From: a virus
DNA length: 31,319 nt
Strand: one strand, 5' to 3'
Virus record (IMG/VR): IMGVR_UViG_3300046003_003492
Location: 1-31,319 of that record
In this document: in pieces, positions 1 to 31,319 of the stretch
Position numbering within the stretch: the stretch's first letter is position 1
Layout: each line of letters opens with the position of its first letter
The notes under the pieces: generated by a model
The model's input: only the letters and a program-made list of their open reading frames with translations
Databases searched by the model: none
Told to the model about the DNA's origin: nothing
Made by a program: the position numbers and the translations under genes

Positions 1-280
1 CGTCGTCGCGCTTGCTGAAATTCCGGGTGACGATCACCTCGCCCAGGTCGAGGCGGATGCGGGCCTTGTCCTCGCCCTTCCTGATCGGCTCGGCCTGCAC
101 GTTGCCGAGGCCTCCGATCGCCCACCAGATGGAGTCGAGGATCGAGGTCTTGCCCTGACCATTGCGGCCACGGATCTCGACGAGGGCGCCGGTCGGCGTG
201 ATGCTGACGGCGCGCAGCTTCTTCACGTTCTCGGCTTCGAACTTGACGATCTTGAGCGGGGTCTTCTTGTCGGTGGTCAT
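1..280 (-). CDS. RecF/SbcC-like AAA ATPase, N-terminal part (truncated by window edge)
   Basis: About 93 residues are visible. They begin at an ATG on the minus strand preceded by an AAAGGA-type ribosome-binding site. A Walker A loop, GRNGQGKT (residues 38-45), lies in the context expected for SMC/RecF/SbcC-type ATPases: a short N-terminal strand (IVKFEAENVKKL), then the P-loop, then ILDSIWWAIGG. Such phage proteins bind DNA ends or remodel DNA in recombination, often beside an exonuclease subunit. The Walker B, coiled-coil and signature regions lie beyond position 1 and cannot be checked. It is the last visible gene of the leftward operon, so it may head a recombination group outside the window. 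The ATPase call is firm; the exact role is inferred. Confidence 0.85.
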   Translation of the reverse strand, partial: MTTDKKTPLKIVKFEAENVKKLRAVSITPTGALVEIRGRNGQGKTSILDSIWWAIGGLGNVQAEPIRKGEDKARIRLDLGEVIVTRNFSKRDD

Positions 281-300
281 GGCGGTAGTCCTTTGCTGGT

Positions 301-366
301 TTAGAAACTGATCGAGCAGATGAGCACGATGGCGAGGGCGGCGGTGTAGAGCAGGGCCCCGTGCAT
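301..366 (-). CDS. 21-residue hydrophobic membrane microprotein
   Basis: A tiny reading frame encodes one hydrophobic segment (LLYTAALAIVLICSISF) that spans nearly its full length and would make a single membrane helix. Its ATG shares one base with the stop of the 15-codon frame upstream (TAATG). An AAGGAG sequence sits about 9 bases before the start, a better site than most genes here have. The ATPase gene follows after 20 bases. A longer frame running upstream to 537 has low-complexity Arg/Ser content and no suitable start, so the short form is preferred. Function is unknown. Confidence 0.5.
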   Translation of the reverse strand: MHGALLYTAALAIVLICSISF

Positions 367-413
367 TAGCTGGGCTCCTTGAGGGCGGCCAACAGATCGC
401 GTTCGTTGCTCAC
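366..413 (-). CDS. 15-residue peptide, possible coupling ORF
   Basis: A GTG start overlaps the stop of the 63-residue gene as GTGA. The frame encodes a charged 15-residue peptide starting MSNERDLL and ends in TAATG, which starts the membrane microprotein. A GGAGG sequence lies just before the GTG. The exact fit between two overlaps continues the pattern of this operon. The peptide is too short to assign, and it may only couple translation from one neighbour to the next. Confidence 0.3.
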   Translation of the reverse strand: MSNERDLLAALKEPS

Positions 414-601
414 AGTCCCGCCTCCTTCCGCGCGTCCTGCAAGCGCCTCGCCTCGTTGGCGATCGCGGCGTTGCTCGACCGGGTGAGCTGCTCGACGACC
501 TCGTGCCAGGCGGGGCTGAAGGCGCCGAGCGTGGCACCCTCCCGTGCGAGGAACAGGCCGCGCTCCTCGGCCTGCTCGGGGGTGACGGCGCGCGTGCTCA
601 T
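410..601 (-). CDS. 63-residue helical protein, unknown
   Basis: The ATG at 601 follows an AAAGGATACGATCG spacer that gives a good ribosome-binding site, and it overlaps the previous gene's stop as ATGA. The 63-residue product is mostly helical and charged (for example EQAEERGLFLAREG and EARRLQDARKEAG). It has no Cys pair, membrane span or known motif that I can see. The open frame continues upstream to 1006, but that part is Arg/Pro-rich and lies antisense-shifted over the neighbours. Function is unknown. Position suggests an early accessory protein made with the genes around it. Confidence 0.7.
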   Translation of the reverse strand: MSTRAVTPEQAEERGLFLAREGATLGAFSPAWHEVVEQLTRSSNAAIANEARRLQDARKEAGL

Positions 602-891
602 CGATCGTATCCTTTCAATCCCTTGTGATGTTCGCAGTGGCTGAAACCGCTGTCGCCGGGGCCGAAGCTCTGGCCGCAGCTGCTGCAGCCGACGTCGGCA
701 AAGCGCGGGGCCGGCGGGGTGATCTTCTCCGCGTGCCGATCGAGCACCTTGGTCAGCTTCATGCTGGCGATGCGGAGAACCCGCTCGTCCGCAGGGTAGG
801 CGAACCGGCCAGCGAGCCGATCGCGAACGGCGTCGGAAATTTCCAAGGCCTGGGCCTTGCTCAACCGCAGCAGGATGTCGCGCCGGGCCAT
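598..891 (-). CDS. 97-residue putative zinc-binding protein
   Basis: The start is the ATG at 891, sharing one base with the upstream stop (TGATG); a GTG nine bases earlier is an alternative. The N-terminal two thirds are helical. The C-terminal part has a possible metal knuckle: Cys69-x2-Cys72 followed by His85, Cys86 and His88/His89. This could hold one zinc ion and bind nucleic acid or a protein. I do not recognise a named family. The stop overlaps the next gene as ATGA, so the two are probably co-translated. The zinc call rests only on Cys/His spacing. Confidence 0.7.
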   Translation of the reverse strand: MARRDILLRLSKAQALEISDAVRDRLAGRFAYPADERVLRIASMKLTKVLDRHAEKITPPAPRFADVGCSSCGQSFGPGDSGFSHCEHHKGLKGYDR

Positions 892-1280
892 CAGTAGCAC
901 CGCCGCGCTTCGGCGCGCGCCTCTGCGGCGTATTCCTCGGCCGCGTCGGCATCAGCGTCATGGTCGTCGTGGGCCTGCTCGGTCGCCCGCGCTGTGCCTT
1001 CGTCACCCTCTAGCCAAGCTTGCGCGATGGCGTCGAGCGAGTCCTGCTCGAGGTCGGCAAACGCGCCGCTCCGGGGGCTTTCCTTGCCGTTCACGATCTG
1101 CACGCACTTCACGAATTCGATCTCGTCGGGATCGGCCGGCTGCCCGCCGCTGTAGTAGGACGGGCCCTGCTCGGGTGCGCCCTTGAGGAACGTGTAGGTG
1201 ATCCGCAGATCACACTCGGCGCCCAGATCGGGGTCACCGATGCCGATGCAGGCGTCGATCGTGTGGGTGGTCTTGCTCAT
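891..1280 (-). CDS. 129-residue acidic early protein, unknown
   Basis: The ATG at 1280 has an AAGGAC ribosome-binding site and overlaps the stop of the upstream gene (ATGA). The first 70 residues look like a small beta-rich domain (AECDLRITYTFLKG, IEFVKCVQIV). The C-terminal 40 residues are strongly acidic and Ala-rich (DDHDADADAAEEYAAEARAEA), as in DNA-mimic or adaptor-like phage proteins. DNA mimicry is only a possibility. No catalytic motif is visible. It is part of the leftward early operon. Confidence 0.7.
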   Translation of the reverse strand: MSKTTHTIDACIGIGDPDLGAECDLRITYTFLKGAPEQGPSYYSGGQPADPDEIEFVKCVQIVNGKESPRSGAFADLEQDSLDAIAQAWLEGDEGTARATEQAHDDHDADADAAEEYAAEARAEARRCY

Positions 1281-1486
1281 GTCGTGGGTCCTTGTTCTGG
1301 GCGGCATTCGTAGATCAGTGAGACGTGCCCGCCATCGGTCGACTTGGAGAGCATGTTCGCCATGTTGCGTGCCTTGCGGTGGCAGTCGGCCAGACTCGAG
1401 GCGGTGTCGGCGTGCGCCGGCGGGTCGATGGGCTGGTCGGGCCCGCCGGCCACCGAAAACGCGATGATGATCAGGAGCCAAGTCAC
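1277..1486 (-). CDS. 69-residue exported or membrane-anchored small protein
   Basis: The GTG start at 1486 overlaps the upstream stop as GTGA. The product opens with a short uncharged hydrophobic stretch (TWLLIIIAFSVAGG) like a signal sequence or membrane anchor. A polar domain with two cysteines (about residues 35 and 61) follows and could form a disulfide in the periplasm. There is no lipobox cysteine after the hydrophobic part, so a lipoprotein is unlikely. Its stop overlaps the next start (ATGA). A role in altering the host envelope or excluding other phages would fit the place and topology, but this is inference. Confidence 0.65.
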   Translation of the reverse strand: MTWLLIIIAFSVAGGPDQPIDPPAHADTASSLADCHRKARNMANMLSKSTDGGHVSLIYECRPEQGPTT

Positions 1487-1701
1487 TCGCCGAGCCCCAG
1501 GTCGCCGGCCTCGGCCTCGCGCGGCCAACTGTCGAGGGCGGCGCGCAGCTTCTTGATCAGATCCTCGGCCTCGTCCCGGCCGATGTAGCCGGTGGCGGAC
1601 ACGCCGGAGGACAGGGTGGTCGAGCTCATCACGACCAGCGACACGAGGTCTTTCTCGTGCAGCGGGCTGACGACGACGCGGACGGTCTGGATGCGGGCCA
1701 T
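1483..1701 (-). CDS. 72-residue hypothetical early protein
   Basis: The ATG at 1701 shares a base with the TAA of the upstream gene (TAATG). This favours it over an in-frame ATG 57 bases further upstream that would lie inside that gene. The product has a beta-rich first half (IQTVRVVVSPLHEKDLVSLV) and an amphipathic helix in the second (RDEAEDLIKKLRAALDSW). No known motif is recognised. It is probably cytoplasmic and made by translational coupling with its neighbours. Confidence 0.65.
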   Translation of the reverse strand: MARIQTVRVVVSPLHEKDLVSLVVMSSTTLSSGVSATGYIGRDEAEDLIKKLRAALDSWPREAEAGDLGLGE

Positions 1702-2030
1702 TATGCGGTTTCCTTGGCGTTGCGATACTCGGCCAGCAGCACCTGGAAGGCACGCCACGCACGGCGGCGCTGGTCGATCATGATGGTGAGGCGGTGCGAG
1801 TCGGTGGCGCGGCGGTGGCGCATCGCGTCGATCTCCTCGGCAATGTCCAGCCGGTAGATCACGGCGTGCCGCAGAGCGTTCAGCGTGCGAGCTGCGGCGC
1901 TGGTGGTCTTCGTCCAGTTGGTGATCTGCCAGACCCGGCCGACGTAGTTGCGATCGGCGGCGTCGATCACGGCCTGCAGTTCGGCCTCGATCTGGCGCCG
2001 AAACGGGCGGGTGATGGTCGTGGTTGTCAT
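1701..2030 (-). CDS. 109-residue basic helical protein, first gene of the leftward operon
   Basis: The ATG at 2030 follows a strong GAGGAGATAGCAA ribosome-binding site, the best on this strand. This fits the first gene after the divergent promoter at about 2100-2126. The protein is helical and rich in Arg (RPFRRQIEAEL, MIDQRRRAWRAF), so binding to nucleic acid or to a host protein is possible. No named domain is seen. Being first in an operon under the control region, it is likely among the earliest leftward products. Confidence 0.75.
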   Translation of the reverse strand: MTTTTITRPFRRQIEAELQAVIDAADRNYVGRVWQITNWTKTTSAAARTLNALRHAVIYRLDIAEEIDAMRHRRATDSHRLTIMIDQRRRAWRAFQVLLAEYRNAKETA

Positions 2031-2088
2031 TTGCTATCTCCTCGGCTGCATCGGCGAGATTGCCGGTGCGCTCTTCAGGTCGCAGATT

Positions 2089-2130
2089 GCTTTTGTCAGA
2101 TTATCCCGCGCCGGTCAAGTTGACAAAAGC
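2089..2130. promoter_or_regulatory. Operator-like inverted repeat between divergent operons
   Basis: GCTTTTGTCA at 2089-2098 is repeated exactly in inverse as TGACAAAAGC at 2121-2130, with 22 bases between the arms. Inside it, TCAAGTTGA (2115-2123) is a second small palindrome. The arms cover the -10 side of the leftward promoter and both -35 boxes, which is where a phage repressor or Cro protein would sit. The small helix-turn-helix protein encoded at 2157 is the natural candidate to bind it. Confidence 0.7.
2100..2126 (-). promoter_or_regulatory. Leftward early promoter
   Basis: On the minus strand, TTGTCA (2126-2121, 5 of 6) and GATAAT (2105-2100, 5 of 6) are separated by 15 bases, somewhat short. 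The -35 box overlaps the rightward -35 box almost completely, so polymerase could probably not hold both promoters at once. It would start the leftward operon about 65 bases before the first ATG at 2030. Confidence 0.5.
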
Positions 2131-2149
2131 GAAAATCGACGCGCATAGT
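2120..2149 (+). promoter_or_regulatory. Rightward early promoter (leaderless transcript predicted)
   Basis: A perfect -35 box TTGACA (2120-2125) is followed after 18 bases by CATAGT (2144-2149), a 4 of 6 match to TATAAT. Initiation about seven bases past the -10 would fall at 2156-2157, on the ATG of the next gene. No Shine-Dalgarno sequence lies in 2140-2156. The message for the helix-turn-helix protein is therefore predicted to be leaderless, as for lambda cI transcribed from PRM. Confidence 0.65.
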
Positions 2150-2156
2150 CCCGGCT

Positions 2157-2357
2157 ATGAAAAAACGTACCGCTGATCCCCTGTTCAAGTGGCTCGTCGA
2201 GCAGGCGGAAAAAACCTCGTGGCGCGAGCTGGCACTAGAGATTGGTGACGTCGACGAACAGACTGCCTATGGGTGGTATCGTCGCGGTAGTATTCCGAAA
2301 TGGCGGCGCGCTGCCGTCAATGCTGCCCAGTCTCGGCTGATCGCAAAGGCCGCGTGA
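2157..2357 (+). CDS. Small HTH protein, Cro/repressor-like
   Basis: The 66-residue basic protein is first in the rightward operon. Residues 16-50 read as a helix-turn-helix of the Cro/YdaS style: TSWRELALEIGDVDEQ, then TAYGWYRRGSIP, with the typical recognition-helix end followed by the GSIP turn. Such proteins bind short operators as dimers and set the early genetic switch. The inverted repeat directly upstream is the likely target, so autoregulation is expected. There is no ribosome-binding site; the start appears leaderless. No larger CI-type repressor with a protease domain is in the window, so whether this is the repressor or the Cro partner is open. Confidence 0.7.
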   Translation: MKKRTADPLFKWLVEQAEKTSWRELALEIGDVDEQTAYGWYRRGSIPKWRRAAVNAAQSRLIAKAA

Positions 2358-2611
2358 TGGTCGACCCGCTCGACCCCTATGGGAACATAGCGAAGATGCG
2401 CCCGAAGATAGCTGCGCAGGCAGCTGTCACAAGGGCTTTGAGGGATGGTCGGATGACGCGGGCCACCTCGTGCGAAACCTGTGGCGGCTTGCCGGGACAT
2501 GATGCGCTTCAAGGCCACCATGACGATTACGACAAGCCGCTCGATGTTCGTTGGCTATGTCGGTCGTGCCATGTGCGGCACCACTGGAAACTGAGGAAGG
2601 AAGCAGCCTAA
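2357..2611 (+). CDS. Small HNH-like zinc protein
   Basis: The ATG at 2357 overlaps the previous stop (TGATG). The 84-residue product has Cys39-x2-Cys42, then GHHDDYDKPLDVRWLC (His54, His55), then Cys68-x2-Cys71-His72 and His75-His76. Two zinc knuckles around a His-rich strand are the pattern of compact HNH-type phage proteins that carry the HHDDYxKPLDVxWLCxxCHxxHH signature. It could be a nicking endonuclease or only a DNA-binding relative. The catalytic His is plausible but not proven. It sits between a regulator and unknown small genes, which gives no further clue. Confidence 0.7.
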   Translation: MVDPLDPYGNIAKMRPKIAAQAAVTRALRDGRMTRATSCETCGGLPGHDALQGHHDDYDKPLDVRWLCRSCHVRHHWKLRKEAA

Positions 2612-2916
2612 TGGCGATCAACGAGAACCAGGCCGCCTCGCTCGACAAGGCGCTCCTGAAGGCAGTCCGCGACTGGACGGCGGTGACGATGCCGGGCCGG
2701 CACCCCGACACGCATCTTGTGGTTGCGGTCATGGTGCGCGCGATCGGCAAGATGCTGGAGCCGATCCACAACGATGGCGACAAGATCCAGCTCGTTTCCG
2801 ATGCCCTCGAGGCGCTGCTGACGCTGTCCGGCGTGCCGCAGCAGTCGATCGTCGACTACCGCCGGCGGTTCCGCCACGACGCTTTGCGTCTGGTCCTGCC
2901 GCAGGGAAACGCGTGA
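2611..2916 (+). CDS. 101-residue hypothetical protein
   Basis: Start by TAATG overlap with the HNH-like gene. The product is mostly helical, with a hydrophobic middle part (THLVVAVMVRAIGKMLEPI) too polar to be a membrane span and a basic end (YRRRFRHDALRL). No domain is recognised. Its position in the tightly overlapped early operon and its normal codon pattern support a real gene. Confidence 0.7.
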   Translation: MAINENQAASLDKALLKAVRDWTAVTMPGRHPDTHLVVAVMVRAIGKMLEPIHNDGDKIQLVSDALEALLTLSGVPQQSIVDYRRRFRHDALRLVLPQGNA

Positions 2917-3224
2917 TGGGCAGCAACATCATCCGCGTAATGAAGGGCCAGGTCGCGGCGGTACACGGTCTGATGTTCGTCGGCGTGAGTTTTACCGATG
3001 CCAGCAGGATTGTCGGCGCTGGGCCCGAACGGATCCGGCAATACATTGTCGACGACTGGATGCCGCGGTCGCGCCTGCCGATTCGGAAGAAAGATATGAC
3101 GGCGAAAGAACGATACCAGCACGAGCAGTGCGTGGTCGCGCTTGGTCGCGCCGTGGCTATTGCCGAGCTGAAGCGCATGATGGTTCCCCCTGGCGCTGCG
3201 GCGCCCAACACGCAGGAGATGTGA
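2916..3224 (+). CDS. Putative HTH-containing early protein
   Basis: The ATG at 2916 overlaps the previous stop (TGATG); a GTG three bases earlier would add one residue. In the first half, SFTDASRIVGAGPERIRQYI looks like a helix-turn-helix that could read DNA, followed by a basic segment (MPRSRLPIRKKDM). The second half is a charged helix. It may be a second regulator of the rightward operon, for example an activator of later genes. That is inference from shape only. Confidence 0.6.
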   Translation: MGSNIIRVMKGQVAAVHGLMFVGVSFTDASRIVGAGPERIRQYIVDDWMPRSRLPIRKKDMTAKERYQHEQCVVALGRAVAIAELKRMMVPPGAAAPNTQEM

Positions 3225-3913
3225 TGGCTAGAATAACGAAGGCTGCCCAGCCGACAAGTCATGCCGATTTCATGGGCGACGGCGGCGACAAGGAAACGCT
3301 GGACCGGCTGGCCGCTGCGGCGGCTGCCGAGAATGCCAAGGCCGGCGTCGGCCACAATGGCGGCGACCCGACCGACGAGATCATTCAGCGCAATGCCGCG
3401 GCGATCGAGTTGGCGCTGGTCGAGATCGATGCCGCCGGCCGCATCATGCAGAAGGCGCGGGCGGCTTTGTCGGCGGCCGAAAAGACGGCAAAGACGGACT
3501 GCGGCAGCAAGGAATGGGCCGGCGCCATCAAGGCCGCGGTGAAGCTGAAGCGCCAGGCGGACAAGGGCGGGCAGGGCTCGATCGTCACCGAGCATCGCCA
3601 GATGGGCGTGGTGCTGAAGGCGATGAACGTGCCGCTGTACCATCAGTTCGGCCTGTTCAACGTGGCGGACGAACCGGCGCCGCTCGATCCCAGCAGGCCC
3701 GTCACGACCGCGACGGCCTACCAGCAGGGCGAGCAGAGCTTTGCCGAGGAGGTGGCGGCGGACGGCAACCCGTTCACGCCGGGCAGCGAGACCTTTGCCG
3801 CTTGGGCAAACGGCTGGGCGGATCGCCAGCGCGCGACGCTGGAAGGCCTTGGCCTGAAGCCGGGTGACGGCGGCACGTCGAACGGCATGACGGACGAGCC
3901 GACGTCGCACTGA
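3224..3913 (+). CDS. Phage protein with RMF-like C-terminal segment
   Basis: The ATG at 3224 overlaps the previous stop (TGATG); 229 residues. The N-terminal part is Ala-rich and contains GHNGGDPTDEII (43-54), followed by a long helix (56-110) that probably forms a coiled coil. Residues 165-205 (AYQQGEQSF, then GNPFTPGSETFAAWANGW) resemble the ribosome modulation factor pattern: a small helix, an NPF/CPY-like turn, and a W-x2-GW helix. RMF proteins bind ribosomes. Related segments occur in alphaproteobacterial phage proteins with no known role. The RMF similarity is judged by eye and is moderate. It lies just upstream of the resolvase gene with overlapping stop/start. Confidence 0.65.
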   Translation: MARITKAAQPTSHADFMGDGGDKETLDRLAAAAAAENAKAGVGHNGGDPTDEIIQRNAAAIELALVEIDAAGRIMQKARAALSAAEKTAKTDCGSKEWAGAIKAAVKLKRQADKGGQGSIVTEHRQMGVVLKAMNVPLYHQFGLFNVADEPAPLDPSRPVTTATAYQQGEQSFAEEVAADGNPFTPGSETFAAWANGWADRQRATLEGLGLKPGDGGTSNGMTDEPTSH

Positions 3914-4401
3914 TGCCGAAGCTGCTCGCCCTCGACCTTTCGACGAACGTCGGCATCGCGCGCCTCGAGCGTGGCGTGGTGCCGACGTTTGAGACGTTGC
4001 GACTCGAGGGGCCTGATCTGACGTTCAAGATCGGGGCGCTGCGGGCGTGGTTGTACGAGGAGTATGACCGCGCGCCCTTCGATGGCCTGGCGTGGGAGAA
4101 GCCGCTGATCGCGCCGACCGACACGGTGCTGCTGCTCGAGCTTCTCTATGGGCTGGTCGGCGAGTGCTACGGCTTCGTCGGCTTCCTGCGGAGCGTCGAG
4201 CACATCCACCTGCGGTGGTGCGAGGTCTCGGTGCCGGACGTGAAGAAGGCTGTGACCGGCAAGGCGAAGGCTTCGAAAGACGAGATGCTTTATGCGGCGC
4301 GGCGCGTGTGCAAGTGGCGCGTGACCGACGACCACCAGGCCGACGCCGGCGGCGTGGGTATCGTGGCGTTCGACCGGCTCTGGCCCAAGGTGGTGACATG
4401 A
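3913..4401 (+). CDS. RuvC-like Holliday junction resolvase
   Basis: The 162-residue protein fits the phage RuvC-like family with an RNase H fold. The first strand LLALDLSTNVGIA holds Asp8. The central acidic residue is Glu62 in AWEKP. The last helix holds Asp139, Asp140 and Asp144 in TDDHQADAGGVGI. These give the four-acid metal site that cuts four-way DNA junctions. Such enzymes clear branched replication products before packaging. It starts by TGATG overlap with the RMF-like gene and ends overlapping the endonuclease VII gene (ATGA), so two junction-cutting enzymes are made together. Confidence 0.85.
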   Translation: MPKLLALDLSTNVGIARLERGVVPTFETLRLEGPDLTFKIGALRAWLYEEYDRAPFDGLAWEKPLIAPTDTVLLLELLYGLVGECYGFVGFLRSVEHIHLRWCEVSVPDVKKAVTGKAKASKDEMLYAARRVCKWRVTDDHQADAGGVGIVAFDRLWPKVVT

Positions 4402-4793
4402 AGCAGTGCTCTCGTTGCGGCTTGTCGAAGGCGCTCGCTGACTTCCATAAATCTGGCAACCGGCCTGACGGACGTCATTCTTGGTGCCGCCCATGTTCGA
4501 ATCAGGCACAGAAAGAGTCGCGCGGCAAACATTTGAACGCGCGACGGAAGGCGACGTGGAATGTAGCGCGTCGCTATGGCCTAAGTGCAGATCAGCATTC
4601 TTCTATGGTGAAGACGCAGAATGGCGCTTGTGCGCTTTGCGCAAAGCCAATGGCGCGGCCCTGCATCGATCACAATCACGAGACGGGCAAAGTGCGCGCA
4701 ATCCTTTGCCATCGTTGCAATGTGCGGCTGCCAGCTATTGAAGATGAGGAATTTCGCCTCGCCGCACTGGCTTACCTGCGGAGGCATTCTTGA
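4398..4793 (+). CDS. Recombination endonuclease VII (T4 gp49-like)
   Basis: The 131-residue product has N-terminal Cys4-x2-Cys7 and Cys30-x2-Cys33 knuckles. The endonuclease VII core follows: Cys78-x2-Cys81, then IDHNHETGKVRAILCHRCN with Asp91, His92, Asn93, His94 and Cys104-x2-Cys107. This His-Me finger fold resolves or nicks branched DNA. The start overlaps the RuvC-like gene (ATGA); the end overlaps the methyltransferase start (TTGA). Base composition is visibly less GC-rich than its neighbours, which hints at separate acquisition. It may act on recombination intermediates or work as a selfish nicking enzyme. Confidence 0.85.
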   Translation: MKQCSRCGLSKALADFHKSGNRPDGRHSWCRPCSNQAQKESRGKHLNARRKATWNVARRYGLSADQHSSMVKTQNGACALCAKPMARPCIDHNHETGKVRAILCHRCNVRLPAIEDEEFRLAALAYLRRHS

Positions 4794-6715
4794 AATATCT
4801 CAGCGTGTGCTCGGGGATCGAAGCTGCAACGGTGGCTTGGGCCCCGCTGGGCTGGAAACCTGTCGCCTTCAGCGAGGTCGACAAGGCTGCGTGCCGGCTA
4901 CTGAAGCATCACTATCCAGACGTGCCCAATTGGGGCGACATGACAAAATTCAAGGAGTGGCCCGATGCAGCTGTCGATGTTCTCGTCGGAGGAACGCCCT
5001 GCCAATCCTTCAGCGTCGCAGGACTCCGTCAAGGAATGGATGACCCTCGTGGTAACCTGGCGCTCACCTATCTGGCGATTGCTGATCGATACAAGCCCAC
5101 CTACATCGTCTGGGAGAACGTACCCGGAGTCTTGTCATCGAACGGAGGACGGGACTTTGGTTCCATCATCGGGGGCATGGGCGAGATCGGGTATAGCGTC
5201 GCCTACAGAGTGCTCGATGCGCAGTATTTCGGCCTGGTCCAGCGCCGCGAGCGTGTGTTCGTTGTCGGATATCTTGGAGACTGGCGACCACCTGCGGCGG
5301 TACTATTTGAGCGCGAAAGCCTGCTCGGGCATCCTGCGCCGCGCCGGGAAGCGCGGAAAGACGTTGCCCGCCCCCTTACAGCAGGCTCTCCAAGCGGTAG
5401 CGGATACAGAAACGACGCCGACACCGCCGACAACCTGATCGTTGCGTCGGACGTCGCGCCGACACTTACGGCGAACGGCAACAAGACGGGCGGCGATCGC
5501 CCGCCCGGCACCGATGGCGATAGCGTTCTGTCGCTGATCGTGATGTCGAGCGGGCAGGCGAACGCCGAGATCCGCGAGGACGGCGGCGCGACGACGCTGA
5601 CATGCCTGCACGAGGCGCCGATCGTCGCCTTCAAGGCTTCGCACTTCACGCGCGGCAAGGACGGTGCGCCGACGCGATGCTCGATCTGTCCGCCGACGTT
5701 GCGCGCTGGGGGTCACCATAAGAGCCACGCAAATGGGGGTGTCGCGCCTGCCATCGCCTTCTCGATCATGCCGATGAATAGCGGCAAGGACTACAAGGCG
5801 CGCGAGACAGACGTGGCGCAGCCGTTCATGGCCGGCGGCCCTGTCGGAGGAAATCAAGGCGGGGACTTCATCGTAGAGCCGGTGGCGGGCCGGCGCGCGG
5901 CCTCCGGTGGATCGACACGCGACATGATCGCGACCACGTCCGTCGTGCGCCGCCTGACCCCGACCGAGTGCGAAAGGCTGCAGGGCTTCCCCGAGATTCA
6001 CCGCAAGGTTACAATATGGATATGCGGAAGCGAGGAAGAGAAACGCGCGCTTGCGTCGTCTGCGGAGCTTCATTCAGCAGCCCAAAAGCGCGCACTAAGC
6101 GAGCCTGCGGCCGCGCATGTGCTGATCGACTGCGAGCGATCGGCAGTTCAGATACGCAAAGCCGGAAAGTTGATCTGGTCTGCCAGCGGTGCGGAACCGT
6201 CAAGCGCGTGTCCCCTGTCTATGCCGCTCGCAGATTTTGTTCGCCTCGCTGTGCTTATGACCACAACCGCGGTCCCGCAAATCCAAGCTGGAAAGGCGGC
6301 ATCACCACCGAGCATCAACGGTTCTTTGCCTCAGTGGACTGGAAGCGCGCTTGTGCCCGTGTCTGGGCGCGCGACAGGGGATCTTGCAAGCGATGTGGCG
6401 AGGTTAGCCGCCGCAGCCACCACGTCCACCACGTCGCAACATGGACGGCATTCCCAGCAAAGCGCCTCGACCTTGGAAATCTTATCTTGCTGTGTCGTGG
6501 CTGCCATCGCTTCGTGCATTCGCGAGAAAATACAGCCGGGCAATTCATTCAGCGTTAGCGTCGAGACGCGCGCCGGCTACACCCAGGTCCCGGTCGGCAA
6601 CAAGCCGACAGCGGACGGCCCTCGCTACAAGCAGCTCGGAAATAGCATGGCGGTTCCCGTGATGGCCTGGATCGGCGAGCGAATCCAAATGGTGGAGGAT
6701 CTGATCAATGAATGA
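4790..6715 (+). CDS. DNA cytosine-5 methyltransferase carrying a nested HNH gene
   Basis: The TTG start has GGAG eight bases upstream; 641 residues. Motifs in order: SVCSGIEAATVAW (motif I, 5-17), GGTPCQSFS with catalytic Cys71, WENVPG (108-113), QRRERVF (151-157), a Gly-rich target-recognition region to about 380, motif IX LTPTECERLQGFP ending at residue 401, and motif X YKQLGNSMAVPV near 610-620. It transfers methyl groups to cytosine C5, most likely to protect phage DNA from host restriction. Residues 402-594 are foreign: they are the out-of-frame reading of an HNH endonuclease gene at 6016-6558. In intact relatives GFP is followed within a few residues by (G)YT. The frame stays open through the insert, so a 641-residue protein can be made, but whether it is active is unknown. 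No cognate restriction enzyme is seen. Confidence 0.85.
   Translation: MKYLSVCSGIEAATVAWAPLGWKPVAFSEVDKAACRLLKHHYPDVPNWGDMTKFKEWPDAAVDVLVGGTPCQSFSVAGLRQGMDDPRGNLALTYLAIADRYKPTYIVWENVPGVLSSNGGRDFGSIIGGMGEIGYSVAYRVLDAQYFGLVQRRERVFVVGYLGDWRPPAAVLFERESLLGHPAPRREARKDVARPLTAGSPSGSGYRNDADTADNLIVASDVAPTLTANGNKTGGDRPPGTDGDSVLSLIVMSSGQANAEIREDGGATTLTCLHEAPIVAFKASHFTRGKDGAPTRCSICPPTLRAGGHHKSHANGGVAPAIAFSIMPMNSGKDYKARETDVAQPFMAGGPVGGNQGGDFIVEPVAGRRAASGGSTRDMIATTSVVRRLTPTECERLQGFPEIHRKVTIWICGSEEEKRALASSAELHSAAQKRALSEPAAAHVLIDCERSAVQIRKAGKLIWSASGAEPSSACPLSMPLADFVRLAVLMTTTAVPQIQAGKAASPPSINGSLPQWTGSALVPVSGRATGDLASDVARLAAAATTSTTSQHGRHSQQSASTLEILSCCVVAAIASCIREKIQPGNSFSVSVETRAGYTQVPVGNKPTADGPRYKQLGNSMAVPVMAWIGERIQMVEDLINE
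6016..6558 (+). CDS. HNH homing-type endonuclease nested inside the methyltransferase gene
   Basis: The 180-residue product starts at an ATG with its own AAGG site about eight bases upstream. It has several Cys pairs (C13/C16, C56/C59, C75/C79), then the NPSWKGG motif (89-95) common in phage HNH enzymes, then the nuclease core: Cys124-x2-Cys127, HHVHHV (135-140), LDLGNLILLC (151-160) and Cys160-x2-CHRFVH. It is read in another frame of the C5 methyltransferase gene and lies exactly between methyltransferase motifs IX and X. Flanking room is too small for an intron core. Such endonucleases cut an unoccupied copy of the gene and spread by repair. The gene is less GC-rich than its surroundings. 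Confidence 0.85.
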   Translation: MDMRKRGRETRACVVCGASFSSPKARTKRACGRACADRLRAIGSSDTQSRKVDLVCQRCGTVKRVSPVYAARRFCSPRCAYDHNRGPANPSWKGGITTEHQRFFASVDWKRACARVWARDRGSCKRCGEVSRRSHHVHHVATWTAFPAKRLDLGNLILLCRGCHRFVHSRENTAGQFIQR

Positions 6716-6848
6716 CGCGGCATCGAGCTACTTCGTGGCGATCCGGGCGCGGCGGCTGCAGGGCCTGCTGCGCGGGGAATGGTGGGCGCAGGAAGAGGAC
6801 ACCTTCGACTTGGTGCTCGCGGCTGCGCTGATGCGGGGGCCGCGGTGA
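6708..6848 (+). CDS. 46-residue hypothetical protein between two methyltransferase genes
   Basis: The ATG at 6708 overlaps the last codons of the C5 methyltransferase gene, and the stop overlaps the GTG start of the next methyltransferase (GTGA). The product (begins MNDAASSYF, ends LMRGPR) is helical with a basic first half and two tryptophans. It has no recognised domain. The double overlap and normal codon pattern support it. It may only link translation of the two enzymes, or it may be a small partner. Confidence 0.6.
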   Translation: MNDAASSYFVAIRARRLQGLLRGEWWAQEEDTFDLVLAAALMRGPR

Positions 6849-8167
6849 TCAGGATCGAGCACGGCGACTCGCGCAAGATCTTGAAGCGCTTGGCCGATAA
6901 CAGCGTGTCGAGCGTTGTAACCGATCCGCCCTATGCGCTGGTGTCGATCGGCAAGCGGTTCGGCGCCGAGAACGCAGCGCCCGCCAAGGCAGGGAAGACC
7001 GGGGCCTATGCACGCGCGTCGGCCGGATTCATGGGCCAGAAATGGGACACGGGCGACACGGCATTCGATCCCGCGTTCTGGGTCGAGGTGATGCGGGTGC
7101 TCAAGCCTGGGGGCCACGTTGTCGCGTTCGGCGGAACACGGACCTATCACCGGCTGGCGTGCGCGATCGAGGATGCGGGCTTTGAGATTCGCGACATGGT
7201 CGGCTGGCTGTATGGCAGCGGCTTTCCGAAGTCGCACAACGTCTCCAAGGGTATCGACAAGGCGGCGGGCGCAGAACGCGATGTGGTCGGCACAAAGGTC
7301 GGCCTGCCCGGTTATCGCGCCGGCGAGACCGGGCCAAATGACGTCTATGGCAACGGTCTTGGCAACGGTTCAGCCAAAGCCGCTATTACCGCCCCGGCAA
7401 CCGACGCCGCGCGCCAATGGGAGGGCTGGGGCACCGCGCTGAAGCCGGCGCAGGAGCCGATCTGCCTCGCGCGGAAACCGCTGGTCGGCACTGTGGCCGC
7501 CAACGTGCTCCAGCACGGCACCGGCGCGCTCAATATCGACGGGTGCAGGGTCGAGACAGCGGACGATTTGAACGGTGGCGCCTATGCCGAGGTCGGCGGG
7601 CGCGGCGTGTCGGGGTCGCTTCACGCTGGCAGCGGCATGAACGTCGCCGGCAAGACGGTCGGCAAAGAGTTTGTCCAGCCGCCTGGCCGCTGGCCGGCGA
7701 ACGTCATCCACGATGGCAGTGACGAGGTGTCGGCGGCCTTTCCGCGGACGTCGTCTGGCAAGCCCGGCATCAAGCGCGCGACCGGCTCGGACATGGAGGG
7801 TAATCGAGGCGCCGCGCTCGGTGCTGAAAGCCGGCCGGCTGGAACGCAGATGGGCGGCTTTGGTGATGATGGCTCGGCCGCCCGTTTCTTCTACAGCGCC
7901 AAGGCCGACGCTGACGATCGCCTGGGCTCGAAACATCCCACGGTGAAGCCGGTCGATCTGATGCGCTGGCTGGTGCGCTTGGTGACGCCGCCAGGCGGGC
8001 TGGTGCTCGATCCGTTCGCCGGATCTGGGTCGACCGGCATGGCCTGCATGGCCGAGGGCTTCGACTGCATCCTGATCGAGCGCGAGGCCGCCTACATCGA
8101 GGACATCCGCCGCCGCGTCGCCCATGTCAGCGGCCTCGACGGCGCGCTGTTCGCGGGGGGGAAGTGA
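6845..8167 (+). CDS. DNA N4/N6 (amino) methyltransferase, beta class
   Basis: The GTG at 6845 overlaps the previous stop; a run of G upstream serves as ribosome-binding site. The 440-residue protein has catalytic TDPPY (26-30) near the N-terminus. The AdoMet-binding motif LDPFAGSGSTG is near the C-terminus (Asp389 to Thr397), after HPTVKPVDLMRWL. This DPPY-first order is the beta class of the N6_N4_Mtase family, like CcrM-type adenine methyltransferases. DPPY suits adenine-N6 more than cytosine-N4, but either is possible. The long middle (about 150-340) is the target-recognition part. It is probably an orphan enzyme protecting phage DNA or changing the methylation state at its own control sites. 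Confidence 0.88.
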   Translation: MIRIEHGDSRKILKRLADNSVSSVVTDPPYALVSIGKRFGAENAAPAKAGKTGAYARASAGFMGQKWDTGDTAFDPAFWVEVMRVLKPGGHVVAFGGTRTYHRLACAIEDAGFEIRDMVGWLYGSGFPKSHNVSKGIDKAAGAERDVVGTKVGLPGYRAGETGPNDVYGNGLGNGSAKAAITAPATDAARQWEGWGTALKPAQEPICLARKPLVGTVAANVLQHGTGALNIDGCRVETADDLNGGAYAEVGGRGVSGSLHAGSGMNVAGKTVGKEFVQPPGRWPANVIHDGSDEVSAAFPRTSSGKPGIKRATGSDMEGNRGAALGAESRPAGTQMGGFGDDGSAARFFYSAKADADDRLGSKHPTVKPVDLMRWLVRLVTPPGGLVLDPFAGSGSTGMACMAEGFDCILIEREAAYIEDIRRRVAHVSGLDGALFAGGK

Positions 8168-8436
8168 TGGACCTGTCGCTCGAGATCCGGCGCCGGCGCG
8201 TCGAACAGGCTGCTGCTGATGCGTTCATGCAGGTGACGATCCTTGCCCACCTGCGCCAGGGACCGGCCAGCACGCGCCAGCTGCGCGCCCTGTTCCCTGA
8301 GTATGAGCCGGCGCACAAGCGGGCGCGCTTCTGGCAGCACCTGTCTGGCATGGAGGCCCGCGGCCTGATCCAGCATCACAAGAGCCCGGTTGGGCCGAGC
8401 TACGTCGGCAGCATCTGGGAGTTGGCGGGATGCTGA
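8167..8436 (+). CDS. Winged-helix-like small protein
   Basis: The ATG at 8167 overlaps the methyltransferase stop (TGATG). The 89 residues suggest a winged helix: a helix (FMQVTILAHLRQG), a helix-turn-helix (STRQLRALFPEYEPAHKRARFWQHLSGM in outline), then a short beta wing (GLIQHHKSPVGPSYVGSIWEL). This is like small phage transcription regulators or DNA-binding accessories. No family name is certain. It overlaps the next gene by seven bases. Confidence 0.6.
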   Translation: MDLSLEIRRRRVEQAAADAFMQVTILAHLRQGPASTRQLRALFPEYEPAHKRARFWQHLSGMEARGLIQHHKSPVGPSYVGSIWELAGC

Positions 8437-8897
8437 CCGTGATTCCGGTCTCTCTGAAGGAGGCAAACGCCTTTGTGCTGTCGTTCCACCGGCACAACAA
8501 GCCGGTCGCCGGCGCGCGGTGGGCGATCGGACTGAGCGACGGGGTGAACCTGGTAGGGGTGGCAATCGTCGGTCGGCCGGTGGCAAGAGGGCTGCAGGAC
8601 GGGGTCACCAGCGAGGTTGTCCGGTGCTGCGTGAGGGAAGGTGTGCCGAACGGCTGCTCGGCCCTTTACGGGGCCTGCTGGCGTGCCTGGCGGGCTATGG
8701 GAGGGCGCAGGCTGGTGACGTACACCCTGCAGCGGGAGAGCGGCGCGTCGCTACGTGGCGCGGGCTTCAAGGTCATTGGTGAGTTGCCAGCGCGTGATGC
8801 AGCCGGGTGGGCGAATCGCCCCGGCCGGGAATGGCAGTCTGTGGTCGGTGAGGCAAAGCTGCGCTGGGAACGTGTTTCACGGGAAACAGGCCTTTAA
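8430..8897 (+). CDS. XF1762-family protein (GNAT-like)
   Basis: The 155-residue product has the features of the XF1762 phage/prophage family: SFHRHNKPVAGARWAIG, VGVAIVGRPVARGLQDG, EVVRCC, GCSALYGACWRAWRAMG, and TYTLQRESGASLRGAGF. The fold resembles N-acetyltransferases, but no reaction is proven. Members are often near DNA-modification or replication genes, as here. The last codons contain a parS-like 16-mer (8873-8888). The gene starts inside the end of the preceding one. A 51-base gap with three GTCACG repeats then leads to the initiator gene. Confidence 0.8.
   Translation: MLTVIPVSLKEANAFVLSFHRHNKPVAGARWAIGLSDGVNLVGVAIVGRPVARGLQDGVTSEVVRCCVREGVPNGCSALYGACWRAWRAMGGRRLVTYTLQRESGASLRGAGFKVIGELPARDAAGWANRPGREWQSVVGEAKLRWERVSRETGL
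8873..8888. promoter_or_regulatory. parS-like palindrome
   Basis: TGTTTCACGGGAAACA differs at one base from the bacterial ParB-binding consensus TGTTTCACGTGAAACA. One half-site is perfect. It lies inside the end of the XF1762-type gene, 10 bases before the first GTCACG repeat of the likely replication origin. No parA or parB gene is in the window. It may recruit host ParB, or it may be a chance match in coding sequence. Confidence 0.4.
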
Positions 8898-8898
8898 C

Positions 8899-8946
8899 GT
8901 CACGAAATAAAACCGTATTGTCACGTTTCATAATTGGAGGGTCACG
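8899..8946 (+). repeat. Three GTCACG repeats spaced exactly 21 bp
   Basis: GTCACG occurs at 8899-8904, 8920-8925 and 8941-8946, so each start is 21 bases from the last, two helical turns. The repeats fill the gap before the initiator gene and surround its ribosome-binding site (TTGGAGGG at 8934-8941). They could be initiator-binding iterons and also let the protein repress its own gene. Confidence 0.55.
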
Positions 8947-8948
8947 CA

Positions 8949-10091
8949 GTGGCATACACTAAGCTGTTCGGGACGTTGATTAATTCGACCGTTTGGCTCG
9001 AGGACAACGAAACCCGCATCCTCTGGATCACCATGCTCGCGATGGCCGACAAGAACGGCGAGGTGAAGTCGAGCGTGCCGGGCCTTTGCAAGCAGGCCCA
9101 GATCAGCTTGGAGGGCTGCCTGAAGGCGCTGGGTAAGTTCTCCGCGCCCGATCCTCTGTCGACTTCGCAGGACTACGATGGCCGGCGCATCGAAGCGATC
9201 AACGGCGGGTGGCTGCTGCTCAATTATGGTCGCTACCGGCGCATGGCGAGCCTCGCCGACAAGAAGGAGAACGACGCCGAGCGCCAACGCCGGGCTCGAG
9301 AGCGGAAACGCAGCGGAACCGTTACGGTCACGGGCGGTCACGAAAGTCCGCAACAGAGTCACGGTGAGAGCGTGACGGCATCACGCACCCATCACGCACT
9401 CGACATACAAGCAGAAGCAGAAGCAGAAGCAGATAGCAGAAGCAAAGATAAGAATGCTGCAGCAGCCTCTTTTGTTGAACCCGCGCGCGAGGAAATTTCA
9501 GACGCCGTGCGCGCAGCAGTCGCCGCCGTGACGCCTCCGACCGACACGGTCACCGACGTCGTCGACCAGCTCGAGGACGCGCCGCACGGCTTCGGCGAGG
9601 ACGGCCAGCCGATCCGCAACACCCCGATGCCGGTCTACGAGACCTTCGCCATGCCGGCCGAGATGCCCAAGGCACCACCGCCGCCGCCTCCTCCGCACCA
9701 GGTCGCAGACGCATCCCCGGAAGCCAGGGCGTTCAACGCCTACAACCAGATCGCCAGCCTTCAGGGGTGGCCGCAGGCCATGTTCCTCAACACCACCGTC
9801 CGCTTCAAAATGCAGGCCCGCTTGGCTCAAGCCTCCCAGCTGATGGACCCGCCGGATCCGATCGCAGGCTGGACGCAGGTTCTGCTGAAGGCCGCGAATG
9901 CTGACTTTTTCAGGGGACCGGACGGCAAGGCTCAACGCTGGTTCGATCTCGACTTTCTGCTCGACGAAGAGAAATTCCGCCGCCTTCTGGAGGGCAAGTA
10001 CGATGAACGCCGTAGCACCCCGAGCTCCAAGCCTTCGACCGGCAACACCCTTGGCTTCCTTGCCGAGCTCTCTCGCGAAGGCTCTCGCTGA
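8949..10091 (+). CDS. Phage replication initiator (lambda O-like role)
   Basis: The GTG at 8949 lies nine bases after GGAGG; a TTG at 8934 is a weaker option. The 380-residue protein begins with a phage replication-protein domain (residues 1-95: YTKLFGTLINSTVW, ILWITMLAMADKNGEV, then NGGWLLLNYGRYR), a winged-helix type DNA binder. A charged linker follows (KKENDAERQRRARERKR), then a low-complexity middle with Ala/Glu repeats and a polyproline run (PPPPPPP, about 240-246). The C-terminal domain may contact a helicase or its loader. Like lambda O, the coding sequence holds repeated DNA sites and a less GC-rich tract. The last 89 bases overlap the next gene. Confidence 0.72.
   Translation: MAYTKLFGTLINSTVWLEDNETRILWITMLAMADKNGEVKSSVPGLCKQAQISLEGCLKALGKFSAPDPLSTSQDYDGRRIEAINGGWLLLNYGRYRRMASLADKKENDAERQRRARERKRSGTVTVTGGHESPQQSHGESVTASRTHHALDIQAEAEAEADSRSKDKNAAAASFVEPAREEISDAVRAAVAAVTPPTDTVTDVVDQLEDAPHGFGEDGQPIRNTPMPVYETFAMPAEMPKAPPPPPPPHQVADASPEARAFNAYNQIASLQGWPQAMFLNTTVRFKMQARLAQASQLMDPPDPIAGWTQVLLKAANADFFRGPDGKAQRWFDLDFLLDEEKFRRLLEGKYDERRSTPSSKPSTGNTLGFLAELSREGSR
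9321..9396 (+). repeat. Iteron cluster inside the initiator gene (likely replication origin)
   Basis: GTCACG occurs at 9327, 9337 and 9358, with variants GTTACG (9321) and ATCACG (9380, 9391) and one inverted copy (9371-9376). Most spacings are near 10-11 or 21-22 bases, one or two helical turns. The copies fall in different codon phases (Val-Thr, Gly-His, Ser-His), so protein sequence does not explain them. A purine-rich AGCAGA repeat with lower GC follows (9408-9455) and may be the unwinding element. Confidence 0.55.
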
Positions 10092-10845
10092 CCCCTTCGC
10101 CCTTGGGGACACTGGCACCCCGTGGTCGATGCCAGCGGTCCTGCCAGCGGCTGCCGACCTCAAGGAAGGCCTGCGAGTCCTCGAGGAGCTGAACAAGCCC
10201 GCCGATCAGCGCCACATCGACTACTGCCTGGCGAAGCTGATCACCGGGTTTCAGGCCGCTTGGGACAAGCCGACCGTCACCGCCCAGCGCGCCATCTGGA
10301 TCGAGGTCAACGGCGAATTGCCCCATGATCTCTGGAGTTTAGGCACCATCGAGCTCCTGAAGACCCACAAGTTCGGGATGCCCAAGCCCGTCCACCTGCG
10401 CGAGAAAGTCGGCGCCATGTTCGAAGCCAGGACGACCATGCTCAAGCGCATCCGGGCCATGATGGTAGCCGCTGGGCCGAAATCCGTTGCGGTCGAACCC
10501 TACCCGGTGAGGCTGCGCCACATGGTCGAAACAGGCCTGAAACGTGGCCGGATGCAGATGGCCATCACGGCCGAGCTGAAGCTGGCGGCTCTTGAGAACC
10601 GCGCGCCGGCGGATTGGGTCAAGCAGCCGATCCCGCCGCCGCCGCGGGATGACGACCTTGGCGCACTGCCTGCCCCGCCTGACAGTCCGGCCATGCAGGC
10701 CAGGCTGCTGCCAGCCAGGATCAGGGCGCGTGCTGCGCTTATGGGCGAGAACCATCCCGGCGTGGTGGCGCTGCGGGCCGAGCTCGCCCGGCTGCAGGGT
10801 GCGCCGGTCGCCGATGACGCTGGGCTCGAGCCGGAGGGCGCGTGA
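10003..10845 (+). CDS. Replication-module partner protein, unknown
   Basis: The ATG at 10003 has GGAGGG about ten bases upstream and starts 89 bases before the initiator gene ends, in another frame. The 280-residue protein has a Pro/Ala-rich start, a helical domain (about 40-190, with RHIDYCLAKLITGFQAAWDKP and ELPHDLWSLGTIELLKTHKFGMP), a basic stretch (KRGRMQMAI) and a Pro-rich loop (IPPPPRDDD). It is encoded where lambda P or a helicase loader would be, but no Walker motif is seen, so it is not a DnaC-type ATPase. A non-ATPase loader or initiation cofactor is a guess from position. Confidence 0.7.
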   Translation: MNAVAPRAPSLRPATPLASLPSSLAKALADPFALGDTGTPWSMPAVLPAAADLKEGLRVLEELNKPADQRHIDYCLAKLITGFQAAWDKPTVTAQRAIWIEVNGELPHDLWSLGTIELLKTHKFGMPKPVHLREKVGAMFEARTTMLKRIRAMMVAAGPKSVAVEPYPVRLRHMVETGLKRGRMQMAITAELKLAALENRAPADWVKQPIPPPPRDDDLGALPAPPDSPAMQARLLPARIRARAALMGENHPGVVALRAELARLQGAPVADDAGLEPEGA

Positions 10846-11276
10846 TGCCGCGCGCGGAGGTTCGTGTGACAAGGTCCACGCGCAAGGTCCGCCTGCACGA
10901 TTGGACGTTCGGGCAGGTGACCGAAGATATGTTTGCGACAGTGCGCGCTGGGCTGCGCCGCGAGGTGCTGGCCGACATCGCTGACACGATCGACATGGTG
11001 ATGCGGGATCCTGTGACCGGGCCTTTTGCATACCTGGAGCGGCGCGGCCGGCAGATGGTCGTGAAAGTCGGACTGCCGTTGAACGGGCCGGCGGACTTCA
11101 CCGTCGAATGCAATCTGGCAAGTCTGCTGGCTTTTGAGGCTGGGTTTGACGACGATGATGTGATTGCGGGACACGCTGCGTTCCTGCGGCGCGAGGCGGC
11201 AAAGATGGATCGCGAGCTGAAGCGGCGGCAGGCGGCGCGAGAAGAACACGCTGCGCGAAAGGTCGCCGATGTCTGA
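10845..11276 (+). CDS. 143-residue hypothetical protein with basic C-terminal helix
   Basis: Start by TGATG overlap with the replication partner gene; a GTG three bases upstream is an alternative. The protein has a basic N-terminus (VTRSTRKVRL), a middle domain with both helix and strand (MVVKVGLPLNGPADFTVEC), an acidic patch (FDDDDV) and a long basic helix at the end (KMDRELKRRQAAREEHAARK). No family is recognised. The end helix could bind nucleic acid. It belongs to the block of short genes after the origin. Confidence 0.65.
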   Translation: MPRAEVRVTRSTRKVRLHDWTFGQVTEDMFATVRAGLRREVLADIADTIDMVMRDPVTGPFAYLERRGRQMVVKVGLPLNGPADFTVECNLASLLAFEAGFDDDDVIAGHAAFLRREAAKMDRELKRRQAAREEHAARKVADV

Positions 11277-11502
11277 GCCAGTGTTCGTCCGCGAGACGCG
11301 GCTGCCGATCGACGACCTGCAGAAACGCGTGGCCTGGTTCCGGGCGCAGCACGAGGAGGCGACGCAGATCGGCGTGACCTACGATCGTCGGTGCCAGGAC
11401 GGCGAGCGCATGCTGTTCGAAGGCTGGTACGAGCGGCCGGGTTTCGACGGCCCGGAGCGTGGCCTCGGTGCGCCGCGGTGGAAGCAGGGAGGCGAGCCAT
11501 GA
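11269..11502 (+). CDS. 77-residue hypothetical protein
   Basis: Starts eight bases inside the end of the previous gene and ends by ATGA overlap with the next. The product has a helical start (DDLQKRVAWFRAQHEEATQ) and an aromatic, Gly-rich end (GWYERPGFDGPERGLG). No cysteine pair, membrane span or known motif is visible. Function unknown. The overlaps on both sides support it as a real member of the operon. Confidence 0.6.
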   Translation: MSEPVFVRETRLPIDDLQKRVAWFRAQHEEATQIGVTYDRRCQDGERMLFEGWYERPGFDGPERGLGAPRWKQGGEP

Positions 11503-11729
11503 CGGTGTTGTCGGGCGGCATTTCGGACGGGCATCTTTGGGACATGGTCGAGGTCGAGGTCATGGAAGGCCTGCAGATCAGGACGCTGCGACCGATGATG
11601 CCGATGACGGCAGGCGACTTGGGAGACGTGCAACAGGAGGCGATCGATGTCGATTCTGAAACGCTGGGCCTCGCGCCTGGGGATGCGGCTGATCCAGTGG
11701 TCGCTGCCGGATCCGAAGACCCTGCCTAG
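11499..11729 (+). CDS. 76-residue acidic hypothetical protein
   Basis: Start by ATGA overlap, with GGGAGG about nine bases upstream. The protein is acidic (EVEVMEG, DLGDVQQEAIDVDSE) with a hydrophobic first part and an Asp/Ala-rich end. The last 83 bases overlap the next gene, whose own start has a perfect AGGAGG site. The two frames are therefore either truly overlapping, or the end of this one is a late extension. Function unknown. Confidence 0.55.
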   Translation: MTVLSGGISDGHLWDMVEVEVMEGLQIRTLRPMMPMTAGDLGDVQQEAIDVDSETLGLAPGDAADPVVAAGSEDPA

Positions 11730-11874
11730 CAGCACGCTGCTTGGCGTCGCGGGTGACGTGGACTTGATCTGCGGCGCCCTGCGCAATCCGTTCGTCTATG
11801 AGCTGGATCGCCGCAGCCTGGCGTTCCCGCGCGCTACCGGCTGGCCGGGCCCGAATGCGAGGCCGCGGCCATGA
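11647..11874 (+). CDS. 75-residue basic hypothetical protein
   Basis: An exact AGGAGG (11635-11640) stands six bases before the ATG, one of the strongest sites in this block. The product has a basic amphipathic start (LKRWASRLGMRLIQW), a middle that looks like a small alpha/beta unit and an Arg/Pro-rich end. The amphipathic start could lie on a membrane. It overlaps the previous gene by 83 bases and ends by ATGA overlap with a membrane protein gene. Function unknown. Confidence 0.6.
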   Translation: MSILKRWASRLGMRLIQWSLPDPKTLPSSTLLGVAGDVDLICGALRNPFVYELDRRSLAFPRATGWPGPNARPRP

Positions 11875-12056
11875 GCGAGCCTGAGTTCTGGCTGACGCTG
11901 CTGGCGTTTGCCGCGTTCGCGTGCATCGCAATGATCGCCGCCATGACGTGGATGCTGCACACGATGATGGGCCACGGCATGCCGGGCCCACCGCCGTACA
12001 TTCCGCCGTACATTCCGCCGCCGCCGCCAGAACCGCCGAAGGGAGACGCGCCATGA
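11871..12056 (+). CDS. Single-span membrane protein with proline-rich tail
   Basis: The 61-residue protein has a hydrophobic helix (FWLTLLAFAAFACIAMIAAM, residues 6-25), a short His/Met-rich stretch (HTMMGHGM), and a proline-rich tail built on a doubled PPYI unit followed by PPPPPEPP. The PPYI doubling comes from a direct 12-base repeat. The His/Met part might bind a metal, a weak idea. It and the next small membrane protein form a pair. A holin or spanin role is possible, but no endolysin is near and the late genes have not begun. Confidence 0.65.
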   Translation: MSEPEFWLTLLAFAAFACIAMIAAMTWMLHTMMGHGMPGPPPYIPPYIPPPPPEPPKGDAP

Positions 12057-12187
12057 GCGAGCAGAAGCAGGCCGACGACATCGCCCGGCGCACCACCATC
12101 AGCAACGCCATCGTCGTCGCGCTGGTCGTGATCGGCGTTGCGCTCGTCGCATGGAGCGTCCTAGTCTCAATGCCGCCGCCAACCTGA
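12053..12187 (+). CDS. 44-residue single-span membrane protein
   Basis: Start by ATGA overlap with the previous membrane protein gene; GGGAGA lies just upstream. A charged N-terminus (SEQKQADDIARR) is followed by one strong membrane helix (AIVVALVVIGVALVAWSVLV, residues about 20-39) and a few residues outside. The charge pattern suggests the N-terminus stays in the cytoplasm. Function unknown. Together with its neighbour it may form a two-part membrane complex. Confidence 0.6.
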   Translation: MSEQKQADDIARRTTISNAIVVALVVIGVALVAWSVLVSMPPPT

Positions 12188-12199
12188 AGGAGACCGCCA

Positions 12200-12487
12200 A
12201 TGACCCAAGAAGAAATGTGCGACATCGCCACGAAGACCGCGCTGACCTGCGTTCGGGCGATCATGGAGGGGAACGAAAAAGTGCCCGAGGACCATCGTCT
12301 CACCGCCGACATCTTCAGCGCGACCCGCGTCCTGGCGTTCATGATGGTGTCCGCGCGGATGGGCGGAATGCCGTCCGACGAAGAGCTTGCGGACATGCTT
12401 CCGTTGCTGGCCGTGCAGTGCCTCACCCTCCACAAGCAGTATGGGTCGACGTTTGCCACCGCTTCCGCTGCCGGGCAGGTGCATTGA
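12200..12487 (+). CDS. 95-residue hypothetical protein
   Basis: The ATG has GGAG nine bases upstream, after a 12-base gap. The product is all helical, with moderately hydrophobic segments (TRVLAFMMVSARMGG, MLPLLAVQCLTLH) that probably form a packed bundle rather than membrane spans, and two cysteines near the N-terminus. No motif is recognised. It ends by TGATG overlap with the next gene. Confidence 0.65.
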   Translation: MTQEEMCDIATKTALTCVRAIMEGNEKVPEDHRLTADIFSATRVLAFMMVSARMGGMPSDEELADMLPLLAVQCLTLHKQYGSTFATASAAGQVH

Positions 12488-12672
12488 TGTCCAAGTTCCA
12501 CGTCATCGATTTCGTGATAGCCGCGCGCCAGATGGTCGGCCCGTCGCTGTCGATCACGAAGGCGCTCGAGAAGCGCCGGGCCAGCAGCACCATCGACCGC
12601 AAGCCGCACCAGGGCACGCGCGAGCGGCAGCGCCGCCTGCGCCGCATGGCGAAGAAGGGCGGCCAGTCGTGA
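12487..12672 (+). CDS. 61-residue basic hypothetical protein
   Basis: Start by TGATG overlap. The first half is a mixed helix (VIDFVIAARQMVGPSLSI). The second half is very basic (RKPHQGTRERQRRLRRMAKKGG), which suggests binding to nucleic acid. The small size and basic tail would suit an RNA- or DNA-binding regulator, such as an antiterminator before the late genes, but nothing specific shows this. The stop overlaps the GTG start of the next gene. Confidence 0.55.
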   Translation: MSKFHVIDFVIAARQMVGPSLSITKALEKRRASSTIDRKPHQGTRERQRRLRRMAKKGGQS

Positions 12673-12935
12673 GCGAGTACGCGCCGTTCCGCCCCGGCTG
12701 CGTCGTGCGGCTCAAGGGCCAGACCGTGCGGATGACCGTGATCAGCGGCAGCGACGCCGATCCCGTCCGCCGCTGCGCGTGGTTCAAGGTCGACGGCAGC
12801 CTCGAGATCCAGGCGCTGGCCGTCGTCGCGCTCGAGCGCGATCCCAGCCAGGACGCAAAGGAAGCAGGGCCACCTCTCACGGCAACCGAGCTCCGGCTGC
12901 GGCAGGGCGAGGCCCTTGATTCCCTCGGACGGTGA
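12669..12935 (+). CDS. DUF2158/YodC-like small protein
   Basis: The GTG start overlaps the previous stop (GTGA); 88 residues. The first 50 residues follow the pattern of the DUF2158 (YodC) family: FRPGCVVRLKGQTVRMTV, then CAWFKVDGSLEIQALAVVAL. This small SH3-like beta fold has no known reaction. The end is helical (TATELRLRQGEALDSL). It is the last gene of the rightward early block, and the noncoding junction before the terminase genes follows. Confidence 0.6.
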   Translation: MSEYAPFRPGCVVRLKGQTVRMTVISGSDADPVRRCAWFKVDGSLEIQALAVVALERDPSQDAKEAGPPLTATELRLRQGEALDSLGR

Positions 12936-12940
12936 CCGGC

Positions 12941-12969
12941 TAGACGCAAGATAGTTGCTCGCGTATCTT
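12941..12969 (+). promoter_or_regulatory. Possible late promoter with overlapping inverted repeat
   Basis: TAGACG (12941-12946) and TATCTT (12964-12969), each 4 of 6 to consensus, stand 17 bases apart. CAAGATA (12947-12953) and its inverse TATCTTG (12964-12970) span the spacer and -10 box and could be an operator. Initiation would fall near 12976, seven bases before the structured leader. The boxes are weak, so an activator may be needed. Confidence 0.4.
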
Positions 12970-12975
12970 GTGCGC

Positions 12976-13070
12976 CGCAAGTCTGGGGTTCCGGGCTCGG
13001 TAGCTTGGCGGTCGCCGTGCCCGACCTGGGGCTCTCGGACTTTGCGGTCTGAGAGCCCTGGGAGCCCCGG
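12976..13070 (+). ncRNA. Three-way-junction leader RNA before the small terminase gene
   Basis: A closed RNA fold can be drawn by hand. P1 pairs 12983-12992 with 13061-13070 (10 of 10 pairs, two of them G-U). P2 pairs 12993-13000 with 13015-13022 (one mismatch). P3 pairs 13027-13041 with 13046-13060 (15 pairs, four G-U, loop UUGC). The arms meet with at most a few unpaired bases. The 3' strand of P1 holds GGAG (13061-13064), the ribosome-binding site for the TTG start at 13071. Folding would therefore hide that site. It may control translation, serve as a packaging signal, or both. Confidence 0.5.
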
Positions 13071-13592
13071 TTGAACAAGCGGACAAAGGAATTCCTCGCA
13101 CTGAAGCCGATGCACCAGCTGCTCGTCGCTGAGTACATGACGGACTTCAACGCGACACGCGCGTACACGGCGGCCGGTTTTCCCGGCAAGAACGCCGACG
13201 TGCAGGGGCCTCGCATGATCCAGCAGGCCGACGTCCAGGCTGCGGTGCAGGCCGAGACCAAGATCATGCTGGCCGACCTGAAGCTGACGCCGGGCAAGGT
13301 GCTGCGAGACCTCGAGGCCGCCCGCATTGCGGCGATGTCGAACGGCAAGTTCAGCGCGGCGGTCATGGCGATCGAGCGGATGGTCAGGTACCGCAACATC
13401 TTCCCGCACCAGTATCGCGCGAACAACGGCGACCTGCCGATTCCCGGCCTCGACGGCGATCCCGACAACCAGGCGCCAGTGGCGATCGACGACGTGTCGC
13501 GGCGCATCCTCTTCCTCCTGACCGGCCCGATGGCGCCGGCCGGGGAGAAGCCTGCAGCTCGAGACGATGAGCCGCCGGTCACGATCCAGTAA
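13071..13592 (+). CDS. terS: Terminase small subunit (Terminase_2 type)
   Basis: The TTG start follows GGAG by six bases; the next in-frame ATG, 14 codons on, would cut the first helix. The 173-residue protein matches Terminase_2 family small subunits: KPMHQLLVAEYM, FNATRAYTAAGFPG, QGPRMIQQADVQAAVQAE, a helix-turn-helix DNA-recognition unit followed by the oligomer-forming helices. It recognises the packaging site and feeds DNA to the large subunit. The end is Pro/Asp-rich and flexible. A structured leader probably limits its translation. It is separated from the large subunit by one virion-like gene. Confidence 0.85.
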   Translation: MNKRTKEFLALKPMHQLLVAEYMTDFNATRAYTAAGFPGKNADVQGPRMIQQADVQAAVQAETKIMLADLKLTPGKVLRDLEAARIAAMSNGKFSAAVMAIERMVRYRNIFPHQYRANNGDLPIPGLDGDPDNQAPVAIDDVSRRILFLLTGPMAPAGEKPAARDDEPPVTIQ

Positions 13593-13645
13593 AATGCCAA
13601 TCTTGGCGCACAATGGGCTGAAGCCCGCATAATTGGAGACTTTCG

Positions 13646-14488
13646 ATGACTCGCATCCTTTCCTCGATCGATGGCCGTAAGAGCGGCGGAACGCAGGACG
13701 TCAAGCGCGGCTCTGCCCTTCAGCCTGGCCCGCAGATGTCGGTCGGTGGCTTTCTCTCCGGCGACCACGGCTCGCAGATCCATCACCCGGCGCCGTCGCG
13801 CGTGACGGAGTTCGACGACTTCCTCGGCGCGGGCGTCCTGCCCGTGCGCTACACCTCGCTCGAGGGCACCGACTCGGCCACGTCGGCGGCGGTGATCACG
13901 GGCGTCGTGTCCGGCGCACTGCGCCTGACCACGGGTGACGCCGGCACCGGCATCGCGGCGGACGGCGAGATGATCGTCGAGACCCTGCAGTGGCGCGCGG
14001 CGAACGGCGAGCTGTGCGGCGAGTGGCGCGTGAAGATGTCGGCGGTCACGACCTGCTGGGCCTTCATCGGCTTCACCGATCAGATCTCGACCCTCGAGGC
14101 TGCGATCGAAAGCGCCGGCTCCGGCAACACCATCACGACGAACGCCTCCGACGCGGTCGGTTTCATGTTCGACACGCGCATGACCGACGACAACTGGTGG
14201 CTGGTGGGCGTTGCGGCCGACGTCGATGCGACCGCGCAGGACAGCGACATCGCTCCGACCGCGGCCCAGTACCAGACGCTGCGCGTCGAGGTGACGGCCG
14301 ATGGCATCGCGTCGTTCTTCATCAACGGTCTGCCGGTCGGCACCAGGATGACCGGCGCCGTCACCGCGGCGACGCAGCTGACGCCGACCATTGGCGTCTC
14401 CAAGACCAGCGTCGCGGCGTCGATGACGATGGACGTCGACTACCAGCACGTCTCGATGCTGCGCGGCGCCGACGGCACCGCGTTCTAA
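13646..14488 (+). CDS. Putative beta-sandwich virion protein between the terminase subunits
   Basis: The ATG has TTGGAG about eight bases upstream. The 280-residue protein is beta-rich throughout, with alternating strands such as CGEWRVKMSAVTTCWAFIGF, NWWLVGVAADVD and TLRVEVTADGIASFFINGLPVG. The last resembles the strand-turn of concanavalin/LamG-like domains (VEVTADGxxxFFINGxxVG). Such proteins decorate heads or bind sugars. The first 55 residues are polar and Gly-rich and may attach to the particle. Its place between terS and terL is unusual. No secretion signal is seen. The domain call is by eye. Confidence 0.6.
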   Translation: MTRILSSIDGRKSGGTQDVKRGSALQPGPQMSVGGFLSGDHGSQIHHPAPSRVTEFDDFLGAGVLPVRYTSLEGTDSATSAAVITGVVSGALRLTTGDAGTGIAADGEMIVETLQWRAANGELCGEWRVKMSAVTTCWAFIGFTDQISTLEAAIESAGSGNTITTNASDAVGFMFDTRMTDDNWWLVGVAADVDATAQDSDIAPTAAQYQTLRVEVTADGIASFFINGLPVGTRMTGAVTAATQLTPTIGVSKTSVAASMTMDVDYQHVSMLRGADGTAF

Positions 14489-14490
14489 GA

Positions 14491-16149
14491 ATGGACGGCT
14501 CGCCGGTAGCGCAGGCCAGCCTGCTCGAGGAGATCCGAGCTCGCATGTCTGCGCTGCCGGCGGATCGGCAACGCGAGGTCGCCGCCCTGGCTGGGGCGGT
14601 GACAGGCACGATGCGGATGGTCCCGAATGCCGGGCCGCAGACCGCAGCCTATCGATCGATGGCCGACGTGCTGCTCTATGGCGGGCAGGCTGGTGGCGGC
14701 AAGACGTTCCTCGAGCTCGGCTGGCCGATCAACGAATCCGACAGCGGCATCATCTTCCGCCGCGAGCTCACGCAGACAGACGGCCTCGAGAAAGAAGGCA
14801 AGAAGCTGATCGGCCAGGCGGCCGGATACAACGGCACCAAGCACGAGTGGACGTGGCCGAACGGCAAGTCACTGAAGCTGGCCGGCATGAAGGGGCCCGA
14901 GGACTGGCAACCCTACGCCGGCCGCGAGCGCGATTACATGGGCTTCGACGAGGGCGGTGAGTTCCTCGAGGTCCAGGTCGCCAGCATCATCGCGTGGCTG
15001 CGCGCCGCACCGGGCAAGCGGTGCCGCGTCATCATCGGCAGCAACCCGCCTCGATCGTCGGACGGCCAGTGGCTGCTGAAGTGGTTCGCGCCCTGGCTCG
15101 ATGAGCGGTTCGACAATCCAGCCGAGGCCGGCGAATTGCGCTGGGCCTGCTACGTCACGACCAACGGCATCGGCGCGATGCAGTGGGTCGCAGGGCCGGG
15201 CGAGTATCAGTTCGACGGCGAGAATTACACGGCCAAGTCCTACACGTTCATCCCGGCGAGCCTGGCGGACAATCCCTACCGGAATACCCCGGAGTACAAG
15301 GCCCAGCTGCAGTCGCTGCCCGAGCCGCTGCGCTCGCAACTGCTCTACGGCGATTTCGGTGCCGGCTTGCAGGATGGCGCCGACCAGATGATCCCGACCG
15401 CCTGGATCAGGGCGGCGCAGAAGCGGTGGACGCCGGAGCCGCCGAAGGGCGTGCCGATGTGCGCGATGGGCGTCGATGCCTCCGGTGGTGGCGAGGATCC
15501 GATGGTGATCGCTGCCCGCTATGACGGCTGGTATGCCGAGCTGATCGAAACGCCTGGCGCGACGATTCCCGGCGACAAGCTGGGGACGCATCAGGCCGGC
15601 GTGGTCGTGATGCACCGCCGCGACTCCGCGCTGGTGATAGTCGACATGGGCGGCGGCTACGGCGGCGGAATCTACGAGCATCTCAAAGGCAACGGCATCG
15701 AGACGACGGCCTACAAGGGGGCCGGTGAGGGCGCCGGCCGGTCGGCGGATCGGCAACTCAAGTTCCACAACATGCGGACGCAGACCTACTGGCGTTTCCG
15801 CGAGGCGCTCGATCCCGACCAGCCGGGTGGCTCGCCGATCGCCCTGCCGCCTGATCCCGGCATCGTGGCCGAGCTCGCCGCCGTGACCTTCGACATCGTG
15901 AGCCTGGCGGGCGGGATGGGCGTGAAGGCGCGCAAGAAGGAAACCGTGATCGAGAAGCTCGGTCACTCGCCCAACAAGGCCGACGCGATCGTCATGGCCT
16001 GGACGGCTGGCGTGAAGATGTCGAACATCCGGGGCGGGTGGAGGGCTAATGCCGCGCCCGTGAATGTGGTAATGGGGCATGCGGCGACGCGGCGCACATC
16101 ATCTGGTGGTGGTGTGGTCTACCGCGGCGGGGGTGGCGAACATGGTTGA
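14491..16149 (+). CDS. terL: Terminase large subunit
   Basis: The ATG at 14491 comes two bases after the previous stop. The open frame extends upstream, but that part is an Arg-rich shadow of the gene before. The 552-residue protein has the packaging ATPase: Walker A GGQAGGGKT (64-72) and Walker B YMGFDEG with Asp153-Glu154. The RNase H-like nuclease follows, with Asp329 in MGVDASGGG, Asp385 in IVDMGGG and Asp498 in NKADAIV. It drives DNA into the prohead and cuts it. The C-terminal 35 residues are Gly/Arg-rich. The last bases overlap the next start. Confidence 0.93.
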   Translation: MDGSPVAQASLLEEIRARMSALPADRQREVAALAGAVTGTMRMVPNAGPQTAAYRSMADVLLYGGQAGGGKTFLELGWPINESDSGIIFRRELTQTDGLEKEGKKLIGQAAGYNGTKHEWTWPNGKSLKLAGMKGPEDWQPYAGRERDYMGFDEGGEFLEVQVASIIAWLRAAPGKRCRVIIGSNPPRSSDGQWLLKWFAPWLDERFDNPAEAGELRWACYVTTNGIGAMQWVAGPGEYQFDGENYTAKSYTFIPASLADNPYRNTPEYKAQLQSLPEPLRSQLLYGDFGAGLQDGADQMIPTAWIRAAQKRWTPEPPKGVPMCAMGVDASGGGEDPMVIAARYDGWYAELIETPGATIPGDKLGTHQAGVVVMHRRDSALVIVDMGGGYGGGIYEHLKGNGIETTAYKGAGEGAGRSADRQLKFHNMRTQTYWRFREALDPDQPGGSPIALPPDPGIVAELAAVTFDIVSLAGGMGVKARKKETVIEKLGHSPNKADAIVMAWTAGVKMSNIRGGWRANAAPVNVVMGHAATRRTSSGGGVVYRGGGGEHG

Positions 16150-16366
16150 TCTCAAGCGTCGAGGGTTCTTCGCAGCGGCTGCCGTCCCGGTGGCCGCTTT
16201 GCCAGTTGCGGCCGAACCCGTGGTCGAGATGGTCGAGGCCGACGTCGCGATGGTGCCGCCGGTCGTGCGGAGCGGTCGCTTGTCGAAGCTCCAGCAGGCC
16301 TACAAGGACGAATTCATCCGCCAGTTCGGGCAGCGGTCGATCGCCCTCAAGCAGGGGCGCGTCTGA
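16142..16366 (+). CDS. Small protein with twin-arginine-like signal
   Basis: Overlaps the end of the terminase gene by eight bases; 74 residues. The N-terminus reads KRRGFFAAAAVPVAALPVAAEP: a twin arginine, two phenylalanines, a mild hydrophobic stretch and an Ala-x-Ala-like site, the layout of a Tat export signal. The rest is a short strand and a basic helix (LSKLQQAYKDEFIRQFGQR). Export of a protein encoded between terL and portal would be odd, so the stretch may instead be a membrane-contact or assembly helix. No family is recognised. Confidence 0.6.
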   Translation: MVDLKRRGFFAAAAVPVAALPVAAEPVVEMVEADVAMVPPVVRSGRLSKLQQAYKDEFIRQFGQRSIALKQGRV

Positions 16367-16599
16367 TGGGCAGCCTGTTCGGCGGTATGCCCTCCGCGCC
16401 GGCTGTCATCCAGACGCCGGCGACCGTGATCCCGGTTGCGCCCTATGGGCCGCAACTCGCGCCGGGCCAGGAGTACGTCGGCGGGCCGGTCAATCCACCG
16501 CGTCCGCCAGCACCGGGCCCGACGCCCGAGGAAGAGGAAGAAGAGCGCCGCCGCAACAGCATCATCGGCTCGGACGTAACGCTTGGTGGAGGTGTGTGA
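16366..16599 (+). CDS. Proline-rich small virion-region protein, paralog A
   Basis: Start by TGATG overlap; 77 residues. It opens with MGSLFGGMP, then a long Pro-rich unfolded part, an acidic run (EEEEEE) and ends RRRNSIIGSDVTLGGG. Both ends match the next gene product, so the two are tandem relatives. Similar short proteins with a Pro-rich middle and a conserved end occur just before portal genes in several podovirus-type phages, with no known role. The shape suggests a peptide linker that holds two partners. Confidence 0.7.
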   Translation: MGSLFGGMPSAPAVIQTPATVIPVAPYGPQLAPGQEYVGGPVNPPRPPAPGPTPEEEEEERRRNSIIGSDVTLGGGV

Positions 16600-16799
16600 T
16601 GGCTGGACTGTTTGGAGGGGCCCCGCAACCGGCGCCGATGATCTTGCCGCCGCCGGCACCGACACCACCGGAGCCGATGCCGGTTCCCGATCCCGAGGCC
16701 CAGCGGCGCGCGCAGGAGAAGATCCTCGCGCGCCAGAACGCTGGGGCCACGACCCGCCGGTCGACGATCATCGGCGAGTCCGACACGCTGGGGGCCTAG
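16599..16799 (+). CDS. Proline-rich small virion-region protein, paralog B
   Basis: Start by TGATG overlap with paralog A; 66 residues. It opens with MAGLFGGAP, continues Pro-rich (PPPAPTPPEPMPVPDPEA), then a basic helix (QRRAQEKILARQ), and ends RRSTIIGESDTLGA. The start (LFGG) and the end (RR, IIG, TLG) agree with paralog A, while the middle differs. The portal gene follows after three bases. The role is unknown; a small head or connector component is plausible. Confidence 0.7.
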   Translation: MAGLFGGAPQPAPMILPPPAPTPPEPMPVPDPEAQRRAQEKILARQNAGATTRRSTIIGESDTLGA

Positions 16800-16802
16800 G
16801 CC

Positions 16803-18467
16803 ATGCAGGCGATCGACCAGATCAAGGCGCGCGGGGGCAACTTGTTTCAGCGCGGTTCTCTGCTGTCCCTCTGGCAGGAGCTGGCCGACAACTTCCAGCC
16901 GGATCTCGAGTTCACGGTGCGCCGCACGGTCGGCACCGATTACGCATCCAACCTGATGACGTCCTTCCCGCTGCTGATGCAGCGCGACCTGACCAATGCG
17001 TTCGCCGCCATGCTGCGGCCGACCAGCAAGCCCTGGTTCAAGCTGTCGACGAACCGGCCCGATCGCGAGGACACCGAGGCGAAGCAATACCTCGAGTGGG
17101 CGACCAAGCTGCAGCGGAACGCGATGTACGACCTGCCGGCGCAGTTCAACCGGGCGACCAAGGAGACAGACGCCTACTTCTCGCTGATCGGCCAGGGCGT
17201 GATCCAGGTCGACATGTACCGGCCCCTCGATGGCAGCACGCCGCATCTACTGCACCGCGCCTGGAATCCTCGCGACTGCGCGTGGGCGGAAAGCCACACG
17301 GGCCAGATCGATACGATGTTCCGGGTCTGGGAGGCGTTCGCCTTCGATCTCGTGCAGACGTTCCCCGAGACCGTGAACGAAGAGGTCCGCCGCAACGCGC
17401 GCGAGAGGCCCTACGACATGGTCAAGGTCTGGCACGTCGTGATGCCGGCCGAGCTCTACAACGCGATGGACGGCGTCGACAAGAAGATCAATCAGAAGTG
17501 GGTGTCGCTGTTCATCGACATCGAGCATGACACGCTGCTCGAGGTCAAAGGGCAGCTGGTGTTCAACTACGTCGTGCCGCGCTGGCGGATGATCAGCGGC
17601 TCGCAATACGCTCACTCTCCCGTGACGATGGCCGCGCTGCCCGATGCCAGACTGATCCAGTCGATCGCGCGCGTGCTGCTCGAGGCCGGCGAGAAGGCGG
17701 TCAATCCCCCGATGATCGGCGTGCGCGAGGCGCTGCGGTCGGATCTGCAGATGTTCGCGGGCGGCTTCACGGCGGTCGATGCCGAGTACGATGAGCGTCT
17801 GGGCGAGGTGCTGCGGCCCCTGACCCAGGACACGAAGAACCTGGGGTTCGGCGAGAAGCTGCTGCAGGACATCCGCATGCAGCTCACGTCGGCCTTCATG
17901 CTGAACAAGCTGAACCTGCCGCCGGCGATGGGTGGCGACAAGATGACGGCCTACGAGGTGGCGCAGCGGACGCAGGAGTTCATCCGCAACGCGCTGCCGC
18001 TCTTCGAACCGATGGAGGTCGAGTACAACGGCGCGCTGTGCGAGCTCGACTTCCAGCTGCTGCTGAACAATTCGGTCGAGATGCGCCAGCGCATTCCCGA
18101 GTCGATCCGCGGCGTCGAGTACAAGTTCGTCTTCGAAAGCCCGCTGAAAGAGGCGATGGAGAAGATCAAGGTCGGCCAGTTCACCGAAGGCGGCCAGATC
18201 CTCGTGCAGGCGCAGGCTCTCGACCCCAGCGCCGCGGTCATCATCAACGGCAAGAAGGCGGTGCGCGACGTCATGTCGGTCGTCGTGCCGGCCGATTGGC
18301 TGCGCACCGAGACCGAGGTCGATCGCCTCCTTGCCGACCAGGCGGCGCAGCAGAAGCAGGACCAGATGATGGCGATGCTGGCCGAGGGCGCTGGTGCTGC
18401 CAGTGATCTGGGCAGCGCGCTGAAGTCTGGCGCCGAGGCCGCGCAGTTGGGTGGCATCGCTGCATGA
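16803..18467 (+). CDS. Portal (head-to-tail connector) protein, T7 gp8-like
   Basis: The 554-residue protein has the length and layout of podovirus connectors (Head-tail_con family): an N-terminal helical domain (RGSLLSLWQELADNFQPD), MTSFPLLMQRDLTNAFAAMLRP, the wing (WFKLSTNRPD), the stem region (VNPPMIGVREALRSDLQMFAGG) and a long C-terminal helix with Gln/Met/Ala repeats. Twelve copies form the ring through which DNA is packed and ejected, and to which the tail tube binds. No ribosome-binding site is obvious, and the three-base gap from the gene before suggests coupled translation. Confidence 0.9.
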   Translation: MQAIDQIKARGGNLFQRGSLLSLWQELADNFQPDLEFTVRRTVGTDYASNLMTSFPLLMQRDLTNAFAAMLRPTSKPWFKLSTNRPDREDTEAKQYLEWATKLQRNAMYDLPAQFNRATKETDAYFSLIGQGVIQVDMYRPLDGSTPHLLHRAWNPRDCAWAESHTGQIDTMFRVWEAFAFDLVQTFPETVNEEVRRNARERPYDMVKVWHVVMPAELYNAMDGVDKKINQKWVSLFIDIEHDTLLEVKGQLVFNYVVPRWRMISGSQYAHSPVTMAALPDARLIQSIARVLLEAGEKAVNPPMIGVREALRSDLQMFAGGFTAVDAEYDERLGEVLRPLTQDTKNLGFGEKLLQDIRMQLTSAFMLNKLNLPPAMGGDKMTAYEVAQRTQEFIRNALPLFEPMEVEYNGALCELDFQLLLNNSVEMRQRIPESIRGVEYKFVFESPLKEAMEKIKVGQFTEGGQILVQAQALDPSAAVIINGKKAVRDVMSVVVPADWLRTETEVDRLLADQAAQQKQDQMMAMLAEGAGAASDLGSALKSGAEAAQLGGIAA

Positions 18468-18625
18468 GTGAACGCGAGCCGACCGACGTCGAGGTGATCC
18501 AGCGGCGGCTCGACCTGGTTGCGCGGGCGCTGGCGCAGCCGGCCTACGCACAGACCGCTGAGTTCGTTGTCGACTGGGCGAGGTGCGCGACGCAGCCGGT
18601 GCCGATCCCCGAAGAGGAGCCCTGA
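18464..18625 (+). CDS. 53-residue hypothetical protein
   Basis: Start by ATGA overlap with the portal gene; the stop overlaps the next start (TGATG). The product is acidic and helical (TDVEVIQRRLDLVARALAQP, AEFVVDWARCA) and ends PVPIPEEEP. It is too short to assign. The exact overlaps on both sides support it as a gene. It may be a small assembly chaperone. Confidence 0.55.
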   Translation: MSEREPTDVEVIQRRLDLVARALAQPAYAQTAEFVVDWARCATQPVPIPEEEP

Positions 18626-18969
18626 TGCGCGTACCGCGGAAGATACGGCCGGAGATCCACGGCTACTCGCCAGAGGCGCATCTGTCGGCACCGTTCGTGA
18701 TCGCCGACGTGCTTGCCATCCAGGCGCTGGCTCGAGGCGATGCCGACGCAAGCCAGCAGCAGCGCGCGCTGAAGTGGTTCGTCGAGGGCGCGGCGAACAT
18801 CTACGGCGAGACCTACGACGCTGCGAACCAGCACAATTCATCGTTCATGCAAGGCCGGCGCTACGCGGGCATGCGCGTGGTGGCGATGTACAAGGTCAAC
18901 ACCGGAGAGCTCGCCGATGTTGAGGCTACGCGAAGAGCGCGAGAAGCTGAACAATCCCGCCAGAAATAG
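18625..18969 (+). CDS. Bbp19-like small structural-region protein
   Basis: The ATG at 18625 fits the overlap with the gene before; 114 residues. The central pattern (ALKWFVEGAANIYGETYD, then SFMQGRRYAGMRVVAMY) resembles the Bbp19 family of Bordetella phage BPP-1 and relatives, encoded between portal and scaffold as here. Those have no proven function. The match is by eye. The C-terminus is a charged helix (ATRRAREAEQSRQK). A scaffold gene follows after eight bases. Confidence 0.6.
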   Translation: MRVPRKIRPEIHGYSPEAHLSAPFVIADVLAIQALARGDADASQQQRALKWFVEGAANIYGETYDAANQHNSSFMQGRRYAGMRVVAMYKVNTGELADVEATRRAREAEQSRQK

Positions 18970-18977
18970 GAGACGAC

Positions 18978-20045
18978 ATGTCTGATGGAAATCGCGCCGG
19001 CGAGGCCGGTGGTGCAGGTGGTGGTGCGGCCGGTGCAGGTGCCGCTGCCGGTGGTGCAGGGGCGGCAGGAGCTGGTGCGGCAGCAGGCGCTGCGGACGGT
19101 GGAGTAGCGGGCGGCGCGGGTGGCGCTGCTGCGGGCGAGGTTGCAGGGGCGGGTGCCGCTGGTGCCGGGACTTCCGGTGCCGGCGGTGCTGCCGCAGGTG
19201 CGGCCGGGGCTGATGGCAAAGGCTCGGCGAGTGGTGACGGCAAGGGCGTAGCCGGCGACTGGCCGACCGACTGGCGCGAGAAGATGGCCGGTGGTGACGC
19301 CAAGCGCCTGGCAGAGCTGCAGCGGTACACCTCGCCCCAGGCCGTCGACGATGCGCGCCGCGCCGCTGCCGAGCGGATCTCCAAGGGAGACCTGAAGCAG
19401 CCGAAGCCCGAGGGTGCCGAGGCCACGCCGGAGAAGCTGGCCGAGTGGCGCAAGGCGCAGGGCATTCCCGAGGCGCCGGACAAGTACGAGATGCCGAAGG
19501 GCCTCGTGGTCGGTGATGCCGACAAGCCGATCGTCGATGGCTTCTTGAAGACGATGCACGAGCAGGACGCGACGCCGGGCGAGGTCCAGCGTGCGCTGGG
19601 CTGGTGGCAGGCGCACCAGGAGGCGCAGCGCGAGGCGATGCTCGAGGCCGACTCGACCTACCGCGACCAGAACCTTGAAATCCTGCAGCGGGAGATGGGC
19701 CCGGAAATCAGGCGCAACCTGAAGATGGCCGAGGAGTTCCTGAAGGACACGCCGGCCGGCGTCTACGATGCGATCGGCAAGGCCCGCGGTCCCGATGGCC
19801 GCCTGCTGTTCGCCAATGCGCAGGTGCTGTCGTGGTTCACGAACATGGCGCTGGCGAAGAACCCGCAGGCGGCGGTGATGGGCATGACCGGCCCGGCGGC
19901 GAACGCTGCGATGGAGACCGAGATCAGCGGCCTCGAGAAGCAGATGGGCGATTTCAACAGCGACTATCACAAGGGCCCGAACCGCGACAAGCTGCAGGCC
20001 CGCTATCGCGAGCTGATCACGGCGCGCGACAAGCTGAAGGGGTAG
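18978..20045 (+). CDS. Capsid assembly scaffold protein with long Ala/Gly-rich start
   Basis: The ATG follows TAGGAG by about six bases. The 355-residue protein begins with about 90 residues of almost pure Ala and Gly, then DWPTDWREKMAGGDAKRL (93-110), a motif common in podovirus scaffolds, then EKLAEWRKAQGIPEAPDKYEMPKG, and a long helical part to the end. Scaffold proteins form the core around which the capsid shell grows, and then leave or are cut. The helical C-terminus usually touches the coat protein. The Ala/Gly start is not typical and comes from GC-rich triplet expansion. A strong terminator follows. Confidence 0.75.
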   Translation: MSDGNRAGEAGGAGGGAAGAGAAAGGAGAAGAGAAAGAADGGVAGGAGGAAAGEVAGAGAAGAGTSGAGGAAAGAAGADGKGSASGDGKGVAGDWPTDWREKMAGGDAKRLAELQRYTSPQAVDDARRAAAERISKGDLKQPKPEGAEATPEKLAEWRKAQGIPEAPDKYEMPKGLVVGDADKPIVDGFLKTMHEQDATPGEVQRALGWWQAHQEAQREAMLEADSTYRDQNLEILQREMGPEIRRNLKMAEEFLKDTPAGVYDAIGKARGPDGRLLFANAQVLSWFTNMALAKNPQAAVMGMTGPAANAAMETEISGLEKQMGDFNSDYHKGPNRDKLQARYRELITARDKLKG

Positions 20046-20116
20046 GCTGGACATCCGGCGCCGGCTGGCGTTAGGATCGCGCTGCCCGTCTTGGGCGTTT
20101 CCTCCCTTTGTGACTT

Positions 20117-20150
20117 GCGGCCATCTCGAAAGGGGTGGCCGCTTTCTTTT
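20117..20150 (+). terminator. Rho-independent terminator after the scaffold gene
   Basis: An 11-pair stem (20117-20127 with 20132-20142, two G-U pairs) closed by a GAAA loop is followed by TTTCTTTT (20143-20150). This is the clearest terminator in the window. It separates the packaging/scaffold transcript from the capsid gene. Read-through may set the ratio of scaffold to capsid. Confidence 0.85.
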
Positions 20151-20166
20151 GGGCCGGCGGGCGGAA

Positions 20167-20196
20167 TTGACAGATTGTTGCGCGTAGGCATATGTT
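20167..20196 (+). promoter_or_regulatory. Capsid gene promoter
   Basis: A consensus -35 box TTGACA (20167-20172) is followed at 16 bases by CATATG or at 18 bases by TATGTT (20191-20196, 4 of 6). It lies 17 bases after the terminator. Initiation near 20203 would give a leader of about 125 bases before the capsid ATG. Together these suggest separate, strong transcription of the capsid gene. Confidence 0.6.
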
Positions 20197-20232
20197 GCGC
20201 CCTGCAACCCTGCTAGGCGCTAATTCTGCCTG

Positions 20233-20263
20233 GCCGGCACCGTCGAGAGACGGGCACCCCGGC
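20233..20263 (+). other. Hairpin in the capsid mRNA leader
   Basis: CCGTC/GACGG (20240-20244, 20249-20253) around a GAGA tetraloop is enclosed by GCCGG/CCGGC (20233-20237, 20259-20263) with a small bulge. A stable 5' hairpin like this often lengthens mRNA life. I see no match to a riboswitch class. The rest of 20046-20327 holds only the terminator, the promoter and the ribosome-binding site (CGGAG). Confidence 0.4.
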
Positions 20264-20327
20264 GAAAGCTGCAATTGGATACCCCGATGCGGAGAGGCTC
20301 ACACCCTTTTCATCACGGAGACATCCA

Positions 20328-21161
20328 ATGGCCGACACAGCCTTTCAGATCCAGTACAAGCAGGAATTCATCAAGGGCTTCGAACAGCACGAGTCCTTCA
20401 CGCGCCAGACCGTCACGACCGATGCCGAGATCAAGGGGCAGCAGGCCGTCTTCCTGGTGGCCGACTCCGGCGCCGCGACCGCGGTGACCCGTGGCGTCAA
20501 CGGCCTCATCCCGGCCCGCGCCGACAACCTCAACCAGTACACGGCGACGCTCAACGAGTGGCACGATCTCGTGCGCCGCACGTCGTACAACCTCTATGCC
20601 AGCCAGGGCGATGGCCGGCGCATCATGCAGGGCACGACCCGCGCGGTGCTCAACCGTCGCATCGATCAGGACATCATCGCGGCCCTCGGCACGGCGACGC
20701 AGTTCACCGGCAATGCCGCCACCGCGTCGGTCGGCATGGTCAACTGGGCGCTCGCCATCCTGGGCAACAACTCGGTGCCGCTCGACGGCGACATCTCGGC
20801 GCTGATCACGCCCGGCTTCTACGGCTACATTCAGCAGGCCAAGGAATTCAGCTCGGTCGACTGGATCAACAACAAGCCCTTCAGCGGGCGCCTGACCATG
20901 TTCCGGTGGAACAACGTCAACTGGATCGTGCATCCCAATCTGCCGAACAAGGGCACGAACAACGAGCAGTGCTACATGTATCACAAGTCGGCCATCGGCC
21001 ACGCTTGCGACATGGAAGGCCTGCAGGTGCGCGCCGACTACAACGACGAGCAGGACTACAGCTGGGCCCGCGCGACGGCGTTCATGGGGTCCAAGGTGCT
21101 GCAGAACTCCGGCATCGTCGTGCTGCGCCACGACGGATCCGCGTTCGCGGCGACGGCGTAA
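20328..21161 (+). CDS. Major capsid protein
   Basis: The ATG has GGAG about eight bases upstream; 277 residues. It directly follows the scaffold gene and its own promoter, as expected for the most abundant virion protein. The sequence has the mix of an HK97-type coat: an N-terminal helix (FQIQYKQEFIKGFEQHES), a beta-rich loop (QQAVFLVADSGAATAVTRG), a spine-like helical part (VLNRRIDQDIIAALGTAT) and a C-terminal domain ending VVLRHDGSAFA. Similar proteins are annotated as capsid in podovirus-type phages with the same gene order. Length is on the short side. No protease gene is seen nearby, so maturation may not need cleavage. Confidence 0.8.
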   Translation: MADTAFQIQYKQEFIKGFEQHESFTRQTVTTDAEIKGQQAVFLVADSGAATAVTRGVNGLIPARADNLNQYTATLNEWHDLVRRTSYNLYASQGDGRRIMQGTTRAVLNRRIDQDIIAALGTATQFTGNAATASVGMVNWALAILGNNSVPLDGDISALITPGFYGYIQQAKEFSSVDWINNKPFSGRLTMFRWNNVNWIVHPNLPNKGTNNEQCYMYHKSAIGHACDMEGLQVRADYNDEQDYSWARATAFMGSKVLQNSGIVVLRHDGSAFAATA

Positions 21162-21229
21162 GCCGGCCAGGTCGTCATCGTTTCAACAGGGCGGGGCTCA
21201 ACCCCTCCCACTTTCTCCAAGAGGCACAC

Positions 21230-21511
21230 ATGGCTTATTCGACGCTCCTCCCCCCGGTCCTGACGGGGTTCACCGGCCTGACGCGGTCGGCCAACAACCA
21301 GAACTGGCTCTACAAGGAAGCGGCCACGTTCGACACGATCCGCGCGGCTGGCTACATCAGCAATGCCCTCGATCTCGGCATGAAGGTCGGCGACATCGTC
21401 GAGCACTGGGACTCGACCAGCGCCTCGGCCCCGGTCGTCACCCTCGGCCGCGTGACGGCGGTTTCGTCCACGGGCGCCACCATCGCTGCCACGGGCACGC
21501 CGATCGTGTAG
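21230..21511 (+). CDS. Small head protein, possible decoration protein
   Basis: The ATG has GAGG about six bases upstream; 93 residues. After a polar start, the product is beta-rich with a short Gly-Asp turn (LGMKVGDIVEHWD) and ends in strands (VTAVSSTGATIAATG). Small proteins of this type follow the capsid gene in related phages and may bind the outer shell as cement or decoration. No enzyme motif is seen. The role is inferred from position and fold. Confidence 0.6.
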   Translation: MAYSTLLPPVLTGFTGLTRSANNQNWLYKEAATFDTIRAAGYISNALDLGMKVGDIVEHWDSTSASAPVVTLGRVTAVSSTGATIAATGTPIV

Positions 21512-21551
21512 TCTTGCGACGCCGCTGGCAGCCGCCGGCGGGGTACAGAGG

Positions 21552-21582
21552 CGCCGCCGCTGTGTACTTGGCGGCGGCGTTT
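21552..21582 (+). terminator. GC-rich hairpin, possible weak terminator
   Basis: CGCCGCCGC (21552-21560) pairs perfectly with GCGGCGGCG (21571-21579) around a ten-base loop and is followed only by TTTC. It stands between the small head protein and the next gene. The short T run suggests partial termination, lowering expression of tail genes relative to capsid. GTACA/TGTAC (21543-21547, 21563-21567) could form a competing pair. Confidence 0.45.
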
Positions 21583-21602
21583 CACTATTCGCAGGAGAGC
21601 TC

Positions 21603-22067
21603 ATGTCGACGTTCGTTCCGACCAAGGTCAATGTCATCCCCCACCTGTTGCCCAACCAGATGAAGCAGGCGGACGGGGCGCGGAACACCTGGCGCGTTCA
21701 ACTCGAAAGCGAGATGACCGCCGAACACTTCCTGAAAGCCGAAGCCTACGCCCATGTCGCCAAGATGCTGGGCCGCGGCGATCGTATCGAGGTGCTGGCC
21801 GCCGACAGCTCCTGGTATGCCGAATTCATCGTCCGCTCGGTCGAGGGCCTCAACGTCCAGATCGGCCCGCTGATGCTGCAGACCTGGGGCAGCAAGGAGC
21901 TCCTCGAGTACGAGGACTATGCCGTCGACTTCAACGAGCGGGTCGGTGCGCGGGTGATCCGCAAGTCGGACAATCGCGTGATGGTCGAGGGCCTGCAGAG
22001 CCTGCAGTCGGCCGACAACTGGCTGCGCACGCGCTGCGGGATCGATCTGGAAAGCGCCGCCGCCTAG
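21603..22067 (+). CDS. 154-residue structural-region protein, unknown
   Basis: The ATG has AGGAG about five bases upstream. The product has a helix with AEHFLKAEAYAHVAKMLGRGD (in part), then a beta domain (RIEVLAADSSWYAEFIVRSVEG) and a Gln/Leu-rich end. It lies between the small head protein and the tail-tube genes, a position taken in related phages by proteins of unknown role. A head-completion or adaptor function is plausible. There is no sign of an enzyme or membrane segment. Confidence 0.65.
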   Translation: MSTFVPTKVNVIPHLLPNQMKQADGARNTWRVQLESEMTAEHFLKAEAYAHVAKMLGRGDRIEVLAADSSWYAEFIVRSVEGLNVQIGPLMLQTWGSKELLEYEDYAVDFNERVGARVIRKSDNRVMVEGLQSLQSADNWLRTRCGIDLESAAA

Positions 22068-22084
22068 CACGCAGGAGAAGCGCC

Positions 22085-22735
22085 GTGACGACTCGACTGA
22101 ACCTCTACAACGACGTCCTGCTCGAGTGCAAAGAGCGCAAGATCGCGTCGTTGTCTGTGAGCGAACCGACGCGGCGCTACCTCGATGAGGTGTGGGACAA
22201 CGGGTGGGTGGACGACTGCCTTGGCGAGGGGCAATGGCTCTTCGCCAAGCGGTCGGTTCGCCTCGACCCTGAGACCACCGTCGAGCCTCTCTTCGGCCGG
22301 CAGTATGCCTATGAGAAGCCGAGCGATCACATCAGGACGATGGAATTCTGCTCGGACGAATACTTCAAGATGCCGCTGCTGCAGGTCGATGTCGGGGCCC
22401 GCTACTGGTTTGCTGACATCGGTCCGCTCTACTGCAGTTACGTCAGCAATGATGTGTCATATGGCAACGACCTGTCGAAGTGGCCGGCGGACTTCACGGC
22501 CTTCGCCCGCTTCTACGGCGCCTGGCGCGTCCACCCGAAGCTGACCGGATCCAAGGTCGACCGCGCGGAGCTGAAGAAGAACCTGAAGGAAGCCAAGCTG
22601 CAGGCGCAGTCGAGCGACTCGATGGAGCAGCCGACCCGGTTCATGCCGGCCGGCACCTGGACAAGCGCGCGCACCGCCGGCCGCAATGGTGGGGCTTGGG
22701 ATCGCGGGAGCCGCCGCTCGCTCTACGGCTACTAG
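22085..22735 (+). CDS. Tail tubular protein A (T7 gp11-like)
   Basis: The GTG has AGGAG nine bases upstream; 216 residues. The sequence follows the gp11 family: an N-terminal helical bundle (RLNLYNDVLLECKERKI, TRRYLDEVWDNGWVDDCL), GQWLFAKRSVRLDP, then the beta part (QYAYEKPSDHIRTMEF, WFADIGPLYCSYVSNDVSYG) and FTAFARFYGAWRVHPKLTGS. Twelve copies form the upper tail ring that joins the portal to the nozzle. The Gly/Arg-rich end is probably flexible. The nozzle gene starts three bases later. Confidence 0.88.
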   Translation: MTTRLNLYNDVLLECKERKIASLSVSEPTRRYLDEVWDNGWVDDCLGEGQWLFAKRSVRLDPETTVEPLFGRQYAYEKPSDHIRTMEFCSDEYFKMPLLQVDVGARYWFADIGPLYCSYVSNDVSYGNDLSKWPADFTAFARFYGAWRVHPKLTGSKVDRAELKKNLKEAKLQAQSSDSMEQPTRFMPAGTWTSARTAGRNGGAWDRGSRRSLYGY

Positions 22736-22738
22736 CCG

Positions 22739-25501
22739 ATGGACTTCATCGACCAGCACTACGCTTTCAACCGGGGCCTGGTCAGCAAGTACGCCCTTGG
22801 GCGCGTCGACCTGAAGCGCCTCGCCCTCTCTGCCTCGACCTTCCTCAACTGGATGCCGCGCACGCTGGGCTCGATGATGCTGCGGCCGGGCTGGCAGTAC
22901 CTGTCGTCCACGCGCAACGATCTGGCGTCCCTGCATATCGATTTCGTGTTCGGCACATCGGATACGGCGCTGATCGAACTGACCGACAGCAGCATGCGTG
23001 TGCGCGTCAACGACGTGATCGTCACGCGGCCCGCGGTGACCAGCAAGTGGAACCGCTGGGATGGCGCGGCATTCATTGCCAGCACCGACACCGCGGCGAC
23101 CTTTGTCGATGCGACCGACGTCAGCTACTGGAAGGACAACGACGAGTCCGGCGCGGTCTCTGCCTTTGCCACGGGAGGCTACCTGTCCCTGACCGGCACC
23201 GGCTTCAACTACGCGATCCGCGATCGGTCGATTGCCGTGGCCGGCGCCAACATCGGCGTCGAGCATGCCTTGACCATCGTGGTGGCGCGAGGCGCGGCCA
23301 CGCTGCGGCTGGGCAGCACCGAGGGCGGCGACGAGTACCTCGAGGACCGGCTACTGCGCACGGGTACGCACTCGATCGCGATCACGCCGGCTGGGTCGTT
23401 CTTTGTGCGTCTGTCGAATTCCACGCACAACGCGGCGCTGATCGATAGCGTGACGCTGAACCAGGCTGCGGGCGACATGGTCGTGCCGACGCCCTGGCTG
23501 GAGACGGATCTTGATCGCGTGCGCTGGGACAATTCGGGTGACGTGATCTTCGTGGCGTGCAAGGGCCGCGCGCAGAAGCGCATCGAGCGCCAGGACCGGA
23601 CATCGACGCCGCCATCGCGCTCGTGGTCGGTGGTCGATTACGCGCCGGAGGACGGGCCGTTTGGCGACATCAACGTCGGGCCGGTGCAGCTGAAGTCGTC
23701 CGGCATCGACGGCGATGTGGACATGACGGCCAGCAAGCCGTTCTGGAAGGCAGGCCATGTTGGTGCGCTGTTCCGGCTTACGTCGGCGGGCCAGACCGTC
23801 GAGGAGCAGATCGTCGGCGAGAACGTGTTCTCCGGGCCCATCAGGGTCACGGGCGTCGGCGCGACGCGCGCGATGACGATCGAGCTGTCGGGCCCGACGT
23901 TCACGGGCACGACGACGGTCACGCTGCAGCGGTCGGTGGCGACGCCAGGCTCGTGGACAGACCAGACGTCGTACACGGCGCCGCAAACCGTGACCTTCAA
24001 CGACCTGCTCGACAACCAGATCATCTACTACCGGATCGGGGTGAAGACCGGCGACTACACCATCGGCGACGACATCCTGGCGCGGCTGGTGTTCTCGGCC
24101 GGCTCGATCGACGGCGTCGCGCGGATCAGCGAGATTACCAGCACGACGGTGGCAAAGGCTGCCGTGCTGCGGGATTTCGGTGCTGCCGACCAATATACCC
24201 AGGACTGGTACCAGGGCGACTGGTCGCCGCGGCGCGGCTATCCCTCGTCGGTGGCGCTGTTCGATGGCCGGCTGTTCTGGGCTGGCAAGAACAACATCTG
24301 GGGCTCGTCGTCGGATCTGCTGGATAGCTTCGACGACAGCGTCGAGGGCGACGGCGCCACGATCAAGCGGTCGATCGGCGCGGGCCCGGTCGACAATGTG
24401 AACTGGCTGCTGGCGCTGAACAATCTGGTGCTGGGCGATGAGGGCGCTGCGCGGGTGGCGAAGGCCTCGTCGATCGACCAGCCGCTGACGCCGACCGCGT
24501 TCTCGCTGAAGGCGATCGCCGAGCTCGGCACGGCGCCGGTTCGCGCGCTCAAGGTCGATACCAACGGCGTCTACATCGGGCGCAACGGCAGCCGCGTATT
24601 CCAGCTGTCGGCCGACGCCAGCATGTACAGCATCGTGCCCTATACGCCGACCGACCTGACGGCGATCGTGCCCGAGATCGGCGTGCCGGCGTTCACGCGG
24701 TGCGGCATCCAGAGGTTCAAGGACACACGCCTGCACTTCGTCCGCGGCGACGGCCGGGTGGCGATCTTGGTATTCGACAAGGCGGAAAAGGTCGAGTGCT
24801 GGCTGCTGGTTGAGACCGATGGGTTTGTCGAGGACGTCGTCGTCCTGCCGAGCGCACCGTCCGCTCCGGTCGAAGATCAGGTCTATTACACCGTGCGCCG
24901 GACCATCAACGGCGTGACCAAGCGGTTCGTAGAGAAGTGGGCGCTGGAAAGCCAGGCCGTCTGCGCGGCCGACAACCGGATCGCCGACTCGTTCGTGACC
25001 GGGACCGGGACCGCATCCACGACGCTGGCGGTGGCGCACCTCGAGGGCGAGACGGTCTGCCTGTGGGGCAACGGCAAGGATCTCGGCACCTACGTCGTCT
25101 CCGGCGGCCAGATCACGGCGAGCGAGGCGATCACCGGCCCGTGGTGCGCCGGCCTCGTCTACCAGGCCGACTGGCTGTCGACCAAACTGACATCCGGCTC
25201 GCGCGGCGGGGTGCCGCTGACGCAATACAAGACGATCGACCGGATGGGCCTGATCGCTGCCGACATGCACCCGCTGGCGCTCGAGTACGGCATGGACTTC
25301 GACCACCTCGATCGGCTGCCGAGCACCGAGGGTGGCGTGCCGGTCGATCCCGACTCGATCTGGGCCGACTACGATGCGACGTCGTTCGCGCTGGACGGCG
25401 GGTGGGAAACCGACGCCCGGCTGGCCCTGCGCGCCACGGCGCCGCGAGGTGTCACGGTCTGCGCGGTCGTGATCTCCGGTGAGGGACATGATCGGTCGTG
25501 A
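22739..25501 (+). CDS. Tail tubular protein B, tail nozzle (T7 gp12-like)
   Basis: The 920-residue protein is beta-rich and follows gp11-like as in T7 (gp12 is about 794 residues there). It opens with NRGLVSKYALGRVDLKRLALSA and LNWMPRTLGSMMLRPGWQYL, the signature start of this family (receive tail-tube contacts, then MLRPG). A later section holds RRGYPSSVALFDGRLFWAG and GSSSDLLDSFDDS, also typical of gp12. Residues near 110-230 look like an inserted beta sandwich, which could account for extra length. It forms the six-part nozzle through which DNA passes and to which fibers attach. No clear ribosome-binding site; it starts three bases after the gp11-like stop. Confidence 0.88.
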   Translation: MDFIDQHYAFNRGLVSKYALGRVDLKRLALSASTFLNWMPRTLGSMMLRPGWQYLSSTRNDLASLHIDFVFGTSDTALIELTDSSMRVRVNDVIVTRPAVTSKWNRWDGAAFIASTDTAATFVDATDVSYWKDNDESGAVSAFATGGYLSLTGTGFNYAIRDRSIAVAGANIGVEHALTIVVARGAATLRLGSTEGGDEYLEDRLLRTGTHSIAITPAGSFFVRLSNSTHNAALIDSVTLNQAAGDMVVPTPWLETDLDRVRWDNSGDVIFVACKGRAQKRIERQDRTSTPPSRSWSVVDYAPEDGPFGDINVGPVQLKSSGIDGDVDMTASKPFWKAGHVGALFRLTSAGQTVEEQIVGENVFSGPIRVTGVGATRAMTIELSGPTFTGTTTVTLQRSVATPGSWTDQTSYTAPQTVTFNDLLDNQIIYYRIGVKTGDYTIGDDILARLVFSAGSIDGVARISEITSTTVAKAAVLRDFGAADQYTQDWYQGDWSPRRGYPSSVALFDGRLFWAGKNNIWGSSSDLLDSFDDSVEGDGATIKRSIGAGPVDNVNWLLALNNLVLGDEGAARVAKASSIDQPLTPTAFSLKAIAELGTAPVRALKVDTNGVYIGRNGSRVFQLSADASMYSIVPYTPTDLTAIVPEIGVPAFTRCGIQRFKDTRLHFVRGDGRVAILVFDKAEKVECWLLVETDGFVEDVVVLPSAPSAPVEDQVYYTVRRTINGVTKRFVEKWALESQAVCAADNRIADSFVTGTGTASTTLAVAHLEGETVCLWGNGKDLGTYVVSGGQITASEAITGPWCAGLVYQADWLSTKLTSGSRGGVPLTQYKTIDRMGLIAADMHPLALEYGMDFDHLDRLPSTEGGVPVDPDSIWADYDATSFALDGGWETDARLALRATAPRGVTVCAVVISGEGHDRS

Positions 25502-25853
25502 GGTCGAATTCGTACCCGCGACCCGCGAGATGGTGCTGGCGTTCTATGGCGCGCCGCCGGCGCACACGCTGCGCGGCCACGCTGCTATCCTCGACGGGCA
25601 GGTCATTGGCCTAGGCGGCATCTCCTACCAGGCCGGGTGCCTCCTGCTGTTCAGCGATGCGGGGCCCGAACTTCGCGCACGCCGACGTGATATGGTACGG
25701 GCGTTCCGGTTCCTCGAGACGATGATCGCGCAAATCGAGGGACCGCTGCAGGCGATCGTGCAGCCGGGTGAGCCGGCGTCGGAGCGTCTGCTGGGCCGGC
25801 TGGGGTTCCAGGCGGCGGACGTGGCAGGCGTGATGAGGCGGGGGGTTCCATGA
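25488..25853 (+). CDS. GNAT-like protein (T7 gp13-like position)
   Basis: The ATG at 25488 is chosen for its GGTGAG site; a GTG at 25479 would add three residues. The 121-residue protein has GNAT features: FVPATREMVLAFYG, the strand-loop AAILDGQVIGLGGI, and LLGRLGF near the end. T7 gp13 and related virion-assembly proteins share this truncated acetyltransferase fold. No full acetyl-CoA loop (Q/RxxGxG/A) is seen, so it may be inactive and structural. It overlaps the gene before and the gene after (ATGA). Confidence 0.7.
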   Translation: MIGREVEFVPATREMVLAFYGAPPAHTLRGHAAILDGQVIGLGGISYQAGCLLLFSDAGPELRARRRDMVRAFRFLETMIAQIEGPLQAIVQPGEPASERLLGRLGFQAADVAGVMRRGVP

Positions 25854-26749
25854 CGGTGCGGGCAAGCAGCTTCCTCGAGGTCGAGGCCGCGGTCGAATGG
25901 CCGGCGCTGCTGGCTGAGTATGCCGCCGAGTCTGGCGTCGAGGGCATGCCGCCGCCGACCTGCGACCGGGCGATGTACCTGGCGCTGACCGAGGCGGGCC
26001 GCCTGCACGTTTTCGGGGCCTGGGTGGGCGAGGCGCTGGTCGGCTTCATCTTCGTCCTGCACGCGCCGCTGCCTCACTACAGCGTGATGATGGCGCTGTC
26101 GGAGAGCTTCTTCGTGGCTGCGGCGCACCGCTCGACCGGCGCCGGCCTGAAACTGCTGCGGGCGGCCGAGGCCAAGACGCTTGAGCTGGGCGCTCCCGGT
26201 CTGGTGGTGAGTGCGCCGGTTGCCGGGCGGCTCTTCGAAGTGTTGCCGCGGTGCGGGTACGGCGAGATGAACCGGACCTTCTTCAAGAAGGCATCCGACA
26301 TGGGCCAGCGGCTGGCGGTGCCGACGATGAGCCCGATGGCGATCGAGCAGGTGCGCGAACTGGAGCGGCAGATCCTCGAGCAGCCGCAAGTGCCTTTCAC
26401 AACCGACCACGTCCTGCATGGCGGCATCTACACGCGCACGATGTTCATGCCGGCGGGCGTGCTGATCACGGGTGCGCTGGTCAAGGTGCCGACGACCTGG
26501 ACGATGTGGGGCGACGTGCTGATCGGCTTTGGCGACAACTGGCAGAGGTTCACGGGCTACGCTGTCCTGCCGTGCCAGGCGCACCGGAAGCAGGCCGGCA
26601 TGGGGCTGATCGATAGCTGGGTCTCGATGTCGTTCGTGACGGACGCCGAGACGATCGAGGAGGCCGAGGCGGCATTCACGGATGATTTCGCGGTTCTGGG
26701 CTCGAGGCTGCCGGAAGCGATCAATACGTCACTTGTGACGGGAGGCTAG
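25850..26749 (+). CDS. Fusion protein: GNAT-like domain plus cupin-like domain
   Basis: Start by ATGA overlap; 299 residues. Residues 1-145 look like an acetyltransferase fold (VGEALVGFIFVLHAPLPH, FFVAAAHRSTGAGLKLLRAAE, LFEVLPRCGYGEMNRTFFKK), including RSTGAG in the acetyl-CoA loop position. Residues 175-295 are a cupin-like beta unit (TTDHVLHGGIYTRTMFMPAG, VLITGALVKVPTTW, GYAVLPCQAHRKQ, then EEAEAAFTDDF). That unit is found alone as a small protein in other podovirus-type phages. The joined form is thus probably a fusion. It is likely a virion or assembly factor, next to internal core genes. Confidence 0.65.
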   Translation: MTVRASSFLEVEAAVEWPALLAEYAAESGVEGMPPPTCDRAMYLALTEAGRLHVFGAWVGEALVGFIFVLHAPLPHYSVMMALSESFFVAAAHRSTGAGLKLLRAAEAKTLELGAPGLVVSAPVAGRLFEVLPRCGYGEMNRTFFKKASDMGQRLAVPTMSPMAIEQVRELERQILEQPQVPFTTDHVLHGGIYTRTMFMPAGVLITGALVKVPTTWTMWGDVLIGFGDNWQRFTGYAVLPCQAHRKQAGMGLIDSWVSMSFVTDAETIEEAEAAFTDDFAVLGSRLPEAINTSLVTGG

Positions 26750-26750
26750 G

Positions 26751-27386
26751 ATGTCAGGAGGTATGAGCGCCGCCACGGCAATCAGTCTGGCGGGAACGGT
26801 TGCCAGCACGGGAATGGGCATCATCGGCTCGGCAACGCAGGCCAATGGCATGCGGCAGGCCGGGCAGATCGCGGTCAACAACGCGATCATGCGCAACGAG
26901 CAGGCCAAGGCGATCGCGCTGCGGGCCGAGGCCGACGCCAAAGCGTACCAGGCCGCCGGGCAGCGGAAGGCGATCGAGGCGGTGCGCAAGGGCAGCATCA
27001 TGGCCTCGCGAGCGCAGGCGGTGATGGCCGCATCCGGCGCCGGTATCGATCCCAAGCTGATCGCCCGGCTGATGGGCGAGGGCGAGTACGGCAAGGATCT
27101 CGCCCTGTACGGCGGCGATGAGAAGGCTCGCGTGATGCGCGACAAGGCCCGCATGTCGCTGTGGTCTGGCGCGACGGGCATCGACACTGCGCTCTCGGAA
27201 CAGCAGAGCATGAATGCGCGGGCCGACAGCACGATGACCACCGGCATCATCGGCGCCGGGTTGAGCTTGGCGAGCAAGTATGGCGGCGACATCGTCGGGG
27301 CTTTTGGCGGCGGTGGTTCGCCTGCATCTCAGGCGGGGCCAACCGGCGCTCGATCTGTTGACCCTAGCGAATTGGATCTGGCGTGA
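26751..27386 (+). CDS. Internal virion protein (T7 gp14-like)
   Basis: The ATG has GGAGG about eight bases upstream; 211 residues. It opens with a small-residue hydrophobic segment (ATAISLAGTVASTGMGIIGS), then a long Ala/Gln-rich helix (NEQAKAIALRAEADAKAYQAAG), and a second hydrophobic part near 165-190 (GIIGAGLSLASKYGGDIVGA). This is the pattern of gp14, the first ejected core protein that forms a pore in the outer membrane. Order before the gp15-like gene agrees. The stop overlaps the next ATG. Confidence 0.75.
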   Translation: MSGGMSAATAISLAGTVASTGMGIIGSATQANGMRQAGQIAVNNAIMRNEQAKAIALRAEADAKAYQAAGQRKAIEAVRKGSIMASRAQAVMAASGAGIDPKLIARLMGEGEYGKDLALYGGDEKARVMRDKARMSLWSGATGIDTALSEQQSMNARADSTMTTGIIGAGLSLASKYGGDIVGAFGGGGSPASQAGPTGARSVDPSELDLA

Positions 27387-30175
27387 TGGGTGAATTTCCG
27401 CAGGGCTATCAGTACGGCCGGGAGGTTCCGGTCGTCATCGAGAATGCAGCTGTCGCCGGCGCCGCCCCGCAGAGCGCGGTGGTTGCCGAGACGGCGCAGG
27501 TCATCGGCCAGCAGCAGAAGCAGATCGGCCAGGGCATCGACGAGCTCACGCTGCAGTACGAGCAGACGATCGCACAGGACGCTCTCAACCGGCTGCGCAC
27601 TTTCAAGGACGACCTGACCTACGGCGAGAAAAACGGGTTCATGAACCTGAAGGGCGAGCAGGTCATGCAGAAGACGGGCGACGGCATGTCGCCCATGCAG
27701 GCCTACACCGATCGCATGGCCGCGGCGTCTACCGAGGTGTCGAAAGGCCTGATCGGCCGCGCGCGCCAGATGTACGAGAAGAAGGCGCCGGAGGAGATCC
27801 AGGCCTACCAGCGGATGATGCTGGGGCACACGATCCAGCAGGCGGACGTGTTCAACAAGAACGTCTTTGCCGGCACGATGAAGCAGGCCGAGACCGAGTC
27901 GGTGCGCTTTGCCAACGATCCCGAGGCGCTGGGCGCGCTGGCCGATCGTGTGGGTATCGCGGCCAAGAATTTCGCGCGCACGCAGGGCCTGCCTGCCGAG
28001 CCTCTGATCGCCGAGATGCAGTCGAACATCTACAAGAACGCGATCACGTCGCGGATCATTGCGGGTGATAGCTCTGCGCTGGTGTTGTTCGAGCAGTACA
28101 AGGACAAGCTGGACGGCCGGGACCGGCTGGGCCTCGAGCAGTCGATCAAGACGATGGCGCTGGGTGTCGATGCGACGGCCTGGGTGGCGTCCAATGGGGT
28201 CGGCACCGGCCCGACAACGGAAGGCGCGAAGGCGGGGACCAAGGCCAGCATGGCGTTCTGGCAGTCTCCCGACGCGAAGGGCGACAAGTTCAGCGCGCCA
28301 GTGGCCGCGGGCATCACGGCCGGGTTTCTGCGCGAAAGCCAGTTTTTCTCTGGCGCTCGCAACAAGGGCGACGGTCGCGACGGATCCGACAGCATCAACA
28401 TCGGCCAGTGGAACAGCGCGCGAGCGGCGGCATTCAAGGCCTATGCTGCGAAGAACGGCCTCGACCCGAACGATGTGCAGACCGGGTTGAAGTACGCCAA
28501 GGCCGAGATCGACGGCGAGATTCCCTATTCGGTGTCGGGCCTGTCGCCTGACTTCAAGGCCAAGCTGATGGCAGCGAAGACCGAGAAGGAAGCGGCCGAC
28601 ATCATGACGCGCGGCTACTTCCGCCCGAAATATCAGGACGGCGAGTCCAATATCCGCCAGCAGTCGGCGGCAGCGATCCTGCGGGACTACGGTGGCGCGG
28701 CGCCGCCGGGCGTCGAGCAGGGCGGCGGCGAGCAGGTGCCGATGGGTGATCCGCTGGCCGCGGCGGTGAACAAGCAGACTGCGCTCCCCGAGGTTCCGCA
28801 GGCGGGCACACGCGCGGCCTCGTCGGACGGCATCCTCGACACGCGCCGGATGATGATCGACGCCGAGCGCCAGCGCATCGATCTGCTGCAGAAGGCTGCG
28901 GCGCAGTTCAGCAACAACCTGCCGATGCTTCAGAACGTGACGGCGAAGATCAACACCCAGTTCGAACTCCGCAAGTCGCAGGTGCAGCTCTACAAGGACG
29001 AGATCTATGCCGGCGTGCAGGACTGGATGACGAAGGGTGGCCCGAACGGCGGCCCTGCGATCACGCCACCGCCCGCCAACATCTTCTCGCAGCTGACCTG
29101 GGAGCAGCAGCAGTCGATCGAGCGCCAGGTCGCGCGCAACGTCGCTGGCAAGAAGACGGTCACGGATTTCAATACTTGGTACACCATCCAGAGAGGCCTG
29201 ACGTCAGACAATGCGAACGAGCGCAACGTATGGGCCAACACCAACCTGACGGAACTTGCTGAGTTTTTGTCGCCGGAAGATCGGCAGGAATTGGCAAAGC
29301 TGCAGGCGGCGGCGCGCAAGGGCGACGGCAAGGAACTGACGCAGGTCCAGACGCGCAACGCGATGAACGACGCGGCGGTCAGGGGGATGGGCATCAACCC
29401 GAACCCGAAGGCTGGGCCGAACCAGAAGGAATTCGACTCCGACACGCAGAAAGCGGCGCGGTTCTATCGCGTGCTGCAGGATGTGACGACGGAATTTGAA
29501 AGCGCGAAAGGCAAGGATGCTACGCCGCAGGAATATCAGTCTCTGATCGACGGCGTTGTCAGGCAGGTGGCAACGGGCGGAAAGAGCTGGTGGGGCAAAC
29601 CGACCGAGAAGCCGCTGATCGATCTGGTGAAGGAGGATGTGCCGCCTGACGTGTACGCTTCCCTGACTAACTATCTGCGCGGCAAGGGTGTGGCGCCGAC
29701 GCCAGAGCGCGTGCTGCACCTCTACAAGGTTCGCAAGGCGCAAGAGCCGACGCAGACCGAGATCCCGCGCGTCATGCCGGCGTTCAATTCTGGCGGCACG
29801 CTGATGGATGCCGAGACGCGGATGTATGGCGGCAGTCGTGGCGGGATGCCTATGCCGGCCGCGCCGCCGATCGATGAGGAGCGCCCTGTGTTTCGCGGCA
29901 CGCCAGCGCCGGTACAGCCGCTCATGCAGAGGGGCGACTATAGCCGGACAGGACCGCGCCCGGAGTATGTTCCCGTCGAAGGGGATCGCCCCGTGCGCCG
30001 CGGCGTGCCGGTGCAGCCGCAGTCGCTCGTGTATGACAACCGTCGTCCAACCAGGACGCCGGCGCCGAGTGACGATCGCACCGTGCGCCAGCGTTACCGT
30101 GACGCGATGGACGTGCCTCCGCGTGACTTGAGCACGATCACCGCCGATGGTCTTCGTCGTTTGTTGGGGCTGTAA
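27386..30175 (+). CDS. Internal virion protein with tail-lysozyme domain (gp15/gp16-like)
   Basis: The ATG overlaps the previous stop (TGATG); 929 residues. The first 290 residues are helical with Gln/Met-rich repeats, as in ejection-tube proteins. Residues about 300-425 look like a phage tail lysozyme domain: GITAGFLRESQFF with likely catalytic Glu317, then DSINIGQWNSARAAAFKAYAAK. This would open peptidoglycan during DNA entry. The middle is helical. The last 170 residues are Pro/Arg-rich with doubled phrases (ERPVFRGTPAPVQPL and DRPVRRGVPVQPQSL). T7 puts its muramidase on gp16; here it is on the protein in the gp15 place. Confidence 0.78.
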   Translation: MGEFPQGYQYGREVPVVIENAAVAGAAPQSAVVAETAQVIGQQQKQIGQGIDELTLQYEQTIAQDALNRLRTFKDDLTYGEKNGFMNLKGEQVMQKTGDGMSPMQAYTDRMAAASTEVSKGLIGRARQMYEKKAPEEIQAYQRMMLGHTIQQADVFNKNVFAGTMKQAETESVRFANDPEALGALADRVGIAAKNFARTQGLPAEPLIAEMQSNIYKNAITSRIIAGDSSALVLFEQYKDKLDGRDRLGLEQSIKTMALGVDATAWVASNGVGTGPTTEGAKAGTKASMAFWQSPDAKGDKFSAPVAAGITAGFLRESQFFSGARNKGDGRDGSDSINIGQWNSARAAAFKAYAAKNGLDPNDVQTGLKYAKAEIDGEIPYSVSGLSPDFKAKLMAAKTEKEAADIMTRGYFRPKYQDGESNIRQQSAAAILRDYGGAAPPGVEQGGGEQVPMGDPLAAAVNKQTALPEVPQAGTRAASSDGILDTRRMMIDAERQRIDLLQKAAAQFSNNLPMLQNVTAKINTQFELRKSQVQLYKDEIYAGVQDWMTKGGPNGGPAITPPPANIFSQLTWEQQQSIERQVARNVAGKKTVTDFNTWYTIQRGLTSDNANERNVWANTNLTELAEFLSPEDRQELAKLQAAARKGDGKELTQVQTRNAMNDAAVRGMGINPNPKAGPNQKEFDSDTQKAARFYRVLQDVTTEFESAKGKDATPQEYQSLIDGVVRQVATGGKSWWGKPTEKPLIDLVKEDVPPDVYASLTNYLRGKGVAPTPERVLHLYKVRKAQEPTQTEIPRVMPAFNSGGTLMDAETRMYGGSRGGMPMPAAPPIDEERPVFRGTPAPVQPLMQRGDYSRTGPRPEYVPVEGDRPVRRGVPVQPQSLVYDNRRPTRTPAPSDDRTVRQRYRDAMDVPPRDLSTITADGLRRLLGL

Positions 30176-31319
30176 ATGGCTGATGAATTCCTGACTGCTC
30201 CTCTGCCCGACGTTGCCATCGACACCGATGTGCAGCTGCCCGAGCCGATCGATGTGCCTGCCGATCCGACAGCGGACGCTGCGGCGGCGATCGAGCAGTT
30301 CGCGCGGGAGGACGAGCAGCAGGCCAAGACGAACGTCGTCGCGTTCACTGGCGCGAACCCCGACACCACGGCGCGCGCGCTGCCGATTGCGCAGCGTCTC
30401 AGCGTCCCGGTCGACACGGTCGAGCGGAACCTGCCGGACTATGAAGCGATCGAGAGGTCGCAGCAGACCGCGGCTATTCTGACCTCCTCGCCGATGCTGC
30501 GGCGCTGGATGACCGAGCCGGTGAACGCCAGGCTGGCGATCGAGGACGTGCCGAAGCTGGCCGAGGTCGGCGACCTGTGGACGACGGTCACGGACTATGC
30601 GCGCGCGGCGCCGGGCGAGTTCGTCAAGGGCTTCGGCACTGCGATGTCCGGCGTGGGCCGCGCGTGGCGCGCGGTCGGCGAATTGCCGTTTAATGCTGTC
30701 GAGGCGCTGGGCGGGCCGAAGATCCGCACATTTGAGATGCCGTGGTATCTGGCGCCCTCCGAAATCCTGCAGCGGCCGGGCGAGACGATCAAAGGCTACG
30801 GCTCGGCGATCGGCGTGCCGGAAGAGCGGCAGACGCTGGGAACGCAGATCGTGGGTGGCGTCGGCCAGATTGCATCGCAGATCGCGATGATCCTGGCGAC
30901 GGCCCCCGCCGCCGGCATCGCGCTGCTGTTCGGCCAGGGCGTCGACCAGATGGCCGATGAGGTGAAGAAGTCCGGCAAGCAGGGGACGCTGGAGGGAAAC
31001 GCCGCGTTGCTGGCGGGCGGCGCCGTCACGGCCATGACCGAGAAGCTGGGCCTCGACATCCTGCTGAACCGCGTGCCGCCGGCGATCAAGAACAAATTCC
31101 TGCGTGTGGCGGCCGACTTGATTCTGGCTGGCGGCACCGAGGCGGCGCAGGAAGCGATCGAGGCGATGGGCCAGAACGTCGTCGCCAACTACTACTTGCA
31201 GAGCAACAAGGCGCTCCTCGAGGGCGTGGTCGACCAGAGCATCCCGGCCGGCGGCTCTGCCATGCTTGTGCGCGGCCTGCTGTTGGGCATGGGCGTGCGC
31301 GCGAAGGGCAAAGGGCAGA
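30176..31319 (+). CDS. Giant internal/ejection protein, N-terminal part (truncated by window edge)
   Basis: Starts directly after the previous stop; 381 residues are visible with no stop before the window ends. An acidic start (1-50) leads to ANPDTTARALPIAQRLSVPVDTVERNLPD (in part, about 59-88) and SSPMLRRWMTEP. This N-terminal pattern occurs in very large phage internal or polyvalent proteins. Two hydrophobic, Ala/Gly/Ile-rich stretches (for example QIASQIAMILATAPAAGIALLF, cut here) could insert in a membrane, as T7 gp16 does at the inner membrane. The enzymatic parts usual in such proteins lie outside the window. Confidence 0.7.
   Translation, partial: MADEFLTAPLPDVAIDTDVQLPEPIDVPADPTADAAAAIEQFAREDEQQAKTNVVAFTGANPDTTARALPIAQRLSVPVDTVERNLPDYEAIERSQQTAAILTSSPMLRRWMTEPVNARLAIEDVPKLAEVGDLWTTVTDYARAAPGEFVKGFGTAMSGVGRAWRAVGELPFNAVEALGGPKIRTFEMPWYLAPSEILQRPGETIKGYGSAIGVPEERQTLGTQIVGGVGQIASQIAMILATAPAAGIALLFGQGVDQMADEVKKSGKQGTLEGNAALLAGGAVTAMTEKLGLDILLNRVPPAIKNKFLRVAADLILAGGTEAAQEAIEAMGQNVVANYYLQSNKALLEGVVDQSIPAGGSAMLVRGLLLGMGVRAKGKGQ

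Follow-up and report, generated by a model that had tools for sequence, protein, structure and literature searches.

A three-way-junction fold that is real, unusually tight, and set at a meaningful place directly precedes the small terminase gene (terS) of one phage genome. The genome, an IMG/VR virus record of 31,319 bases, has a GC content of 66%; this whole stretch of DNA is here called the window. On the evidence of the modeled RNA, the junction is probably a translational on/off leader of terS. In its fuller form, which we put forward tentatively, it would be the structured 5' leader of the packaging and late mRNA and would silence terS in cis until opened, most economically by cleavage of the RNase III type.

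The terS start and the predicted junction

The window has BPP-1-like structural genes (a PF12236 head-tail connector and a PF19821 capsid), and its TerL is 38.6% identical to that of Bordetella phage BPP-1. Three genes (12200 to 12487, 12487 to 12672, and 12669 to 12935) succeed one another almost without gaps. The last of them, on the + strand, encodes 88 amino acids from a GTG start to a stop at 12933 to 12935 (codon score, 0.206; GC3, 0.88) and is followed by a 135-base gap that scores as noncoding in all three frames. The gap separates the packaging genes from those upstream of them, and the three-way junction fills it. Beyond it, on the + strand, lie terS (13071 to 13592; TTG start; Terminase_2, PF03592, E value of 1.5e-10; PHROG terminase small subunit), an unnamed gene in the terS-terL interval (13646 to 14488), and terL (14491 to 16149; ATG at 14491; PHROG terminase large subunit, E value of 1.2e-37). 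The unnamed gene gave no match in Pfam or PHROG; it has 33 relatives in viral contigs and is about 50 to 60% identical in many phages with different terS genes. The TTG at 13071 is supported as the start of terS by the noncoding gap before it, by the coding-like score of the 13 codons that it opens (13071 to 13109), and by a GGAG about 6 bases 5' of it, which is the customary Shine-Dalgarno sequence and spacing in this phage.

The predicted element extends from 12978 to 13073 on the + strand, with a core from 12983 to 13070. P1 pairs 12983 to 12991 with 13062 to 13070. P2 (12992 to 13023) carries the loop UGGC and is marred by one U·U and one A·C mismatch, P3 (13026 to 13061) carries the loop UUGC on 16 uninterrupted pairs, and A13024 and C13025 are the only unpaired bases at the junction. 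An earlier, sequence-only reading of this DNA had described nearly complete pairing of three arms between 12983 and 13070, which the predicted fold confirms; the 10 pairs that it gave to P1 are 9, as C12992-G13023 falls in P2. The GGAG Shine-Dalgarno (13061 to 13064) lies across the foot of P3 and P1, the 3' strand of P1 holding most of it. Furthermore, CAA at 12978 to 12980 pairs with UUG at 13071 to 13073 and extends P1 beyond a two-base GU bulge, so that the start codon of terS is paired as well. The ribosome-binding site (RBS) of terS is thus hidden in the predicted fold, as that reading had maintained.

To what extent the start is buried was expressed as the energy for forcing positions -14 to +3 open in terS and in 18 other genes of the window. 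The terS start is an outlier, at 18.7 kcal/mol versus 3.7 to 12.0 kcal/mol for the others. An RBS-sequestering leader is recognized by a Shine-Dalgarno sequence, a start codon, or both lying in a stable helix, and here both do. A helix that holds both would also suit an RNA thermometer, which had been suggested. However, opening the narrower region from 13061 to 13073 costs 12.2 kcal/mol at 37°C and 11.5 kcal/mol at 42°C, and even at 50°C it takes 10.2 kcal/mol, which makes a thermometer scarcely credible. Capsid-gene starts of GC-rich relatives are costly too (median, 11.8 kcal/mol; half at least 12 kcal/mol; some reaching 21 kcal/mol). Closed starts are therefore not exceptional in this phage group, a point that counts against the leader reading.

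Ribosomes themselves might melt the fold by translating a short frame and then reinitiating on terS. An open frame of 39 codons (12955 to 13074) does span the whole junction, starting at TTG 12955 or GTG 12970, and its stop (TGA, 13072 to 13074) overlaps the terS start as TTGA. Yet it scores as noncoding (-0.29 per codon, versus +0.2 to +0.48 for genes), no Shine-Dalgarno sequence precedes it, and stretches of 39 codons free of stops are nothing unusual at 66% GC. We consider such coupling quite improbable.

The stretch from 12976 to 13090 folds at -65.8 kcal/mol (z, -4.07), and none of 200 shuffled sequences did as well. The entire 135-nt gap has a z of -5.8, the lowest among about 60 gaps folded in the window phage and 26 relatives. 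When the whole + strand was scanned in 90-nt segments, z fell below -4 in 9 of 1,041 of them; three of the nine are the junction element, and others are hairpins that lie within coding sequence or close to it. Because comparably strong hairpins occur elsewhere in the window, strength of folding is by itself no rarity in a genome of 66% GC, and this, too, speaks against the leader reading. Two hairpins elsewhere in the window were recorded, a strong one in the first codons of terL (14500 to 14563; outer stem of 17 pairs) and an intergenic one of 15 pairs, GAGGCGCCGCCGCC...GGCGGCGGCGTTTC (21548 to 21590), 5' of the gene at 21603.

The fold also differs between the strands. As RNA, the + strand reaches -62.8 kcal/mol versus -42.5 kcal/mol for the - strand, about 20 kcal/mol apart, and the + strand fold has 9 G-U pairs versus one A·C mismatch. 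An asymmetry this large was seen in 0.7% of 694 segments of the window; it is moderate evidence, since the structure was chosen on the + strand, which perhaps explains part of the asymmetry. Folded as single-stranded DNA, the - strand has a z of -1.65 and the + strand a z of -2.99.

The boundary before terS in related phages

Scans in which TerS, TerL, the portal, or the unnamed gene served as the query yielded about 250 loci of relatives. TerS, TerL, and the DNA from 12900 to 13600 had no close relative in searches of phages and IMG/VR. The scan by TerL alignment gave 71% as the best identity (loci L183 and L184), and there terS differs and the fold is absent. A single-sequence covariance model matched only the window itself when run on 161 loci, the window, and 12 whole viral records. 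The junction element is missing altogether from relatives whose TerS is of the same family, and in BLAST searches of phage and plasmid sequences it had chance-level matches only. Among 93 terS-bearing loci whose upstream regions were folded, L181 alone approached the z value of the element, and a U-run follows its hairpin. The leader reading has to contend with this confinement to one genome, with about 160 relatives giving no match, and with the expression of terS in relatives that have no such fold. Because the element is known from one genome, its function as a leader is one that we infer.

Other kinds of terS are found in L187/L264, L202, and L254, although their TerL or portal is related; judging by these sequences, TerS is swapped freely among related phages. 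Several loci have features of their own. Intrinsic terminators (a GC hairpin followed by T7 to T8) lie directly 5' of terS in L185 (1380 to 1411) and L189 (970 to 995), two relatives with TerL about 65% identical. In L202, an otherwise GC-rich phage, a noncoding gap holds a long AT-rich inverted repeat (1469 to 1699; z, -4.9), and in L087 (about 1800 to 1880) and L093 (about 570 to 650) a conserved stretch, GTTGCGCGCAA..TGCAACATGC.ATTCGGCTAAT, lies 5' of terS. In addition, Limnohabitans phage DC33 (L004; PQ492659.1) is recorded under Inoviridae yet has tailed-phage TerL and portal genes, and its placement looks wrong.

These comparisons bear on an alternative in which the fold is a boundary structure that serves no translational purpose, whether a degenerate terminator, an insulator, an mRNA-stabilizing 5' hairpin, or a recent tandem duplication of one hairpin (P2/P3) free of selection for hiding the start. 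The existence of relatives that do without the element, the other hairpins that relatives have at the same boundary (including the L185 and L189 terminators), and the further strong hairpins of the window all favor it, as does the alignment of the complete P2 and P3 units as possible diverged copies (P = 0.0145). Against it, neither P3 nor P1 is followed by a U-tract, and no terminator was found there in the scan, while the fold extends exactly over the Shine-Dalgarno sequence and the start codon, with an opening cost that is an outlier in the genome. We regard this alternative as unlikely, though it deserves serious consideration.

Upstream of the junction, the sequence-only reading had placed a promoter, TAGACG-17-TATCTT (12941 to 12969, + strand), with the RNA starting near 12976. 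The site is where it was said to be; as a promoter it is a weak candidate, matching at 8 of 12 positions and falling below the threshold of our scan. Its TATCTT is overlapped by a perfect dyad, CAAGATA-N10-TATCTTG (12947 to 12970), the sole match in the window, with 0 expected in shuffled sequence. The dyad is possibly an operator, or else a hairpin in read-through RNA. Viral contigs also contain it, with many among the matches listed, and these matches are probably mostly due to chance because only 14 bases are fixed.

In L183, L187/L264, L241, L243, L202, L254, and L236, the ATG of terS follows a TATCnT by exactly 9 nt, and in L184 the spacing is one base longer. Complementary arms, for the most part rich in GC, flank the TATC of these relatives, and the sequence of the arms varies among phages. 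In the window, TATCTT (12964 to 12969) is followed after nine bases by AAG at 12979, so that the junction starts at the position of the relatives' start codon. The simplest reading would be that a -10-like or operator site is conserved and that the junction, together with eight extra codons, was inserted ahead of terS in the window phage. Alignment of 12926 to 12982 with the terS-start site of the relatives gave P values of 0.055 to 0.086 (0.39 for L184), which make homology of the site suggestive and not established, and no -35 is common to the terS-start sites of the relatives. We infer the insertion step, since the surrounding similarity is not significant and no -35 is shared. The proposal that the element is the exact 5' leader of the transcript thus gains from the recurrence of TATCnT-N9-ATG and loses from these P values and the lack of a conserved -35.

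Five relatives share a highly conserved block, CAGTAAGGACC...CCGCGCGGGGTTATCTTGCGCGGGCAATGG, 5' of terS (L183, 2721 to 2779; L184, 1670 to 1725; L241, 2827 to 2884; L243, 1855 to 1912; L264, 2291 to 2340), and it is kept in L264 despite the other kind of terS there. The block is a candidate late promoter/operator or cos site.

Class assignment and comparison with known RNAs

At the Rfam gathering threshold the element had no match, and its best score in E-value mode was 16.7 bits, far under the cutoff. The gathering score was reached by none of the known families, including pRNA, riboswitches, and hammerhead. Literature searches turned up no description of an RNA 5' of terS. The Rfam result bears out the earlier statement that no described RNA class fits. 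Several other identities were discarded. The element is not a standard intrinsic terminator, since no U-tract lies 3' of P3 or P1, and a regional terminator scan found none there; it is not a hammerhead-type ribozyme, since the junction has no unpaired core beyond A13024-C13025. An attC-like match to GTTRRRY at 13070 is presumably due to chance. We therefore describe the element as an RBS-hiding leader of unusual shape and place and claim no named RNA class for it. Elsewhere in the window, Rfam matched suhB/mmgR at 20077 to 20157 (52.5 bits; gathering threshold, 41), in the interval that separates the capsid gene from the gene ending at 20045. Because its hairpin is followed by TTTCTTTT, this match may represent an intrinsic terminator instead of a genuine alphaproteobacterial sRNA.

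A packaging role had also been raised; it could be that of a cos/pac DNA structure or of a packaging RNA like the phi29 pRNA. The position directly 5' of terS and the three-way-junction shape would fit such a role, and a conserved GC-rich dyad with TTATC occupies the same place in relatives with related TerL and unrelated terS. That dyad, however, differs from the three-way junction. A cos/pac palindrome should be alike on both strands, whereas this fold is strand asymmetric and favors + strand RNA, and the poor folding of the - strand as DNA tells against a packaging DNA structure. The window phage has an ordinary TerS/TerL pair, and no Rfam model matched. A packaging element is thus very improbable. 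The phi29-type pRNA is similarly a three-way-junction RNA beside packaging functions, but the terS element occurs in a different kind of phage, one with a TerS/TerL pair, and overlaps the terS start.

Among phages, the lambda cIII and N leaders and the RNase III sites of T7 and T3 are duplexes at the start of operons that tune translation or processing, although the T7 sites do not in general bury the Shine-Dalgarno sequence. They belong to other genes and have other folds than the terS leader. The put antiterminator RNA of HK022 consists of two adjoining stem-loops right where an operon begins, and in this it resembles the terS element; in the latter, unlike in put, P1 closes off the two arms and hides the RBS.

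The closest precedents for the leader reading concern RBSs opened by processing. In the leader of Escherichia coli adhE, RNase III opens an occluded RBS, according to a passage in PMC5371410 that cites Aristarkhov 1996, and the same passage cites lambda cIII for RNase III opening likewise. The lambda N leader and the T7/T3 sites are also named in PMC5371410. The adhE leader shares with the terS element the occlusion of the RBS by leader structure and a double-strand RNase as the opener, which for terS is our proposal only; it differs in that adhE is a bacterial metabolic gene, while the terS element is a phage three-way junction. Type I toxin mRNAs are closed when transcribed and are opened by processing (PMC11228461). 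Their own fold keeps them translationally inactive until they are processed or refolded, as suggested here for terS, but they belong to toxin-antitoxin loci with an antisense RNA, and none was seen at the terS element.

Opening of the leader and its meaning

The apices of P2 and P3 share a motif, RCU-UKGC-GGUC, which is a new observation that the sequence-only reading did not include. The two copies on the + strand, GCUUGGCGGUC at 13003 to 13013 and ACUUUGCGGUC at 13039 to 13049, are identical at 9 of 11 positions, a likeness reached by 0.4% of random pairs of apices with four-base loops from the same genome. They are the only two matches in the whole window; no third copy was found within one mismatch. 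Either a duplication left this likeness behind, or the motif is a putative binding site present in two copies. In the second case, TerS or another late protein might bind both apices and close or open the leader, giving a protein-operated switch or autoregulation. The repeated motif and its restriction to these two places favor such a switch, but a duplication could account for the apical identity, and no homologue shows conservation of the loops. We judge it improbable. Slightly more doubtful still is the idea of a packaging-timing RNA, an undescribed class of leader that would offer two copies of one apical stem-loop to TerS or another late protein and so make the start of terminase synthesis depend on that protein or on processing.

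The leader reading as a whole can be laid out in a few steps. The RNA would start near 12976, just 5' of the junction. In the uncut leader, P1 and the base of P3 would hold the Shine-Dalgarno sequence and the UUG and so keep 30S subunits from binding, and terS would be silent or translated at a very low level until the leader is opened. The 16-bp P3 adjoins the 9-bp P1 in a predicted long, near-perfect duplex, and the most economical opener would be cleavage of this P3/P1 duplex by a host double-strand RNase, e.g., RNase III. When 5' ends were simulated at 13047 to 13056, within P3, the cost of opening 13061 to 13073 dropped from 12.2 to 5.4 to 6.1 kcal/mol; an mRNA cut at about these positions would have an ordinarily accessible start. 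A protein bound to the motif that the P2 and P3 apices share could set the timing.

Outside a few models, little is understood of how phages schedule terminase synthesis relative to capsid assembly. If the reading is true, a leader that keeps terS silent before its opening would serve as a simple and testable timing device. If the fold is neutral, it is a caution against inferring function from a strong fold at 66% GC. If the leader reading is true, the boundary before terS, with its fast turnover of sequence between related phages, would be a birthplace of new RNA control elements.
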